From contig CANPXN010000008.1 in the NCBI GenBank assembly GCA_947586185.1, positions 1-64,000 on the forward strand: a stretch of DNA of 64,000 bases, given 5' to 3'. How positions within the stretch are numbered: position 1 is the first letter of the stretch; the number at the start of each line of letters is the position of its first letter. The notes beneath the pieces were generated by a model. That model did not search any database, had not been told where the DNA came from, and was given only the letters and a program-made list of their open reading frames with translations. Positions 1-64,000 of the stretch are shown here, piece by piece. The stretch comes from an uncultured Clostridia bacterium. GTDB lineage: Bacteria > Bacillota > Clostridia > Oscillospirales > Ruminococcaceae. The translations under genes were made by a program, and so were the position numbers.

Positions 1-99
1 TATAACCTCTGTTCCGCAAATTTACTGCTTTTCTCCGCTTTTTATACATTTTGCATTTTGCTTGTCACTTAACACCTGCTTAGCAGATCCGCAAATTTA

Positions 100-1038
100 T
101 TAATATTCTATTTCTTCCATTTCTTCTTCACTAAGTCCCTGAGCAAGACCAAAGTCCCTACCAACGCCGCCTCGTACATATTCGAGAACGTCACTGTTAT
201 AGCCGAATCTGAAAAGACATGCTACAAAACCAGGATTGTTCTTAGCGTTGATCAAAACTGTAACCTCATCTCCAGGATTTCCGCTTACGCCGTCAATTTT
301 GAGCTGGAAATCGCTGCTGTTGTTAAACTTTGTTTCAACTGCGCTTCCGCCAACTGTTACAGAACCTTCAATAGGTGTAGGCTTTACATCCCCAGCATCA
401 AAGTTTGCGAAATCCATCCATTCAACGGTAAGAGGATATGTACCATTAGGAGCATTATCCTTGATCTTGAAAGTAGCCTTTACATACTCACCCTCAAAGA
501 CAATATCCCTTCTCTTGCTTATATCCATCCAGTAGACTTCCATTACTTCCTTGTTACCGGCAACCGGATCGCCCTCATGATGATCATTTTTATCTGTACC
601 CGGAACAATTACGACATTAGGATCAGATATAATATCTGTCGGATTAGGAGTGCTGATGTTATCATTTTTACTGTCGTTATTACTGCTGTTATCGTTATTA
701 CTATTGCTATTATTGTTATTATTGTCTACCTGACTATTGTTTGAGTCATCACCGGAAGAATTGTTGTTATCTACTGCTGAAGAATCATTTCCACCGGCAG
801 AACTGTTTGAATCAGCGCTGCTGCTGTCGCCGCTTTCAACAGGATCCTGAGAAGCAGAAGAGTCCTCATACTTCTTGATTGAGAACGGAGTCTTCATAAC
901 GGACTCAAGTTCTGATGATGTAAGACTGTCAGTGGTAATCTTGTCCTTACCTTTTTTCTTATCGGAGCATGCAGTGAATGAAGCAGCCATTACACTAACA
1001 AGACCGATTGCAACAATCTTTTTAAATATATTGTTCAT
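100..1038 (-). CDS. Lipoprotein with rearranged cohesin-like halves
   Basis: 312 residues. The N-terminus is a lipoprotein signal: basic start, hydrophobic run, then ASFTAC with Cys24 as the probable lipidation site. A Ser/Asn/Asp-rich low-complexity linker covers about residues 60-135. The rest resembles cohesin modules, the dockerin-binding beta-sandwiches of cellulosomes. Residues about 170-232 (VKATFKIKDNAPNGTYPLTV, then EGSVTVGG) look like the C-terminal half of a cohesin. Residues about 245-300 (VSGNPGDEVTV, NNPGFVACLF, YNSDVLEYV) look like the N-terminal half. The halves are therefore in reverse order, as if cut across the joint of two tandem cohesins or circularly permuted. It is probably anchored on the outer membrane face. 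The cohesin assignment rests on motif recognition; dockerin binding is unproven. Confidence 0.65.
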   Translation of the reverse strand: MNNIFKKIVAIGLVSVMAASFTACSDKKKGKDKITTDSLTSSELESVMKTPFSIKKYEDSSASQDPVESGDSSSADSNSSAGGNDSSAVDNNNSSGDDSNNSQVDNNNNNSNSNNDNSSNNDSKNDNISTPNPTDIISDPNVVIVPGTDKNDHHEGDPVAGNKEVMEVYWMDISKRRDIVFEGEYVKATFKIKDNAPNGTYPLTVEWMDFANFDAGDVKPTPIEGSVTVGGSAVETKFNNSSDFQLKIDGVSGNPGDEVTVLINAKNNPGFVACLFRFGYNSDVLEYVRGGVGRDFGLAQGLSEEEMEEIEY

Positions 1039-1116
1039 TGTTAATCTCCTTTGATTTTAATTGTAATTACATTATACACTTAACTGTGTACAATGTCAAG
1101 TTTTTAATGTGATAGT

Positions 1117-2784
1117 TTACTGAAATTTCAACATATTATTTACTGCACTTATTAAAGCATACATGGAAGAATTGATAATATCTGCATCGCATCCTACTCC
1201 CCAGAAATTATTTCCTTTTTCGTCTGTTATGCCCACATAGGAAACAGCGTTTGAAGAATCTCCCTTTTCAAGCGCATGCTCTGTATAAGTATGCAGATTG
1301 TACTTAATTCCCAGCATTTTCATAAGTGCATTGCTTACAGCGCTGAGTCTTCCGTTTCCATGGGCAGTACCTGTGCTGGTCTGACCCTCAAACTTTACTG
1401 TAACACTTGCATCAATGCCGTCCTTCTGAACGTAATGAGCTTCCACAGGCTCAACAGGAGCGGTTACATTCATAAAGCTTTCCTTGAACAGCTCGTATAC
1501 CTCATTAGGCTGGAGCTCACGATGCTTTACGTCAGAAACATGCTTTACATAATAGCCAAAAGGCTCACGCATATTCTGAGGCATTACGATCCCGAAATTC
1601 TGCTCCAGGATATATCCTATTCCGCCCTTACCGGACTGGCTGTTTATACGGATAACATCCCCGTCATATTCTCTTCCAACATCCTTAGGATCGATCGGGA
1701 GATAAGGAACTGTCCAATACTGACAATTCTTTTCCTCACGCCACTTCATACCCTTTGCAATAGCGTCCTGATGAGAGCCGCTGAATGCTGCAAAAACAAG
1801 CTGACCGCTGTATGGCTGACGCTCGTAAACATGCATGCCCGTAACGCGCTCGTAAAGCGAGGTCATTTCCGGCATATTTGAGAAGTCAAGAACCGGATCA
1901 ACGCCCTGTGAAAACATGTTCATACCCAGAGTAACAATATCAACGTTACCTGTTCTTTCGCCGTTTCCGAACAGTGTACCCTCTATTCTGTCAGCGCCGG
2001 CAAGCAGTCCCATTTCGCTGTCTGCCACTGCACAGCCCCTGTCGTTATGAGGATGCAGGGATACAACAATGTTTTCACGGTCTATCAGGTTGTCGCACAT
2101 ATATTCGATCTGATTTGCATAAACATGAGGCATTGAATGAGAAACCGTAACCGGCAGATTTATGATCACCTTATCGTCAGCAGTCGGCTCCCAGATTTTA
2201 ATTACCTCGTTGCATATCTCCAGAGCAAAATCCATTTCTGTACCAGTAAAGCTTTCCGGTGAATATTCAAAGTGATAGCATTCCTTTGCACCTGATTTCT
2301 CACGGTATTCCTTACAGAGCTTAGCGCCCTTCACTGCAATTTCAATAATCTCTTCCTTGTTCTTTTTGAACACCTGCTCCCTCTGAGCCACCGAAGTTGA
2401 ATTGTAGAGATGAACAATAGCGTTCTTGCAGCCCTCAAGAGCCTTGAATGTCTTATCAATAATATGTTCTCTTGACTGAGTAAGAACCTGAATAGCAACA
2501 TCGTCAGGTATCATATCCTTTTCGATCAGCGTACGGCAGAACTCATATTCCGTTTCCGACGCAGCCGGGAATCCGATCTCAATTTCCTTAAATCCTATTT
2601 TAACAAGATACTTGAAAAATTCAAGCTTTTCCTCCAGTGTCATAGGATTGATAAGAGCCTGATTTCCGTCTCTCAGATCCACACTGCACCAAATCGGAGC
2701 TTTGTCTATGTAATCCTTCTGCATCCACTTTCCCTCGGTTTTAACTGGGAAATACTGTCTTGTGTACTTTTCAAAGTTTTTCAT
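1117..2784 (-). CDS. leuA: 2-isopropylmalate synthase
   Basis: 555 residues, the length of the long LeuA form. It condenses acetyl-CoA with 2-oxoisovalerate, the first committed step of leucine synthesis. The HMG-lyase-like TIM barrel carries the metal and catalytic signature DLRDGNQ at residues 36-42, HPHNDRG near 245 and GNGERTGNVD near 275. The C-terminal 120 or so residues form the LeuA dimer/allosteric domain (SVTVKFEGQTSTGTAHGNG, then VSYVGI). The gene stands alone, without leuB, leuC or leuD alongside. Expression is very probably controlled by the T-box leader directly upstream, which has a Leu specifier codon. Confidence 0.95.
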   Translation of the reverse strand: MKNFEKYTRQYFPVKTEGKWMQKDYIDKAPIWCSVDLRDGNQALINPMTLEEKLEFFKYLVKIGFKEIEIGFPAASETEYEFCRTLIEKDMIPDDVAIQVLTQSREHIIDKTFKALEGCKNAIVHLYNSTSVAQREQVFKKNKEEIIEIAVKGAKLCKEYREKSGAKECYHFEYSPESFTGTEMDFALEICNEVIKIWEPTADDKVIINLPVTVSHSMPHVYANQIEYMCDNLIDRENIVVSLHPHNDRGCAVADSEMGLLAGADRIEGTLFGNGERTGNVDIVTLGMNMFSQGVDPVLDFSNMPEMTSLYERVTGMHVYERQPYSGQLVFAAFSGSHQDAIAKGMKWREEKNCQYWTVPYLPIDPKDVGREYDGDVIRINSQSGKGGIGYILEQNFGIVMPQNMREPFGYYVKHVSDVKHRELQPNEVYELFKESFMNVTAPVEPVEAHYVQKDGIDASVTVKFEGQTSTGTAHGNGRLSAVSNALMKMLGIKYNLHTYTEHALEKGDSSNAVSYVGITDEKGNNFWGVGCDADIINSSMYALISAVNNMLKFQ

Positions 2785-2817
2785 AAAATCAACCCTTTCT
2801 GATTTTTCTTGGGGTGT

Positions 2818-3079
2818 AAAAAAGCTTCACCCCTTTTACTACAAAGAGGTGAAGCATAAATCTCCACGGTACCACTCTTCTTGGTATTAAAATACCCACT
2901 CTGCCGCATCCACTAATGCGTATCTCTTTAACGGGAGAACCCGGTTTGTACTAATAGCATAAGCGTTTATACAAACTGCTCAGGGAGGAGTTATGACCGG
3001 TATCCATTTCTGTCTTTCACCCAAACGACAGCTCTCTGAGAATGTCCATCGGCTTTATTTCCCGTCAGCGCATTTACTT
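2818..3079 (-). promoter_or_regulatory. Leucine T-box leader of leuA
   Basis: The minus strand holds a T-box leader. The T-box core (AGTGGTACCGTGG) is at 2864-2876. A terminator follows at 2818-2855: an 8-bp stem (GGTGAAGC complement), then six U. A stem I region near 3000-3080 contains the AGAGAGC and GGTGAAAG signatures. The specifier loop reads ATAACTCCTCCCTGAG, so the likely specifier is CTC (Leu) at 2988-2990, which fits leuA. The antiterminator and terminator are mutually exclusive, so uncharged tRNA-Leu should permit readthrough. Confidence 0.9.
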
Positions 3080-3085
3080 GTATTT

Positions 3086-3114
3086 ATAATAACCTTTTTT
3101 ATCTCTTTTGTCAA
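3086..3114 (-). promoter_or_regulatory. Sigma-A promoter of the leuA leader
   Basis: On the minus strand TTGACA (3109-3114) and TATTAT (3086-3091) are separated by exactly 17 bp, placing the start of the T-box leader near 3079. Confidence 0.75.
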
Positions 3115-3172
3115 GTACTTTTCAAAAAAAATTACAGTTATCTTTTAACATTAATTTTTTTGGCTTTATGTA

Positions 3173-3201
3173 TTGAATTTTGTCATATAATTTGGTATAA
3201 T
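3173..3201 (+). promoter_or_regulatory. Promoter of the dgt-dnaG-rpoD operon
   Basis: TTGAAT (3173-3178) and TATAAT (3196-3201) with a 17-bp spacer lie upstream of dgt, divergent from the leuA promoter. Confidence 0.65.
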
Positions 3202-3310
3202 AAATAATGTATAGATTTCCACAACAGCAGAACGCTGCCATTATGCGTTCATACCGCAATTCTGCCGCTGTGGCTGCGGTATTACCTATATTGATGGAGG
3301 AAACTAAGCT

Positions 3311-4300
3311 TTGACAGTAAGAGAACAAACCGAGGTTATAGAGCTAAGCACTCTCAGTCCATTTGCCTGTACAGCTTCGGGACACGGAAAAAGAGTAAGG
3401 TATGAAGAAAAATGCAATCTGCGCACAGAGTTCCAGCGTGACCGTGACAGGATTCTTCACTGCAACTCGTTCAGGCGCTTAAAGCGTAAGACTCAGGTCT
3501 TTCTGTCCCCCGTGGGAGATCACTACAGGACACGTCTTACGCATACTCTTGAAGTTTCCCAGATAGCAAGGACTATTTCACGTGCGCTGAGGCTGAACGA
3601 GGATCTTACCGAAGCAATTGCACTGGGTCATGATTTGGGACACTCCCCTTTTGGCCATTCGGGAGAAGCCATTTTAGACGAGATATGCCCCTATGGCTTC
3701 AAGCACTACATCCAAAGCGTCAGGGTCGTGGATTATATTGAAAATCAGGGCAAGGGTCTTAACCTTACATATGAAGTAAAAAATGGTATAGCCTGTCACA
3801 CAAATATGGTCGCAAAAACCCGTGAGGGCAATGTGGTAAGGCTTGCGGATAAAATAGCGTATATAAATCATGATATAGAAGACGCTATAAGAGCAGGAAT
3901 ACTTAAGCCGTCCCAGCTTCCTGAAATGCCTGTAAGAGTTCTCGGAAAAACTAAATCCCAGAGGATCACTACACTTGTAAGATCAGTCGCTGAAAACGGC
4001 GCTGATGAGATCAGGATGACAAAGGATATAAAAAAAGCTCATGACGAATTAAGAGCATTTCTTTTTGAAAAGGTATACACCAATTCTGTAGCTAAATCAG
4101 AGGAAAAAAAGGCAAAGGTCCTTATAGAACAGCTCTATGAGCATTTCAGAAAAAATCCTGATGAAATGCCTGATGAATATAAAAAAATAATGGAAGTACA
4201 CGATGTTGACCGTGCTGTATGCGATTACATTTCCGGGATGAGCGACGGCTATGCCGTTGATTTGTATACTGAAATGTTTATACCTCGTTCATGGAAATAG
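3311..4300 (+). CDS. dgt: dGTP triphosphohydrolase-like HD protein
   Basis: 329 residues, starting at TTG 3311 behind a good ribosome site (GGAGG at about 3296). HD-domain phosphohydrolase of the dGTPase type, expected to cleave dNTPs to nucleoside and triphosphate. Metal-binding residues are visible: RLTHTLEV with His78, and GHDLGHSPFGH with His107-Asp108. It is the short dGTPase-like form common in clostridia. The gene ends in TAG, 15 nt before the first possible dnaG start, and leads the macromolecular synthesis operon, linking dNTP control with replication and transcription initiation genes. Confidence 0.9.
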   Translation: MTVREQTEVIELSTLSPFACTASGHGKRVRYEEKCNLRTEFQRDRDRILHCNSFRRLKRKTQVFLSPVGDHYRTRLTHTLEVSQIARTISRALRLNEDLTEAIALGHDLGHSPFGHSGEAILDEICPYGFKHYIQSVRVVDYIENQGKGLNLTYEVKNGIACHTNMVAKTREGNVVRLADKIAYINHDIEDAIRAGILKPSQLPEMPVRVLGKTKSQRITTLVRSVAENGADEIRMTKDIKKAHDELRAFLFEKVYTNSVAKSEEKKAKVLIEQLYEHFRKNPDEMPDEYKKIMEVHDVDRAVCDYISGMSDGYAVDLYTEMFIPRSWK

Positions 4301-4327
4301 CATACATACGGTGGAATGGAGAATTTT

Positions 4328-6079
4328 ATGGCATTGCCTGACGAATTTTTGTATCAGCTTAAATCAGCAAATACAATTGACAGTGTTATCGGAAGCTATG
4401 TCAATCTTCTCCGCAGCGGACATGACTTTGTCGGACTTTGTCCATTTCATTCCGAAAAAACTCCGTCCTTTCATATATACACCGATACTCAGAGCTTTTA
4501 CTGCTTTGGCTGCGGCGCAGGAGGAGATGTGATCACTTTTATAAAGCGCATTGAAAACCTCGACTATATTGAAGCAGTAAAGCTGCTCGCCCAGCGTGCA
4601 GGACTTGAGGTTCCCGAAAGCGGTCATGACAGCAAACTTTCAGAGCTGAAAAAACGCATACTTGAAATAAACCGTGCCACGGCAAATTACTATTACAAAA
4701 TGCTGGTTTCCGGAGAGGATAAAAGAGGTCTTAAATATTTCGCCTCCAGAAAGCTTAAACCGGAAACAATAAAAAAGTATGGCCTCGGATACGCCCCAGG
4801 TACATGGGACGGACTTAAAAAGCACCTTTCAGCCCTTGGATATAACGAAGATGAAATGATCGCCGCAGGCGTCCGCTCAGTGGGACGCAGCGGAAGCAGC
4901 GTATACGACACCTTCAGGGAAAGAGTCATATTTCCCATTATCGACCTGAGAGGCAACGTGATTGCCTTTGGAGGCCGCATTATCGAGGGTGACGGTCCTA
5001 AATATCTGAACACAAGCGATACGCCGGTGTTCAAAAAAAGCAGGAATCTTTTTTCGCTGAACTTTGCGAAAAATTCTCCTGTTAAAAAGCTTATTCTTGC
5101 CGAAGGGTATATGGATGTTATAGCCATAAACCAGGCAGGCTTTGAAAACGTTGTCGCAACCCTTGGCACTGCCCTTACACCGGAGCAGGCAAGGCTTATG
5201 AAGCAGTATGCGGACGATGTGATAATTTCCTATGACAGCGACGGTGCAGGACAGAAAGCTACCGCAAGAGCAATAAACCTTTTAAGCGAAGCCGGGATCA
5301 ATACCAGAATTATAAAAATGGACGGAGCTAAGGATCCCGATGAATATATAAAAAAATTCGGAGCTCAGAGGTTTAAAATGCTGCTTGATAATTCCGGAGG
5401 AGCTATAAACTTTGAGCTTGAAAAGTGCCGTCAGGGGCTTGATACTGAAACGGAAATGGGCAAGGTGGAGTTTTTAAAGCGCTGTGTAAGCGTTTTAGCA
5501 GGTATAAAAAACCAACTTGAACGTGATGTTTACATATCCAAAATATCAAAGGAAGAAGATATTAATATTAATGTTCTGCGCTCTCAGGTAAATTCGGAAA
5601 TACGGCGCAGTATCAATACCGAAAAGAAAAAGCAGTGGCGTGCTATAAAAGCCAAGCCGTTTTTTACGGACAAGCTTGTACCGGAATCTTCAAGCTGCCT
5701 CAGAGAGGTAAAGGCCGAAGAGGGTATTCTCGCCTATCTGTTCCGCAATCCGGATAAGACCGAATATGTAAAAAATCACATTGAACCGGATTGCTTCATT
5801 ACTGAATTTTATCGCAGAATTTACAATATATTCTGTGAAAAAACCTCAGTTTCCGACGATTTTAGCCTCTCGTTATTCTCAGATTTGCTGAGTGATGAGG
5901 AAATGGGCAAAATATCGGGAATATATGCAAAAAATAAGGACATCATTATAACCATACAGAATTTAAATGATTATATAAAAATCCTTAACGATTATAAAGA
6001 AGCATCTGCCATAAGCTCAAAAAATGAGCTTTCCGATGATGATTTATTAAATATAGTAAAAAAAGCAAGAGAAAAATAA
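4328..6079 (+). CDS. dnaG: DNA primase
   Basis: DnaG makes the RNA primers for replication. The CHC2 zinc finger is visible near the N-terminus (CPFH ... FYCFGC). The TOPRIM catalytic core has LAEGYMDVIA and ISYDSDGAGQKA with its acidic residues. A C-terminal helicase-binding region follows. ATG 4316 is also in frame, but GGAGAA at 4318-4323 sits 4-6 nt before ATG 4328, so I favour 4328 (MALPDEF, 583 residues). It lies between dgt and rpoD, the classical primase/sigma operon order. Confidence 0.95.
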   Translation: MALPDEFLYQLKSANTIDSVIGSYVNLLRSGHDFVGLCPFHSEKTPSFHIYTDTQSFYCFGCGAGGDVITFIKRIENLDYIEAVKLLAQRAGLEVPESGHDSKLSELKKRILEINRATANYYYKMLVSGEDKRGLKYFASRKLKPETIKKYGLGYAPGTWDGLKKHLSALGYNEDEMIAAGVRSVGRSGSSVYDTFRERVIFPIIDLRGNVIAFGGRIIEGDGPKYLNTSDTPVFKKSRNLFSLNFAKNSPVKKLILAEGYMDVIAINQAGFENVVATLGTALTPEQARLMKQYADDVIISYDSDGAGQKATARAINLLSEAGINTRIIKMDGAKDPDEYIKKFGAQRFKMLLDNSGGAINFELEKCRQGLDTETEMGKVEFLKRCVSVLAGIKNQLERDVYISKISKEEDININVLRSQVNSEIRRSINTEKKKQWRAIKAKPFFTDKLVPESSSCLREVKAEEGILAYLFRNPDKTEYVKNHIEPDCFITEFYRRIYNIFCEKTSVSDDFSLSLFSDLLSDEEMGKISGIYAKNKDIIITIQNLNDYIKILNDYKEASAISSKNELSDDDLLNIVKKAREK

Positions 6080-6164
6080 ACGCTATCTTTGTGCTTACAG
6101 CCTGTGCACAAAGACCGACTGATCATACAGCAAAAGCATACCGGGCTGAGAAATGGAGTTATAT

Positions 6165-7250
6165 ATGCCAATGGACAAAAAAGCGACAATTGACAGTCTT
6201 CTGGAACGAGGCAAAGCTACAGGAAAGCTCACAACAAAGGAAATTACAGATGCTCTTGAAGAACTCGACTTTGATGTAGAACAGATGGATTCCTTTTACG
6301 ACAGCTGTGCAAGCATGAACATTGAAATCGTGGACGACTTTTCAACTGATTCTGATCTGAAAATCGGTCTTGACTCCGGTATCGGCGACGACTTGGAAAT
6401 GGCTCTTTCAACTGAAGGAATTGCTATTGACGACCCGGTAAAGATTTACCTTAAAGAAATTGGCCGTGTTCCGCTGCTTTCAGCTGAGGAGGAAATCGAG
6501 CTTGCTCAAAGAATGTCCCAGGGAGATTCGTATGCAAAAAAACGTCTTTCTGAAGCAAACCTTCGACTGGTCGTAAGTATCGCTAAAAAATATGTTGGAA
6601 GAGGCATGCAGTTCCTCGACCTTATCCAGGAGGGAAATCTTGGTCTTATCAAGGCTGTTGAAAAGTTTGATTATACTAAAGGGTTTAAGTTCTCTACCTA
6701 TGCGACATGGTGGATCCGTCAGGCAATCACTCGTGCAATTGCAGATCAGGCAAGGACAATAAGGATTCCTGTCCACATGGTTGAAACGATAACAAAAGTT
6801 AAAAAGGTTTCAAGCCAGCTGCTACATGAAAATGGTCACGATCCTACGGCTGATGAAATTGCAGAAAGACTTGAAATGCCTGTTGAAAGAGTAAGGGAAA
6901 TCATGAGAATAGCACAGGATCCTGTTTCTCTGGAAACTCCTATAGGCGAAGAGGAAGACAGCCACCTGGGAGATTTTATTCCTGATGACGACGCTCCTGC
7001 ACCTGCTGAGGCAGCTTCATTACTTCTCCTAAAGGAACAGCTTAACGAGGTTCTCTCAACCCTTACAGACAGAGAAGCCAAGGTTCTGAAGCTCCGTTTC
7101 GGTCTTGAGGACGGTCGTTCCAGAACTCTTGAAGAAGTGGGCAAGGAATTTGACGTTACCCGTGAACGCATCAGACAAATTGAAGCCAAAGCGCTGAGAA
7201 AGCTCAGACATCCGAGCAGAAGCAAAAAGGTCAAGGACTTCCTTGATTAA
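6165..7250 (+). CDS. rpoD: Housekeeping sigma factor (sigma-70/SigA)
   Basis: Primary sigma factor. Region 1.2 ([22 protein letters not shown]), region 2 with [19 protein letters not shown] and [17 protein letters not shown] motifs, region 3, and region 4 with the helix-turn-helix [13 protein letters not shown] and [20 protein letters not shown] are all present and in order. The N-terminal extension is short, as in Gram-positive SigA. ATG 6153 is in frame, but GGAG at 6155-6158 points to ATG 6165 (361 residues). A strong terminator follows, so this ends the dgt-dnaG-rpoD operon. Confidence 0.96.
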
Positions 7251-7275
7251 GAAGCCTTAACCTTATACATAAAAC

Positions 7276-7305
7276 AAAAGGACTGATTTCAATATCAGTC
7301 CTTTT
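7276..7305 (+). terminator. Terminator after rpoD
   Basis: A 12-bp perfect stem (AAAAGGACTGAT and its complement) around a 6-nt loop, ending in TTTT. It closes the dgt-dnaG-rpoD operon. Confidence 0.85.
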
Positions 7306-8153
7306 ATATTCGTATGTAAAATTCACTTTGTTGGAGGTTAAAATGATTTACAAAACTTTAAATACCATAATGTTTAGTACATCGGTACCACCCTTAAAAT
7401 CAAATTATTTTTAATCGTATTTACTTTTGTTCTGGCGGTCTCACTCCTTTACTCTCATGTAATTTTTAAAATCCTCATATAGAAATTTTTCATAGTGCAT
7501 CACCTAAAATTATTATCATTACATGCTATTAAATTTTGATAAACGCCTTTCCAGTATAAACTTAATTTTACATTGGATTCACCTTTTCTGAATTTATTTA
7601 TCTTTAACGTTATATATATAAAGACATTATAGTCGCAATTTGGAATATCCTAATTCCTAAAAGCCTTAAAAATTGAAGCCCCATTGAAGCAAAATTCTAT
7701 TGGTACATTTTACAACTCATAATATCTTTAATCATTTCACAAATACTATTCTTATCATTAATTTGAACGGAGCTTTTATTAAGCTGCTTTGTTCCTGTTA
7801 TATTCTGAAATAATCTTAGAAATATGAGTCACCAATGGAAGCTTCAGACTGTTGCCCTTCAATAGAGTCCATCGGTAATTCCTCCTTCTTGATATATATT
7901 TATTTTTGCAAAAGAAACTTCCCATTCTTAAACCTTGCAAAAATACCATCGTCAAGAGAACCGCAATCTCACTGCTTTGAATAATCATCAATACTTACTG
8001 TAACTCTTATTGCTGCTATATCGAATCTCTTATTTATTAGATTGTCTGTTTCTCTTTTGTTGTTTATATAATACCACATACTTTCGGCAAAGTCAACAGT
8101 TTTTTATAAAAAATATATACAATTTTATTAAAAATATTCAAACAATATGCCTA
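7306..8153. other. Long AT-rich gene-poor interval
   Basis: About 850 bp without a convincing gene on either strand. A minus-strand match to the T-box core (AAGGGTGGTACCG, 7383-7395) has no matching stem I, no terminator and no downstream gene. A minus-strand GGAGG at about 7879 precedes only an 18-codon frame. The stretch could be a decayed, formerly T-box-regulated locus; nothing firmer can be said. Confidence 0.4.
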
Positions 8154-8182
8154 TTGACTTTAAGCCCTGATTATAGTATAAT
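8154..8182 (+). promoter_or_regulatory. Promoter of the DUF1292 gene
   Basis: TTGACT (8154-8159), a 17-bp spacer, then TATAAT (8177-8182). The start would lie near 8189, leaving a leader of about 60 nt. Confidence 0.7.
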
Positions 8183-8249
8183 TAATACGTTATGGTGCAT
8201 AAAGCACTGTTCTATATTTCCGCCCTGCGGCAAAGATTGGAGAAAAATT

Positions 8250-8585
8250 ATGTCAGAAATGAATGAGTATACTCCTGAGCTGTATACGCTCACAGATGAA
8301 GAAGGAAACGAACAGACCTTTGAACTGCTGGACGTTGTAGAGATCGAAGATCAGAGGTATTATGCCTTGATCCCACAGCTTGACGATCCGGAATCCCTTA
8401 CCGACGACGACGGAGAATTTGTTATCTTGAAGTCAGACATCGTTGATGATGAAGAGATGCTTGTATCAATTGAGGATGAAGACGAGTTTAATGCTGTCGG
8501 AGAAATCTTTATCAAGAGACTTGAAGAAATGTTTGAGGAAGATGAATGCGAATGCGAAGACGATGACTGCGACTGCTGTCATTAA
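8250..8585 (+). CDS. DUF1292 (YrzB-like) acidic protein
   Basis: 111 residues from ATG 8250, preceded by GGAGAAAAATT. The sequence matches the DUF1292 pattern: YTLTDEEGNEQTFELLDVVE, YYALIPQ and a FVILKSD-like strand. It is strongly acidic. The extreme C-terminus (DECECEDDDCDCCH) packs five Cys among Asp/Glu, unlike a usual DUF1292 end, and may bind metal. Family function is unknown. The gene is monocistronic, followed by the 6S RNA promoter. Confidence 0.85.
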   Translation: MSEMNEYTPELYTLTDEEGNEQTFELLDVVEIEDQRYYALIPQLDDPESLTDDDGEFVILKSDIVDDEEMLVSIEDEDEFNAVGEIFIKRLEEMFEEDECECEDDDCDCCH

Positions 8586-8611
8586 TTTGCCGAAACAAAC
8601 AAAAATTACTA

Positions 8612-8640
8612 TTGATTTTTAATTCAGATTGTGTTATAAT
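8612..8640 (+). promoter_or_regulatory. Promoter of the 6S-like RNA
   Basis: TTGATT (8612-8617), a 17-bp spacer and a perfect TATAAT (8635-8640), with the predicted start at about 8647. No reading frame follows, consistent with a structural RNA. Confidence 0.75.
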
Positions 8641-8646
8641 ATCAAT

Positions 8647-8884
8647 GTAATAAAACATTCTGCCTTGTTCGAGTAATTATAGTTTTTATAATCCAACACT
8701 CATTTTTAGGGAATCCTGATAACTCTGACTGAAGATTGCAGACCTCCCGCATTTGCGGACGAAGGGAGCGTGAGGCTTTCAGGAGGATACCCACCTTGCT
8801 TAACGGCTTGGTTTTATTCGCTATATGACGGCAAGGCGGTTTACAAAAACACATGCCGGATTGCATTTGCAGTCCGGCATTTTT
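8647..8884 (+). ncRNA. ssrS: Probable 6S RNA
   Basis: A transcript framed by a strong promoter and a strong terminator with no coding frame. Its ends pair: CTGCCTTG at about 8660 with CAAGGCGG at about 8831, closing a long, interrupted rod of about 180 nt. Internal pairings include CTCCCGCATTTGCGG and TCCTGA with TCAGGA. The 3' part has ACCCACCTTG, similar to the conserved CACCU segment of 6S RNAs. 6S RNA mimics an open promoter and sequesters sigma-70 RNA polymerase. The family assignment is by fold and local motifs, not by covariance search. Confidence 0.65.
8853..8884 (+). terminator. Terminator of the 6S-like RNA
   Basis: Stem ATGCCGGA (8853-8860) with TCCGGCAT (8873-8880), then TTTT. 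Confidence 0.85.
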
Positions 8885-8903
8885 GCATATGTTTATAAGC
8901 AAA

Positions 8904-8931
8904 AGCGCTTTCGGATCAAATCGAAAGCGCT
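8904..8931 (-). terminator. Terminator of the GH9 gene
   Basis: Perfect 10-bp stem AGCGCTTTCG / CGAAAGCGCT with an 8-nt loop, directly downstream of the GH9 stop. On the minus strand it is followed by TTTTGC. Confidence 0.8.
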
Positions 8932-8942
8932 TATATTTATTA

Positions 8943-11273
8943 TTAAACTGATGCAGACAAAACCGCACGTTTAAGAAGAATCAAATCAAATACATTTACG
9001 ATATTATCGCCATTCATATCTGCTGCTGTCGGATTTTTAAGTCCTGTCTCTTGAATTTCTTTAACAAGGAACTTTTTCATAAGAACAGCATCAGCAACAC
9101 TTACTTCTCCATCGCCGTTAATATCTCCGGCAATTCCTGTCTGACCCGGAGTTGTTCCGTCAGGCTCAATACCACCGATCAAAACTCCGTCAGAGTATAC
9201 GCATATATAATCCGTTCTTGTTTCGCTTCCATTCTGATAGGTATCAACGCATTTTGTTATACCCTGATAGCTCCAGTCATTGGTCGGATCCCAGTTATCG
9301 CCATAATAAAGTCCCACAAGCCATTGATATTTCTTGTTGGAATTAGCTATATTGTAATCCTCCCATGATATATCAACGTAATATATGTTCGGATCAAATT
9401 CAGCGTCATACTGATAAGGCCCTGATATGATTCCGTCAGCAGGAGCTGCTTCAACAGCTGACTGGTCATATAATTCGTCCGGCTTTACAGCGCTTATATT
9501 AGACTTATTGGAAAATTCCTCTATGCTGAAATAGTATCTGATCGACAGATTTTTCTTAGGCTTTGTTGAATCTGTTCTGACCAACATTGCGATTTTTGTT
9601 ACGCCTGCTCCTGATGTCTGCATATCGTCTACAGCATATGCGTCAACCCAATATGAGTTTCCGCCGCCCACTTCTGTGCTTACAGCCGGAGGGAAGTCAG
9701 GAGTTACCTTCATGCTGTCATTTCCGTAGTATGCGTAAAGTCCTGCGCTTGCTCCCACAAAAGCAGCGTTATAGTCGATAGTTACCTCGTTATATATCCA
9801 GTCAGCAGTTACATCATTGTGCTGGTCTTTAGCGTCAGGACCTCCTACAAGAGCACCGTAAAGAACATATCTCTGATCGTCGGTATCCTCGCACTTTGAA
9901 AGTCCGGAAGACGCTCTGTGATGCGGGAACTTAGCTGAATTGTCGCTGTAACCTACAACATAACACCTGTTGATAGGATTATCGCCGAGAAGATAATCCA
10001 TCTGCCCCTTAGCCCAGTCGCTGTATTTTGAAGGCTTTCCGTTGTTATTGTACTTATCATATATCAGCGCAGTAAGCTGAGCGGCAGTATTATATCTTGC
10101 CGAGCCCCATGTACTGAGCCAGAAATATCCGGCAGGAGTGGTCTTTCCGATTCCGCCCGTCATATATGTATTCAAAGCCTTTTCAACAGAATCCCAGCAA
10201 TCCATTTCCTCGTAAGGGCTTTTTCCTGCCGCCTTCTTAAAGTCCTCAATAAAGTTCGGATACTGCTGAGAGCTTATTTCACCAAGGATACACTGAACGC
10301 CGCACCACACGTCATTCCAGCAATACACATAGCATGGTGGTGCATAATAATCATAATTAGGGAATATCTCTTCAAGATATGAATAATCCTCTGTTATTTT
10401 ATAAAGCCATGCAGCAGCCCAGCAGTAGTCGTCCTCCCACTTTGACGAGTTGTAATATGACTTAGGACCGTCTCCGTTATCGCTGAGCTCCTTTTCATGA
10501 TTCTTTGCAAAGTCAAACAGCGCCTTTGCATAATCAAGGGATTTATCAGCATATTCCGGATCCGTATCCTTAAAGTTCAGATAATTGATAGCGAGTGAAG
10601 CAGCAGCGGAAGCCACATAATCTGTCTGAGGCTTATCCTCTGTAAGGAAGAACGCCGGTCTGTCCATTTCATCGATCTCCGGAGCGTTCCAGTACGAATG
10701 GTCAATATCTCCGTCGCCTACCTGATAGCAGTGAGCGATCACATCACCGTTGTCCTTTCTGTAGGTACACTTCATAAGATAATCATTGAAATATCTTAAA
10801 ATTGTTTCAATATGTAAGTCCTGACCGGTCTTTACATATGAATCACGAAATTCATAATATCCCCATCCAAGTGTTGAAGCGGCATAATTTTCCGGCATGC
10901 CGAACTTTACATGGTCGCCGGCATCATGAAAGCCGCCGGATACGTCAACATACCCGTCTCCGTCCGGGTCAAGAACGTCCTTATATTTGCTTATAAAGCT
11001 GTCCGAAAGATTGGTGTTTTGGCTATTTAAAGGGACCTGCGAGTCATATGTATGACAATCGCCCCTCCATGTGAACTGAGAGTTGTCACTCACTCCGCAG
11101 CCGCACATGTTCGCATCATAAAAGTATGATGAATACTGCAAAAGCTTCGCCAAATTATACTCCGAGGATTCATCAGCGCTTACGGCTGAAAACGAAGCCA
11201 AAGACGAGGTCATAGCAGCAGCCGTCATACAAGCGCTGAGAAGCAGCGCTTTCAAACGTTTAACCTTCTTCAT
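8943..11273 (-). CDS. GH9 endoglucanase with CBM3-like module and dockerin
   Basis: 776 residues, secreted (signal peptide about 1-33 ending FSAVSA). The GH9 catalytic domain spans about 37-510, with the nucleophile/base region FHDAGDHVKFGMPENYA and the C-terminal HHR-like segment KFPHHRASSGLS. A CBM3c-like beta module covers about 525-690 (VDDMQTSGAGVTKIAMLVRT, KNLSIRYYFSIEE), typical of processive theme-B GH9 enzymes. A type I-like dockerin closes the protein (about 710-772) with two calcium-binding repeats, GDINGDGEVSVADAVLMKKF and ADMNGDNIVNVFDLILLKR. It should hydrolyse cellulose while docked on a scaffoldin. Monocistronic. Confidence 0.95.
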   Translation of the reverse strand: MKKVKRLKALLLSACMTAAAMTSSLASFSAVSADESSEYNLAKLLQYSSYFYDANMCGCGVSDNSQFTWRGDCHTYDSQVPLNSQNTNLSDSFISKYKDVLDPDGDGYVDVSGGFHDAGDHVKFGMPENYAASTLGWGYYEFRDSYVKTGQDLHIETILRYFNDYLMKCTYRKDNGDVIAHCYQVGDGDIDHSYWNAPEIDEMDRPAFFLTEDKPQTDYVASAAASLAINYLNFKDTDPEYADKSLDYAKALFDFAKNHEKELSDNGDGPKSYYNSSKWEDDYCWAAAWLYKITEDYSYLEEIFPNYDYYAPPCYVYCWNDVWCGVQCILGEISSQQYPNFIEDFKKAAGKSPYEEMDCWDSVEKALNTYMTGGIGKTTPAGYFWLSTWGSARYNTAAQLTALIYDKYNNNGKPSKYSDWAKGQMDYLLGDNPINRCYVVGYSDNSAKFPHHRASSGLSKCEDTDDQRYVLYGALVGGPDAKDQHNDVTADWIYNEVTIDYNAAFVGASAGLYAYYGNDSMKVTPDFPPAVSTEVGGGNSYWVDAYAVDDMQTSGAGVTKIAMLVRTDSTKPKKNLSIRYYFSIEEFSNKSNISAVKPDELYDQSAVEAAPADGIISGPYQYDAEFDPNIYYVDISWEDYNIANSNKKYQWLVGLYYGDNWDPTNDWSYQGITKCVDTYQNGSETRTDYICVYSDGVLIGGIEPDGTTPGQTGIAGDINGDGEVSVADAVLMKKFLVKEIQETGLKNPTAADMNGDNIVNVFDLILLKRAVLSASV

Positions 11274-11598
11274 ATCAATTCCCTCCTGAAAATTCTAAGT
11301 ATCTTTATTGTAACATATTTACATAAAAATTTCAATATATATTAAACTATTTTTGCAAATTTTATATTGATTTGTTATTAAATTAATATTTTTTTATTCA
11401 TCATGGGAAAATTCACACAAACAAGCATGAAAATGTTTAAAAAATTGAAAATAATGGTGAAAATTTATTGACTTTTATGATAAAATTGTGATAAAATATA
11501 AAAAGTGATATACTACTCTCTGTTTGACGCTTATACAAACAAACAGTTTATCTAAATCGTTTTTCACATACACTATTAAAAGGCTCAGGTGATATAAA
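11274..11598. promoter_or_regulatory. Divergent promoter region, GH9 / FIST
   Basis: AT-rich spacer between divergent genes. For the rightward FIST gene, TTGACT (11468-11473) and ATAAAA (11491-11496) are 17 bp apart. The GH9 gene has an upstream AGGAGGGAATT ribosome site; I could not fix its promoter. Confidence 0.5.
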
Positions 11599-13200
11599 AT
11601 GAAAAATATCGAGTTTTTATACACTTCTGACAGACAATTTGAAGAGCTGATAAAAGCCAATTCTCTTTCCACAGAAAGAGAATACCTTATACGAATACAC
11701 AGCTGTATTCACACAGCTGAAACAATAAAACCATTCATATCAAAAATACTTTCCTACCTTCCGGCATCAAAAATAATCGGAAGCAGTACATCGGGAGTTA
11801 TTTTTGAGGGCGCTATACATACTGAATGCTGTCTTGTTTCAATAACAGAATTTAATAACGCTCATGTCAAAACTCACATTGAAAATATTTCTGACAGCGA
11901 TTCGTCCGACATCTCCGGAAACGAAGTAGCCGAAGCTATTATTAACAGTATTGTAACTGACCGCACAAAGTTTATGCTTACCTTTGCGTCACGTCAGTAC
12001 ATGAAAATTGTTGACTTTGTAAACTACATAAACGAATCGGCGCCCGGAATACAGATGCTTGGAGGCATGGCTAATACCCCTCAGAATCCTCTTACAAGCA
12101 TTGGGCTTCAGACAAGCTATGCATTTACTGAAAAAGAGGTTTCTCTGAATGCGATAGCATGTGCCGCTGTGGATATGAATAAGGTCAGCATATACAGTGA
12201 TGTTATATATGTTACTGAACCGATCGGAAGCAGCTATACCGTAACTGAAATGGATGGAATGATCCTCCGCTCCGTGGACGGCAAAAACGCCGTGGACTGG
12301 TATCAGGAGGTTCTTGGTATAAACCTTAACGATACATGCCAAGGCTATAACACAACGATCCTCTTTCCGATCGTAAAGGAGGATTACTGCAACATTCCTT
12401 GGGCTATAACATATTCTCCTCAGGACGAGCGTGAAAAGGTTTTTCCTGACGAGCCGGAGCCGGTTATGTATGTGCTTACAGGGCTGAAAGCAGGGGATTC
12501 TATAAGGATCTCATATTCAAGCCTTCAAAAAACGATAGATGTATGTGAAAATGTATGCGAGGCAATAAATAAGCATCCGGGAGAGGTCCTGTTCGGCTAC
12601 AGTTGTGTTTCACGTCAGGATATGTTCAGCAACTGCGCTGAATGGGAGCTGCTGCCATTTGAAAAAACAAACCTGTGCGGCGCTCTTGTTTCAGGTGAAA
12701 TAGGAAACATCGGCGGCTGTAACTACCTTTGCAACTATTCCTTTGCCATTGCCTCCGTTGCCGAAAGCAACAGTATAGTCAAGCTCAATATTGACAAGCT
12801 CAGAAACAATTCATATAAACTCATAAGCTCAAATGACACCATAATAGACTACCTTAACTCAAAGCATGAAGATAAGATCGCAAGCCGCTATGAGATCGAA
12901 AACAGCCTGTTTAAAGATGATGACACAGGTCTTAACAATATAACAAAGTTTTCCTTTGACTGCAATCATAAGAAATTCGATAAGATGTGCATGATCGCAA
13001 TTGTCAACGAACGTATCATTAAAGCGTTTATGAGCAATTCCAAATTCACAATTTACTTCCGCCATTATCTAAGTGATATTATGCAGTATATTGACAATAA
13101 GCGCTATGGCTACTATATTTATAAGGAAACCTCCCTGCTTATAACAGCCGACCCGGAAATCGGCGACCAGGAGTTTCTTGACTCAATGTCAGCCCTCTAG
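11599..13200 (+). CDS. FIST-domain protein, N-terminal part of a split c-di-GMP signalling protein
   Basis: 533 residues to an in-frame TAG at 13198-13200; RBS AGGTGAT before ATG. Residues about 30-220 match FIST_N and 225-380 FIST_C, a small-ligand sensory domain. From about 435 a degenerate GGDEF-like domain begins (FKDDDTGLNNITKF), and the TAG cuts it in half. The same frame stays open from 13201 to 14097 and encodes the rest of that domain plus an EAL domain. The intact protein would be about 832 residues, FIST-GGDEF(degenerate)-EAL. Whether the stop is a mutation, a sequencing error or read through cannot be decided here. Confidence 0.8.
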   Translation: MKNIEFLYTSDRQFEELIKANSLSTEREYLIRIHSCIHTAETIKPFISKILSYLPASKIIGSSTSGVIFEGAIHTECCLVSITEFNNAHVKTHIENISDSDSSDISGNEVAEAIINSIVTDRTKFMLTFASRQYMKIVDFVNYINESAPGIQMLGGMANTPQNPLTSIGLQTSYAFTEKEVSLNAIACAAVDMNKVSIYSDVIYVTEPIGSSYTVTEMDGMILRSVDGKNAVDWYQEVLGINLNDTCQGYNTTILFPIVKEDYCNIPWAITYSPQDEREKVFPDEPEPVMYVLTGLKAGDSIRISYSSLQKTIDVCENVCEAINKHPGEVLFGYSCVSRQDMFSNCAEWELLPFEKTNLCGALVSGEIGNIGGCNYLCNYSFAIASVAESNSIVKLNIDKLRNNSYKLISSNDTIIDYLNSKHEDKIASRYEIENSLFKDDDTGLNNITKFSFDCNHKKFDKMCMIAIVNERIIKAFMSNSKFTIYFRHYLSDIMQYIDNKRYGYYIYKETSLLITADPEIGDQEFLDSMSAL

Positions 13201-13260
13201 GATCACATTTCACAATTCAAATTCTCTTCCTACGTTCCGGTCAGCGAGTTTGCTGTTGTA

Positions 13261-14097
13261 ATGCATGAGGAAGACTTTATCAAAAAAGCTGAGCTTACCC
13301 TTGTAAATATGCGAAACAAAAAGATCTCTTTCATGCAGTATACTCCGGAGCTTGGACTTGAACAATTCAACGCTCATAAAATGAAAATGGTCAGCATTAT
13401 AAACGAAGCGATCGCAAATGACGGAATCGTACCATACTTTCAGGGGATAAGAAACAACGTTGACGGAAAGATAAAATTCTACGAATCCCTTATGAGAATT
13501 GAGGACTCGGAAGGTAATGTCTACGCTCCGTTTGCATTCCTTGACATCGCAAGGGAATACGGATACTATACCGATATTTCCTACATCATGATAAACAAAG
13601 TAATGCAAATTTTCAAGGACAGAGAAGAACAGGTAACCATAAACCTTAATATAAACGACATCTATAATTATAAAATTGTACATTCCATACTGAAATTCCT
13701 GAAAACAGCTCCGCACCCAGAAAATTATGTTTTTGAGCTTACCGAAACGGAAGAGATCGACAATTATCAGGTAATAAACGAGTTTGTAGAGCAGGTTCAC
13801 CAGTCCGGTGGAAAGATCGCCATTGACGATTTTGGAAGCGGATTTTCAAATATGGTTCACGTATTCAAAATCAATTCCGATTTTATAAAAATCGACGGTG
13901 AGATCGTAAAGAACATATGCAGCGATGTTTATGCCCTTGAATTTCTTGAAATGATCGCAACGTGGTCTGCAAAGCACAACAAGGACGTTATTGCAGAATT
14001 TATTGAAAATCAGGATATACAGGATCTGGTTGAAAAATACAACATTAAATTTTCACAGGGTTATCTCTACTCTAAGCCTTCAAAGCTATTCCAATAA
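13261..14097 (+). CDS. EAL-domain part of the split FIST-GGDEF-EAL protein
   Basis: 278 residues from the first ATG after the TAG; the frame itself is open from 13201. No convincing ribosome site precedes ATG 13261, so independent translation is doubtful. The EAL phosphodiesterase fold begins near residue 50. The catalytic set looks intact: FYESLMRI (ESL in place of EAL), TINLNIND, ELTETEE, DDFGSGFSN, DFIKIDG, VIAEFIEN and FSQGYLYSKP. This preservation after a stop argues that the stop is recent, an artefact or bypassed. Expected activity is c-di-GMP hydrolysis, sensed through FIST. Confidence 0.75.
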   Translation: MHEEDFIKKAELTLVNMRNKKISFMQYTPELGLEQFNAHKMKMVSIINEAIANDGIVPYFQGIRNNVDGKIKFYESLMRIEDSEGNVYAPFAFLDIAREYGYYTDISYIMINKVMQIFKDREEQVTINLNINDIYNYKIVHSILKFLKTAPHPENYVFELTETEEIDNYQVINEFVEQVHQSGGKIAIDDFGSGFSNMVHVFKINSDFIKIDGEIVKNICSDVYALEFLEMIATWSAKHNKDVIAEFIENQDIQDLVEKYNIKFSQGYLYSKPSKLFQ

Positions 14098-14100
14098 AAA

Positions 14101-14133
14101 AATTCCCGTTATCTCAAAATGATAACGGGAATT
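14101..14133. terminator. Bidirectional terminator between EAL gene and panD
   Basis: 13-bp perfect stem AATTCCCGTTATC / GATAACGGGAATT with a 7-nt loop, followed by T-runs on both strands. It serves the convergent EAL and panBCD transcripts. Confidence 0.85.
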
Positions 14134-14136
14134 TTT

Positions 14137-14517
14137 TTATTTCATACCGTGAATCTCATAACTAACTATATCGGAAACCTTATTGTTCTCATCCACAATT
14201 ACAACTTTAGGACTATACTCCGCTGCTTCCGATTCGTTCATCTGAGCATATGCCATGATTATGACAACATCCCCCGGCTGAGCATGCCTTGCAGCAGCGC
14301 CGTTCAGACATATCACTCCGGAGTTTTCCTCTCCGCTTATTACATATGTTTCAATACGGCTGCCATTATTTACATTAACTACCTGTACCTTTTCATATTC
14401 AAGTATTCCGGAGGCCTTTAAAAGCGCAGAATCTATCGTAATGCTCCCCACATAATTAAGGTCAGCTTCGGTAACTCTTGCACGATGTATTTTACTTTTC
14501 AGCATTGTAAGAGTCAT
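14137..14517 (-). CDS. panD: Aspartate 1-decarboxylase
   Basis: About 126 residues if read from the ATG at 14517 ([13 protein letters not shown]), chosen for the AAAGGA ribosome site 9 nt upstream. It makes beta-alanine from aspartate for pantothenate. The proenzyme self-cleaves to form a pyruvoyl group; the cleavage motif YVGSITID (Gly-Ser) and [18 protein letters not shown] are present. Last gene of panBCD, starting 4 nt beyond the panC stop. Confidence 0.93.
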
Positions 14518-14521
14518 TATT

Positions 14522-15370
14522 TCAGTTCCTTTCAACAATGAAATTATCTATCAGACGAGTCTTTCCGATATATACCGCAGCGGCAAACAAAACTCTGCCG
14601 CTTATAGTTTGAATAGGCTCTATACTATCGGCATCAACTGCTTTTACATAATCAATCCTTGCAAGAGGCTCGCTTTCGATTTTTTCTGTTATTGCTTTCA
14701 GTACAGTTTCCGCATTGATTTCTCCATTTTCAATAAGTTTCTCTCCCATAGAAAGGGCCTTTGAAATAATTGTTGCCGCACTTCGCTCATCACTGCTTAA
14801 ATATGTATTTCTTGAGCTTTTTGCAAGCCCGTCTTCTTCTCTTATTATAGGGCATCCCACTATTTCTATGCCAAAGCTCAAATCTCTTGCCATTCTTCTT
14901 ATGACCGCAAGCTGCTGAGCGTCCTTCTGGCCAAAATATGCTCTGTCTGGAAGAACTATATTAAAAAGCTTGCTTACAACGGTACATACTCCTCTGAAAT
15001 GTCCGGGGCGCCTTAATCCGCAAAGCTCATCGGTAGGACCTGTCATGTCAACATATGTGCTAAAGTCTCCGGCATACATTTCTGACGCCTCAGGTGCAAA
15101 TACAAGGTCTGCTCCTGCCTCTTCGCATTTTTTAATATCTCTTTCAATATCCCTCGGATAGGAGGCAAAATCCTCGTTAGGTCCGAACTGAATCGGATTG
15201 ACAAACACGCTTACAACCGTTTTGTCATTTTCTCCGGAGCGCTTTATAAGGCTCTGATGACCCTCGTGGAGATAACCCATAGTCGGCACAAGTCCAACCT
15301 TTAACCCCTGTTTTCTCCACTGAGAAACGATCTCCCTGACTTCCTCTACTGTTTTTACCAGCTGTATCAC
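14522..15370 (-). CDS. panC: Pantothenate synthetase
   Basis: 282 residues, full length. ATP-dependent condensation of pantoate with beta-alanine. The nucleotidyltransferase HIGH-type motif is seen in [13 protein letters not shown], with [28 protein letters not shown] and the SSRNTYLS segment following. Its start codon overlaps the panB stop by 4 nt (ATGA), indicating translational coupling. Confidence 0.95.
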
Positions 15371-16215
15371 TTTGTATTGTCCTCCTTTTCAAGGGTACTG
15401 AAATCAATGCCCTCTGGCATCCTGAATGTGTTTTCCTCAGCCGGAAAAGCCCCGGACTTTGTTTCATATATATAATCCTTGAAAGCAGCTTTCATGACCT
15501 CTCCTACATTTGCAAATCTCTTGACAAATTTCGGTGTGAAGTCTGAAAACATACCAAGCATATCCTGATATACAAGAACCTGACCGTCACATCCGGCTCC
15601 TGCTCCGATACCTATTGTTGGAATTTCCAGTATTCCTGAAATATATTCTGCAAGCTTATCGGGAACGCATTCCATAACAACTGCAAAAGCTCCTGCTTCC
15701 TGAACGGCTCTTGCATCCCTTATAATTTTTGCCGCAGCGTCAAGGCTTTTGCCCTGAACCTTAAAGCCTCCGAATTTATTTACTGACTGGGGTGTCATAC
15801 CAATATGGGCTACCACAGGGATCGACGCCTCAGTTATAGCTTTGATATGAGGAACAAATTCTTCTCCTCCCTCAAGCTTAACAGCATGGGCATGACCGTC
15901 CTTTACAAGTCTGCCAGCATTTACTACTGCGTCGTAAACAGAGGTCTGATATGACATAAAGGGCATATCCGCAACTACCATAGCGCTTGACGCTCCCCTA
16001 CTTACTGCCGCAGTATGGTGGATCATATCCTCCATAGTTACAGACAGGGTATTTTCATATCCGAGCATCACCATTCCAAGGGAATCGCCGACTAAAATCA
16101 TATCCACTCCTGCCTGATCAATAAGCTTTGCGGTAGAATAGTCATAGGCAGTCAACATAGTGATGCGGTCATGTTCTGACTTCTGCTTCATAATTGTTGC
16201 AACCGTACTTTTCAT
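15367..16215 (-). CDS. panB: 3-methyl-2-oxobutanoate hydroxymethyltransferase
   Basis: 282 residues. First enzyme of the pantothenate branch, adding a hydroxymethyl group from methylene-THF to ketoisovalerate. The TIM-barrel motifs [42 protein letters not shown] and [18 protein letters not shown] are all present. GGAGG precedes the start. It leads panBCD; the three genes supply coenzyme A from valine-pathway intermediates and aspartate. Confidence 0.95.
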
Positions 16216-16476
16216 CTGAATCCTCCATAATAATTTTTCTCCGCAGCGTGATATACGTCCCGAAGGTCACATTCACAAGCGGATTCTGCATTTTTTACAT
16301 TTTTAATTATAGCACAAACTTTATTTAATTACAAGAAAAAGCTTATATTATTCACGTAAATCAGTTTTTGAAACACTATGTGGTGGACTCTGTCCCCCGC
16401 TCCACCTGCTAAAGGGACACTGAATGTTTACGACCTGACCTTACTTAAAAGATTAGTGCTTATCAGCAGCTTTAAT
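16216..16476. other. panB upstream region and GC-rich spacer
   Basis: The panB side may form a leader hairpin (TCCGC with GCGGA, enclosing GTGACC...TCAC). A markedly GC-richer stretch at about 16380-16440 (GGTGGACTCTGTCCCCCGCT, then AAAGGGACACTGAATG) has no reading frame and differs in composition from its surroundings. It may be a dispersed repeat fragment. No gene seen. Confidence 0.35.
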
Positions 16477-16505
16477 TTGACATTTTTCTAAAAGTATAGT
16501 AAAAT
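16477..16505 (+). promoter_or_regulatory. Promoter of the MATE-Rrf2 operon
   Basis: Consensus TTGACA (16477-16482), a 17-bp spacer, TAAAAT (16500-16505). The start near 16512 leaves a leader of about 100 nt containing a hairpin and a palindrome. Confidence 0.75.
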
Positions 16506-16520
16506 ATTAGTATAAAGATA

Positions 16521-16553
16521 AATCGGCTGTGCTTTCTTAGCATAGTCGATTTT
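16521..16553 (+). terminator. Terminator-like hairpin in the MATE leader
   Basis: 12-bp stem (AATCGGCTGTGC with GCATAGTCGATT, including G-U pairs) followed by TTTAT, between the promoter and the start codon. It could act as an attenuator. Confidence 0.5.
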
Positions 16554-16557
16554 ATAC

Positions 16558-16583
16558 TAAACGCCAAATTAATTTGTCGTTTA
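16558..16583. promoter_or_regulatory. 26-bp palindrome, candidate Rrf2 operator
   Basis: TAAACG and CGTTTA arms around AAATTAATTT; 12 of 13 base pairs match. It sits just before the ribosome site of the MATE gene, whose operon encodes an Rrf2 regulator, and is well placed for autoregulation. Confidence 0.5.
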
Positions 16584-16609
16584 CTATAATTGCAGGTGGT
16601 AATATAAAA

Positions 16610-18010
16610 ATGGAAGAAAAAATCAAAATCAATCCTCTCGGTACAGAATCAGTGCCAAAGCTCATGTCGCAATTTGCAGTGCCAAGCATAGTTGCCATGC
16701 TTGTGGGAGCGCTTTATAACATAATAGACCAGCTCTTCATAGGACATGCAGTAGGAACTCTCGGTAATGCAGCCACAAACATCGCATTTCCTCTTACGAC
16801 GTCCTGCATTGCTCTTGCCCTGCTTTTCGGTATAGGCGGCGCATCCTGCTTCAACCTCACACTTGGCAGAGGCGACAGGAAAAAGGCAATGTACTATCTT
16901 GGCAACTCAGTCGTTATGCTGATTTTCAGCGGACTTCTGCTGTGCGTAATAACTGAAATATTTCTGACTCCCCTTTTAAAAGGTTTTGGATCTCCAAATG
17001 ACGTACTTCCCTACGCCAAAGAATACGTCAGGATCACGGCAGCAGGATTTCCTTTCCTTGTTCTCACAACCGGCGGAGGACATCTCATACGTGCCGACGG
17101 AAGTCCTGCAATGACAATGATATGCAGTCTTGCCGGAGCAGTGATCAATACAGGACTTGACGCTCTTTTCGTTCTGGTGTTTGATATGGGCATGGCCGGT
17201 GCGGCATACGCAACTATTATAGGACAGTTTATTTCAGCTGTAATAGTGCTTGTGTATTTAAAGCACTGTAAAACGGCTCCCCTAAAAAGAGAGCATTTTA
17301 TTGTTAAGCTCAAATATGCCAAAACCGTTGCTTCAATCGGTATGGCCTCCTGCTTTAACCAGCTTGCAATGATGGTGGTACAGATCGTTCTTAACAACTC
17401 ATTAAAGCATTACGGAGCAGCATCAGTCTACGGTGAATCAATACCTATTGCATGCGCCGGAATAGTAATGAAAGTTAATCAGGTAGTATTTTCAATTGTA
17501 ATCGGTCTTGGACAGGGAACTCAGCCTATTGAAAGCTTCAACTATGGAGCCAAAAAATACAGTCGTGTCCGTGAGGCATACAGACTTGCGGTATTGCTGG
17601 GAGCTGCAATATCCATAGTGTCGTTTATACTGTTCCAGCTTTGCCCAAGACAGATCATCGGTCTTTTCGGAGATGGTACGGAAAGCTACTTTAAGTTTGG
17701 TGAAAAATTCTTCAGAATATTCCTGTTTTTCACATGGATAAACTGTCTTCAGCCTATAACCACAACATTTTTCACTTCAATTGGAAAGCCTATAAAGGGC
17801 GTATTCCTTTCTCTTACAAGGCAAATAATATTCTTTCTTCCATGCCTTATAATACTGCCCCTTATTTTTGATATAAACGGCATAATATACACCGGCCCTA
17901 TATCGGACTTCCTCTCTGCAATAGTTACCATTGCTATGGCGGCATACGAATTTAGGATAATGAAAAAAATGGAAATATCCGAAGCTCATATAATAAAGGA
18001 GGGCTTGTAA
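16610..18010 (+). CDS. MATE family efflux transporter
   Basis: 466 residues from ATG 16610, chosen because GGTGG lies about 10 nt upstream; an in-frame ATG at 16574 falls inside the palindrome region. Twelve hydrophobic segments arranged as two MATE repeats: VPSIVAMLVGALYNIIDQLF near the start and a related MVVQIVLNNSLKHYG / GQGTQPIESFNYGAK half. It probably exports cationic drugs or metabolites by Na+ or H+ antiport. The stop codon is directly followed by the Rrf2 start, so the two are co-translated. Confidence 0.9.
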   Translation: MEEKIKINPLGTESVPKLMSQFAVPSIVAMLVGALYNIIDQLFIGHAVGTLGNAATNIAFPLTTSCIALALLFGIGGASCFNLTLGRGDRKKAMYYLGNSVVMLIFSGLLLCVITEIFLTPLLKGFGSPNDVLPYAKEYVRITAAGFPFLVLTTGGGHLIRADGSPAMTMICSLAGAVINTGLDALFVLVFDMGMAGAAYATIIGQFISAVIVLVYLKHCKTAPLKREHFIVKLKYAKTVASIGMASCFNQLAMMVVQIVLNNSLKHYGAASVYGESIPIACAGIVMKVNQVVFSIVIGLGQGTQPIESFNYGAKKYSRVREAYRLAVLLGAAISIVSFILFQLCPRQIIGLFGDGTESYFKFGEKFFRIFLFFTWINCLQPITTTFFTSIGKPIKGVFLSLTRQIIFFLPCLIILPLIFDINGIIYTGPISDFLSAIVTIAMAAYEFRIMKKMEISEAHIIKEGL

Positions 18011-18442
18011 ATGAAATTCTCCACAAAGGGAAGATACGCACTGAGAATGATCGTGGATCTTGCTATGCACCAAGCTAATGGCTGTGTTTCGCTGAAAGAC
18101 ATTGCTGAAAGACAGGGCATATCAAAAAAGTATCTTGAGCAGATCGTTCCCATGCTGAACAAATCCGGAATGCTTAAAACAATAAGAGGATATCAAGGAG
18201 GATACATGCTCACAAGACGTCCCGACCAGTATACCGTAGGAGATATTCTGCGTATTACAGAGGGATCCCTTGCTCCCGTTTCATGCCTTGAATCAAGTCC
18301 CAACCAATGCCCGAAAGCAGGCGAATGTATGACCCTGTTTGTCTGGGAAGGACTTTATAAAAGCATAAACGATTACCTTGACAGCGTTACCATACAGGAT
18401 ATAATAGAGCACAGTACAGACGGCGGAGATTATTGTATTTAG
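18011..18442 (+). CDS. Rrf2 family transcriptional regulator
   Basis: 143 residues, starting on the base after the MATE stop. The N-terminal winged helix is typical (MKFSTKGRYALRMIVDLA, ISKKYLEQIVPMLNKSGML, IRGYQGGYML). SCLESSPNQCPKAGEC has three Cys spaced like the cluster ligands of IscR/NsrR-type members, so an Fe-S or thiol sensor is possible. It probably represses the operon through the upstream palindrome. It stops at TAG. Confidence 0.9.
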   Translation: MKFSTKGRYALRMIVDLAMHQANGCVSLKDIAERQGISKKYLEQIVPMLNKSGMLKTIRGYQGGYMLTRRPDQYTVGDILRITEGSLAPVSCLESSPNQCPKAGECMTLFVWEGLYKSINDYLDSVTIQDIIEHSTDGGDYCI

Positions 18443-18452
18443 TTAGAATAAT

Positions 18453-18490
18453 AAAAGCCTCCGGTGGAATTTGATCCGCCGGAGGCTTTT
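18453..18490. terminator. Bidirectional terminator
   Basis: 16-bp stem AAAAGCCTCCGGTGGA / TCCGCCGGAGGCTTTT with a short loop and flanking T-runs, between the convergent Rrf2 and protease genes. Confidence 0.85.
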
Positions 18491-18494
18491 TTCT

Positions 18495-20177
18495 TTATTC
18501 AATTGTTATTGTATATTTTCCATCCTTATGCTCTCCGACCCTTATCGTAACGCCCGGATCAACAGCTTCTTCCTCACTGCTGTTATACCAGCCGAAGCCC
18601 GGTGTGCCATAGCCTATCACAGCGCCGCTTGTAAACGCATCATTTCCATCGTTAACAAGACGTATCAGTCTGATTCCCTGATCGTCAGGCATTCCGTCCC
18701 CGTCAGTATCGGTAAACTCCGAGCCGTTTGAATACTTGAATGATTTCCACCAGCCATTATCGTAAATTTCAGGCTTCACATGATAAATTCTTATACCGTC
18801 GGAGGTAACCTGCCACGAGCGGTTTGATGAAAGATTGTTGTTTCCTGTATTTGTGGCATACTCAATTATAAAGTATTCACCAGAAGCATAGTTTCCGCTG
18901 AGATCATCCATTGGGATAATAACACAATTTCCATCCTCTGTCTGAGCATTGCTAAGCTCAAAGGTCTGACTTCCCTTTGACTTATCATATACAGATATCT
19001 GATTTTCCCTGTACCAGCCAAGCATCAGCTTTGAGAATGAGCCAAAATCCGAAAATGCATCAGCGTCCATAAGCTCATAGCCTGCTGAACCGTGCATACT
19101 GTCAAAGTCGTCCGAGCTGTAAAGATAATAGTCAGGGAATCCCATGCAGTGACCCATTTCGTGGAGATAACTACTGTTAAAATTACTGTAGTCAGCCATG
19201 CTTTCGATCTGTGCGTTACCAGTAATAATATGTCCTATCTTAACACCGTCAACAACATAGCTCGCATCGCCAAAAGCTCCTGCACACGGCCACCAGTCAG
19301 TATCCCCTGCCGCTGTCGGAACAGTGAACAGAGTCGCGTCGATATATCCGTCCATATCGGCGTCATAGCTGCTGAAATCATTTTCAGCGTTAAAAGCTTC
19401 ATAGCATTCCTTAGCAAGCTTTACCTTATCCGTATCGTATGCAGAGCGGTTTTCCTTTGTAGTATAACGGAACACCTTACCGTTAAGATTCATCGCTCCC
19501 TTTGAAGAACGCTTATAGAATGCGGTCATACTTTCAAACGGATAGTTAACGTCCGACAAATCCTCTGTGCCAAATGCTATTTCCTCAACCTGCTCAGCGG
19601 TCATATCTGCGCTGCCATATGTACAATCCGGAAAGTCAACGTAGAAAATCACAAGGTTTGCATCTCCCTGTGATGGAAGAGAACTGTCAATTTCCACAAT
19701 CGGAGCCGGTATAAACGGAAGCTCAATAGACCCAGTTGTTGCAACTGTAGTAGTCGTTTCTGTGTCAGCAGTCGTAGATTCCTCAGGATATGTACAATAT
19801 GAAATCGTAGTCATCAAAGGATCTATTTCCGTTTCAGAAGGCTCTGTTGACTCAGTAGCGTCCGGGTCTTCTCCGTATATTCCTATCCAGTCCATTTGAC
19901 CTGTAATGCAGCGTTTCAGAAAAATCAGGTCATATACATTTATTACCTGATCGTTATTAACGTCTGCATTGACATACATGCTGTCCGATTCAAATTCCAT
20001 AGCGCCGGTCAGAAACTTCTGCATTATAACTGCATCAGCGGTTGTAAGATTACTGTCCTGATTTACATCGCCTCTATAGCCGAGCAGTGGCGGTTCTGCC
20101 GTAGCAGTAATTCCAGCGGCTGCGGTTATAGCTGCCATGCAAAACAGCGATGCCGCAATTTTTTTCAGTTTTTTCAT
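18495..20177 (-). CDS. Dockerin-bearing M6-type metalloprotease
   Basis: 560 residues from MKKLKKIA (GGGGAG 5 nt before ATG 20177). The signal peptide ends near TATA. Unusually, the dockerin is N-terminal, at about residues 34-95: GDVNQDSNLTTADAVIMQKF and ADVNNDQVINVYDLIFLKR. A Thr/Glu-rich linker follows. The catalytic domain carries the zincin motif YLHEMGHCMGFPDYY at about 338, as in M6/immune inhibitor A-like peptidases. A calcium-loop-like DTDGDGMPDDQG lies near the C-terminus. A cellulosome-associated protease could trim scaffoldin proteins or degrade plant or bacterial protein. The specific substrate is unknown. Confidence 0.85.
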   Translation of the reverse strand: MKKLKKIAASLFCMAAITAAAGITATAEPPLLGYRGDVNQDSNLTTADAVIMQKFLTGAMEFESDSMYVNADVNNDQVINVYDLIFLKRCITGQMDWIGIYGEDPDATESTEPSETEIDPLMTTISYCTYPEESTTADTETTTTVATTGSIELPFIPAPIVEIDSSLPSQGDANLVIFYVDFPDCTYGSADMTAEQVEEIAFGTEDLSDVNYPFESMTAFYKRSSKGAMNLNGKVFRYTTKENRSAYDTDKVKLAKECYEAFNAENDFSSYDADMDGYIDATLFTVPTAAGDTDWWPCAGAFGDASYVVDGVKIGHIITGNAQIESMADYSNFNSSYLHEMGHCMGFPDYYLYSSDDFDSMHGSAGYELMDADAFSDFGSFSKLMLGWYRENQISVYDKSKGSQTFELSNAQTEDGNCVIIPMDDLSGNYASGEYFIIEYATNTGNNNLSSNRSWQVTSDGIRIYHVKPEIYDNGWWKSFKYSNGSEFTDTDGDGMPDDQGIRLIRLVNDGNDAFTSGAVIGYGTPGFGWYNSSEEEAVDPGVTIRVGEHKDGKYTITIE

Positions 20178-20312
20178 AGTAACTCCCCTAATCAAAATTA
20201 GTTTTATTGTTCTATTATAACATATTTAATATACTTTTTCAACATTTTTTACAAATCTTATTCAATAATTAGCGCTATATCTGAACATGAATCCTTTTAG
20301 GCCATAAAAAAC

Positions 20313-20338
20313 GAGCATCACCCAAAAGGCAATGCCCG
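20313..20338 (-). terminator. Terminator of the phosphoribosyltransferase gene
   Basis: On the minus strand GGGCATTGCC / GGGTGATGC pair with G-U pairs, then TCGTTTTTT. Confidence 0.65.
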
Positions 20339-20353
20339 AATATGCTTATTTAA

Positions 20354-20995
20354 TCAGATTTTTGAATAGCCAAAACTGTTGACTATAGCGTCAACCTTCT
20401 GACCTGCCTTACAAAGAGTACACTTACTTGCAGACATTGTTTCATAATGAGGCAGATCGTCCGATGTAAATACAGAATTGATCTTCATTCCCTCATATTC
20501 ACTGACAGCACTGAATATTGCTGAGATTCCGGCAAGCTTGCCGTTATAATAATTCAGGCATTCAACAGAACGGTTAATCGTCTTTCCGGTTGATACTGAG
20601 GACATAAGAAGAAGAACATGCTTTCCAAAAACATTCTTCTGAATATTATCTCTGAAAATCATCTGATTATTTACATTTGTTTCCGGTGTGATAACGCAGA
20701 TATCCGAGCCACTGTTGATTGAAGCATGACCTTCCTTAGCAAGCTCTCTTGCAAGAAAAGCGCCGATTATCTCAGTACCCTCAAGACAAATTACAGTATC
20801 AATATGGGTATTCGAGATATATGCCTTGGCAAGCTCCTTTGCAGTTTCCTTGGCGATTTTATGATGGGTTTTAATTTTGGTCATATCAATATAATAATTT
20901 ATGTGCGAATGGTTAGTTGCAAAATGACCTGGAATAATTCCGATCTTTATTTTTCTGTTAGCTTCTGATATAATTTCCTGCATTCTGTTTTCCAT
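20354..20995 (-). CDS. Phosphoribosyltransferase family protein
   Basis: 213 residues. The type I phosphoribosyltransferase core is visible: a PRPP-loop-like VLLLMSSVSTGKTINRSVE near 130-150 and a substrate-side CLEGTEIIGAFLAREL near 70. It resembles orotate phosphoribosyltransferase-like proteins, but the PRPP motif lacks the usual pair of adjacent acidic residues (MSSVSTGKT instead of DDxxTTG), so catalysis is uncertain. The C-terminal SKCTLCKAGQKVDAIVNSFG is typical of this OPRT-like subfamily. Monocistronic, with GGAGG before the start. Confidence 0.7.
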   Translation of the reverse strand: MENRMQEIISEANRKIKIGIIPGHFATNHSHINYYIDMTKIKTHHKIAKETAKELAKAYISNTHIDTVICLEGTEIIGAFLARELAKEGHASINSGSDICVITPETNVNNQMIFRDNIQKNVFGKHVLLLMSSVSTGKTINRSVECLNYYNGKLAGISAIFSAVSEYEGMKINSVFTSDDLPHYETMSASKCTLCKAGQKVDAIVNSFGYSKI

Positions 20996-21215
20996 TATGC
21001 ATTACCTCCATGTGTTAATATATTTATTATATCAATTTTCAACAAGTATGTCAATGAGACATTCTGACATTTGTGTATTTTTACAAACAAACCTGCAATA
21101 ATTCAACATTAATGACAAAGTTCGCCCAATAACGACCTTTGCAGACAAATTTCCATTTACTTTTTCTGAATAATATGCTATTATATTTTCATATAGTGTA
21201 AATAAGGAGGCACAT

Positions 21216-22166
21216 ATGCGAGGTGTAGTAAAAAATATAATTATAATAATAGAGTTTATTCTCATTGTTATTCTCTCCGTCGCAGCTTTATACTTTGGTA
21301 AGCAATACAGAAAAGAATCCGGAAAAACAACCGAAGTGATCGCTGAAAACAAAAACGGAATTTCTAAGGAGGAAATAACAAGGGCTGTAAACGATAACTA
21401 TTATAAGCTCAGCGGGAAAAAAATTCTCATGAGCGACAGTACATTCGGAGAGATCTGGATTCCTGTTCAGGAAAACGTCCCTGCATTCAAAAGGGAAAAG
21501 GAAAATATAAAAACAAGGAACGGACTTAAATACTATGTTGAGGATTCCGAAATTGACTCACTTCTGGGAATAGATGTATCTATACACCAAAATGAGATCG
21601 ACTGGGAACAGGTAAAGGCTGCCGGAATTGATTTTGCAATGATAAGGCTTGGCTACAGAGGCTACGGTTCAGGGGAAGCACAGATAGACGAAAACTTTCT
21701 GAAGAACGTTCAGGGCGCAAACGATGCCGGCATAAATGTAGGCGTATACTTTTTCTCACAGGCAATCACCACTGACGAAGCGATCGAAGAGGCTCAGATA
21801 GTTGTGGACAACCTTGAAGGACTCAATATTACATACCCTGTTGTGTATGACTGGGAGATAATCTATGATGACGAAGCAAGAACGGATAACGTTCCTGTGG
21901 ATACTCTTACAGATTGCTGTGTAGCATTCTGCGAGGCTATAAAGTCAAAGGGCTATACCCCTATGGTTTATCAGAACAAGCGTACTACCATGTTCAAGCT
22001 TGATCTTTCAAGGCTTACCGATTATGATTTCTGGCTTGCCGAATATAATGACGAGCCAACCTACTACTATGATTTTACAATGTGGCAGTATACAAGTACC
22101 GGAACTGTTCCGGGTATAGAGGGTAATGTTGACCTGAATATAAGCTTTAAGGACTATTCTAAGTAA
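21216..22166 (+). CDS. GH25 muramidase, membrane-anchored
   Basis: 316 residues with an N-terminal transmembrane helix (about 6-27) and no cleavage site, so probably anchored. The GH25 domain (about 112-310) starts at LLGIDVSIHQNEIDW, with the catalytic acidic pair region YDWEIIYDDEA, and ends with MWQYTSTGTVPGI and VDLNIS. It hydrolyses the N-acetylmuramyl-N-acetylglucosamine bond of peptidoglycan. AAGGAGG precedes the ATG. Monocistronic. Confidence 0.9.
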   Translation: MRGVVKNIIIIIEFILIVILSVAALYFGKQYRKESGKTTEVIAENKNGISKEEITRAVNDNYYKLSGKKILMSDSTFGEIWIPVQENVPAFKREKENIKTRNGLKYYVEDSEIDSLLGIDVSIHQNEIDWEQVKAAGIDFAMIRLGYRGYGSGEAQIDENFLKNVQGANDAGINVGVYFFSQAITTDEAIEEAQIVVDNLEGLNITYPVVYDWEIIYDDEARTDNVPVDTLTDCCVAFCEAIKSKGYTPMVYQNKRTTMFKLDLSRLTDYDFWLAEYNDEPTYYYDFTMWQYTSTGTVPGIEGNVDLNISFKDYSK

Positions 22167-22195
22167 AAATATTAATGGGGATTTCCCCAAATTAT

Positions 22196-22230
22196 AAAGC
22201 CTGATATGTAGTTTTAACATATCAGGCTTT
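22196..22230. terminator. Bidirectional terminator
   Basis: 14-bp perfect stem AAAGCCTGATATGT / ACATATCAGGCTTT with T-runs, between the convergent GH25 and alarmone synthetase genes. Confidence 0.85.
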
Positions 22231-22232
22231 AT

Positions 22233-22967
22233 TTATTTTACAATGCTTTCAACTTCCTTAGATGCCTCTATCCTCTTTCTTATATTTTCCATTCTGCTGT
22301 CAAGCTCGGCGCTTATATCAGCACAATCTAACAATTCCGCAGCAAGCAGTTCCATATCGCTTTCGGGGATATTTTTCTTATAGCGTATCTTATGCTCAAG
22401 ACTTGCCCAGAAATCCATGGCAATTGTACGAAACTGGACCTCAACCTTCATCGCGCGTTTTTCATTCTGAAGAAAAATAGGAACCTCAACTATCAGGTGA
22501 AGACTTCTGTAGCCGCTTGGCTTAGGATTTTTTATGTAGTCCTTCCTTTCAATAAGAGTAATATCGTCCTGCTCCAGCAAACACTGTGCAAGAAGATATA
22601 TATCTTCAGAAAATGAGCATACAACTCTCACTCCGGCAATATCCCATATATTCTTTTCAATTGAATCAATATCCAAGGGAATGTCTTTCCGCCTTATCTT
22701 TTTCATAATGCTATTCATGGATTTGATTCTCGTCTTAATAGTTTCTATAGGATTACGGTCATAGCGCAAAGAAAATTGCTCGTTTAGAACCTTGAACTTA
22801 GTTTCAATTTCCATCATCGCACAGCGGTAATACGCTAAAAGCGTATCGAAAGGCAGCATGTTGCCGCTGACAAAATCTATAAATTGATCGGAGAGCAAAT
22901 TCTCACGTATAAACCTATCCTTGGTTTCTCTTACAATTTTCCCCATGACCTGACGTCCTGTTTCCAT
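22233..22967 (-). CDS. Small alarmone synthetase (RelA/SpoT synthetase domain)
   Basis: 244 residues, one synthetase domain without hydrolase or TGS/ACT domains, like RelP/RelQ. Motifs: IWDIAGVRVVCSFSEDIY, IERKDYIKNPKPSGYRSLHL (substrate loop) and KVEVQFRTIAMDFWASLEHKIRYKK (ATP/GTP site). It should make (p)ppGpp from ATP and GDP/GTP as a stress signal. A C-terminal helix follows, as in tetrameric forms. Its stop region faces the GH25 gene; the upstream EamA gene lies on its far side in the same direction. Confidence 0.9.
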   Translation of the reverse strand: METGRQVMGKIVRETKDRFIRENLLSDQFIDFVSGNMLPFDTLLAYYRCAMMEIETKFKVLNEQFSLRYDRNPIETIKTRIKSMNSIMKKIRRKDIPLDIDSIEKNIWDIAGVRVVCSFSEDIYLLAQCLLEQDDITLIERKDYIKNPKPSGYRSLHLIVEVPIFLQNEKRAMKVEVQFRTIAMDFWASLEHKIRYKKNIPESDMELLAAELLDCADISAELDSRMENIRKRIEASKEVESIVK

Positions 22968-22973
22968 AAAGCT

Positions 22974-23849
22974 CTACGCCTCCTTTTTCAAAGCCGCCTT
23001 TTTGTTGTTGTATATAAACATAAGTACGGCAGTTAGAATTATTACTGCATATCCTATAATACTGTATTTGTCCGGTATCTGCGTGAAAAGCACATATCCT
23101 ATAACCGCGGAGAAAATCACCTGTGAATAATCGTAAACCGATATTTCACTTGCCGGAGCATGACAGTATGCGGCTGTGATCGAAAACTGACCTCCGGCTG
23201 CCGAAAGCCCTGCAAGAAGCAGAAAGCAAAGCTGCGTAAGGCTCATAGGGTGATAATCGAATATCATATACGGAAGCAGTACGATACAGGAAAATCCCGA
23301 AAAGAAAAACACAATAAACGGTCCCTTTTCGCCATGCTGTCCTAAATATCTTACAGCCGTATAAGCAGCTCCTGCTCCCATTCCTCCGAGAAAGCCCATC
23401 AGTGCCGGAAACCACTCCAAACCCGAAAAGCTCGGCTTTATTATAAGCAGACTTCCTGCAAAGGCAGCGACCACCGCAGTAACTTGAACAGGACTTACAC
23501 GCTCCTTCAAAAAGAAAAAGGAAAATATAACAGCGAAAAACGGAGACATTTTATTGAGCATTGAAGCGTCTGACAATACAAGGTGATCCACAGCGTAAAA
23601 ATTCCCCAGTATCCCAGCTGTTCCTGCGGCTGACCTTATAATAAGAAATTTCAGATTCTCCTTTTTGCATCTGATAGGCGTATGATTCTTTTTTAATACT
23701 ACAAAGGCAAAAACCACTGCGACCAAATTTCTGAAAAAGCTTTTCTGCATGGAAGGCAAATCCCCTGAAAGCTTTACAAAGGTATTCATCATCGCAAAGC
23801 AGAATGCTGCAAGTATTATATATAAAATTCCAAGATATTTTTTCTTCAT
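22974..23849 (-). CDS. EamA/DMT family transporter
   Basis: 291 residues with ten predicted membrane segments in two EamA repeats (starting YLGILYIILAAFCFAMMNTF and MGFLGGMGAGAAYTAVRYLG). Member of the drug/metabolite transporter superfamily; the substrate is not predictable. It begins 124 nt upstream of, and ends 6 nt before, the alarmone synthetase gene, so the two may be co-transcribed. Confidence 0.85.
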   Translation of the reverse strand: MKKKYLGILYIILAAFCFAMMNTFVKLSGDLPSMQKSFFRNLVAVVFAFVVLKKNHTPIRCKKENLKFLIIRSAAGTAGILGNFYAVDHLVLSDASMLNKMSPFFAVIFSFFFLKERVSPVQVTAVVAAFAGSLLIIKPSFSGLEWFPALMGFLGGMGAGAAYTAVRYLGQHGEKGPFIVFFFSGFSCIVLLPYMIFDYHPMSLTQLCFLLLAGLSAAGGQFSITAAYCHAPASEISVYDYSQVIFSAVIGYVLFTQIPDKYSIIGYAVIILTAVLMFIYNNKKAALKKEA

Positions 23850-23905
23850 ATTATCTCCGATAAAAAGCTCTGCACACCGCTTGCGGATATGCAGAGCCTG
23901 AATAA

Positions 23906-25054
23906 TTATTTCTGACCGAACTTAACAAGCAAATTGTTGATCCTCTCGTGAGGGTCAATAACCGTACTTATCGAAACATCGTGGTTGATTGCGCCAATGA
24001 AATATGCGATATATTTTGAAACATCAACCTCATAGAACCACGGACGGCTTTTAAGCTCCTCTGTTCTGTAGGTAAGGTTTGTACCAAACACACCCTTTAT
24101 GCAGCCGTCCTCATAAGCCTTATCAAACTTTTCAAGGCCGTTCGTAAACAGCGCATAGGTGCAGTATGCGTAGAAGTTACGTGCGTTTTTCTTTTTAAGA
24201 GCATATGCAATATCGAGAACTGATTCACCGGATGAAATAATATCGTCTGCAACGAAAACATCCTTGCCCTCAACAGAATTTCCAAGATACTCATGAGCCA
24301 CAATAGGGTTTCTTCCGTCGATAATTCTTGAATAGTCACGTCTTTTATAGAACATACCCATATCGACTCCAAGCACGGAAGCGTAGTACATATTTCTGTT
24401 AAGAGCACCCTCGTCAGGACTTACTACCATAAAGTTATCCTTCTTTATGTTAAGTCCGTCTATATTGTTGAACATTGCCTTTAAAACCTGATATGAAGGA
24501 ATAACATTATCAAAGCCCATAAGAGGAATAGCATTGTGAACTCTCGGGTCATGAGCATCAAAAGTAACTATATTTGAAACGCCCATTGACTGTAGCTCCT
24601 GTAAAGCGCATGCGCAGTCAAGTGATTCACGATAGCTTCTTCTGTGCTGGCGTCCGCCATAAAGGAGTGGCATTATAACATTGATCCTGTGAGCCTTGCC
24701 GGAAATAGCCTGAATAATTCTCTTGAGATCCTGATAATGGTCGTCCGGTGACATTGAGTTTTCATGTCCGAAAAGCTGATACTTACAGTTGTAGTTTCCA
24801 ACATCAACAATAATATATATATCATAGCCTCTTACTGTTGAACAGATAAGACCCTTTCCATCGCCGGAGGCAAATCTCGGACACTGGTTTTCAATCAGGA
24901 AAGTGTCAATATCATAGCCGCCCTTTCTTGCCCATCTAACAAGATATTCATCAATTTTCTTGCCAAGCTCCGCAGCGCCCTCCAGAGCAATAAGTCCCAG
25001 AGGAGCTACCCTTGAATCAGTGTCAAATAAAATATCGCTTGCCTTTGCAGTCAT
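23906..25054 (-). CDS. prs: Ribose-phosphate pyrophosphokinase
   Basis: About 382 residues from ATG 25054 (MTAKASDILF), behind GGAAGG. This is the long clostridial-type PRPP synthetase. Motifs: MPLLYGGRQHRRSYRE, VTFDAHDPRVHNAIP, the catalytic KRRDYSRI-type loop, and the PRPP-binding VFVADDIISSGESVLDIA. It makes PRPP from ribose-5-phosphate and ATP for nucleotide and His/Trp synthesis. It follows ppa in the same direction, a fitting pairing with pyrophosphate-producing steps. Confidence 0.92.
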   Translation of the reverse strand: MTAKASDILFDTDSRVAPLGLIALEGAAELGKKIDEYLVRWARKGGYDIDTFLIENQCPRFASGDGKGLICSTVRGYDIYIIVDVGNYNCKYQLFGHENSMSPDDHYQDLKRIIQAISGKAHRINVIMPLLYGGRQHRRSYRESLDCACALQELQSMGVSNIVTFDAHDPRVHNAIPLMGFDNVIPSYQVLKAMFNNIDGLNIKKDNFMVVSPDEGALNRNMYYASVLGVDMGMFYKRRDYSRIIDGRNPIVAHEYLGNSVEGKDVFVADDIISSGESVLDIAYALKKKNARNFYAYCTYALFTNGLEKFDKAYEDGCIKGVFGTNLTYRTEELKSRPWFYEVDVSKYIAYFIGAINHDVSISTVIDPHERINNLLVKFGQK

Positions 25055-25112
25055 TTTTCGCACGTCCTTCCAATAAATTACTTTAGACAACATCTCACAA
25101 AACCCGCCTTAT

Positions 25113-25131
25113 GGCTTTGTGCGGTATTACC
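25113..25131 (-). repeat. Solitary terminal repeat like the 37.1-kb MITE
   Basis: On the minus strand GGTAATACCGCACAAAGC matches the left end of the 37146-37317 element at 17 of 18 bases. No second inverted repeat lies nearby. It occupies the ppa-prs spacer and is followed by a short GC hairpin, so it may be a truncated copy now acting as an intercistronic stem. Confidence 0.6.
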
Positions 25132-25133
25132 TT

Positions 25134-25664
25134 TTATTTGCAGAATTTTTCCACATAATGCTCAATATCGCCGCTGATAATATTCTTTGCGCTTTCAGCA
25201 TGTTCAATTTCATCAACGGCAGTTGTCTTGTTTTCAAGCTCCTTGTAAACCTTGAAGAAATGTATCATTTCGTCAAAGACATGCTTCGGAAGCTCGTCAA
25301 TATCCCTGTAGGTATTATAATTAGGGTCGTCAAAAGGTATAGCAATAATTTTATCGTCATGCCTTCCGCTGTCGATCATTCTGATAACCCCTATCGGATA
25401 GCATCTTACAAGAGTCATAGGGTAAAGTGTTTCGGAACAGATTATCAATACGTCAAGAGGATCGTTGTCATCGGCATAGGTTCTCGGAATAAGTCCGTAA
25501 TTAGCAGGATAATGAGTAGAGGTATGAAGGATCCTGTCCAGCTTCATAAGACCGGTTTCCTTATCCAGCTCATATTTTATCTTACTTCCCTTAGGAATCT
25601 CAACAACGGCTACAAAGTCCTCTGCGCTGATCCTCTTCGGGCTGATATTATGCCATATATTCAA
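25134..25664 (-). CDS. ppa: Inorganic pyrophosphatase (family I)
   Basis: 176 residues. Family I signatures: EIPKGSKIKYELDKETG, HYPANYGLIPRT, and the metal-binding DDNDPLDVLI. It hydrolyses pyrophosphate and so pulls biosynthetic reactions forward. An 80-nt spacer containing a repeat end separates it from prs. Confidence 0.95.
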   Translation of the reverse strand: MNIWHNISPKRISAEDFVAVVEIPKGSKIKYELDKETGLMKLDRILHTSTHYPANYGLIPRTYADDNDPLDVLIICSETLYPMTLVRCYPIGVIRMIDSGRHDDKIIAIPFDDPNYNTYRDIDELPKHVFDEMIHFFKVYKELENKTTAVDEIEHAESAKNIISGDIEHYVEKFCK

Positions 25665-25857
25665 AATTGCACACCATCCTTTTCTTATTTTCGGAATACA
25701 CTATATAAGTATATCCATTTTTTTTAATTTTGTCAATTATACCGGAGGATTTTTGGCACAAATAATAAAATTGATGCTCTTTCCAAGAAATTTTGCATTC
25801 TTTTGTAAACAGCTCAAACTTCTTTGTAAGTTTTGCGTAATTTGTTTAAAATACTGA

Positions 25858-25886
25858 TTGAAATTTTTTTCATAAAATGCTATAAT
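25858..25886 (+). promoter_or_regulatory. Promoter of the MoxR operon
   Basis: TTGAAA (25858-25863), a 17-bp spacer, TATAAT (25881-25886). Confidence 0.7.
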
Positions 25887-25918
25887 TATTTTGTGTAGTA
25901 TCAGAAAGGACGTGTAAT

Positions 25919-26890
25919 ATGAACAATAACAATTATACTGAAGCTGCCCTTGCAAAAATGAACGCCGTGATATCTGAGATCAAAAAAGCGGTTGTGGGCA
26001 AGGACGACATTATAACAAAGGTTCTTCTTGCAATAATTGCAAAAGGCCATATTCTTATTGAAGATATTCCGGGAGTCGGCAAAACCACTATGGCTCTTGC
26101 ATTTTCCAAGGTTCTTGCCCTGGATTACAACCGTATGCAGTTTACGCCGGATGTGCTGCCGACTGATGTTACCGGATTTACAATATACAACAAGGCTGCG
26201 GGAAAGTTTGAATTCAAAAAAGGCGTTGCAATGTGCAACCTGTTTTTAGCCGATGAGATCAACCGTACCTCAAGCAAGACCCAGTCGGCTCTTTTGGAGG
26301 TAATGGAAGAAGGCTCTATTACAGTTGACGGCAATACCTATGAGCTGCCAAAGCCTTATATAGTTATCGCTACCCAGAACCCTATCGGCTCAGTCGGAAC
26401 ACATATGCTCCCTGAGTCCCAGCTTGACCGCTTTATGATAAAGCTCAGCATGGGCTATCCTGATCTAAACAGCGAAATGCACATACTTAAAACAAGAATG
26501 AATAACCCTATTGATGATATTAAGCAGATCGCTTCCGCAAGGGATATTGTCGCTCTTCAGCAAATTGCGGAAAACGTTTACATTGACGATAAAATCTATC
26601 TTTACATCGCAAGACTTGCCGACGCAACAAGAAACCACCCTATGATAAGTCTTGGTCTTAGCCCAAGAGGAGCTATAAGCCTTGTGGCGATCTCTAAGGC
26701 TGCTGCACTTTTAAATGGAAGAAACTACGTTACACCTCAGGATATTTTCTTCGTATTTTCTGATGTAGCCGCTCACAGGATCATACTTCATTCAAAAGCA
26801 AGGCTCAGTGAGCTTACAGCAGAAGCGGTTATCCAGGAAATACTCAAATCCGTTCCTCTGCCTAAGCTCTCTGAAAAGGTGCCGTCATGA
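25919..26890 (+). CDS. MoxR family AAA+ ATPase
   Basis: 323 residues. Walker A IPGVGKTTMALAF near 55, Walker B LFLADEINRTSSKTQSALLE near 110, sensor region IATQNPIGSVGTHMLPESQLDRF, and the C-terminal lid. MoxR ATPases act as chaperones for assembly of partner enzymes or complexes. The stop overlaps the DUF58 start (ATGA), and the three-gene order MoxR-DUF58-transglutaminase is a widely conserved module. Confidence 0.93.
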   Translation: MNNNNYTEAALAKMNAVISEIKKAVVGKDDIITKVLLAIIAKGHILIEDIPGVGKTTMALAFSKVLALDYNRMQFTPDVLPTDVTGFTIYNKAAGKFEFKKGVAMCNLFLADEINRTSSKTQSALLEVMEEGSITVDGNTYELPKPYIVIATQNPIGSVGTHMLPESQLDRFMIKLSMGYPDLNSEMHILKTRMNNPIDDIKQIASARDIVALQQIAENVYIDDKIYLYIARLADATRNHPMISLGLSPRGAISLVAISKAAALLNGRNYVTPQDIFFVFSDVAAHRIILHSKARLSELTAEAVIQEILKSVPLPKLSEKVPS

Positions 26891-28041
26891 TCAGAAATAA
26901 AATCATATATTTCATTCTGGTTATTTCTGCAATTTTGTTTTTCATCCTCTATGCGGACAACCTTTCCCTGCTGCTTCTGATTCTCTCAGCCGTTTTTCCG
27001 GTATTTATGGGAATTGTGACAATAGCTGCAAGAATATGCATAAAGGCTGATATAACCTCTTCCCCAGCAGCGGTAAAGGACACTGAGACCCAGTATAAAA
27101 TAACAGTCAGGAACAAGAGCATATTCCCCTATCCTAACAGCATTATTACTGTTGAATACAGAAATATTTTCGGTGACGATGTACAGGAGTTCAGAATTTC
27201 AGTACCGATCCCTCCCCGGAACACACAGTGCATAACCTTCGGTCTTAGCTCAAACTGCTGCGGCAAGCTTTCGGTCAAAATCAAAAATATCAGGATATAT
27301 GACTATATAAAGCTTTTCTCTGCAAAGATCAGATGTCGCTGTCAGTGCAGCACAACGATATTGCCCCAGACATTTCCGGTCAAAGGAACTGCTAATAATG
27401 CAGCCATTATGAGCGATGAGGGAGACGTTTTTTCAAAATACCACAGCGGAGACGATCCGTCGGAAATTTTCGATCTTAAAAATTATGTTCCCGGAGATAA
27501 GATCAACCGCATTCACTGGAATCTGACCATGAAGCAGGACGAGCTTATTACAAAGCATTACAGCCAGCCTGTAGAGTCGTCAATACTTATTGCAGTGGAC
27601 ATGCCAGAAACCTCCGGAAAGGATGTATTAAGACATATTGACGCTGCCGCTGAAACTGCCGCTTCACTTTCAAGCTTTTTCATTGAAAATGAGGCTTTAC
27701 ACAAGCTTTGCTGCTTTGATAAAAAATACGGAGAAACAGTCCTGTGCAGCATAACCGATATCAGCGATATAACTGCGTATATAGTAAAGCTTCTCAGCGG
27801 AGGATGCGGAAACAATATTATTTCCGCACTTTCAGACTCGATAGGCAAATACTCAAAATTTTACTATATCGCCCCATCGGTAAGCGACAGCGATATAAAA
27901 AAGCTGTCTGAATATGCGGATACAGAAAAAACAATTGCTGCCGCAGACATACCGGAAAGCGCAACGGACAGCGAAAATCTCAAATTTATAAAAATAGAAC
28001 CTGAAAGGCTTGAAACCTGTCTTTCTCAGATAATTATGTAG
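26887..28041 (+). CDS. DUF58 protein (MoxR-associated)
   Basis: 384 residues. Two N-terminal membrane segments (about 5-50), then a long extracytoplasmic or cytoplasmic beta region, then the DUF58 motif DDPSEIFDLKNYVPGDKINRIHWNLTMKQ near 195-225, followed by a vWA-like fold (SSILIAVDMPETSG). It is translationally coupled to the MoxR ATPase. The module's client is unknown in this organism. Confidence 0.88.
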   Translation: MIRNKIIYFILVISAILFFILYADNLSLLLLILSAVFPVFMGIVTIAARICIKADITSSPAAVKDTETQYKITVRNKSIFPYPNSIITVEYRNIFGDDVQEFRISVPIPPRNTQCITFGLSSNCCGKLSVKIKNIRIYDYIKLFSAKIRCRCQCSTTILPQTFPVKGTANNAAIMSDEGDVFSKYHSGDDPSEIFDLKNYVPGDKINRIHWNLTMKQDELITKHYSQPVESSILIAVDMPETSGKDVLRHIDAAAETAASLSSFFIENEALHKLCCFDKKYGETVLCSITDISDITAYIVKLLSGGCGNNIISALSDSIGKYSKFYYIAPSVSDSDIKKLSEYADTEKTIAAADIPESATDSENLKFIKIEPERLETCLSQIIM

Positions 28042-28050
28042 GATAACAAA

Positions 28051-30564
28051 ATGAAACAGAACAACAATATATATATCAGTGAAGACGGCATAAATCTCAC
28101 TGATCATCTTACCATGACGGTATCACGGAAAAAATCAATCCCAAGGTTCATTCCAATGCTGCTCATATCCTTCTGCGGTGTATTCGGAACGGTTTTTTCC
28201 TTTATCACAATGTTTGACATTCCATGCAGTATTGGACAGATAATATATTACACAAGCCTGTTCTACGCTGCTTTTTCAGCCATTTTTCTGGCGCCTAAAA
28301 AGGTATGGCTTTTACTTCTGCCCATACTCTCCGTATATGAAATCATACTCTATCGAAAGTGGAACGACTTCTTATACGGCTTTATGCTTGTCTACAACAA
28401 AATATATGTGCAGCTAAGTAAAACACATACGGAATATTTTAGCCCAAAGCGCAGGGATATTATGCCTTCCGACGCACGAATGCTGTTTCTGGCAATGGCT
28501 ATATTCCTCATCACTGTAATACTGTGCTACGTTACAATTACAAAGCCGAACTTTTTTATGGGATTCCTTTTCAGCTTTCCCTTTATCGAGCTTGGTCTTT
28601 ACTACGGAAAGGTGCCGGCATACTGGTGTATATTCCTGCTGATCGCCTACTGGGTAAGCCTGCTCTCGATCCATCAGTCCGGATATTACAAATACTACAG
28701 CAAGAAAAAATCCAGCTTCATTAAAAAGGGCAATAACTTCTACGCTAAACCGAACATAAAATTCAGAACAGCCGAAGCGTCAGGTCTTATCGTATTGCAG
28801 TTCACAGTTGTGGCAATCACTGTAGCCTCCCTTTATGTTTCCCTTTCCGGCTTCACAAGAACCGACAAGGTAAATACCATGAGATACAATATTTCCCATG
28901 CTGTAAACAATTTTACCTTTGACGACGTTCAGGGAAGTCTTGAACGGCTTTCCGCCTCTTTTGGACTGGATTCCGTAAAGGTAACCACCCACAGACTGGG
29001 ACAATACAGTACTCTTGCATACACCGGTAAAACCGACCTTACAATAAAACTTGACAAAACCCTTGAAAACAACACCTACTTCAAAGGCTACGTCGGCTCG
29101 GTATATTCAGGAAAAAGCTGGGAGGAGCCTGAGGAGGCATTTTACAAAAAATATAACGATACCTTTGACCTTTTCAGAAATTCGGGAGAGTTTCCTCAGA
29201 ACTTCCTGTATGATGCTTTCAGCGCATCTGACAGCAATATCGTAAACGCCGAGATATCTACCAGATACCGGAATGAAAAATACAACTATACTCCTTATAA
29301 CGCAGTCCCGGAAGAAAACTGGAGCTATGTATACGACACCGTTGTAAAAAAAGGAAGTCCCCAGAAATACAGCTTTTCTCTGCTGGACAATCAGGATTTT
29401 GATTACCTGTTTTACACCTACGACGACAATGCACAAATTCTTTACGGCAGCAGTCTGAGCGCTCATGACGCATACAGCGAATTTGTAAGGGATGTATATC
29501 TTGATGTCCCGGATACGGATGAGATGAAAAAGCTGAAAAGCGACTATCAGTATCTGTTTAAGAAATACGAATCCGGAGATCCTGTTGTTTATACAACTCT
29601 TGCAAACATAAAAAACATGCTTGCTGAGGAAAACACATATACTCTTTCTCCGGGAAAAACTCCGTCTGATAGAGATTTTGTAAGCTACTTCCTTACAGAA
29701 AATCATAAGGGTTACTGCGTTCACTTTGCAACGTCTGGAGTTATGCTTGCAAGAATGGCAGGTATTCCTGCCCGTTATGCAGAGGGTTATGTTGTATGCC
29801 CGGAGGACTTCAGCAATAAAACAAAGCTGGAAGACGGCAGCTATGAAATCAAGCTTAAAGATAACCGTGCTCATGCGTGGGCAGAAATATACCTTGAGGG
29901 TATAGGCTGGGTTCCGTTTGAATTTACTCCATCGGCAGCCTTTAACAGCCAGCAGATCGAAAACCATAACAAAACCACCCGTCCAAACGTAAACATAACC
30001 ATGCCTACTCTTCCGCAGGTATCGAAAAAAACAACGGCATCACAGACCCATACTACAGTTAAAAGTACTATTCTTTCCCACGCTGCAAACAAAAACTCCT
30101 CAGTATCGTCCGTGCACAGTAAAAGCAATATAAGCCCTGTTTACAAGCTTTCAGCTGCCGCTGTGTTCTCAATAATCCTGATCGCATTATTCATGCTTCT
30201 CAGATACAAACATGCTATGAAAAAACGTATCAAAGGATTTAATTCAGCAAACAGCAGGCAAAATACCATTAATGCATACAAGTATCTTATACGGCTGCTT
30301 GAATTTATCGACATAAAGGCTGAAAATATGGAATACACCGAATTTGCCTCTTATGCTACAGATAATTCACGTCATCTTTTCAGCGGAGATGAATTTATAA
30401 CCGTTACAAAATATGCTCTCGAAGCCTCAATGGGAAGACATGAGATACCTTATGAGGATTCCAAGGCAGCTGTGAAACTCAGTATGAAAACCGCTGAAAA
30501 AATTTATGAACGACAGTCACCATTTAAAAAGTTCTACATGAGATATATTCTGAATCTGTATTAA
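28051..30564 (+). CDS. Transglutaminase-like membrane protein (TgpA type)
   Basis: 837 residues. An N-terminal block of about six membrane helices (30-225), a large outer domain, then a transglutaminase/cysteine-protease core with the catalytic Cys in KGYCVHFATSGVMLARMAGIPARY and the His in NRAHAWAEIYL. A Ser/Thr-rich linker, another membrane helix (about 690-712) and a cytoplasmic DUF4129-like tail complete the TgpA layout. It ends the MoxR operon, and a terminator follows. Confidence 0.88.
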   Translation: MKQNNNIYISEDGINLTDHLTMTVSRKKSIPRFIPMLLISFCGVFGTVFSFITMFDIPCSIGQIIYYTSLFYAAFSAIFLAPKKVWLLLLPILSVYEIILYRKWNDFLYGFMLVYNKIYVQLSKTHTEYFSPKRRDIMPSDARMLFLAMAIFLITVILCYVTITKPNFFMGFLFSFPFIELGLYYGKVPAYWCIFLLIAYWVSLLSIHQSGYYKYYSKKKSSFIKKGNNFYAKPNIKFRTAEASGLIVLQFTVVAITVASLYVSLSGFTRTDKVNTMRYNISHAVNNFTFDDVQGSLERLSASFGLDSVKVTTHRLGQYSTLAYTGKTDLTIKLDKTLENNTYFKGYVGSVYSGKSWEEPEEAFYKKYNDTFDLFRNSGEFPQNFLYDAFSASDSNIVNAEISTRYRNEKYNYTPYNAVPEENWSYVYDTVVKKGSPQKYSFSLLDNQDFDYLFYTYDDNAQILYGSSLSAHDAYSEFVRDVYLDVPDTDEMKKLKSDYQYLFKKYESGDPVVYTTLANIKNMLAEENTYTLSPGKTPSDRDFVSYFLTENHKGYCVHFATSGVMLARMAGIPARYAEGYVVCPEDFSNKTKLEDGSYEIKLKDNRAHAWAEIYLEGIGWVPFEFTPSAAFNSQQIENHNKTTRPNVNITMPTLPQVSKKTTASQTHTTVKSTILSHAANKNSSVSSVHSKSNISPVYKLSAAAVFSIILIALFMLLRYKHAMKKRIKGFNSANSRQNTINAYKYLIRLLEFIDIKAENMEYTEFASYATDNSRHLFSGDEFITVTKYALEASMGRHEIPYEDSKAAVKLSMKTAEKIYERQSPFKKFYMRYILNLY

Positions 30565-30600
30565 AAATATCCCGACAGTGTGAAGGCTGTCGGGATATTT
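30565..30600 (+). terminator. Terminator of the MoxR operon
   Basis: 14-bp stem AAATATCCCGACAG / CTGTCGGGATATTT around TGTGAAGG. Confidence 0.85.
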
Positions 30601-30676
30601 GGTTTATATATTATAAAAATCAAAACAGTTATTACGATTTGCTTTTATATAATTTTACAAATTATATGAAAATTTC

Positions 30677-30705
30677 TTGACATTAATATATAGCTGATGT
30701 ATAAT
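30677..30705 (+). promoter_or_regulatory. Promoter of the split dockerin gene
   Basis: Perfect TTGACA (30677-30682) and TATAAT (30700-30705) with a 17-bp spacer. The locus keeps a strong promoter despite its internal stop. Confidence 0.8.
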
Positions 30706-30753
30706 TATATTATAAAAATGTTATGATTTTTAAATTTAAAGGAGGAAAAAACC

Positions 30754-31152
30754 ATGAAAAAACGTTTAATTTCATTAATTTCCGCTGCCATATTCTGCCT
30801 TTCAGGCGTTGTACCGGCAAGTGCTGCCGAAACAAACAACGAAAAGCTCTACACAATGACCGAGCTTATAGATATGAGCGAGGAAGAATTTTTCGCATTG
30901 GACAGTACGGCAAAAGAACTGTATGATTATATGAAATATACAACAGAACATGACCTGTCAGTTTATGTTAAAGGTCTTTTTTACACAAATATTAACTTAG
31001 AGTCAAGCTATCAGCCATATAAATCGGAAGAAAAAATCGCTGCTCTACTTGGCGATTCAGTGAAATATACTATGAGCAGTCCTTTGGAAAAAACACCTGA
31101 ATACGATTACTACTACAATGGCTTTAGCGTTTCATTTGACAATCTTTACTAA
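30754..31152 (+). CDS. Secreted protein, N-terminal part of a split dockerin gene
   Basis: 132 residues to an in-frame TAA at 31150-31152. AAAGGAGG precedes the ATG. The signal peptide runs to about residue 25 (SGVVPASAA). The mature part (TMTELIDMSEEEFFALDSTA) resembles small Ruminococcus dockerin proteins of unknown activity. The frame resumes directly after the stop and reaches a dockerin, so the gene product would be about 236 residues if the stop were absent. A Gln codon (CAA to TAA) is one simple origin for the stop. Confidence 0.7.
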   Translation: MKKRLISLISAAIFCLSGVVPASAAETNNEKLYTMTELIDMSEEEFFALDSTAKELYDYMKYTTEHDLSVYVKGLFYTNINLESSYQPYKSEEKIAALLGDSVKYTMSSPLEKTPEYDYYYNGFSVSFDNLY

Positions 31153-31464
31153 ATGAGCGGTCATTCGGATTATTACATTGACCAACTGCTTATTAACACA
31201 AAATTCCAGTATTGTATAAATCAGGTACTGAATTTTAACTATTGCTCTGCTACATGGGCGCTTGGTTCACAGCCTAAAAAGCTTGTAAACGGAGATGTCA
31301 ACGATGATGGCCTGACCAATATCGCTGACGCCGTAAATCTTGCAAAGCACAGCGCTGATCCAACTGCCTACCCAATTTCAGCATATGGTTTTTTTGCAGC
31401 CGATATAAATTCTGACCACGAAGTCACGAACGCCGATCTCGTTGCTCTTATCAAAATGATTTGA
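31153..31464 (+). CDS. Dockerin part of the split gene
   Basis: 103 codons in the same frame as the upstream piece, beginning with ATG right after the TAA but with no ribosome site of its own. The C-terminal 60 or so residues form a dockerin: NGDVNDDGLTNIADAVNLAK and AADINSDHEVTNADLVALIK. The second repeat has Ser-Asp-His in place of the usual NGDG, a mild deviation in the calcium loop. Termination-reinitiation at TAAATG is conceivable but would give a protein without a signal peptide. Confidence 0.65.
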   Translation: MSGHSDYYIDQLLINTKFQYCINQVLNFNYCSATWALGSQPKKLVNGDVNDDGLTNIADAVNLAKHSADPTAYPISAYGFFAADINSDHEVTNADLVALIKMI

Positions 31465-31490
31465 GAAGTTTTTCAAATTTCATATACTGT

Positions 31491-31526
31491 GCCCCTCCTG
31501 ATAAATTTTTTAGGAGGGGCATTTTT
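31491..31526 (+). terminator. Terminator after the split dockerin gene
   Basis: 9-bp GC-rich stem GCCCCTCCT / AGGAGGGGC followed by ATTTTTA. Confidence 0.85.
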
Positions 31527-31770
31527 AGCAATAATAAACAAATTACTCTGTTAATTTTATTCATTTCGCTGATTCTTAAAAAAATCTCATAAAAAAGTGC
31601 AAAAATTAGTAGACATATCCGTTATACATTATGAAAGGTCTAAAAGATCTTTCCAGGTCATTATGTTTAAAATTTCAGCTTTTCAATATTGCGAATGTAT
31701 ATTCTTACATCGAATAATTTTGTGCGACAATTGGAAAATGTAAATGTTACCGGACACGCAAAATGCAAAA
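31527..31770. other. AT-rich spacer, no gene seen
   Basis: No supported frame. A small hairpin (GAAAGGTCT / AGATCTTTC, about 31633-31652) is visible. It lies between the dockerin terminator and the methyltransferase scar. Confidence 0.5.
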
Positions 31771-31814
31771 AAATACCGTTTTAAGTCTAAAAAAATAACC
31801 TTAAAACGGTATTT
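31771..31814 (-). terminator. Terminator behind the methyltransferase fragment
   Basis: 15-bp perfect stem AAATACCGTTTTAAG / CTTAAAACGGTATTT with T-runs on both sides. Confidence 0.8.
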
Positions 31815-31820
31815 CAATGT

Positions 31821-32099
31821 TTATATAAAATTTAAAATATGAGCGATAACGTCAACAGTCCAACCGTTTCCGAGCATCTTATATCTTTGGGTATCAGATA
31901 CTCCTGCTGTATAATTATCCGGCAGTGTTTGAAGCCGTTCACATTCAACAGGAGAAAGCTTTCTAACTATGTAATTACCATTTGGTAAGTCAACTTTATA
32001 CAATCCGGTTTGACCGACCTGACCTACGCTGCTTGCTGATAATGTGACAGACTTTCCTTGTACTGAATATACTCTATACCCTTGTGCGCTGCTTCCTAT
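31821..32099 (-). pseudogene. C-terminal fragment of a C5 cytosine DNA methyltransferase
   Basis: About 90 codons of open frame on the minus strand, ending at TAA 31821. The sequence (GKSVTLSA, then IVRKLSPVECERLQTLPDNY, then RYKMLGNGWTVDVIAHIL) is the C-terminal end of phage-type Dcm enzymes, including the conserved ERLQ-PDNYT and GN-W--V motifs IX and X. The catalytic domain is missing. Upstream homology stops at about 32095-32105, where a dockerin fragment begins on the other strand. Remnant of a lost phage or mobile element. Confidence 0.8.
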
Positions 32100-32100
32100 A

Positions 32101-32212
32101 ATGCTGACCCGACTGCTTTTCCGCTTCTGACCTACAGTCAGCTTGCTGCGGATATTAACGGCGACGGCGAGCTTACAAATTCGGATTTGGTTGCACTTAT
32201 ACAGATAATCTG
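32101..32212 (+). pseudogene. 3' fragment of a dockerin gene
   Basis: Plus-strand frame ADPTAFPLLTYSQLAADING, then DGELTNSDLVALIQII and a stop at 32210-32212. It matches the end of the split dockerin gene (ADPTAYPISAYGFFAADINS...). Only the end of repeat 1 and repeat 2 survive. It abuts a methyltransferase fragment, so an insertion or deletion removed the 5' part. Confidence 0.8.
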
Positions 32213-32224
32213 ATTTATCAAGTT

Positions 32225-32261
32225 AAAATACCCTTGACAGTTATTCTGCCAAGGGTATTTT
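32225..32261. terminator. Bidirectional terminator
   Basis: 12-bp stem AAAATACCCTTG / CAAGGGTATTTT between the dockerin fragment and the convergent FAD dehydrogenase gene. Confidence 0.85.
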
Positions 32262-33845
32262 TTATGGTGCTATATTTTTCATTATCTCAAGAGCTGTTTT
32301 TATTCCATCAACTGCCGCAGACATAATTCCTCCGGCATAGCCGGCGCCCTCGCCGCAGGGATAAATATTTTCATAGGAAAGAGCAGTCATATTATCACTG
32401 CGCATTATTCTCACCGGTGAAGAAGTCCTTGTTTCCGGAGCAGTCATAAGACCGTCACGGCTGTTAAAGCATTTCATTTTTCCTGCAAAGCGGCGCAGAC
32501 CTGTTTCAAGCATTCCTGTAACAGCCGTTGGAAAAATATTGCGGAACTCACAGGGAGCAATTCCCCTTTCATAGGTAGGATTAAGAGATGTCTTTACACT
32601 CGGACTGCCGTCAAGGAATCCGCCCACCGTACATGCCGGAGCTATGTATTCTCCTCCTCCGCAGCCGTATGCAAGCCTCTCGATCTTCCGTGCAAACTCC
32701 ACTCCGTCAAGTATACCGCTGCCGTAATCCCTTTCTGAAACAGAAACGGCTATTGCAGCGTTTGCATTCTCGCCGCACCTTGCAAATTCGCTCATGCCGT
32801 TTGTAACTACGCCACCTGCTTCGCTGGCAGCCGGAACAACAGACCCTCCCGGACACATACAGAATGTGTACACAGCACGCCCGTCCGGATTTCTGTGAGA
32901 AAGCTGATACTCACCGGCAGGCAGCATAGGGTTATCCTTATGCTTTCCATAAAGACTATAGTCAACATCGTCCTGCCTGTGCTCAATTCTAACTCCAACA
33001 GAAAAAGGCTTTGACTGTAGCAGCATGTTCTTTCTGCAAAGCATTTCAAAAGTATCCCTTGCCGAATGACCCAGTGCAAGCACAAGAACAGCCGTATCAA
33101 CACACTGACCGGATGCCCTCGCACAGACCGCTCTGTGATTTTTCATTTCTATATCGTCAAGACGTGTGCTGAACCTGACTTCGCCCCCAAGCTCTTCGAT
33201 ACGCATTCTTATTGCTTTCACAATATCTCTGAGCTTATCCGTACCTATATGGGGCTTTGCTTTAGTAAGAATTTCATGGGGCGCTCCGAACTGAACAAAG
33301 CGCTCCAAAACATATCTGCAAAGGGGATCGTTTATTCTCGTTGTAAGCTTTCCGTCGGAAAATGTACCTGCTCCTCCTTCGCCGAACTGCACATTTGATT
33401 CCAGATCAAGCTTTCCTGTTGTCCAGAATCGGTTAACGGAGCTAACACGTTTATCAATGCTCTCTCCCCGCTCAAGTATAACCGGTCTGTAGCCGTTCTC
33501 AGCAAGCAAAAGCCCACAGAACATTCCGGCTGGTCCGAAACCAGCTATAACGACTCTGCCATTTTCTTTTTTTCCTGATATCTGAGGAGTGATCTCTCTT
33601 TTCTCAATATACTTGCAGAATTTTTTCTCACCGATAATTCTTTCCGACTCCGGTTCTTTAAGCTCTGCATATACTGAATGGACAAAGTGAATATCGTTTT
33701 GCTTTCTTGCGTCAAGAGATGTTTTATAAATAGCAGTTTTTACCGTATCCGACTTAAAAATACCTGCCATTTTCAAAGCATGGCTTATAACAGAATCCTC
33801 AGGTTCGCTGAGTCTGCCTTTTATCTGAGTTATAATTACAGGCAT
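32262..33845 (-). CDS. FAD-dependent dehydrogenase (COG2509 type)
   Basis: 527 residues. An N-terminal ferredoxin-like region (about 1-90) precedes a dinucleotide fold: VVIAGFGPAGMFCGLLLAEN with ERGESIDKR, then NVQFGEGGAGTFSDGKLTTR, which marks this uncharacterised flavoprotein family. PCGEGAGYAGGIMSAAVDGI near the C-terminus closes the FAD site. Substrate unknown. It ends close to its terminator and starts 9 nt after the mutS2 stop, so it is the last gene of the mutS2 transcription unit. Confidence 0.88.
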   Translation of the reverse strand: MPVIITQIKGRLSEPEDSVISHALKMAGIFKSDTVKTAIYKTSLDARKQNDIHFVHSVYAELKEPESERIIGEKKFCKYIEKREITPQISGKKENGRVVIAGFGPAGMFCGLLLAENGYRPVILERGESIDKRVSSVNRFWTTGKLDLESNVQFGEGGAGTFSDGKLTTRINDPLCRYVLERFVQFGAPHEILTKAKPHIGTDKLRDIVKAIRMRIEELGGEVRFSTRLDDIEMKNHRAVCARASGQCVDTAVLVLALGHSARDTFEMLCRKNMLLQSKPFSVGVRIEHRQDDVDYSLYGKHKDNPMLPAGEYQLSHRNPDGRAVYTFCMCPGGSVVPAASEAGGVVTNGMSEFARCGENANAAIAVSVSERDYGSGILDGVEFARKIERLAYGCGGGEYIAPACTVGGFLDGSPSVKTSLNPTYERGIAPCEFRNIFPTAVTGMLETGLRRFAGKMKCFNSRDGLMTAPETRTSSPVRIMRSDNMTALSYENIYPCGEGAGYAGGIMSAAVDGIKTALEIMKNIAP

Positions 33846-33854
33846 AGTACTCTC

Positions 33855-36230
33855 CTATTTCAGCTCGACTATTGTAACGCCGCTTTCGCCCTCTCCGTAT
33901 ACGCCAAGACGGAAGCTTTTTACTGATTTAAGCTCCTTTAGCCGTTTATGCACAGCGCTTCTGAGTATTCCAGTTCCTTTACCGTGTATGATCGTTACAA
34001 CTCCAACGTTTGACATAACAGCGCTGTCGATAAAGGATTCCATTTCATAAACGCCCTCGTCAGCTGCCATACCACGGATATCAAGCTCCATAGTGCCTTT
34101 TCTCTCTGCCTTGCTTCTGACATTTCTCGTTGTAACGCCCTTGCTTTTGTAAGTCACCTTTTCAGTTTCAATAAGTCTGAGCTTACTTACATTAACCTTT
34201 GTTTTCATAATACCTATCTGAACATAAATAAATCCTGAGGAATCCTTTTCGCCACAGACAGTTCCTTTCTTGTCAATATCTGTAACAAGAACACTGTCGC
34301 CACGCTTTAATGCTCTCGGCAGCTTATAGTCGCCGCCTCCCTTTTCAACAACAGGATTCGCCTTATCGTACATTTTATTAAAACTGCTTTTACTTCTTGA
34401 TTTGATACCTGAGAGCTTCTGTCCGAAATCAGATTTATCCTTTTGCTTCTTAATAGTTTCCAGCTCGTCAAGGAGGCTGTTTGACTCAGCCTTTACGCTT
34501 TCAATAATACTCATTGCCTGAAGCCTTGCCTGTTCAAGCTGCTTTTCCCTGTTTTTATTGATCTCATCAAGCTCTGACTGAAGCTTATCTTTAAGCTCCT
34601 GTGCCTCCCTGCGAAGACGTTCTGTTTCCTCTGTTTTTTGTTCAAGCTCAAGACGGCTTTTTTCAAGCTTTTCCACGACCTCTTCAAAGCGCTGATTACT
34701 TTCGCTCACAAGGCTTTTAGCATTTTCAATTACATCATCCGGCATTCCAAGAGAGGAGGAAATTGAAAAGGCGTTTGACTTACCCGGAGAGCCGGTTATA
34801 AGACGATATGTCGGGCGCAGTGTTTCAAGGTCAAACTCACAGCTTGCATTTTCAACATCGGAGGATTCTATAGCATAAAGCTTTAGCTCCTGATAATGGG
34901 TCGAAACCATAAGCTTTGCATTTTTGGATTTAAGCTTTTCAATTATGGATATGGCAAGAGCTGCACCTTCAACAGGGTCAGTACCTGAACCCGGCTCATC
35001 AAGCAGTATGAGTGAACGCTCATTTGCCATTTTTATGATATCAATTATCTTGTTTGTGTGTGAGGAAAAGGTAGAAAGACTCTGTTCAATGCTCTGATTA
35101 TCTCCGATATCAGCAAGAATATTATCGTATACGGAAACACTGCTCCCGTCCGAAACCGGGATCAGCAGTCCGCACATAACCATAGCCGAAAGAAGTCCGG
35201 CAGTTTTCAGTGCAACAGTCTTACCACCGGTATTAGGACCTGTTATGATAAGCGCCTGATACCTGTCCCCAATGGTAATGTCCACAGGAACAGCCTTCTG
35301 AGGATCGAGAAGCGGATGCCTTGCTTTTTTAAGGCACAGCTTTCCGTCATGAGTTATTTTAGGCGCACAGGCTTTCATTTTTGCTCCAAGATTTGCCTTG
35401 GCAAAATAAAGATTCAGGACCGTAACTATTTCATAGCTGTCAGTAAGCTCCTGAGCATATTCTCCACATTCACGGCAAAGCTCTGTAATGATCCTTTCGA
35501 TCTCCTCCTGCTCATTGCTTTCAAGAATACGTATATCGTTATTTGCCTCCACAACGGATGCAGGCTCAATAAAAATAGTCTGACCTGTTGCGGAAGATGC
35601 GTGGATAATACCCTGAACACTGCCCCTGCATTCAGCCTTTACCGGAAGAACATATCTTCCGTCACGCATTGTAACAGACGCCTCCTGCAATGACTTCTGA
35701 ACGCTTTCTGACTTTATCATCTTGTCAAGAGTTTCACGAAGCCGCAGTCCTGCCCTGTTGATTTTTCTTCTTATAGCGGCAAGCTCCGGGCTTGCAGCGT
35801 CTGAAATTTCATTTTCAGATATAATTGAGCGTTCAAGCTTTTCATGTAGGTATTTATTAGGACGCAATCCTGAAAAAAGATAGCTTAAATCAGTTTCCAC
35901 ATTTTCGCAGCGTCCGAACCAATCGCACAAAGCATTTATCTGATTTAAAAGAGCGGATATATCCAAAAGCTCCCTCAGAGAAATTCTTGCTCCTGTGGAT
36001 GCTCTTTTCAGTGAGCTGCTCACATTTTTTATATCATAAAAAGGAGGTGTGCCGAATTTTACAGAAAGCTCCAGAGCCTGAGAGGTCTTTTCAATTTCCG
36101 TACACACATCATCATAATCAGTACACGGCTGTATCTCCAAAGCCATCTGTCTGGTTTTGTCGTTTGAAGCCATGTCTGAAAGCATTTTCAGAATTTTATG
36201 TAATTCAAGTGTTTTATAATATCTGTTCAT
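33855..36230 (-). CDS. mutS2: Endonuclease MutS2
   Basis: 791 residues. MutS core with Walker A IITGPNTGGKTVALKTAGL and the LLDEPGSGTDPVEGAAL signature, a long coiled coil (about 510-620, with EKLEKSRLELEQ-type heptads), and a C-terminal Smr nuclease domain (LDIRGMAADEG, IIHGKGTGILR). It lacks the mismatch-recognition domain. MutS2 suppresses homologous recombination and in Firmicutes also acts on collided ribosomes. It lies between recO and the FAD dehydrogenase, all in one direction. Confidence 0.95.
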   Translation of the reverse strand: MNRYYKTLELHKILKMLSDMASNDKTRQMALEIQPCTDYDDVCTEIEKTSQALELSVKFGTPPFYDIKNVSSSLKRASTGARISLRELLDISALLNQINALCDWFGRCENVETDLSYLFSGLRPNKYLHEKLERSIISENEISDAASPELAAIRRKINRAGLRLRETLDKMIKSESVQKSLQEASVTMRDGRYVLPVKAECRGSVQGIIHASSATGQTIFIEPASVVEANNDIRILESNEQEEIERIITELCRECGEYAQELTDSYEIVTVLNLYFAKANLGAKMKACAPKITHDGKLCLKKARHPLLDPQKAVPVDITIGDRYQALIITGPNTGGKTVALKTAGLLSAMVMCGLLIPVSDGSSVSVYDNILADIGDNQSIEQSLSTFSSHTNKIIDIIKMANERSLILLDEPGSGTDPVEGAALAISIIEKLKSKNAKLMVSTHYQELKLYAIESSDVENASCEFDLETLRPTYRLITGSPGKSNAFSISSSLGMPDDVIENAKSLVSESNQRFEEVVEKLEKSRLELEQKTEETERLRREAQELKDKLQSELDEINKNREKQLEQARLQAMSIIESVKAESNSLLDELETIKKQKDKSDFGQKLSGIKSRSKSSFNKMYDKANPVVEKGGGDYKLPRALKRGDSVLVTDIDKKGTVCGEKDSSGFIYVQIGIMKTKVNVSKLRLIETEKVTYKSKGVTTRNVRSKAERKGTMELDIRGMAADEGVYEMESFIDSAVMSNVGVVTIIHGKGTGILRSAVHKRLKELKSVKSFRLGVYGEGESGVTIVELK

Positions 36231-36258
36231 AATTATTCCTATATTACTGCCTTAATCA

Positions 36259-37008
36259 TTATTGAAGGCTATTATAAAAATCAAGTGTTTTAAATTCTCT
36301 TCCAAGGTGAATAAGCAGATACCTCTCAGTAAGGCTTCCAAGCAGCTTTAAGCTTTTATCCGACAGCCTGAAATTAAAAAGCCTGTCGTAATCCGCAAAA
36401 ACAATATGCCTCAGAGCCTTTACAACGGAGGAGCTTACAACAATCTGTTCTCCGTCAAAGCCTGCTTTATAGCATGAGCTGCAATAAAGCTTTGATGTCC
36501 TCAGATCAAAGCACATGCTCTCTGAAATATAGGTCATACAGACCGGACAGCATACTATATCCGGCATCATTCCGATAACTGTCATAAATCTCATTTCAAA
36601 AATACATTTCAGCAGCTCACAGCTTCTTTCACCGTTTGACAGGAAATGTAGGGTGTTCAGAAACAGCCTCATCATTTCCTCCTTTTGTTCATGCTGTCCT
36701 GCGGCATAGCATGCGACCTCCGCAAAATAGCATGCAAGGGAGAGTCTTTCCAGATCCTCCCTTAGCTTGTAAAAAAGCTGAATAGGCTCAGAGCTGTCAA
36801 GATAATACTTACCCTTTCCGGTCCTCAAAGAAAGCCTTGAATAGGAAAAGAGCTGAGTTCCGCCGGCATTCTTGCTGCCAAGCTTCTGTCCGCCCTTTAC
36901 AAGTATTTCTATAACTCCGTATTCCTGTGTAAGAACATGAATATATTTATCATTTTCAAATACAGGAAATTCCCTGAGCACTATTCCCCTTACCGTTATA
37001 ATATCCAT
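36259..37008 (-). CDS. recO: DNA repair protein RecO
   Basis: 249 residues from ATG 37008 (MDIITVRGIVLREF), preferred because GGTGA sits 6 nt before it; ATG 37017 is also in frame. The N-terminal OB fold runs to about 80. The C-terminal helical domain has a four-Cys zinc site (CPVC near 160, then YCSSC). It loads RecA via RecR in recombinational repair. Its 5' end overlaps a small yqzL-like gene in another frame. Confidence 0.92.
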   Translation of the reverse strand: MDIITVRGIVLREFPVFENDKYIHVLTQEYGVIEILVKGGQKLGSKNAGGTQLFSYSRLSLRTGKGKYYLDSSEPIQLFYKLREDLERLSLACYFAEVACYAAGQHEQKEEMMRLFLNTLHFLSNGERSCELLKCIFEMRFMTVIGMMPDIVCCPVCMTYISESMCFDLRTSKLYCSSCYKAGFDGEQIVVSSSVVKALRHIVFADYDRLFNFRLSDKSLKLLGSLTERYLLIHLGREFKTLDFYNSLQ

Positions 37009-37108
37009 TACTTTCACCGGTACTTAAATTTTCGTCATACATTCCCTTATATATCAGATAATCAACGATCTTACCACTTTTCTCAAAGCTTGTCCATTTA
37101 TCGTCCAT
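36956..37108 (-). CDS. YqzL-like small protein
   Basis: 50 residues, MDDKWTSFEKSGKIVDYLIY and on to ...GNSAQGISCI, with GGCGGTGATTTGAA as ribosome site. The N-terminal pattern W-x2-F-x2-(S/T)G-x-I-x2-YL-x-(Y/F)K matches YqzL-family mini-proteins, which in Bacillus lie directly upstream of recO. Here the stop is 52 nt inside recO, so the frames overlap. The C-terminal 25 residues, Gly/Asn-rich, are an addition without counterpart that I recognise. Function unknown. Confidence 0.7.
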   Translation of the reverse strand: MDDKWTSFEKSGKIVDYLIYKGMYDENLSTGESNGYYNGKGNSAQGISCI

Positions 37109-37145
37109 TTCAAATCACCGCCGTTAATTTCAAAATGTTACTTTA

Positions 37146-37317
37146 GGTAACACCGCACAAAGCACGCCTGACGGCTTTGCACACATCTTGTTGGCAGATT
37201 TTCCGTCATATCACACAAAAATCTCTTGACATACGCCAGTATGCCTGCGAGCTTTTTATGCAATCTGACGAAAAATCTGACTGCGCAATCTGCGCACAAT
37301 CTTTGTGCGGTGTTGCC
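37146..37317. mobile_element. 172-bp MITE-like foldback element
   Basis: Terminal inverted repeats of 17 bp (GGTAACACCGCACAAAG, 37146-37162, and CTTTGTGCGGTGTTGCC, 37301-37317; one mismatch). A second, subterminal inverted pair lies inside (CAGATTTTCCGTCA and TGACGAAAAATCTG), with a central CATAC/GTATG hairpin. The flanks are the direct repeat TTTA (37142-37145 and 37318-37321), consistent with a 4-bp target duplication. No coding capacity. A single matching end occurs at 25113-25131. Confidence 0.8.
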
Positions 37318-37321
37318 TTTA

Positions 37322-37497
37322 AAATTATGCCCCGGGGGTAATTTAATATAGATTGAAATGTATACCAATTAAGAACTTGTCTTCACAAGAAGTATGTCAG
37401 ATTTTCAAGCGTAATTTTATTGCAGACAAAGTTTTTTTATGCAGCCTGCGATAAAACTTACCGAAAAGACATGCGCATACGCTTGTGAATACGGATC
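37322..37497. other. Spacer between MITE and era
   Basis: No gene seen. A short hairpin CTTGTCTTCACAAG is at about 37375. On the minus strand this is downstream of era; no clear poly-U terminator is present. Confidence 0.4.
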
Positions 37498-38391
37498 CTA
37501 TTTTTCAGTAAGACCAAAGCTTCTTATAAGACCTTCCCTATTTCTCCAGTCCTCCTTAACCTTTACCCAGCACTTGAGATTAACCTTTATCCTGAAGAAA
37601 TCCTCAAGCTCCTTTCTGGACATGGAGGCAGCCTTTTTAAGCATTGCTCCGCCCTTTCCGATAACGATACCCTTATGGGATTCACGCTCGCAATAAATAA
37701 CTGCGTCAATATCCAGAATATCCTTATCGTCACGCTCAGTCATCCTTTCGACCGTAACTGCAATTCCGTGAGGGACCTCGTCACTTAAAAGCACAAGGAG
37801 CTTTTCTCTTATCATTTCCGCAGCAATAATTTTTTCCGGCTGATCCGTGAACATATCGTCCGGGAAAAAGTGAGGACCATTGACAGCAAGCTTCAAGGCC
37901 TCCTGCTCCACAATATCAATACCACTGTTTTCAAGGACGCTTATTGGAACGATAGCCGCAGGGTCATACTTAGCGCTCACCTCTGCGATCAAAGGTGCAA
38001 GCCTTGATTTATCCTCCAGCAGATCTATTTTATTTATAACGAATATGACCGATACTTTGTTCTGTACAAAGCTTTCAAGCATAGCCGTTTCCTGATCGCC
38101 AAGCTTCTTAGTGCAATCCATTACAAAAACTGCGGCGTCAATTCCGGAAACCGACTCCCTGACTGCATTCATCATATGACCGCTGAGCTTTGTTCTGCCC
38201 TTATGAAGTCCCGGAGTATCCATAAAAACCATCTGAGTATCCCCAATAGTTTTTATTCCGGTTATCCTCGTTCTTGTAGTCTGAGGCTTAGCGCTTACCG
38301 AAGCGATCTTCTCCCCCACAAGCGCATTTAGCAGGGAGGATTTACCGGCATTGGTTTTACCTGCAATGGTTAAAAAAACTGTTTTTGACAT
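37498..38391 (-). CDS. era: GTPase Era
   Basis: 297 residues. G1 GKTNAGKSSLLNAL, G2 TTRTRITG, G3 DTPGLHKGRTKL, G4 NKIDLL, then a C-terminal KH domain with GIVIGKGGAMLKKAA. Era assists 16S rRNA 3' maturation and 30S assembly. It is immediately downstream of ybeY (8-nt gap), a conserved functional pairing in rRNA processing. Confidence 0.96.
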   Translation of the reverse strand: MSKTVFLTIAGKTNAGKSSLLNALVGEKIASVSAKPQTTRTRITGIKTIGDTQMVFMDTPGLHKGRTKLSGHMMNAVRESVSGIDAAVFVMDCTKKLGDQETAMLESFVQNKVSVIFVINKIDLLEDKSRLAPLIAEVSAKYDPAAIVPISVLENSGIDIVEQEALKLAVNGPHFFPDDMFTDQPEKIIAAEMIREKLLVLLSDEVPHGIAVTVERMTERDDKDILDIDAVIYCERESHKGIVIGKGGAMLKKAASMSRKELEDFFRIKVNLKCWVKVKEDWRNREGLIRSFGLTEK

Positions 38392-38398
38392 AAATAGC

Positions 38399-38899
38399 TT
38401 ATCCCTCGTTTACAAATGTGGAATCTCTTGAGATGCCCAGCTTTTCAAGAACAGCCTCTTCCTTTTCACGCATAATACGCTCTTCAAGAGGGCTTTTCTC
38501 ATGATCATAGCCTAAAAGATGCAGCATTGAATGAACGGTCAAAAATCCCACCTCTCTTTCAAGGGAATGACCGTACATAGCTGCCTGCTTTACGGCAGTT
38601 TCAAGGGAGATAACAACGTCGCCCAGCATTACGAAATCATTTTCATCAATTTCCTCAGGCTTTCCGTCCGTCATGAGAGGGAATGACAAAACGTCTGTTT
38701 CCTTATCCTTGTTTCTGTATACCTTATTTAAATTTCTTATTTCCTTATTGCTGATAAAAGACACGCTGACTTCGGCATTATGCTCAAAGCCCTCTGTTGT
38801 CAGAACAGCCTGGCAGCAGCGGCGTATTAAAAGCCTTATACCTACCGGAACTTTAACTTCCGTCTGATCGTTTTTTACATACACCTTTAATTTGGACAT
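38399..38899 (-). CDS. ybeY: Endoribonuclease YbeY
   Basis: 166 residues from ATG 38899 (MSKLKVYVKND), directly after AAAGGAGAAAATAAG; a longer in-frame extension to 38944 overlaps phoH and is unlikely. The zinc site HSMLHLLGYDHEKS (H-x3-H-x5-H) and SFPLMTDG are present. It is a single-strand RNase for 16S rRNA 3' processing and ribosome quality control. Part of the yqfC-yqfD-phoH-ybeY-era chain. Confidence 0.95.
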   Translation of the reverse strand: MSKLKVYVKNDQTEVKVPVGIRLLIRRCCQAVLTTEGFEHNAEVSVSFISNKEIRNLNKVYRNKDKETDVLSFPLMTDGKPEEIDENDFVMLGDVVISLETAVKQAAMYGHSLEREVGFLTVHSMLHLLGYDHEKSPLEERIMREKEEAVLEKLGISRDSTFVNEG

Positions 38900-38900
38900 C

Positions 38901-39887
38901 TTATTTTCTCCTTTCACTGCTGTATTTTTCATAAGCCTTGACAATGTCCTGAACCAGCTTATGGCGGACTACATCCTTTTCATTGAATTTATGAATATTA
39001 ATATCGTCAACGTTCCTCAAAACCTTCATAGCCTCAATAAGTCCGGAGCTTTTTCTATCCGGCAGGTCTATCTGCGTAACGTCGCCTGTAATGACCATAC
39101 GGCTTCCGTTTCCGAGTCTTGTAAGGAACATCTTTATCTGTTCAGAGGTGGTATTCTGAGCCTCATCAAGAATAATAAATGCATCATCAAGAGTTCGTCC
39201 TCTCATATATGCAAGAGGAGCTACCTCGATAATACCCTTTTCCATATATTTTGAAAAATTCTCAGCGCCGAACATTTCAAACAAAGCGTCATAGAGAGGT
39301 CTTAAATAAGGGTCAACCTTATCCTGTAGATCGCCCGGAAGAAATCCCAGCTTTTCTCCCGCCTCAACGGCAGGTCTTGTGAGAATTATTCTTTTTATTT
39401 CATGAGCCTTGAACGCCTTTGCAGCCATAGCCACAGCAAGATAGGTCTTACCGGTACCGGCAGGCCCTACGCCGATAACGATAGTATTGGACTTTATTGC
39501 GTCAATATATTTTTTCTGTCCAAGGGTTCTCGGACGTACGATTTTTCCTGTAGTTGTAACACAGATACCATCTCCGGTAAGCTCGTCAACAAGCTCCTCG
39601 TTGCCATCGTCCACCATGGACGCAATATATCTTACAGTCTGGTCGCTTACACGCTCACCTGTTCCGGTAATTTTCATCAGCGCCTCAATAGCCTTTGCCG
39701 CACGGCTGACATTATCCTCGCTGCCGGTAATTTTTATATCTGTACCACGGCTCAGAACAACAACGTCATACTGTCTTTGTATTGTATTGATATTTTCATC
39801 ATATGTCCCGAACAGACCTATGATCTGATCGGTATCCTTAACATTAATAATTTTTTCTGCCATTTCAACACTCTTTTCATGATTCAT
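38901..39887 (-). CDS. phoH: PhoH-like ATPase
   Basis: About 328 residues from ATG 39887 (MNHEKSVEMAEK); ATG 39863 is another candidate. An ATG at 39941 lies upstream of the probable -10 (TATAAT near 39915-39920) and is unlikely. A KH-like N-terminal region is followed by the PhoH NTPase: Walker A GVGPAGTGKTYLAVAMA, LTRPAVEAGEKLGFLPGD, Walker B DAFIILDEAQNTT. It is linked genomically to ybeY and probably works in RNA metabolism. Confidence 0.93.
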   Translation of the reverse strand: MNHEKSVEMAEKIINVKDTDQIIGLFGTYDENINTIQRQYDVVVLSRGTDIKITGSEDNVSRAAKAIEALMKITGTGERVSDQTVRYIASMVDDGNEELVDELTGDGICVTTTGKIVRPRTLGQKKYIDAIKSNTIVIGVGPAGTGKTYLAVAMAAKAFKAHEIKRIILTRPAVEAGEKLGFLPGDLQDKVDPYLRPLYDALFEMFGAENFSKYMEKGIIEVAPLAYMRGRTLDDAFIILDEAQNTTSEQIKMFLTRLGNGSRMVITGDVTQIDLPDRKSSGLIEAMKVLRNVDDINIHKFNEKDVVRHKLVQDIVKAYEKYSSERRK

Positions 39888-40004
39888 TTTTAGATTTATA
39901 TAATTTATTATAACATATTCACTATAATTTTTAAATAGCAAATTTAAATTTTTTCGAGATTTTTACAAAATTATTTTTTTAACAAACCTTCACAGAAGAT
40001 ACGT

Positions 40005-41198
40005 TTAGTTATACGGCGCTTCCTTGATAAATATCTCCCTGTCCTCTGCAATATTTCCTTCAAGAGTATAGCTTACAATATATTCCGCTTTTTCGCTGTC
40101 TGTTTTCAGCTCTATACTCCTGTCAAGAACGGTTATCCCGAAGCTGTCATAAAAATTCTTTTCATAGAGAGCTGCCTGCTGACTTAAAAGCTTTTCAGCC
40201 TCCTCCTGTGAAAACTCCGTTTCCTCATAGCTGAAAGGAGCATAGTTTGCGTGAACGATCCCGATCGGTATTTTTCGTCCGAACAGCATGAAATAATTTG
40301 TGCATTCATTATAATCATATGTATCAAACTCCGCTTTTTTCAGAAACGCTGGTATTCTTGCCCCGAAAAATTCGATATACTTTTTGTTAGTGCTTTTTTC
40401 ATCATACACAGCTTTCCTCTCAGTATAATATTGTGTAAAAGTCATATCCTCTTTGTATATTCCTGTGATCTCTCCCATTGCATGCCTTGTGATAGACTTA
40501 CCCTTATCGTCCTCTACAACTCCGCTTATTATAACGTCTCCTTTTTTCACAGCTTCGCCCTTCTGCTTGATAAGCTGTCCCCTGTGAACGATCACGGACG
40601 TTATCTGAGCGTTTTTACTTGCCACAATGTTGCAGGGTACATCGTCAAGAACCATTTCCGGCTTTGGAGTTACCTCCGTTACATCAACAACTATTCGGCT
40701 TCCGGTATGGCGTATTCCCGTCCATGCAAGCTCAGGAATGCTTAATCTTAAACGTCTTTCGCATTCCAAAAAATTAATATCCGCAATAAACCTGCCCTTA
40801 TATATTCCAGTTTCGCCGAGAGCATCAATTATCCTTTCGTCCGTAACGGCGCTGTTTCCGCATACCTCTATTGAAACCACTGTATTTGAAATGTAAAAAA
40901 CGAATCCTGAAAGCACAGTCAGCCCTATTAATATCCCAGCCCTCCAGCGATATCGGAGAACCTTGAAACGCATTCCTTTCTTTTCCGTTATCTCAAGCTC
41001 TATATTAAGATTCCGGGCAAGGCTTTCAAGCTTCTTTCTGTCCTTTGAATATATCTGACCATAAAAGACCTGATCCGTGCAATGCTGATTTGTGCATACG
41101 ATACCCTCTTCTCTGACTCCGTTTATAAACCGGTATATTTTCACTCCGGATGCCTTAAAGCATATTATTCCTCTTATATCGTTCAGCATAGCGTTCAC
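40005..41198 (-). CDS. yqfD: Sporulation protein YqfD
   Basis: 397 residues with an N-terminal cytoplasmic part, one membrane helix (about 88-108, GILIGLTVLSGFVFYI) and a large outer domain (VEVCGNSAVTDERII, LAWTGIRHTGSRIVVDVTE, PCNIVASKNAQITSVIVHRG). This matches the YqfD family (SpoIV-associated in Bacillus). It overlaps yqfC by 4 nt. Its presence supports a sporulation programme in this genome. Confidence 0.88.
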   Translation of the reverse strand: MNAMLNDIRGIICFKASGVKIYRFINGVREEGIVCTNQHCTDQVFYGQIYSKDRKKLESLARNLNIELEITEKKGMRFKVLRYRWRAGILIGLTVLSGFVFYISNTVVSIEVCGNSAVTDERIIDALGETGIYKGRFIADINFLECERRLRLSIPELAWTGIRHTGSRIVVDVTEVTPKPEMVLDDVPCNIVASKNAQITSVIVHRGQLIKQKGEAVKKGDVIISGVVEDDKGKSITRHAMGEITGIYKEDMTFTQYYTERKAVYDEKSTNKKYIEFFGARIPAFLKKAEFDTYDYNECTNYFMLFGRKIPIGIVHANYAPFSYEETEFSQEEAEKLLSQQAALYEKNFYDSFGITVLDRSIELKTDSEKAEYIVSYTLEGNIAEDREIFIKEAPYN

Positions 41199-41449
41199 CC
41201 GTTCCTCATAAGCTCAACAGACTGTATTTTTCCGCATATATAGATCCCTCCGGAATTGAAATCATTTACGGAAAGACCGCTGCCCCATACCTGAACAGTC
41301 ATGTCCCAGGTTTTCACCTTTACAAAAACATCGTTGTATTCAAGTATTTTCCGGCAGTTTTCAACCAGTACCTCCCGGCTTCCGGTGATCTGTATCTGTG
41401 TATCCATGTTTATAAATCTGCGTCCCTTGTAAAGTATTCCCTCTGACAT
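41195..41449 (-). CDS. yqfC: YqfC/YabP family sporulation protein
   Basis: 84 residues from ATG 41449 (MSEGILYKGRRF), preceded by GAGGTGGTGAAA. The YabP/YqfC fold pattern (IQITGSREVLVENCRKILEY, ISVN-like DFNSGGIYICGKI) is clear. In Bacillus yqfC and yqfD are sigma-E controlled and adjacent, as here. It is the first gene of the yqfC-yqfD pair. Confidence 0.85.
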   Translation of the reverse strand: MSEGILYKGRRFINMDTQIQITGSREVLVENCRKILEYNDVFVKVKTWDMTVQVWGSGLSVNDFNSGGIYICGKIQSVELMRNG

Positions 41450-41534
41450 TTTCACCACCTCATTTTAATTATATTGCAGCTGCTGTGTGAAATATTACGA
41501 AGACAGGCTGCATATATATTAACCGGTGATGAAA

Positions 41535-42614
41535 ATGTATTCAAAGCTCAGAAACGTTATTTTTATATTTCTTTTTTCCTTATCGGTATTTGTATATCTG
41601 CGTTTCCCGGAAGAAACGGGACTTGCAGTAAGAGAGGCTCTTGACAGGTGCCTTGAAATAATGATACCCTCAATGTTCGCCTTTATGTGCATATGCTGCA
41701 TAATAACCGAAACAGGTCTTCACCATGTTATAGGAAGGCCATTTAGATTTATATCCGAAAAATTGTTCCGTCTTCCCCAGGGCTGTTTTTCAATATTTCT
41801 GCTAAGTATGATCTCAGGCTATCCGGCAGGAGAAAAGCTTATTTTCAGTCAGCTTGACAAAGGCTATATTATCCGTCAGCAGGCTGATAGAATGAGCCTG
41901 TTCTGCTTTGCAAGCGGTCCGGCATTTATTTCCGGGACAACGGCGTCAATACTTTTTCAGGACAGCAATGCAGGGCTTATTATCTTTCTGTCCATCACCT
42001 GTTCAAACGTCCTCCTATCCCTTATAACGGCTGTGAAAGCCCCTGTGGTATCAGGCAAAAGAACAGAGATCAAAACTGAGATAACTGCATCAGCCTTTGT
42101 TTCAGGAATAAATAGCGCTGCCTCGGCAATGCTTAAAATGTGCGTAATGATAATTGCATTTTCATCCTTTTATAAAATCGCCGGGCTTGCAGGAATAAAC
42201 GGCATGCTTGAAAAAGCAGCCGAAAAAATATTTTCCGTAAACAGTGATACATCCAAAGCAATAGTTTCCTCGTTTTTTGAAATAAGCTGCATAACCACGT
42301 TTCCAAAACAAATGTACTCAATGCTTCCACTAATAACAGCCTTGCTTTCCTTTGGAGGGATATGCGTTCTTTTGCAGATAATTTCTGTTTCCGGTCAGCG
42401 CATACCTGTAGGAAAATTTCTCGTTGGAAGGCTCTTTTCCTCCGCCGTTTCCGCAGCGATATGCCGTATGCTCATGCCGTGGCTTGAATGTCCTTCAATA
42501 GCTGTTTCCGGAAACTTCAGCACTGTAAGATCAACATCGCCTTTTCCGTCGGTATTACTTATAATTATGACCATACTTCTGCTTACAAAAAACCATGGAC
42601 AAAAACGGATTTAA
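41535..42614 (+). CDS. YlbJ-like sporulation membrane protein
   Basis: 359 residues from ATG 41535 (GGTGATGAAA upstream); ATG 41529 and GTG 41526 are alternatives. About eight hydrophobic segments. The motifs IMIPSMFAFMCICCII, SMISGYPAGEKLI and SFFEISCITT are characteristic of YlbJ/nucleoside-recognition 'Gate' proteins, linked to spore cortex formation. Divergent from yqfC. Its 3' end contains the promoter of the next gene. Confidence 0.78.
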   Translation: MYSKLRNVIFIFLFSLSVFVYLRFPEETGLAVREALDRCLEIMIPSMFAFMCICCIITETGLHHVIGRPFRFISEKLFRLPQGCFSIFLLSMISGYPAGEKLIFSQLDKGYIIRQQADRMSLFCFASGPAFISGTTASILFQDSNAGLIIFLSITCSNVLLSLITAVKAPVVSGKRTEIKTEITASAFVSGINSAASAMLKMCVMIIAFSSFYKIAGLAGINGMLEKAAEKIFSVNSDTSKAIVSSFFEISCITTFPKQMYSMLPLITALLSFGGICVLLQIISVSGQRIPVGKFLVGRLFSSAVSAAICRMLMPWLECPSIAVSGNFSTVRSTSPFPSVLLIIMTILLLTKNHGQKRI

Positions 42615-42645
42615 ATGGTATAATAAATGTATACATACATTTATT
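42596..42645 (+). promoter_or_regulatory. Promoter with overlapping 24-bp palindrome
   Basis: TGGACA (42596-42601), a 17-bp spacer and TATAAT (42619-42624) precede the zinc-ribbon gene. The -10 overlaps a perfect 11-bp inverted repeat (AATAAATGTAT, 2-nt spacer, ATACATTTATT; 42622-42645), an operator-like arrangement. No regulator is identified. Confidence 0.6.
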
Positions 42646-42725
42646 ATACATTTATCTGAAAGTCTTCGGCTGCCGCAGGGAAGACTTTACAGCTCATATA
42701 AATTTGCGGCAGAACGGAGTGCAAT

Positions 42726-43547
42726 ATGGGTTTGTTTAATTTATTTCATAAAAAAACTGAATATTTTGATCCGAAAATTCCTCCTAAATGCGAATACTGT
42801 GCAAACGGAAGACCGGCAAAAAGCAATGGCAAGGTTCTTTGTAGCAAATGCGGTATCGTCGCCGGAGATTACAGCTGTAAAAAGTTTTCCTATTCGCCCC
42901 TTATGAGGATCCCGGAAAACAACAGACCAAAACCATCTGAAGCTGAAAATATAGACTCCCCTGCTGAACCTGAGAAAACGGATACCAATAACGAACAAAA
43001 AGCCTCCGCCGGAGCTTTGCTGAGTGAGGAATCCCAGCTTAAAGAGGAGCTTAAACAGGCGGCTCAGTCACTTATTGATTTTGAACCTGTTCCAGAAATC
43101 AAGTTTGACGACATAAGCAGAAATGATACCCAAGCAAAAGAAAATACTGCTGAGAAGGAAAATAAAGCCTCAGACGTAAAGCCTGTACCTGACGAAACAG
43201 CTGCTCCGGAGACAAAGCCGGCAGAAGCTGAAAGCTTCACTGTGGAGACCGGAAAAATAAACATGCCAGTAAAGGATAACAGCGAAAGTATTGCAAAGCT
43301 CAAAGAGATTACAGATGTACCGGTTCAGAGTATAAAAATAGAGCATGAACCAAAGGAGATCATTCTTCCGGATTCTTCTGGCATCGAGGTCGAAAGCATT
43401 TCACTTTCACCGGACGACAACAGAGAAAATATTGAAAAAATCTTAAGCGCCGAGAAGCCTGATGTTGAGCCTATCGCAAATAAAGCGGTCCATTCGCCTG
43501 CCTCTCTTGAAAGCGTCAAAAAACCTGAGCTGAAAGAGCTTTCATAA
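42726..43547 (+). CDS. Zinc-ribbon protein with long acidic tail, unknown
   Basis: 273 residues; GGAG 8 nt before ATG. The N-terminal 50 residues hold a compact Cys cluster: KCEYCANGRP, LCSKCGIV and DYSCKKFSYSPLMRIP, likely one zinc ribbon. The remainder is Glu/Pro/Ala/Lys-rich and low in complexity, probably disordered. I do not recognise a function. It lies between ylbJ-like and glgA on the same strand. Confidence 0.7.
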   Translation: MGLFNLFHKKTEYFDPKIPPKCEYCANGRPAKSNGKVLCSKCGIVAGDYSCKKFSYSPLMRIPENNRPKPSEAENIDSPAEPEKTDTNNEQKASAGALLSEESQLKEELKQAAQSLIDFEPVPEIKFDDISRNDTQAKENTAEKENKASDVKPVPDETAAPETKPAEAESFTVETGKINMPVKDNSESIAKLKEITDVPVQSIKIEHEPKEIILPDSSGIEVESISLSPDDNRENIEKILSAEKPDVEPIANKAVHSPASLESVKKPELKELS

Positions 43548-43623
43548 AGTGCGATGCGCAAACAATTTCCTTGTCAATTTGCACAAAAATAGTAATAAGT
43601 GGTTTGTATTTTTGTGTTTTCTA

Positions 43624-43652
43624 TTGACGTTTATAAGATTAAATATTATAAT
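43624..43652 (+). promoter_or_regulatory. Promoter of glgA
   Basis: TTGACG (43624-43629), a 17-bp spacer and TATAAT (43647-43652), about 30 nt before the ribosome site. Confidence 0.7.
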
Positions 43653-43688
43653 ATGTATATAGACTTCATAAACAAAGGAGTGGTTTTT

Positions 43689-45137
43689 ATGAGAAATATA
43701 TTATTTGCAGCGTCCGAATGCGTTCCCTTCCTTAAAACCGGCGGACTTGCCGATGTTGTGGGAACTCTTCCTAAAATGTTTGACAAAAATGAATTTGACG
43801 TAAGAGTCATTATGCCAAGCTATACATGCATACCTGAAAAGTTCAGGAACGAGTTTAGATATATCACACATTTTTATATGGACATGGGTACACTTAATTT
43901 CAGACCCCATGTCGGCATTATGGAATATGAGTACGACGGAATAACATTTTATTTTGTAGACAATGAGGATTACTTTAAAAATGCCGAACCATACGGTGAT
44001 ACTCTTTATGATATTGAAAAATTCATTTTCTTTTCAAAAGCTGTTCTCGCAATAATGCCGGTTATAGACTTTAGACCTGATATTATCCACTGTCACGACT
44101 GGCAGGCCGGTATGATCCCGGTTTTCCTTAAAACTATTTACAAGGATAATCCTTTCTACTTCGGAACAAAAACGATCATGACCATCCACAACCTTAAATT
44201 CCAAGGCATATGGGATGTTAAAACCTTTAAGGCATTCACCGGTCTTCCGGAGTATATCTTCACTCCTGACAAGCTTGAATTCAAAAAGGATTCAAATATG
44301 CTCAAGGGCGGTCTTGTTTACGCTGACTACATCACTACTGTAAGCGAGACTTATGCAAACGAAATCCAGACTCCTGCTTACGGCGAGGGTCTTGACGGAT
44401 TGCTCAGAGCTAAGCACATGCAGCTCAGAGGTATTCTTAACGGTATTGACTACGATGAATACAATCCGGAAACCGACAAGGAAATATTTGCTCAGTATTC
44501 ATATAAAAACGCAATATCAAAGAAGTCGGAAAACAAGCTAAAGCTCCAGGAAGAACTCGGTCTTCCTCAGGACAAGAGCAAGTTTATGATCGGAATTATC
44601 TCAAGGCTAACTGACCAGAAGGGTATTGACCTTGTAAACTGGGTTATTGAACGCATTGCCGATCCTTATACTCAGCTTGTGATCATTGGCACAGGTGAGC
44701 AGCGCTATGAAAACACCTTTAAATACTTCCAGTGGAAATATCCTGAAAGAATATCCGCAAATATAATGTTCTCAAATAACAGGGCTCACAAGCTCTATGC
44801 TGCGGCTGACGCTATGCTTGTTCCGTCAAGATTTGAGCCATGCGGACTTACTCAGCTTATGGCGCTTAGATATGGAACTGTTCCTATTGTTCGTGAAACA
44901 GGAGGACTTAAAGATACTGTTCAGCCATACAATAAGTACGAAAATACAGGAACAGGCTTCTCATTCAAAAATTATAATGCCGAAGAAATGCTGAATATTA
45001 TAAACTATGCTAAATCCGTTTACTTCGACGAAAAGAAAACTTGGAATGAAATTGTAAAACGAGGCATGCAGACTGACTTCTCATGGAGATCCTCCGCAGA
45101 ACAGTATGCCGGTATGTACAGATGGCTTATGGGCTAA
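43689..45137 (+). CDS. glgA: Glycogen synthase (ADP-glucose, GT5)
   Basis: 482 residues from ATG 43689, preceded by AAAGGAG; the longer frame upstream includes the promoter. The ADP-glucose-binding motif KTGGLADVVGTLP is near the N-terminus, and the C-terminal GT5 site (SRFEPCGLTQLMALRYGTVPIVRETGGL) is intact. It elongates alpha-1,4-glucan. Other glg genes are absent nearby, so it is monocistronic. Confidence 0.95.
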   Translation: MRNILFAASECVPFLKTGGLADVVGTLPKMFDKNEFDVRVIMPSYTCIPEKFRNEFRYITHFYMDMGTLNFRPHVGIMEYEYDGITFYFVDNEDYFKNAEPYGDTLYDIEKFIFFSKAVLAIMPVIDFRPDIIHCHDWQAGMIPVFLKTIYKDNPFYFGTKTIMTIHNLKFQGIWDVKTFKAFTGLPEYIFTPDKLEFKKDSNMLKGGLVYADYITTVSETYANEIQTPAYGEGLDGLLRAKHMQLRGILNGIDYDEYNPETDKEIFAQYSYKNAISKKSENKLKLQEELGLPQDKSKFMIGIISRLTDQKGIDLVNWVIERIADPYTQLVIIGTGEQRYENTFKYFQWKYPERISANIMFSNNRAHKLYAAADAMLVPSRFEPCGLTQLMALRYGTVPIVRETGGLKDTVQPYNKYENTGTGFSFKNYNAEEMLNIINYAKSVYFDEKKTWNEIVKRGMQTDFSWRSSAEQYAGMYRWLMG

Positions 45138-45232
45138 GTTATATTTATTAAAATTGGCTTTTTCTCTGTATAACCTATTGCAAATTCCTGCTTTTGTGAA
45201 AAATATTAAAAATCCTTCTCATATGTTTATAG

Positions 45233-45266
45233 AAAAAGGAGTCCGGCACAACCGGGCTCCTTTTTT
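45233..45266 (+). terminator. Terminator after glgA
   Basis: 14-bp stem AAAAAGGAGTCCGG / CCGGGCTCCTTTTT. Confidence 0.85.
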
Positions 45267-45305
45267 ACAATAAAATTCCTCAAACACAAATTTTTTTATT
45301 ATATA

Positions 45306-45334
45306 TTGACAAATCGAGCTAAAAAAGCTATAAT
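45306..45334 (+). promoter_or_regulatory. Promoter of the gene at 45.4 kb
   Basis: Perfect TTGACA (45306-45311), 17 bp, perfect TATAAT (45329-45334). Confidence 0.8.
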
Positions 45335-45372
45335 ATAAAATAGATTTAATGTGCGTGCAGGAGGGGAATAGT

Positions 45373-46095
45373 ATGCATACTACAGAAATTTATAATTATT
45401 TATCTGCTTATAATACTTATGTCGTCAATTATGGCAAATCCATTAGGGCTACAATGTTACTCTATGACATATGCCTTGAAAATGGTAACCTTACCTTTTC
45501 CAAGGATATTTATACCAAGAACTTTGCTTTCAGGGAGCTTCTTCCGAAAATGATTTGCGACAGCGAATGCCACTTTACAAACTTTAATGGCAAGATCACG
45601 GATATAACCGCAGAAAACGATATTCTTACAATTAAATATGACACGGGTTATATTGTTGAATTTACGTGCTACAACGATGAATGGCGAGAATTGAACAATG
45701 AAGAATGCTCATTTGACATAACACTTGATAACCTTGCGGACAAAAGGCTCTTTGATGACAAGCAGAACACATCCTATGAAATGACAGATTACTATGTTGT
45801 TGATCAGTTCAAGCTCGGAAAACTAAGCTATCAGCAGAAAGCAGATATGGCTGAGCTTCTGTTCCCTCAGATGACAAATTTGAGACATATTTCAACTGAG
45901 CTTTATTTCGCATATAACTGGGAAAACGACAGGGTATGCTATGGTATATGGGACGCTCTTCACCAGCGGCCTATTCAAAACGAATGTCACTACCTTTCAA
46001 ACTACGATCCGATATCAATATACATCAAGGAGCTTTCAGAAGAAAAAAGAAACAACGAGCTTAACAGCTTTTTAAGCAGAATGAACTGCATATAA
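45373..46095 (+). CDS. Protein of unknown function
   Basis: 240 residues from ATG 45373 (MHTTEIYNYL), directly after GCAGGAGGGG; an ATG at 45349 has no ribosome site. Soluble, no signal peptide or membrane segment, no motif I recognise. The middle (CHFTNFNGKITDITAENDI) suggests beta-rich structure; the C-terminus is helical. A strong consensus promoter implies vegetative expression. It lies just before sigK, with a hairpin between. Confidence 0.75.
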   Translation: MHTTEIYNYLSAYNTYVVNYGKSIRATMLLYDICLENGNLTFSKDIYTKNFAFRELLPKMICDSECHFTNFNGKITDITAENDILTIKYDTGYIVEFTCYNDEWRELNNEECSFDITLDNLADKRLFDDKQNTSYEMTDYYVVDQFKLGKLSYQQKADMAELLFPQMTNLRHISTELYFAYNWENDRVCYGIWDALHQRPIQNECHYLSNYDPISIYIKELSEEKRNNELNSFLSRMNCI

Positions 46096-46106
46096 TAATT
46101 AAATTT

Positions 46107-46130
46107 GGGCTGCCTCAAATGAGACAGCCC
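46107..46130 (+). terminator. Hairpin before sigK
   Basis: GGGCTGCCTC / GAGACAGCCC stem with a 4-nt loop; the tail (TTGCTTTT) is a weak T-run. It separates the unknown gene from sigK. Confidence 0.6.
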
Positions 46131-46140
46131 TTGCTTTTGC

Positions 46141-46170
46141 AATATTTTACAAGCCCCCCTGCATAATATA
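46141..46170 (+). promoter_or_regulatory. Sigma-E-like promoter of sigK
   Basis: AATATT (46141-46146) and CATAATATA (46162-46170) 15 bp apart resemble mother-cell sigma-E elements (ATATT and CATA-type -10). No sigma-A promoter is evident here. In Bacillus sigK is first transcribed by sigma-E, so this fits. Short motifs in AT-rich DNA make chance possible. Confidence 0.4.
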
Positions 46171-46189
46171 AAACAAGGAGGGAGTATTC

Positions 46190-46549
46190 ATGATTTTGAA
46201 TATAATTAATATTGCTCTTAATAACCTTTTCTTTTTCGCCCTGCATGTTGACAGCCAGAACATATTTCCCAAGCCGCTGTCAAAAAAAGAAGAAGAAGAA
46301 TATTTTAAGCTTATGGCTGAAGGCGATTCCAAAGCAAGAGAAAAGCTTATTAACCATAACCTAAGACTTGTTGCGCATATAATCAAAAAATATTATTCCA
46401 ACATAAAGGATCAGGATGAGCTTATTTCAATCGGTACAATAGGACTTATCAAAGCTGTTTCAACCTTCGACTATTCAAAGGGGAATAAGTTTGCTACTTA
46501 TGGGAGTAAGTGTATTGAAAAAGCAACGGTATCAACACGGCTCTCATAG
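46190..46549 (+). CDS. sigK: Sporulation sigma factor SigK, N-terminal part, interrupted
   Basis: 119 residues as it stands; the first 110 are SigK, the rest read into the element. GGAGGG precedes ATG. A hydrophobic leader (about 1-23, with LNNLFFFALHV) resembles the pro-sequence removed from Bacillus pro-sigma-K. Then region 1.2/2: LMAEGDSKAREKLINHNLRL, DELISIGTIGLIKAVSTFDY, and KFATYGSKCIE, where homology stops. The missing second half begins at 55667 with NEILMHFR, exactly what should follow CIE. Sigma-K drives late mother-cell genes of sporulation. Confidence 0.93.
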   Translation: MILNIINIALNNLFFFALHVDSQNIFPKPLSKKEEEEYFKLMAEGDSKAREKLINHNLRLVAHIIKKYYSNIKDQDELISIGTIGLIKAVSTFDYSKGNKFATYGSKCIEKATVSTRLS

Positions 46550-46665
46550 CTTCAAAAGAAGCAAAGCGAGAGCCTTTTTCAAATTCATGGAAAATCTATC
46601 GGAAAGTAAGCGATTACTTCTATATTCTCTATCGCTGTCAGCGTGGCAGAGCGACTTATGCTCCC

Positions 46666-47226
46666 TTGTATATCCATTCTTTTCGATTTCTTACAAATCG
46701 ACATTTGACAAAGGCACAATACTTTCTATATAATAATCCAAATCCCGAGGTGCTTTCAACTGTATCGGACAAGCTGAAGTGGTATCGGGTAAATAACGGA
46801 CTTTTACAACGAGATATGGCTATTGCTATGGGAGTTGACAGAACGACCTATTCCCGATATGAGGAAAATGTTCTTGAAGCTTATCCGTTGGACAAGCTTG
46901 CAAAAGCCGCTGAACTCTTTCACGTTGATGTGACCGCTTTGCTTGATGATTATAACTTGTTTCTATATCATGGGCAGGGACAGCAAATAAAAAGACTGCG
47001 TAAGTCTTTGAAGCTTACGCAGTCTGAATTTGCGAAATATATGGGAGTTCCGCTTGGTACGCTTAAAAAGTGGGAGCAGAATCGGGCGAATATTCAGAAA
47101 AAGTCTTTTGAAAAGTTTTTACAGGTGCAAAATGTTAAATCAGACGCTTTACAAGCTTCTGAAACGGGTTTTGAATCCTTTTCCGAAGCCCCTGCCCTTA
47201 AAAATAGAACGGCTCAGAAAGTCTGA
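46666..47226 (+). CDS. Double XRE-type HTH protein
   Basis: 186 residues from TTG 46666. The frame is open from 46519, directly at the element's left junction, and no good ribosome site precedes any start, so the true N-terminus is uncertain. Two helix-turn-helix domains: KLKWYRVNNGLLQRDMAIAM with RTTYSRYEE, and QIKRLRKSLKLTQSEFAKYM with GTLKKWEQNR. The open upstream part (KIYRKVSDYFYILYRCQRG) looks protein-like. On the excised circle this frame joins the recombinase frame. Confidence 0.7.
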   Translation: MYIHSFRFLTNRHLTKAQYFLYNNPNPEVLSTVSDKLKWYRVNNGLLQRDMAIAMGVDRTTYSRYEENVLEAYPLDKLAKAAELFHVDVTALLDDYNLFLYHGQGQQIKRLRKSLKLTQSEFAKYMGVPLGTLKKWEQNRANIQKKSFEKFLQVQNVKSDALQASETGFESFSEAPALKNRTAQKV

Positions 47227-47237
47227 TTTTCCCTTTA

Positions 47238-48332
47238 TTAATTTGTTGTATCAGAAGAACAAATTATTCTTATAACTTGACTTTCCTGATTAAAACCAAA
47301 TTCAACATACCACCTCATAGAATCATGATTAAAGTAATAATAAATTCGCTTTTCTCCAATTTCCTCATACTCATATTCCGGCTGACCATATGCTGATATA
47401 ACATCTTCATAGGTGGAATTTCCATCAATATATTTAGATTCACCATTTACCTTTCCTTGAAAATTATATTTTGATTTATCTGCGGCATTGTTATAATCTA
47501 CTTCCGCAACATGAATTTCTGTTCCGAAATTATAAATGCTAAGTATAAGTTCTCCATATGTATGAATCTCAGCATTATCAATATCTTGAATATAGTATTT
47601 TTCAGTTTCTTCGCCAAGATATGGTGAAATATCGCTATACTCGCCAATGTATCCTTCAATATTTCCATTAAGTAATTCTTCTCTGTCAGAATGAACCTTA
47701 TAGAATAAATCTGAACCATCAAGAAACCACATCGCATTTGAATCTTTATTAGTGTATACGATATCCGAATAAATTGTATCATCTAACAGTGTAAGCGTTC
47801 CATATCCTGAGCTTCCCCATGAATCGTTCTGAAACGTAAAGTTGATAATATTTCCTTCAATATACCCATAAATTCTGTCTGTAGTCGCAGTTCTTAATGT
47901 GGGAGCTGATTGTATCGTTGAAACCATTATTTCAGCTGTTTTATCGTCAATTGAAAATATTCTTACCTCCGAACCGCCGCCCGTCTGATAAATATCAGCA
48001 GAATTTGATATATCCTTACTATACCATGTCCCGATATATGATTTATAATCAATTGTATTATCAGTTGCTTCACTGGAATCAGATGTTGTAGCGATAGAAG
48101 TGTTTATTACATCAGTTTTATTTTTTGAACCGAATTTAACAACGCTGGATATTACTATAACGGAAACAGCAAACAGAATTAAAGCAGCAGCGATTATAAT
48201 CATTTTTTTATTTGATCGGCTCTTTTGAATTGTGGTACATTTTTCAATCTGACTTTTCATGCAGTAAGGGCAAAAGCTTGAAAAATCATGAATTTCTTTC
48301 CCACAGTAATGGCATTTTTTCATATTCATCAT
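47238..48332 (-). CDS. Membrane-anchored zinc-ribbon protein
   Basis: 364 residues. A zinc ribbon at 7-27 (CHYCGKEI, FCPYCMKS), one membrane helix at about 43-66, and a large outer domain with beta-rich sequence and a SmpA/OmlA-like end (YEDVISAYGQPEYEYEEIG). The start overlaps the kinase stop (ATGA), so the kinase and this protein are coupled. It may be the kinase's sensor or target. Function unknown. Confidence 0.8.
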   Translation of the reverse strand: MMNMKKCHYCGKEIHDFSSFCPYCMKSQIEKCTTIQKSRSNKKMIIIAAALILFAVSVIVISSVVKFGSKNKTDVINTSIATTSDSSEATDNTIDYKSYIGTWYSKDISNSADIYQTGGGSEVRIFSIDDKTAEIMVSTIQSAPTLRTATTDRIYGYIEGNIINFTFQNDSWGSSGYGTLTLLDDTIYSDIVYTNKDSNAMWFLDGSDLFYKVHSDREELLNGNIEGYIGEYSDISPYLGEETEKYYIQDIDNAEIHTYGELILSIYNFGTEIHVAEVDYNNAADKSKYNFQGKVNGESKYIDGNSTYEDVISAYGQPEYEYEEIGEKRIYYYFNHDSMRWYVEFGFNQESQVIRIICSSDTTN

Positions 48333-49033
48333 TTCAGACTCCTTTTCAGTTCTTCCGCAGTCTGAAAGCGTTTGTCAGGTGAAATGTGTATGCACTTTGC
48401 AATCACATCCGCAAGTTTACCACTGTATGGAATTTTATCAGAGGTTTCACCGGTCAGCATGACTTTCATCAGTTCACCTACTTGCTTAATATCCGTCCTT
48501 TTATCGCTGACTCCGCCATATTGTTCAGGAGCAGCATAGCCAACTGTACCCAAATACTCCGTATCTCTTGGATAGTATTTCTTATAAATTCTTGCAGAAT
48601 CAAAGTCTATCAATTTCAGTATTTGCGTACCGTTTGCTATCATAATATTTTCAGCTTTAATATCCCTGTGAATGATGTTAAAACTATGTAGAAATGATAA
48701 TACATCACACAATTCCCTTACAAGCCTTTTGACCTGCTTTTCTTTGTAAAGATTGTCGTTTATCAAATCAAGCAAAGTCACACCGTCAATATATTCTTCC
48801 AGAACAAGAACCTTATCCTCAAATTCTGTAACCTCTAAGATTTCAGGCATATTTTTATGTTTCAGTGTAAGAAGCTTTCGATACACCTCGGAATTACCTG
48901 TAAAAGTACGCTTGATAATACGTTTATGCAAAGTTTTATGCTCCAATACTACTATTTCACTTTTCTCTGTTTTTCTAAGACACGTTACAAATTGATACTG
49001 CTCATTCAGTACATTTTCAAGCCATTCGTGCAA
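48329..49033 (-). CDS. Serine/threonine protein kinase-like protein
   Basis: About 234 residues from TTG 49033, which GAGGTGAT precedes; GTG 49042 is the alternative. Eukaryotic-like kinase fold: a Lys in RIIKRTF, hinge VLVLEEYIDGVTLLDLI, catalytic loop IIHRDIKAENIM, and activation segment GTVGYAAPEQYGG. The metal-binding DFG is DFD (LIDFDSARIYK). No transmembrane or PASTA segment. The minus-strand -10 (TATAAT, 49064-49069) lies back to back with the -10 of the divergent HTH gene. Confidence 0.85.
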   Translation of the reverse strand: MHEWLENVLNEQYQFVTCLRKTEKSEIVVLEHKTLHKRIIKRTFTGNSEVYRKLLTLKHKNMPEILEVTEFEDKVLVLEEYIDGVTLLDLINDNLYKEKQVKRLVRELCDVLSFLHSFNIIHRDIKAENIMIANGTQILKLIDFDSARIYKKYYPRDTEYLGTVGYAAPEQYGGVSDKRTDIKQVGELMKVMLTGETSDKIPYSGKLADVIAKCIHISPDKRFQTAEELKRSLK

Positions 49034-49063
49034 AAATATCACCTCATTGTACTTGCTTTTTCT

Positions 49064-49081
49064 ATTATACCATGATATAAT
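49064..49081. promoter_or_regulatory. Back-to-back -10 elements, kinase / HTH
   Basis: TATAAT on the minus strand (49064-49069) and on the plus strand (49076-49081) lie 6 bp apart. Divergent polymerases would compete, allowing switch-like control. Confidence 0.5.
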
Positions 49082-49116
49082 GAAAAAGTAAATATTTTCA
49101 TGAGGATTGATGTAAC

Positions 49117-49554
49117 ATGAAGCCTAAAGATACGGAAAAATTACTGGAACTATTGAAAAAAACAGGAAGTATTGACCTCTATTTGCAGGAAAACAAGGAT
49201 TTTCTGCTTGACTGCAATATTAAAGAATATCTGAATGCGCTTATCAAAGAAAAGAAACTGACTGTCGCTCAGCTCAGTAAGGATTCCGATCTTTCAGATA
49301 GGTATTGCTATCAATTTCTTTCTCCCTCCAATCCTCGTATTCCGTCAAGAGAAGTTTTGCTCTGTCTTTGTATTGGAATGAAGCTCAATCTTGACGAGGT
49401 ACAGACCGCTTTGAAGATTGCCAAATATGCACCGCTTTATCCCAAAGACGAAAGGGATAGTATTATTCTTTTTGGAATTGATAAATCTCAATCACTTATG
49501 GAAATCAATGAAGCTTTATATGACAATGGTTTCAATTGCTTATGTGAAAAGTGA
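49117..49554 (+). CDS. HTH-type protein next to the kinase
   Basis: 145 residues; ribosome site GAGGATTGATG. The central part (YLNALIKEKKLTVAQLSKDS, then YCYQFLSP and PSREVLLCLCIGMKLNLDEV) is an XRE-like helix-turn-helix. The tail is helical. HTH proteins of this kind commonly neighbour small kinases in clostridia. Probably controls the divergent pair. It is 22 nt before the next gene. Confidence 0.75.
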   Translation: MKPKDTEKLLELLKKTGSIDLYLQENKDFLLDCNIKEYLNALIKEKKLTVAQLSKDSDLSDRYCYQFLSPSNPRIPSREVLLCLCIGMKLNLDEVQTALKIAKYAPLYPKDERDSIILFGIDKSQSLMEINEALYDNGFNCLCEK

Positions 49555-49576
49555 CTTTTTAAGGAGAATTATATTT

Positions 49577-49954
49577 ATGGAAAAAAATGATACAAAAAAT
49601 CAAGCGACTAACTGCTCGGTTAACATTACTGGAAATGCATCTGGAGTTCAAATTCAGCAAAATACATCACACTCAGCTCAGAGGCAGAAAATAAATGACA
49701 ACTTTAATTATAATGAAGTATCAGAAGTGTTAGAAGAAATTTCGAAATATGAATCATTATTTAATGATGTGTTTAATCAAACAGCAGAACAAGCAAAATT
49801 AGCTTTACATAACGCTAAAGAATCGACGTTCAACAAAGAAAACCCATCAAAAATAAAAGGCTTCTTGAATATTTTAAAGGATCTTTCCTTAAAGGTTTCA
49901 TCGTCTGTAATTGCAAAAGGAATTGTTGAACTAATTAGCAAATTGAGTGTTTAA
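49577..49954 (+). CDS. Small protein paired with the AbiTii-like gene
   Basis: 125 residues from ATG 49577, preceded by AAGGAGAATT. It starts with a polar segment containing NITGNASGVQIQQNTSHSAQ, nearly repeating a motif at the C-terminus of the next gene (YGNVQDTQIQQNTDYSTQ). The rest is helical with an amphipathic, mildly hydrophobic end (VSSSVIAKGIVELISKL) that might insert in membranes. 12 nt separate it from the AbiTii gene. Function unknown; a joint abortive-infection role is inferred. Confidence 0.7.
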   Translation: MEKNDTKNQATNCSVNITGNASGVQIQQNTSHSAQRQKINDNFNYNEVSEVLEEISKYESLFNDVFNQTAEQAKLALHNAKESTFNKENPSKIKGFLNILKDLSLKVSSSVIAKGIVELISKLSV

Positions 49955-49966
49955 TAGGAGGTTTTT

Positions 49967-50614
49967 ATGTCTGGAATTGTTTTAGATTTACAAAAGGAAT
50001 CTCTTGACAATAATTGTGATATATTAAGTCTATTAAGAAAAGCTTATCTAATCGCAAAAAAATTGAAGCTAAATGATTTTGAGGAATGGATAAATAACGA
50101 ATTGAATGGTTATACAAAAGAAGAGAACATTCCAAAATATAGAGTATTTCGTGGAGAATTAAAAGCATGGAATCCGTCCTATGGGTGGGTTCCAGTAGTG
50201 CTAACTGATGATAAATGGATTAAATTATTATTATTTCAAAAATCTTATGAATCTATATCCAATTTAAAAAATATATATGAAAATTCTAACAAAAATACAT
50301 TTATGATTCAATTTAACGGAAAAATTAATCAGATTTTATCGGAGATTTGTGACTTTGAAACAAAATTTGCATTGATAGTAGGATCTAATCAAATATATAG
50401 TATAATGGAATGTATTCGTAATATAATATTAGATTGGTCAATAAAACTTGAAAAAGCTAATATCATAGGAGAAGGATTACAATTTTCAAGTGAGGAAAAG
50501 GAAACGGCTAATAATATGCCAATTATCAATAATTATATTAATAATTTTTACGGAAATGTTCAAGATACACAAATACAGCAAAATACTGATTATTCCACTC
50601 AAAGTCAGTGCTAA
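49967..50614 (+). CDS. AbiTii-domain protein (abortive infection type)
   Basis: 215 residues; GGAGG precedes ATG. The N-terminal region (IVLDLQKESLDNNCDILSLL, RKAYLIAKKLKLNDFEEWIN, NELNGY) matches the AbiTii domain, found in abortive-infection and other phage-defence proteins. The C-terminus after about residue 185 is low complexity, ending in NNFYGNVQDTQIQQNTDYST. A terminator follows. Mechanism unknown. Confidence 0.75.
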   Translation: MSGIVLDLQKESLDNNCDILSLLRKAYLIAKKLKLNDFEEWINNELNGYTKEENIPKYRVFRGELKAWNPSYGWVPVVLTDDKWIKLLLFQKSYESISNLKNIYENSNKNTFMIQFNGKINQILSEICDFETKFALIVGSNQIYSIMECIRNIILDWSIKLEKANIIGEGLQFSSEEKETANNMPIINNYINNFYGNVQDTQIQQNTDYSTQSQC

Positions 50615-50626
50615 TTCACATTAAAT

Positions 50627-50654
50627 AAAGACGGAGTTTTTACGCTCCGTCTTT
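50627..50654 (+). terminator. Terminator after the AbiTii-like gene
   Basis: 10-bp stem AAAGACGGAG / CTCCGTCTTT with an 8-nt loop. Confidence 0.75.
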
Positions 50655-50676
50655 TCTCATATGTTATGATATGTAT

Positions 50677-50850
50677 TTAATTTTGTTTCACTTTGTCACA
50701 TATCATATTTACCAAACTTTTTGCCTGCTCCTGTGATAAATGCATATGATTCATATAATTTATTACAGACTGTGCATGAACTTCTGCTATATTTTTACTT
50801 AAAGCTGCCTGAGCTTTTTCTGATTTGGGATAATGTACAATTACGTTCAT
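50677..50850 (-). CDS. 57-residue element protein downstream of rep
   Basis: 57 residues, MNVIVHYPKSEKAQAALSKN and on to ...VNMICDKVKQN; TTAGGTGATTG ribosome site before ATG 50850. Small proteins with this MNVxVHYP start and helical body are seen in clostridial integrative elements near replication genes. Candidate accessory or excision factor by position and size only. Confidence 0.65.
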   Translation of the reverse strand: MNVIVHYPKSEKAQAALSKNIAEVHAQSVINYMNHMHLSQEQAKSLVNMICDKVKQN

Positions 50851-50901
50851 GTTTCAATCACCTAACCCTTTACTGATACGATATTTATCAATGTTTGTAC
50901 A

Positions 50902-51807
50902 TTATTCCTTTTTCTTTCTCTTTGAATTATACTGGTATCTCCCAATTTTATTTACTGTAACCTGTTCCTCTGTATTTTCATAGGTCACATTGATTTCACA
51001 TGCAGAAGAATATACTAAGGTTGTTTCATCAACAAACTTTAATGCTTTTTCATAGCTTGTTTTGAATCTTGTTGGCTGAACAATTCCTTTTGAATATCCA
51101 TAAAACCGCTTATTCGGCGGATAAAACTGCAATCTTCCGTTTTTAACAATACACGTCTTTTCGGTTTGAACTTTGCTTTCGCTTTCAAAAGCATTAATAT
51201 TTTTAAGCATTGCAGTAAAGTATGCTCCAACATTATCACAGCCGACTGTTTTACCAATCCATACATAGCCATACCCCCAGAGCTTTTCAATCTGTTTATG
51301 AGGAATGGTAAAATATCCATAGTCAGACGATTTCAATAATGCATGAATATGCCACGAGCCCGTATGCTGTGGCTCAATAATACAGATAAATTCCAAGTCG
51401 TGATAATGATAGTGGAGTTTTTCCCAGAACCTCTTGAAATCCTTTGAAGCTTTATCAAAATTTGTCATTTCCTCTGCATAAGTCAAAATAATATGAAGCT
51501 CATTGATTGCTCCTGTAAAATTAGTGTTGATAAGCTGACGAAGCTTTTCAAAGGAACGATTCAGATTTCTGGTATAATTCTTTTGGCGTTTCTGATATTG
51601 TTTAACTTCACCTGTTCTTTTATCATAGTATTCATTTCTGTTGATACGTTTGATGTGTTGAAGATTGTTACATGGCTTTCGTTCCAATACTTTAAGCTCT
51701 ACTACGTTTCCTGAAAGGCAAACCTCAGTCCATGCATTTTCATGGGGAGTATAGTCATGAATCTCCTTTACAGTTACCTTTGGTTTCATTTCTTTGTTCT
51801 TGTTCAT
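50902..51807 (-). CDS. Rolling-circle (HUH) replication initiator-like protein
   Basis: 301 residues from ATG 51807 (GGAGG 8 nt upstream). Rep motifs in order: LHIILTYAEEM (motif I), PQHTGSWHIHALLKS with the metal-binding His-Ile-His (motif II), and NVGAYFTAMLKN with the probable nicking Tyr and Lys (motif III). This would nick one strand to start rolling-circle replication or transfer of the circular element. The basic N-terminus holds a second Lys/Arg-rich region. Confidence 0.7.
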   Translation of the reverse strand: MNKNKEMKPKVTVKEIHDYTPHENAWTEVCLSGNVVELKVLERKPCNNLQHIKRINRNEYYDKRTGEVKQYQKRQKNYTRNLNRSFEKLRQLINTNFTGAINELHIILTYAEEMTNFDKASKDFKRFWEKLHYHYHDLEFICIIEPQHTGSWHIHALLKSSDYGYFTIPHKQIEKLWGYGYVWIGKTVGCDNVGAYFTAMLKNINAFESESKVQTEKTCIVKNGRLQFYPPNKRFYGYSKGIVQPTRFKTSYEKALKFVDETTLVYSSACEINVTYENTEEQVTVNKIGRYQYNSKRKKKE

Positions 51808-51810
51808 AAA

Positions 51811-51910
51811 CAAGACCTCCTAAATATTGAATTTGTAGAGAAGAAATGCTTCGCAATAAACTTACTGCTTGATTCCTTTTCAATTCAAACTCGAATAACA
51901 GGAGGTCTTG
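51811..51910. repeat. 11-bp inverted repeat upstream of rep
   Basis: CAAGACCTCCT (51811-51821) and AGGAGGTCTTG (51900-51910) are perfect inverted copies 78 bp apart. The first copy contains the rep ribosome site. It may mask that site in RNA or mark an origin. Confidence 0.5.
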
Positions 51911-52051
51911 ACTCCTCATATATAAATTGTTTACATTCTATTCATATCATTGCGGATATAAAAATAAATCCCTGATTTCTCAAGGACTTTATATATTGAT
52001 TCTGTTTTTCGCCGATGTAGCGGTAATAATCAAGTTAAAGGGCATAAAAAT

Positions 52052-52076
52052 AGCACTCCACGTTTTGTGAAGTGCT
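52052..52076 (-). terminator. Terminator of the second zinc-ribbon gene
   Basis: On the minus strand AGCACTTCAC / CGTGGAGTGCT stem with AAAA loop, then ATTTTTA. Confidence 0.7.
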
Positions 52077-52094
52077 GTAAATTCTCATATGTAC

Positions 52095-52859
52095 TCAGTA
52101 TTGTCCTTCAAAAGTCTCTTGACTAATTGCTTGAATCTCAAATGCCGGGTAGTTGTTAATAGTTCCACCTTGATAAAGAATATTATCATTATAATAGGAC
52201 TTATCATTGTATGTCTGAAGAATAGATAATGAAGTCTCATAATCAATGTTCGATGTTGCCATAATACTTGGAACAACACCAAATATCTGAACCATAGTTA
52301 AATCTGTACCTGTTACCGATGGCTCCCATAAAATTGAACACTTACATAACTTATTAGAATCATTATCAACATACAGCGATATAACAAAATTTTCTTCTTC
52401 GTGATAGTATCTTACAACATAAGCATCAGTAGAATCATAATCTGTATCATCCAATTCAAAAGATTTTGGCGTTAACTGTATATTCATTTCAGTTTCATAT
52501 TCATCACCAACCACTTTTAATGAATCATTAAAACTATCACACCATTCTGAAACATCATAATTAAAAGATAATCCATTATAGTTATCTGCTTTAATTGTAA
52601 GGTTTTCAGAATCATCACCACCAACAGCACAAGCAATCACAATGATAATCAATACAGCAAAAACACCAATTACAATCCACTTTGCCTTTGATTTTTTCTT
52701 GACCGCAACAGTGCCTCCAGAACTTGCAATAGCAGTCTGAAAAGCCCCTGCACCAATCGGATTTGCTTGTACAGTATCATTTGATTCAGCCTTTGTACCG
52801 CATTCAGGACAGAATGCAGAACCGTCTTGCATTTCTTTTCCACAGTTTTTACAAAACAT
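52095..52859 (-). CDS. Second membrane-anchored zinc-ribbon protein
   Basis: 254 residues. Zinc ribbon at 3-22 (CKNCGKEM, FCPECGTKA), membrane helix at about 65-82 (KWIVIGVFAVLIIIVIACAV), then an outer beta-rich domain. The layout is the same as the protein at 47238-48332 without obvious sequence identity in the outer part. It is the second gene of a pair, starting 3 nt after the PUA/EVE-like gene. Confidence 0.78.
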   Translation of the reverse strand: MFCKNCGKEMQDGSAFCPECGTKAESNDTVQANPIGAGAFQTAIASSGGTVAVKKKSKAKWIVIGVFAVLIIIVIACAVGGDDSENLTIKADNYNGLSFNYDVSEWCDSFNDSLKVVGDEYETEMNIQLTPKSFELDDTDYDSTDAYVVRYYHEEENFVISLYVDNDSNKLCKCSILWEPSVTGTDLTMVQIFGVVPSIMATSNIDYETSLSILQTYNDKSYYNDNILYQGGTINNYPAFEIQAISQETFEGQY

Positions 52860-52861
52860 TG

Positions 52862-53308
52862 TTAAACCTCCAGTTCATAATCAAATTTTATCAATTTTTG
52901 AATAACAGAAATATTTTTTTCGTTTTTCTCTTCATATACCGTATGGGTGCGATTGCCACCAATTTTAAATTTATCCATAGATAATGGAATATATGGTTTG
53001 AACTTCTTAAACCATATTACAGAAACGCCCAACTTATCAATAAACTTTTCAGAAATATTATCCACTTGTTTCTCACCTGAAACTATCCCTATGGCTTTTA
53101 CATAATATATTGGATTTGTTTCAGGCACATAGGCTTTGGCTATTAAGATATCCCCTTTCTTTATTTGCATTATTAGTTCGGCATAATTAGGCTTTTCTTC
53201 CTCTGAATACCCCATACACCAAAAATCATTGTCTAAGAATACATCAAGATATTCTTTTTCATTTGGAGTTTTTCCACCCCAAACAGTACCTACACCATAA
53301 AACCTCAT
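52862..53308 (-). CDS. PUA/EVE-like domain protein
   Basis: 148 residues from ATG 53308 (MRFYGVGTVWGG), which follows TTGGAGG; the longer frame has no such signal. The pattern W-x-MGY ... MQIKKGDILIAKAYVP ... IYYVKAIGIVSGE resembles EVE/PUA-like folds, which bind modified bases and recur in restriction and defence proteins. Confidence in the family is modest. It is the first gene of the pair with the zinc-ribbon gene. Confidence 0.55.
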   Translation of the reverse strand: MRFYGVGTVWGGKTPNEKEYLDVFLDNDFWCMGYSEEEKPNYAELIMQIKKGDILIAKAYVPETNPIYYVKAIGIVSGEKQVDNISEKFIDKLGVSVIWFKKFKPYIPLSMDKFKIGGNRTHTVYEEKNEKNISVIQKLIKFDYELEV

Positions 53309-53435
53309 ATTTATACCTCCAAGCAAATTTTTCTTTATTATACCACAAATAATGCCTATAGTCAAGATAAAATGCTTATAATAAATTTATTAGAATTTGT
53401 AAATCCTGTATAATAATAAGCAAGGAAGTGAAGCT

Positions 53436-53774
53436 ATGGAAAAGGAACTTGACTATACCGCATTGGGAATCAGAATTCGTCAGGCACGAAAGGAACGTCA
53501 TGTAACGCAAGAACAGCTTGGCGAATTGTGCGAACTATCAACTGCTCACATTGGTCACATCGAAAGAGGCACTCGTATACCATCTATTGACACATTATTT
53601 CGTATTGCTCAGGCTTTAGATGTCAGCATGGATTATTTGATTTTTGATTCAATTGCACCTGACGAAAATCTGTTTACTACAATAAATTCCATACTTCAAG
53701 GCAAGGATAAGCGAAAGGTCAAAACATTCATGACAATAGTTCGAGCCTTATCTGATAAAATCGACGAATTTTAA
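53436..53774 (+). CDS. XRE family transcriptional regulator
   Basis: 112 residues. Classical HTH: LGIRIRQARKERHVTQEQLG, ELSTAHIGHIERGTRIPSID, LFRIAQALDVSMDYLIF. A -10 (TATAAT, about 53410) and GAAGTGAAG precede the ATG. It is divergent from the PUA/EVE gene and upstream of the recombinase, a typical place for an element repressor. Confidence 0.88.
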   Translation: MEKELDYTALGIRIRQARKERHVTQEQLGELCELSTAHIGHIERGTRIPSIDTLFRIAQALDVSMDYLIFDSIAPDENLFTTINSILQGKDKRKVKTFMTIVRALSDKIDEF

Positions 53775-53778
53775 CAAA

Positions 53779-53814
53779 ATGCCCTATGATGATTATAACA
53801 CATCACAGGGCATT
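53779..53814 (+). terminator. Terminator after the XRE regulator
   Basis: AATGCCCTATGATG / CATCACAGGGCATT stem with an 8-nt loop. Confidence 0.7.
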
Positions 53815-53870
53815 CTTATTGCATCAATCTGCTGCAATTTCAAAATTTTCTCAAATTTCAAAAATACTGT

Positions 53871-53899
53871 TTGCTTTTTCACGAAATTTGCGGTATAAT
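53871..53899 (+). promoter_or_regulatory. Sigma-A-like promoter of the recombinase
   Basis: TTGCTT (53871-53876), a 17-bp spacer and TATAAT (53894-53899). No clear sigma-E element was seen, unlike the sporulation-controlled skin recombinase of Bacillus. Confidence 0.6.
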
Positions 53900-53964
53900 A
53901 GTTTTAGGGGCAAAAGCCGCAATGATAAAAAACCATATGAACACACACATAAGGAGCAAGCTTT

Positions 53965-55671
53965 ATGAATGATAACCGAAAATTTGCGATATACTCCCGA
54001 AAGTCCAAATTCACAGGCAAGGGAGAAAGTATCGGAAACCAGATTGAATTATGCAGACAAAACATTCATTTGTCCTATCCCGATATATCAGACGATGATA
54101 TTCTCATATTTGAAGATGAGGGATTTTCAGGCGGTAATACAAATCGTCCGCAGTTTCAGGAAATGCTGAAATTGTGCCGTCAGAAACAAATCAGATGTAT
54201 TGTTTGCTACCGATTAGACCGAATCAGCCGAAATGTGAGTGATTACTCTGCTTTGATAGAAGAACTCAATAGGTTAGATGTTTCTTTTATTTCTATCAAC
54301 GAAAAGTTTGATACGTCTACTTCCATGGGCAGAGCTATGATGTACATCGCTTCTGTATTCGCACAGTTGGAACGTGAAACGATTGCAGAACGTATTCGTG
54401 ATAATATGCTAGAGCTTGCCAAAGACGGCAGGTGGCTTGGGGGAAATCCTCCCACGGGTTACAGAAGCGTGGAAACAGTCGGAAGTGTTACAATAGACGG
54501 CAAAAAGCGAAAAGCTCGTAAATTAGAGCTAATAAGGGAAGAAGCGGAAGTTGTAAAACTGATATATGCAAAATTCCTTGAATTTAATTCGCTTACGAAA
54601 ACAGAAACATATCTGATTCAGAATAACTACCTGACCAAAACAGGAAAATATTTTTCACGCTTTGCAATCAAAAATATCCTGACAAATCCCGTTTATCTCA
54701 TTGCAGATGAACAAGCGTGGAATTACTTTGATATAAAAGATGTGGATGTTTTTTCAGAAGAATCAGATTTCAACGGAAAATACGGCATCATGGCATACAA
54801 CAAAACCAGTCAGCAGGTAGGACGTGCCAATGAAGTCCGTGATATGAAAGACTGGATTATCGCAGTCGGAAAACATAAAGGAATTATCAGTGGGCATGAT
54901 TGGGTGGAGGTACAAAAGCTACTCAGCCAAAACAAGTCAAAATCCTATCGCAAATCGAGAAGCAATGTTGCATTATTGTCAGGTCTGCTTTTCTGTGGGA
55001 ATTGCGGAAGCTATATGCGCCCAAAGCTTTCACAGAGAAAAAATAAAGACGGTGAACTAATTTATGACTATCTTTGCGAACTGAAAGAAAAGAGCAAAAG
55101 TCAGAAATGTGATATGAAACGTCCAAACGGTAATGAACTTGATAAAGCAATTTGTGAGGAAATCAAAAAGCTTTCCGAAGATAAATCGTCGTTTCTGTCT
55201 ATGCTCAAAAAAGAGCAGAAGAACCTAAATATCAATGACGCTTCTTATCAGGAGAAATTGAAGTCACTCCGGAAATCCAAGTCAGATCATGAAGCCAAAA
55301 TCAAAAGCCTTGTTCTATCCTTGACACAATCGGAAAACACCCCTGCCCATGACTACATCTTGCACGAAATCAACGCTCTTGACGAAAAAACAAAAGCCAT
55401 ACAAGCTCAGATTCAGGAATACGAGGATTTAGCAAAAACAGGGATAATGTCCGACAGTGAGTTTGAAGGTCTTGCAGATATGATGTTGTCCTTTGCAGAT
55501 TCTTTTGACAGTATGTCCGTGGAACAAAAACGCTCTGCAATACGTGCATTTATCCGTAAAATTGTATGGGACGGTGAGAATATCCACATTTATTTCTTTG
55601 GTTCAGATGACAATGAAATAGACCTCTCCGATACAGAAAATATAGAGCCGCTATGTACGGGTTGTAAATGA
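53965..55671 (+). CDS. Large serine recombinase of the sigK element
   Basis: 568 residues; AAGGAG before ATG. Resolvase catalytic domain with the nucleophile Ser in IYSRKSKFTG, then YRLDRISRN and FAQLERETIAERI; recombinase domain (GNPPTGYR, NYLTKTGKYFSRFAIKNILT); zinc ribbon (LFCGNCGSYM, then YLCELKEKSKSQKC); and a long coiled coil (about 390-500). This is the SpoIVCA-like layout of skin excisases. The last Lys codon is the AAA core and the TGA at 55669-55671 lies in sigK DNA, so excision removes the stop from the circle. Confidence 0.95.
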   Translation: MNDNRKFAIYSRKSKFTGKGESIGNQIELCRQNIHLSYPDISDDDILIFEDEGFSGGNTNRPQFQEMLKLCRQKQIRCIVCYRLDRISRNVSDYSALIEELNRLDVSFISINEKFDTSTSMGRAMMYIASVFAQLERETIAERIRDNMLELAKDGRWLGGNPPTGYRSVETVGSVTIDGKKRKARKLELIREEAEVVKLIYAKFLEFNSLTKTETYLIQNNYLTKTGKYFSRFAIKNILTNPVYLIADEQAWNYFDIKDVDVFSEESDFNGKYGIMAYNKTSQQVGRANEVRDMKDWIIAVGKHKGIISGHDWVEVQKLLSQNKSKSYRKSRSNVALLSGLLFCGNCGSYMRPKLSQRKNKDGELIYDYLCELKEKSKSQKCDMKRPNGNELDKAICEEIKKLSEDKSSFLSMLKKEQKNLNINDASYQEKLKSLRKSKSDHEAKIKSLVLSLTQSENTPAHDYILHEINALDEKTKAIQAQIQEYEDLAKTGIMSDSEFEGLADMMLSFADSFDSMSVEQKRSAIRAFIRKIVWDGENIHIYFFGSDDNEIDLSDTENIEPLCTGCK

Positions 55672-56032
55672 AATCCTAATGCACTTCCGCTCACAAAAGA
55701 AAACTCTGGGAGATGTTTATATTGATGAGCCAATTGATACTGATAAGGATGGTAACACTCTCACCCTAATGGATATAGTAGCCGATGAAAACAATATTCT
55801 TGATCAGGTTGACCTTGTTATAAGATCTCAGCAGCTTTACCGGTTTCTTAACTGCTGCCTTGACAAACGTGAAATTGAAATCATTAAACACAGATATGGC
55901 TTGTACGGCAATCCTCCCCTTACTCAAAGGGAAGTTTCGAAAATGCTGGGTATTTCAAGATCATATGTATCAAGAATAGAAACAAAGGCGCTTGCCAAAC
56001 TCAAAAAGATGTATGACAAAACGCCTTACTGA
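55667..56032 (+). CDS. sigK: SigK, C-terminal part
   Basis: 121 residues counted from AAT 55667; first internal ATG 55679. NEILMHFRSQKKTLGDVYID continues the N-terminal half exactly at CIE. Region 3 is followed by region 4 with DKREIEIIKHRYGL and the recognition helix LTQREVSKMLGISRSYVSRI, typical of SigK/SigE. Without element excision it has no ribosome site and no region 2, hence no function. The whole reading frame is intact, so the gene is not decaying. Confidence 0.93.
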   Translation, partial: NEILMHFRSQKKTLGDVYIDEPIDTDKDGNTLTLMDIVADENNILDQVDLVIRSQQLYRFLNCCLDKREIEIIKHRYGLYGNPPLTQREVSKMLGISRSYVSRIETKALAKLKKMYDKTPY

Positions 56033-56064
56033 TTAATTTAAAAAAAGATTATCCCATACATAAA

Positions 56065-57324
56065 TTACAACTGGTTGTAATATGCAAAGCCGCTCTCTGC
56101 TTCGATTCTAAGCAGTCTGTTATATTTTGCAACTCTGTCACTGCGGCACGGCGCTCCGGTTTTGATCTGACCTGCATTCATACCAACTGCAAGGTCTGCA
56201 ATGGTCGTATCCTCAGTTTCACCGGAACGATGAGAAATAACAGCCTTATATCCGTTGAACTTCGCCGTTTTAATTGCATCAAGTGTTTCGGTAAGAGTTC
56301 CGATCTGATTCAGCTTTACAAGGATAGCATTTCCTGCCTTTTCCTTGATGCCGCGTTTCAGCCGCTTTGTATTTGTTACAAAAAGATCGTCCCCTACAAG
56401 CTGGATTTTCTTTCCCAGCTTTTCAGTAAGCTTCACCCAGCCTGTCCAATCCTGCTCTCCGAGAGCATCCTCAATAGAAATAATCGGATATTTATTGCAA
56501 AGCTTCTCCCAGTATGAAACAAGTTCATCGCTTGTGTAGGAAGCTCCACGCTTCGGAAGAATATATTTTCCGTCACTGTACCACTCGCTGCTTGCCGCAT
56601 CAAGAGCAATTTTAATACAATCTGTATTATATCCGCTTTCATCAATGGCTTCCATAATACATTCAATAGCTTCTTCATCCGAGCTGAGATTCGGTGCAAA
56701 GCCTCCTTCATCGCCAACTGTTGTAAGGAGGTTTTTCTTTTTAAGCACACGACTTAGGCTGTGATATACCTCGCAGCCCATTCTCAGTCCTTCTGCGAAA
56801 GTTGATGCCTTTACAGGCATGATCATAAATTCCTGAATATCAATATTATTTGACGCATGCGCTCCGCCGTTTAAAATATTCATCATCGGAACAGGAAGTA
56901 TATCCGCTGAGATTCCTCCGATATATCTGTGAAGCGGCATTCTATAATGAGCTGCCGACGCTTTGGCAAGAGCAAGGGAAACTGCAAGTATAGCGTTTGC
57001 TCCAAGTCTTGATTTGTTATCAGTACCGTCAAGACTTATTAGCATACTATCAATTCTTGCCTGATCAATAGTTTTGCAGTCCAGAAGCGCCCGATAAATT
57101 TCCGTGTTGATATTCTCAACAGCGTTTATAACGCCTTTTCCGCAGTATCTTCCGTCATCATTATCACGAAGCTCGGCTGCTTCAAACATTCCCGTTGACG
57201 CTCCTGACGGAACGCTTGCAATACCGACGCTTCCGTCGCTAAGCATAATTTCAGCCTTTACAGTAGGATTTCCCCTTGAATCGAGAATTTCATATCCTCT
57301 TACTCTTTCAACTCTTATACTCAT
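56065..57324 (-). CDS. eno: Enolase
   Basis: 419 residues from ATG 57324 ([14 protein letters not shown]), with AGGTG upstream; GTG 57330 is alternative. Motifs: [14 protein letters not shown], catalytic loop [15 protein letters not shown], metal ligands in [18 protein letters not shown] and [10 protein letters not shown], and [12 protein letters not shown] with [11 protein letters not shown]. It interconverts 2-phosphoglycerate and phosphoenolpyruvate. It starts right after the rubrerythrin stop, an unusual partner. Confidence 0.95.
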
Positions 57325-57332
57325 ATTCACAC

Positions 57333-57932
57333 CTAACCTTTCGTGTACGGAGCAAATTCAAGCCTTACGAAATATCCCTGATTGTGACCGCACACAGGGC
57401 ATGCCTTCGGCGCTTCCGTACTTGTGTGAACATATCCGCAGTTGAGGCACATCCACTGAGTCTGAACATCTGAAACAAAAAGCTTACCCTGTTCGATCCA
57501 GTCTGCAAGCTGCTCAAATCTCTTGCCGTGAGTTTCCTCAATTTTTGCGATCTCGTTGAATTTTGCGCCTATCTGATTAAAGCCCTCTTCATTTGCAATT
57601 TTTGCAAATGCCGGATAAACAGGTGAAAATTCTTCAAGCTCATTATTCTGTGCAGCTCTCAGAAGCTTTAACACATCATCGTAGTTATCAACAGGATAGC
57701 TTCCGTCCATTTCAATTTTAGTTCCGGACTGGTCCTTGAGGAAATCATAGAAAACCTTTCCATGAGCCTCCTCCTGACTTGCCGTAAACTTAAAAGCCAT
57801 TTCTACAACATAAAGACCCGATTTATTTGCCTGCTCAGCCGAATATACATATCTGTTTCTCGCCTGACTTTCACCTGCAAAAGCACGAATCAAGTTGATT
57901 TTTGTCTGACTGTTTTTAAAATCAATGCCCAT
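57333..57932 (-). CDS. Rubrerythrin
   Basis: 199 residues. Diiron ferritin-like domain with helices carrying [36 protein letters not shown] and [17 protein letters not shown], then a rubredoxin domain ([24 protein letters not shown]). It reduces hydrogen peroxide using NAD(P)H-derived electrons and protects anaerobes from oxidative stress. GGAGG precedes the start. The enolase start lies within a few bases of its stop. Confidence 0.95.
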
Positions 57933-58024
57933 AGCTGTAACCTCCTAATTTTTTTACAATGTTAGTATGTTCCAGTTATGGGCATATATTCATTATTTAA
58001 AGTCTTTCCACGCAGGAAAATTTC

Positions 58025-58270
58025 TTATCTTTTTGCACGTTCTCTTACTATTTCAGCCATCTCTCCCACATTCTTCATGCCGGAAACCTCTTTCATTTTA
58101 AATTTCATTTTGAACTCCTGCTCCACTGCTGCAATGAGGTTAATATGCTCAAGGCTATCCCAGTCTTCAATATCGTCAGCTGTGGTATATTCATCTACCA
58201 CAAGCCTTTTATCGTCAAATACATCTCTGAAAACCTCATTCAATCTCTCCATAATTTCATTCATATTCAT
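58025..58270 (-). CDS. Acyl carrier protein
   Basis: 81 residues. The phosphopantetheine serine lies in DIEDWDSLEHINLIAAVEQEF (Ser39). Helices II and III are typical. It is not the fatty-acid ACP by context: it is the last gene of the MBOAT-DHHW-FkbH set and probably carries the acyl group activated by the FkbH protein. RBS AAAGGAGAAAG. Confidence 0.9.
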   Translation of the reverse strand: MNMNEIMERLNEVFRDVFDDKRLVVDEYTTADDIEDWDSLEHINLIAAVEQEFKMKFKMKEVSGMKNVGEMAEIVRERAKR

Positions 58271-58284
58271 TTTGCTTTCTCCTT

Positions 58285-60057
58285 TTAATCTATCTTTATT
58301 ACTTTATTTTTATTTTCATAATCTTCCGTATCAAGCAGCCACTGTGTATCACTGCCGTTATCCTCCGTCTTTGTAAAGCCAAAGTCACCGTAAAGCTCCC
58401 TTACCATAGCGTTTTTCTGAGTTTTGAAGTAATATCCTCTGATATACCGTATCCCCTCTTCCCTGCATCGCTTCACAAGGCTGTCAAGCATTGCAAGCTC
58501 CATATCCCTTTTAAGAACACGGCAGCTCATAAGCCACAGCTCAATATGCAAAGCATCTTCCCTCTTTTCGCCGATCACAACCGATACAATACCATTATCA
58601 CCAAAACGGTCTTCAAGCCTTCCATAGAGTCTTATATATCGGCTGTCCTTTGAAAGGGCTTCCATTTCGCTTATGGTGTATCTTTTGGTCGTAAGGTTGA
58701 ACTGATTGCTCTTATTTGTAAGCTGGGTTATACGCTGTAAAAATACCGGACGAAAATCCTCTATAACAGCATGCATATCAAGGCTTAAAAGGTAGTCCTC
58801 ATAATTTTCAAAGCTCTGACGCTGACGCTCACGCTGTATATTCTCCCTGTACATGTCGTTGCGCTTCAAGTCGTCCTCTGAAAAGGAGGTCACTTCAAAA
58901 TACCCGTTTCTGTCAAGAGTCCTTATATAGCTTTCCGGACTTATAAGCTCCGGAGCCGCAGCACCCAGCTGCTCAGAAACAATATGTCTTTCAGCCGGAT
59001 TGTCGTCTGCAAAAACTATACTTTCGGGAAGTATGGACAGCTCCTCTGCAATAGCTGAAATATTTCTGTCCTTGCTCTCCCAGTTTGCCATTATAGAAAT
59101 AAAGTCATCAGGGCTTAAAACGCTTTCAGGATGCTCAAGACCTGCTACTGCGTTTTCATAATCATTTTTTGAGCATACCGCAAGCATAACGCCCAGCTTT
59201 TTATGCTCCTTTACATATCTCTGAAACTCGTCATAGCTTTCAGCCTCAGCGTTTTCCTTTCCTATCTCAATACCCTCCACTCCGTCGTCGCCGATCACTC
59301 CGCCCCAAAGGGTATTATCAAGGTCAAGGGCAAGCAGCTTTTTGTTCTTTCCGAAGACGGACTTTATAATGTTTGAAATATTAAAGGCAAGCTCCGGAAT
59401 CGCTTCAAGATTCATGGCATACTTATACATATACCAATAGGACGGCTCCAGCCATTTTTCAAGCCCGAAGCATGCTGAAATATAGTTAATATCGTTTATA
59501 TAAAAATCCCTGTGACTTTGGGCATACTCATAAAATTTCATGTTAAGAGAAGAAATAAAATTTACTCTTCCGTGGAAATCGGATGCATCACTATTTCCCA
59601 TTATCCTGTAAAGAGGCATTTCAAAATTATTCTGGATAACAGGACATCCAAAGGATTTTTCTATGCTCTTCCACATATGGGTAAAATGCTCATACTGCCG
59701 TTCCAAAGCCGATGAAACATCCTCTGCGCTAAGCTTCATATCAAAGGTATACTCTGTTATGTTTCTTGACGTTGTGTGAATGTAAATCAGCTCCGGCTTA
59801 AATTTATCAAGCTCCGGATTCCCGAAAACGGCGTCCTGCCAATATCTGTTATACTCAGACTGGTAAAACTCCGGCTCTATTCCGTTATTAAGCAGAAAAA
59901 GCTCAAGCATTGCGGCTACATCATTAGTTGTAGAACCGCCAAGGATCGCTATACGCTTTTTTATTCTGCCCTGTCGTTCCTCCAGCAGCGCTCTTCGGAT
60001 CTTCTTTCTGTTTTTCAGTATCCAGCTGCTGTCAAAGGGATATTCAAGTTCTTTCAT
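58285..60057 (-). CDS. FkbH-like HAD/GNAT protein
   Basis: 590 residues. An N-terminal region with an SGNH-like LGGSTTNDVAAMLELFL (about 38-54), a HAD-like domain (ALDLDNTLWGGVIGDDGVEG near 245, VFADDNPAER near 345), and a C-terminal GNAT domain. FkbH proteins load 1,3-bisphosphoglycerate-derived glyceryl onto ACP, or similar acyl groups. It is 14 nt upstream of the acp gene and 13 nt downstream of the DHHW gene. Confidence 0.88.
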   Translation of the reverse strand: MKELEYPFDSSWILKNRKKIRRALLEERQGRIKKRIAILGGSTTNDVAAMLELFLLNNGIEPEFYQSEYNRYWQDAVFGNPELDKFKPELIYIHTTSRNITEYTFDMKLSAEDVSSALERQYEHFTHMWKSIEKSFGCPVIQNNFEMPLYRIMGNSDASDFHGRVNFISSLNMKFYEYAQSHRDFYINDINYISACFGLEKWLEPSYWYMYKYAMNLEAIPELAFNISNIIKSVFGKNKKLLALDLDNTLWGGVIGDDGVEGIEIGKENAEAESYDEFQRYVKEHKKLGVMLAVCSKNDYENAVAGLEHPESVLSPDDFISIMANWESKDRNISAIAEELSILPESIVFADDNPAERHIVSEQLGAAAPELISPESYIRTLDRNGYFEVTSFSEDDLKRNDMYRENIQRERQRQSFENYEDYLLSLDMHAVIEDFRPVFLQRITQLTNKSNQFNLTTKRYTISEMEALSKDSRYIRLYGRLEDRFGDNGIVSVVIGEKREDALHIELWLMSCRVLKRDMELAMLDSLVKRCREEGIRYIRGYYFKTQKNAMVRELYGDFGFTKTEDNGSDTQWLLDTEDYENKNKVIKID

Positions 60058-60070
60058 TCTCTGCTGCCTC

Positions 60071-61492
60071 TTATCTTGTTCTTATTGCTTCAAGATACTC
60101 TGAGTTCTGTCCTGTTGCGCTGAAAGTATTCATTGCAAAGAGAACGTCTGTAATGCCCTGCTCCTTGAAATAGCTTACGGCGTTAAGCTCAAAATATCTC
60201 ATATCTATCACATATATATCCTCAAAGGATTCTGTAAGATACGGCGCTAAGGCGTTGCCGTAGCTGTCCTTTACTATGGCAAGCTTTCTTCCGTTTCCGG
60301 CTTTTGTATGTACATGGGCGATCTTATCATCGCTTCCCATAAACACAAGATACCAGCTTACCGGAGCTACATTGTCAAGATTAATAAGAAGCTTTCCCTC
60401 ACGCTTATTTGTCATATCGTTGTCATAGTAGGTCGTGGTATAGCTTTCATCCTTTGGAACATAGTACACAAAATCCTCCGGGTTATTTTTAAGGTCTGCA
60501 TCTCCGGAATAGCCGTACAAAGTTCCCACATAGCCTTCTTTTGTAACCTTTTTATACTTGCTTAAACCTGCAAAAGGAACATCCGCACTCTTAGCAAACT
60601 CCTCTGCCGCATAGTATGCTCCCAAAGGAGTCCAGTGGTGGTCGGTCCTCGGATATATCTTTTCATCCTTATGCTTTTTCAGAGCGCCGTATGCGTCCAC
60701 AGGCGTTACATTTTTCAGGTATTCATTTATATTCTCAATATTGTCGATCTCGCTTCCGGTCATATCCCCATACTTCTTCGGCAGATAATAGGAAACCGGA
60801 GTAGGTGCGACAAGTGAATATACGTTTACGTTTTTACCAAGATCGCTCTTAAATCTGTTCAATGTTTCCGCATATGCCTGACCCTTTTTGAAGCTGCCGC
60901 CATAAAGCATGATACCTCTGTTTTTATACACCAGAATATTGTTGCTGATCTCCCCCTCAATGTTGGGATTGTCAAGAATATCTGTTGTTTTCTTTTCAGC
61001 CGATGTAACCGCTCCGGTGGTCGTACCCTTAGCGCTTTCCTTTGCCGGAGCCGTTGTTACAGCCGGCTTTGTTTCGATCTTTTCCTCTTTCTCATCATCC
61101 TTGGCAACAATTGTGCCGTGAATTTTCACATCGTCCTCAGTCTTCTTTCCAAAGTGAGAACGGACAGTCGCCACAAGATTTTTTAATGTTTCTCTTCCCG
61201 GAACAGTATCGTTATAATAGTTTTCAATATCGGAGGTATATTTTCCGCTGAAATAATCCGAAAATGAAAAGCTCGGAAATTTAGCAAGATTTCTGTTTTC
61301 TATCTCAGAAACCGTTGGGCGCTTCATAACTATCATAAGTAAAGCTATCGACAGAAAAGTAAGTCCGCACATAAGGACGTTGACCACCTTGAAAAACCTT
61401 CTGGCAATTCTTGAGCGTCTTTTTCTCTGCCACTGCTTATCCCTAAGCTCCACATCTATATTAAAATCGTTTGTTTGGTTTTTGTCTTCCAT
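60071..61492 (-). CDS. DHHW/AlgX-like membrane protein
   Basis: 473 residues. A short N-terminal cytoplasmic part, one membrane helix (about 36-56), a Lys/Thr/Ala linker near 130-170, then an SGNH-like domain with the DHHW signature (YPRTDHHWTPLGAYYAAEEF near 275) and a C-terminal GNGRKLAIVKDSYGNALAPYL block with Ser. AlgX/AlgJ-like proteins place acyl groups on extracellular polysaccharides with MBOAT partners. A coupled cluster gene. Confidence 0.88.
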   Translation of the reverse strand: MEDKNQTNDFNIDVELRDKQWQRKRRSRIARRFFKVVNVLMCGLTFLSIALLMIVMKRPTVSEIENRNLAKFPSFSFSDYFSGKYTSDIENYYNDTVPGRETLKNLVATVRSHFGKKTEDDVKIHGTIVAKDDEKEEKIETKPAVTTAPAKESAKGTTTGAVTSAEKKTTDILDNPNIEGEISNNILVYKNRGIMLYGGSFKKGQAYAETLNRFKSDLGKNVNVYSLVAPTPVSYYLPKKYGDMTGSEIDNIENINEYLKNVTPVDAYGALKKHKDEKIYPRTDHHWTPLGAYYAAEEFAKSADVPFAGLSKYKKVTKEGYVGTLYGYSGDADLKNNPEDFVYYVPKDESYTTTYYDNDMTNKREGKLLINLDNVAPVSWYLVFMGSDDKIAHVHTKAGNGRKLAIVKDSYGNALAPYLTESFEDIYVIDMRYFELNAVSYFKEQGITDVLFAMNTFSATGQNSEYLEAIRTR

Positions 61493-61509
61493 CTTTCATT
61501 CTCTCCCCG

Positions 61510-62913
61510 CTAAAATCTGAAATAAAGAAACGGATTGTTGGTTGCGTCCACAAGCAGCAGACTGCTGCACAGAAGCAGGCAAATATTCACAGCTACCTGT
61601 GCTGTACCCGTAACATAGCAGAATCTCCGGGACTTCTGAACAAGCTGTCCCACAGCCTTTGCAACAGGAAAGCAGAACAATACCGCAGCTATAATCAAAT
61701 ACAGATTGTTTTCAAGGGATATGGTCACAAAGGAATCTATAAATTTATTTCCATTAAGACCGATAAGGTTTTTAAAAAAGTTTCCAAGCTCCTTCATATT
61801 CTCAAAGTAAAATATGCCGAAGCCGATAATTATTACAAGCTTATTGTAAACATGCTTTACTGCAATAGGTATCTTTTTCATTCTCTTTTTTCCAACAAGC
61901 TGCTCTATGAAAATAAACAGCCCGAAATACAGTCCCCAGAGCACATAATTCCAGCTTGCCCCATGCCAAAGGCCTGTACAGAACCATACAAGGAAAAGAT
62001 TTGCATACTTCCGTCTTTTTCCGAAAAGAGGAAGATAGAGAAGATAATCCCTGAAAAACGTTCCCAGGGAGATATGCCACCTTTGCCAGAACTCAGAAAC
62101 GTCCCTGCATATAAAAGGATAGTTGAAGTTTTCATCAAAGTGGAAACCGAAGATCCTGCCAAGACCAATAGCCATATCTGAGTATCCCGAAAAGTCAAAA
62201 TATATCTGCATAGCGTAAAGGATCACAGCATACCATGTTCCCATAACAGAAAGGCCTTTTATTTCGCTGCCGAAAAAGGAATCCACGATCGTACTAAGAT
62301 TATTTGCAATGATTACTTTTTTGGAAAGTCCAAAAATAAGTCTTGTGATACCGCTGCTCAGGTCGTCAATAGTGGTTCTGCGCATATTGATCTCGCTTTC
62401 AATAGTGCTGTAGCGAACGATAGGCCCTGCAACAAGCTGCGGAAAGAGAGACACATACATGAGAAATTTAGGAAAGCTTTTCTGAGCATGAACCTTTTCC
62501 CAGTAGCAGTCAACTATGTATGAAATTATCTGAAAGGTATAAAAGCTTATTCCTATTGGAAGTCTTATGTCAGGTGGTTCAATATCAGCAGAAAAAACTG
62601 CGTTTATATTTTCGGCTATAAAGCCGCTGTATTTGAATATCCCCAGCATCCCTATATTGAAAACAAGGGAAAAAACAAGAGCAGCCTTTGCCCCTGTACC
62701 ATCCCGGTATCTTTCGATCAAAAGCGCCAGAATATAGTTTACCACAGCGCTGAGTATCAATATCAGCACATACAAAGGCTCTCCCCATGCGTAAAAAATC
62801 AGCGAGAAAATAATCAGCACTGTATTGCGGCTTTTTATGGTTTTTGTCGCCGCATAGCTAAGCATGCAGAGAGGCAGAAATAAGTACAGAAAAAAAAGAC
62901 TTGAAAAAACCAA
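61510..62913 (-). CDS. MBOAT O-acyltransferase (AlgI/DltB-like)
   Basis: 467 residues from TTG 62913, with GGAG about 10 nt upstream. About ten membrane helices. MBOAT landmarks: LPIGISFYTFQIISYIVDCY, FPQLVAGPIVRY, the conserved His in GLWHGASWNYVLWG, and FWQRWHISLGTFFRDYLLYL. It moves acyl groups across the membrane to an exported acceptor, with the DHHW protein as the outer catalytic partner. First gene of the cluster. Confidence 0.92.
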   Translation of the reverse strand: MVFSSLFFLYLFLPLCMLSYAATKTIKSRNTVLIIFSLIFYAWGEPLYVLILILSAVVNYILALLIERYRDGTGAKAALVFSLVFNIGMLGIFKYSGFIAENINAVFSADIEPPDIRLPIGISFYTFQIISYIVDCYWEKVHAQKSFPKFLMYVSLFPQLVAGPIVRYSTIESEINMRRTTIDDLSSGITRLIFGLSKKVIIANNLSTIVDSFFGSEIKGLSVMGTWYAVILYAMQIYFDFSGYSDMAIGLGRIFGFHFDENFNYPFICRDVSEFWQRWHISLGTFFRDYLLYLPLFGKRRKYANLFLVWFCTGLWHGASWNYVLWGLYFGLFIFIEQLVGKKRMKKIPIAVKHVYNKLVIIIGFGIFYFENMKELGNFFKNLIGLNGNKFIDSFVTISLENNLYLIIAAVLFCFPVAKAVGQLVQKSRRFCYVTGTAQVAVNICLLLCSSLLLVDATNNPFLYFRF

Positions 62914-63177
62914 TCCTTGTCAACTCCATATTAAATTTTGTTCTACTTTTTATTTATCTGCAATTAACGAAAATCAGTTTCGGAAAAGTGCACAATCTTT
63001 TTATATATATTTCCTGATAATTCACAATTTCTGCCAAAAATCACTTAAAATCATGCACATATTCCGACTAAATAAACATTAATTTTACTTTATTTATTAT
63101 TATACAACAGAAATTTACGCCTTGCAATAGGGGTAAAAAAGTTTCGCACTTTACACAAAAATGCCATGTAAAAAAAC
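62914..63177. other. AT-rich upstream region of the MBOAT cluster
   Basis: No gene seen. It should contain the MBOAT operon promoter on the minus strand; several A/T-rich -10-like hexamers prevent a unique choice. Confidence 0.4.
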
Positions 63178-63182
63178 AAAAA

Positions 63183-63204
63183 AGGAGTGACAAACGCCAC
63201 TCCT
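63183..63204 (-). terminator. Terminator of the SPFH gene
   Basis: Perfect 7-bp stem AGGAGTG / CACTCCT with an 8-nt loop. On the minus strand it runs into T6. Confidence 0.75.
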
Positions 63205-63245
63205 CACAAAAAAAGTTATGGATTTTTATTCACATAATACAAAAT

Positions 63246-64000
63246 CTATTTTGCAGTCTTATCTTCTTCAACAATACCTTTAAGGCTTGCTGCAAGGCCT
63301 GCAAGATTCTGTATTTCACTTGGAATAATGATTTTTGTAGCCTTTCCGTCCGCAACATGAGTCAGAGTTTCAAGGGATTTGAGAGCTATTACCTTATCGT
63401 TCGGAGCTGAAGCATTGAGCTTTACAAGGCTGTCTGCAAGAGCCTGCTGAACCTTTTCGATGGACTGCGCTTCACCCTCAGCCTCACGGATCTTCTGTTC
63501 CTTTACCGCCTCCGCATGAAGGATCAGAGCCTGTTTTTCCGCCTCGGCACGGAGAATCTCCGCTTCCTTTGCAGCCTCTGCACGAAGTACCTGAGATTCC
63601 TTTTCACCCTGAGCAACAAGTATCTTTGACTCCTTTTCACCCTTTGCAAGAAGGATCTTTTCACGGCTTTCACGCTCAGCCTTCATCTGCTTTTCCATTG
63701 AATCCTGAATTTCACGAGGAGGCAGAATGTTTTTAAGCTCAACACGGCTAACCTTTATGCCCCATCTGTCAGTAGCTTCGTCAAGGATAGCAGTTATCTG
63801 TCTGTTGATAGTATCCCTCGATGTAAGGGTTTCATCAAGAACCATATCGCCGATTATGTTACGAAGAGTTGTGGCACAGAGGTTCTCGATTGCTGCAAGC
63901 GGACGCTCAACGCCGTAAGCATACTGCTTTGCATCTGTTACCTGGAAAAATACGACTGTGTCTATCTGCATTGAAACGTTATCCTTTGTGATAACCGACT
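63246..64000 (-). CDS. SPFH/stomatin-like protein (5' end beyond window)
   Basis: At least 250 residues; the frame remains open to the edge (SVITKDNVSMQIDTVVFFQV), so the N-terminal membrane hairpin is off-window. Band 7 domain: YAYGVERPLAAIENLCATTL, RWGIKVSRVELKNILPP. A long Glu/Ala/Lys coiled coil follows with EKESKILVAQGEKESQVL-type repeats, then a terminal hydrophobic-flanked helix. Stomatin/QmcA-like proteins form membrane microdomain scaffolds, often with an NfeD partner. Confidence 0.9.
   Translation of the reverse strand, partial: SVITKDNVSMQIDTVVFFQVTDAKQYAYGVERPLAAIENLCATTLRNIIGDMVLDETLTSRDTINRQITAILDEATDRWGIKVSRVELKNILPPREIQDSMEKQMKAERESREKILLAKGEKESKILVAQGEKESQVLRAEAAKEAEILRAEAEKQALILHAEAVKEQKIREAEGEAQSIEKVQQALADSLVKLNASAPNDKVIALKSLETLTHVADGKATKIIIPSEIQNLAGLAASLKGIVEEDKTAK

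Follow-up and report, generated by a model that had tools for sequence, protein, structure and literature searches.

The window analysed here is a stretch of 64,000 nucleotides (64 kb) from an uncultured, Ruminococcus-like Clostridia bacterium, in which the late sporulation Sigma factor gene sigK lies as two co-oriented halves flanking a 9,147-bp element. The initial annotation had described two sigK halves 9.1 kb apart, an AAA shared by both joints and a serine recombinase abutting the right half, and the features below bear out this layout, with the recombinase frame ending over the right core, which its last six bases (55666-55671) include.

46140..46169, + strand: predicted sigma-E-like promoter of sigK, CAATATT-15-CATAATAT, with a SpoIIID-like TTACAAG box
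46190..46519, + strand: sigK 5' half, codons 1-110, Pfam Sigma70_r2, in frame through E110
46519..46521, + strand: attL core AAA, with crossover predicted at the AA dinucleotide 46520-46521
46539..46574, + strand: terminator-like hairpin followed by TTTTT, just within the element (z = -4.83), of putative function
46666..47226, + strand: two-domain HTH (XRE-type) regulator, first gene past attL, present in many relatives
47238..48332, - strand: cargo protein with a weak zinc-ribbon match (Pfam matches under the cut-off)
48329..49042, - strand: cargo Ser/Thr protein kinase with a PD-T4-6-like hit among its kinase matches
49117..49554, + strand: 145-aa protein, conserved in close relatives, that gives a faint HTH match
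49571..49954, + strand: AbiTi, abortive-infection cargo (PADLOC E 1e-40), its start codon chosen by us inside a longer frame
49967..50614, + strand: AbiTii, abortive-infection cargo (Pfam E 2e-46, PADLOC E 1e-46)
50677..50850, - strand: o57, 57-aa basic protein with two predicted helices, predicted recombination directionality factor
50882..50905, - strand: predicted sigma-E/SpoIIID-like promoter pattern 5' of o57
50902..51813, - strand: rolling-circle replication initiator, REP_ORF2-G2P (Pfam E 4e-14, PHROG 3419 E 1e-16)
52095..52859, - strand: zinc-ribbon protein, cargo
52862..53365, - strand: 167-aa protein without assigned function, in several relatives
53436..53774, + strand: HTH (XRE-type) regulator 5' of the recombinase
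53965..55671, + strand: large serine recombinase with Resolvase, Recombinase and zinc-ribbon domains, predicted enzyme of integration and excision
55666..55668, + strand: attR core AAA, 9,147 bp from the left core
55669..56032, + strand: 3' part of sigK, starting within codon 111 and closing with the stop at 56032, Pfam Sigma70_r4

The AbiT phage-defence genes and the rolling-circle Rep are carried as cargo. A PHROG scan of ten element proteins recognised no phage structural genes, and by this measure the element is not a skin of the prophage type. An Rfam search gave nothing at gathering thresholds, the repeats shown over 10 kb belonged to short, chance-like families, and the hairpin at 46539-46574 is absent from the listing of a simple scan. 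Directly 5' of the recombinase no sigma-70 promoter was listed by the scan; a TATAAT is present there with a poor -35.

When the two halves are joined in silico at the shared core, four equivalent joints all yield one 231-aa in-frame SigK containing CIENEILMHF, which is the frameshift-free CIE-NEILMH junction and the length given by the initial annotation. This protein matches the SigK model NCBIfam NF004471 from end to end (297.2 bits, above the cut-off of 252), as that annotation had required of it, and scores 287 bits against TIGR02846, below the cut-off of 298.65. The annotation had also made its reading depend on an empty site in relatives, and such a site is present in two genomes of the same genus, G010 and G007, in which sigK is uninterrupted; G010 reads TGTATTGAAAATGAAAT. 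A homologous element occupies the identical sigK site in G005, its pieces lie on two contigs in G008, and G266/L075 has the same element arrangement at the same site. Because the layout recurs in G005 and G266/L075 and sigK is uninterrupted in G010, these sequence comparisons make chance or assembly error very unlikely as the origin of the split.

In a sample of 297 genomes of the family, sigK is broken at this site with both halves found in 33 and one half in 15; these 48 split genomes include G103 (3' half upstream of the 5' half), G188 (3' halves without a 5' half) and G245 (a fragment). Of the 80 closest recombinases that were kept from a scan of GTDB, 75 are accompanied by a sigK half or fragment, which lies at the 3' end of the gene or near it; of the other five, four run off the contig and one is without sigK. 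Each of the 13 family elements tried has both half-motifs of the joint, CI[ED] on the left and NE on the right. Automatic solving of the joint was tried on 31 elements and left 10 without one; in the 21 solved, AA was seen on the left in 20, which is the observation that counts since the right-hand AA and NE are built into the search pattern. The attP sites reconstructed from the ends of these 21 elements are dyad-symmetric (mean 12.5/20, against 5.4 for shuffled halves), the means including two elements, L088 and L107, whose joints are mislocated. We also considered viral contigs. Recombinases of about 39% identity found there were rejected as sigK-linked, with no SigK match in their loci; for one of them (L294), 10 kb of downstream sequence is available and the next gene is an unrelated one. 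Likewise, a scan of viral contigs for a free circle with the attP 16-mer gave 62 matches, which we take as chance because none matched any query protein of the window, recombinase, o57 and SigK included.

We propose, at a probability of roughly 85%, that the element splits sigK after codon 110, that the recombinase is predicted to excise it precisely in the sporulating mother cell, restoring an in-frame SigK, and that o57 likely turns the recombinase to excision. The split, the in silico joint, the empty sites, the homologous elements, the o57 association and the promoter pattern are read from sequence, and it is programmed excision that we infer. In the mother cell, sigma-E with SpoIIID would switch on both sigK and o57, and the recombinase and o57 would recombine attL with attR at the central AA, the first two bases of the Asn111 codon. 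The excised circle would be lost along with the mother cell, the spore retaining the split gene, and the hairpin just inside attL may halt sigK transcription before excision. As mobile DNA, the element would enter an empty sigK through attP x attB, and through cargo such as AbiT it may pay for its place.

What is new here, from sequence, is the small uncharacterised protein o57, which accompanies the recombinase and tracks split sigK. Of 33 complete elements, which are not phylogenetically independent, 32 have o57 together with the recombinase (28 by clustering, three by weak profile matches and one further). In the 297-genome sample, 28 of the 31 genomes with a strong o57 match have sigK split at this site (Fisher p 4e-23, our own tally), the matches of G059 (E 3e-6) and G183 (E 3e-5) being excluded from the strong set; the other three are G276, in which no sigK was found, and G281 and G293, which have an uninterrupted sigK-like gene. 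Conversely, 20 of the 48 genomes split at this site have no strong o57 match, some of their contigs being short. Outside the family, all eight o57 genomes found have it near a sigK half broken at this site. The model of o57 has two helices (mean pLDDT 90) and gave no useful fold match against the PDB; its profile, searched against PDB sequences, found a single match (E 0.005, 26 positions), PHROG gave none, and its relatives are listed without a Pfam domain.

We predict that o57 confines excision to the mother cell as a recombination directionality factor, the role that CD1234 has in Clostridioides difficile. That this role falls instead to another element gene, such as the HTH protein at 46666-47226, or to a host protein, is the less probable alternative, and two points speak for it: in many elements, including the window's, o57 is separated from the recombinase by kilobases, and the HTH protein, common as well, adjoins attL. 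Against it, the same clustering of 33 elements places the HTH cluster in 14 and o57 in 28.

The promoter pattern was read from the regions 5' of o57 and then widened to admit sigK, so that its in-sample counts are partly circular: it is found 5' of o57 in 21 of 28 cases, and the sigK promoter is one of two matches in the 64 kb. Outside the family it is present in five of eight, one of the five not being independent. Only the window's own sigK matched when a slightly looser pattern was applied to 55 sigK upstream regions, and the pattern that sigK and o57 share is therefore not a general one. Scanned for sigma-E promoters in general, the element did no better than shuffled sequence (16 matches, shuffle mean 14.0). 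With its promoter pattern, o57 is a candidate for a directionality factor under mother-cell control.

Could the element simply be an ordinary integrative mobile element that came to lie in sigK by chance, excising at random or under stress outside sporulation and tolerated by its host? Its Rep, AbiT and kinase cargo is of the mobile kind, its genes look younger than host genes when G000 and G005 are compared (pS 0.26-0.67 against 0.75-0.84), and an IMG/VR contig (L279) carries an inverted sigK 5' half together with o57 and the recombinase. We nevertheless regard this as improbable, given the sigma-E-like pattern on o57 in most elements and also on the window's sigK, and given the Lacrimispora-type loci, in which both sigK halves are under purifying selection while split, a conservation hard to explain without regular reassembly. 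Between L107 and L109 the 3' half has zero nonsynonymous change at a pS of 0.42, and the 5' half a pN of 0.005 at a pS of 0.155; recombinase pS tracks sigK pS in these loci, which indicates that the split is old.

Programmed excision also has to be weighed against a dead sigK, in which the insertion abolished SigK function and sporulation is no longer completed. Some insertions do look decayed, the 3' half being reduced to a short piece in L081 and neither recombinase nor o57 being recognised in the G064 element. In the window, both halves are open with a pN/pS of 0.16-0.27 against relatives (part of this divergence may predate the insertion), the recombinase frame is intact, and the host genome has Spo0A, SpoIIID, SpoIVA and a SigE-like factor, a gene content indicating that the sporulation programme is kept. 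A dead gene is the least credible of these explanations.

The initial annotation knew of no case in this group, and the literature searched agrees, giving Bacillus, the B. cereus group, C. difficile, C. perfringens, C. tetani and Alicyclobacillus only. Among the closest known systems is skinCd of C. difficile, with its CD1231 recombinase and CD1234 directionality factor (PMC5025042, PMC10745906, PMC4430133). There too sigK is split, the recombinase gene lies directly 5' of the 3' half, and the element is small and without phage particles; the small partner is under sigma-E/SpoIIID control in C. difficile, and such control is predicted for o57. They differ in size (14.6 kb against 9.1 kb), in partner (CD1234, 72 aa, pI 5.5; o57, 57 aa, pI 8.9) and in joint (a 12-bp motif against AAA); C. 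difficile SigK has no pro-sequence, whereas for the window SigK the alignment to the model starts at residue 1. The skin of Bacillus subtilis, with the SpoIVCA recombinase and Skr (PMC6957869, PMC10745906), shares the split sigK, an element-encoded serine recombinase and a small directionality factor (a candidate in the window), and its excision restores SigK, as predicted here. That element is 48 kb and prophage-like, whereas ours is 9.1 kb with no structural genes recognised; its recombinase adjoins the 5' half in the opposite direction, whereas ours adjoins the 3' half, and Skr overlaps spoIVCA, whereas o57 lies kilobases away. Several unrelated sigK insertions, at nt 195 or nt 423, are described in the B. 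cereus group (PMC10745906), unlike the predicted window crossover at nt 331-332 of sigK; one carries a type I restriction-modification phage defence where the window carries AbiT. The B. subtilis core AATGA was dropped as a marker of our site, and we do not claim that the two sites are the same, because AATGA is placed at nt 423 in B. cereus strains (PMC10745906). In C. perfringens (phiS63), C. tetani and Alicyclobacillus (PMC13141910, PMC5553647), sigK is likewise the insertion site of elements with a site-specific recombinase, but these are phages or prophages with structural genes, of which none were recognised in the window element.

Programmed excision from sigK, a textbook case, is known in a handful of species. 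Beyond the initial annotation, our analysis adds the o57 partner, the promoter pattern, the AbiT cargo and the spread of the recombinase-sigK pairing. With recombinase relatives lying by split or partial sigK in many Firmicutes, programmed gene repair of the sigK type is likely far commoner than the few described cases. We further think it somewhat more probable than not that small non-phage islands, able to carry phage-defence genes, have taken a two-gene sigK excision module into many families of Clostridia and their kin. The module would consist of one serine-recombinase family and an unnamed family of 55-75-aa directionality factors switched on by sigma-E/SpoIIID. On this reading, and with two further sigK target sites in use within the same bacterial family, programmed DNA elimination would be a common point at which sporulation is controlled in commensal Firmicutes, and one acquired repeatedly. 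Annotators should be aware that a split sigK can be scored as missing or broken. If our reading is true, excision would be widespread in Clostridia and their kin, mostly through one conserved recombinase and its partner at this site, and the system would move between species. It would also supply a candidate pair of recombinase and directionality factor, and, in Lacrimispora, Sporomusa and Flavonifractor, a set of cultured hosts for studying why spore-formers retain such elements.

In the window, the front of a SigK is encoded by an ORF beginning at 46190 and its back by an ORF ending at 56032, and the AAA triplets at 46519-46521 and 55666-55668, in the left (attL) and right (attR) joints, allow four equivalent joints. 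As the initial annotation had claimed, joining at this shared AAA gives an intact SigK: all four joints yield the same 231-aa protein, leaving an element of 9,147 bp. The alignment of the joined protein with SigK from end to end is likewise borne out, the NCBIfam SigK models being matched across the full length and outscoring the SigE models, with a score that passes the NF004471 cut-off but falls short of the TIGR02846 one. The source genome (G000) is a 2.44-Mb draft of 60 contigs, in which 21 places match the window recombinase (ORF 53965-55671, + strand); these are serine recombinases, and some are two pieces of one ORF.

Eleven genomes of the same genus were searched for sigK. Uninterrupted sigK, the empty site (attB) that the initial reading implies for relatives, is present in G010 and G007, and the joint region in G010 reads TGTATTGAAAATGAAAT. 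G005 carries a 7.6-kb element at a site identical to that of the window, with an 89% identical recombinase, and in G008 the pieces of an element with a 65% identical recombinase are spread over two contigs. The sigK of G002 is broken elsewhere, at about residue 140, and adjoins a recombinase 22% identical to that of the window; its 5′ half is on a separate contig, near an ORF that by eye resembles a phage amidase. In G009 a 3′ half beginning at residue 139 stands alone at the end of a contig. Neither sigK half nor a full sigK was found in G001, G003, G004 and G006, which gave SigE-like or more distant matches only.

Across the family, 268 of 297 sampled genomes gave a match, and 119 were searched again. 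Of these, 57 had given either a weak best match or at least three matches; the best match was weak in most of the other 62, among which G059 was included for a weak match to o57 (described below). Both halves of a sigK broken at residues ~107-124 were found in 33 genomes, the window's own counted, and one half or a fragment in 15; among the matches listed, most remaining genomes show a near-full-length match, which is not a genome-by-genome tally. A second interruption site lies near residue 140 (DKDGNQLTL) in G002 (L038, L039), G144 (L195, L196) and G009 (L040), with recombinases 22-23% identical to that of the window; the recombinase adjoins the 3′ half in G002, whereas in G144 it is reversed and adjoins the 5′ half. 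Checking four genomes whose match began at about residue 60 revealed a third site, near residue 65. In G047 (L334), residues 9-67 are located 6.2 kb before residues 60-223, and an oppositely oriented serine recombinase ends on the 5′ part; G057 (L335), G020 (L336) and G279 (L337) show the 3′ part only. PMC10745906 reports sigK insertions in the B. cereus group at nt 195 (Bcbva) and nt 423 (B. cereus AH820), roughly corresponding to sites near codons 65 and 141 of the family. The AH820 insertion is close to the residue-140 site, and the G047 arrangement resembles the Bcbva insertion, whereas the crossover AA of the window falls at sigK nt 331-332, a different site.

The association between recombinase and sigK is close. 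Reading the 3′ half and the DNA before it in another 34 genomes that share the window's split site showed a serine recombinase directly upstream on the same strand in 26 loci and, in G123 (L169), by the 5′ half, reversed; the contigs of G093 and G110 end too soon to show one, and none was seen in G064, G060, G103, G188 and G217. When GTDB was scanned with the window recombinase and the best 80 of 414 relatives were kept, the SigK 3′ half followed directly on the same strand in 68, was truncated in three (L080, L081, L122) and stood 1.4 kb beyond in L140, while the contig ended within 129 bases of the recombinase in four. The locus of Pectinatus brassicae (L090) has no sigK half by the recombinase. 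The recombinase end abuts an inverted sigK 5′ half in L114, L124 and L148 of this set, as it does in L169 and in L279, as if the element had been inserted the other way round. By their record names, hosts in the GTDB set include Ruminococcus, Lacrimispora, Flavonifractor, Sporomusa ovata, Holdemania, Acutalibacter and Faecalibacterium prausnitzii, the last regarded as non-sporing; in its strain APC923/61-1 (L139) the recombinase adjoins a diverged SigK 3′ half (37%). Two of the loci lacking a visible recombinase beside the 3′ half are unusual: G188 (L197, L198) has four 3′-half copies and no 5′ half was found, and in G103 (L207, L199) the two halves share a strand, the 3′ half lying 48 kb upstream of the other.

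Clustering the ORFs of 33 complete elements of 2.7-13.9 kb (15 family elements and 18 drawn from the GTDB scan) left, recombinase frames and overlapping other-frame clusters aside, a single near-universal gene, o57, a 57-aa basic protein gene in the window (50677-50850, − strand) and a predicted recombination directionality factor. Clustering placed it in 28 of 33; its profile added G076, G109 and G123 (E 1e-5 to 3e-6), and with L140, where it is at the edge of the extracted interval, the total is 32. The one element without it, in G064, likewise has no recognised recombinase. A protein search gave 491 relatives at E <= 0.01, and the 120 listed have neither a Pfam domain nor, bar one stray label, a functional name; PHROG gave no match. 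Among the 297 family genomes the profile matches 33, of which 31 strongly (E below 1e-9), and 28 of these 31 have sigK split at the window's site. Of the other three, G276 yielded no sigK, and an uninterrupted sigK-like gene is present in both G281 and G293; the o57 of G281 neighbours a recombinase where the contig ends. By a hand tally uncorrected for relatedness, o57 is associated with split sigK (48 split genomes in all) at Fisher p = 4e-23. In G293 (L203) the o57-like gene is 1.7 kb upstream of the unbroken sigK and is perhaps the scar of a lost element; the 9 kb read there showed no recognisable recombinase. In a class sample of 391 genomes, o57 occurs in 10, and all eight o57 genomes outside the family have a sigK half broken at the window's site within ~10 kb (G544 is not independent, its contig being that of L137 in the GTDB set).

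The recombination site is also shared. A joint search for CI[ED] on the left and NE on the right solved 21 of the 31 elements tried; both motifs are present in 13/13 family elements tried, the rest of SigK continuing in frame after each, and a frame-based search of G005 (L076) arrived at the same AAA joint. AA stands at the left crossover point in 20 of the 21. The attP assembled from the element ends is dyad-symmetric, at a mean of 12.5 of 20 (10 for the window itself), against 5.4 for shuffled sequences, 10.9 for halves swapped between elements and 6.5 for attB. Directly inside attL, a terminator-like hairpin with a T run (46539-46574) has a stem overlapping the CGGCTC arm of the predicted attP. 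A 12/12 sigma-70 promoter match (TTGACA-18-TATAAT, 46705-46734) falls within the beginning of the HTH ORF next after attL, so the real start of this ORF may be further in.

Upstream of o57 we found a common sequence, AT[AG]nn[GT][GT]ACAn10[CA]ATA, whose shape resembles that of a sigma-E promoter carrying a SpoIIID box. The promoter description of CD1234 supports this likeness (PMC5025042). SpoIIID was found in the window's genome. The pattern occurs 23 times in the 33 elements (238,847 bp), and in 21 cases it is on the o57 strand and no more than 150 bases upstream of that gene, against 0 or 1 occurrences in ten shuffles; since the pattern was derived from these same regions, with one base widened to admit sigK, such in-sample figures are partly circular. 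A slightly narrower form, with A as its third base, occurs twice in the 64-kb window, upstream of sigK and of o57, and two matches arose in 0/100 shuffles. Outside the family, the pattern precedes 5/8 o57 genes. A slightly looser pattern matched one of 55 sigK upstream regions, the window's own, which counts against a general signal shared by sigK and o57; by eye, several sigK upstream regions carry related ATAGGACA or CAAGC...CATA forms.

Both halves appear to be under constraint. Compared with G005, G266 and G008, the window halves have pN/pS of 0.16-0.27, like uninterrupted sigK, with synonymous sites nearly saturated; part of the divergence may predate insertion. A better test comes from eight Lacrimispora-type loci with the split in common (L093, L107, L109 and L129 labelled Lacrimispora, the others Clostridium, Hungatella or Paenibacillaceae), aligned over up to 93 and 115 codons. 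There, recombinase pS (0.14-0.82) tracks that of the 3′ half (0.09-0.88; 5′ half 0.03-0.52) and pN is low (0-0.021 and 0-0.063 for the 5′ and 3′ halves); therefore both halves have been conserved while split, which, judged from these sequences, would be hard to explain without regular reassembly.

Between G000 and G005, pS is 0.26-0.67 for element genes (recombinase 0.57) and 0.75, 0.84 and 0.79 for SigA, SigE and sigK, which suggests transfer later than host divergence. The G266 pair lacks this lower element pS (0.64-0.86), and G008 is mixed (0.45-0.73 vs 0.67 for SigA). L279, an IMG/VR contig, carries o57, a 47%-identical recombinase and the inverted sigK 5′ half, so the recombinase/o57 module may also ride on phages. 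The cargo of the window element includes a defence pair:

49571-50614: AbiTi and AbiTii, an abortive-infection pair, inside the window sigK element

Further cargo comprises a kinase with PD-T4-6-like and generic kinase matches, a rolling-circle Rep and HTH regulators; no phage structural genes were recognised among the ten proteins scanned. No AbiTii match was reported for the G005 element. As the Bcbva insertion bears restriction-modification (PMC10745906), phage defence may be recurrent cargo.

The initial remark that no case was described in this group agrees with the literature found, which covers Bacillus, the B. cereus group, C. difficile, C. perfringens, C. tetani and Alicyclobacillus, an absence that is not proof as subscription papers were mostly outside the search. 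A 2025 gut-phage review names B. subtilis and C. difficile (PMC11959909). We propose that the window element would work as skin of B. subtilis does, by excision, and by anatomy it is closest to skinCd of C. difficile. What we class as new is its site, unlike those of the B. cereus insertions, its different small partner, its non-phage cargo, and a recombinase family almost always beside sigK.
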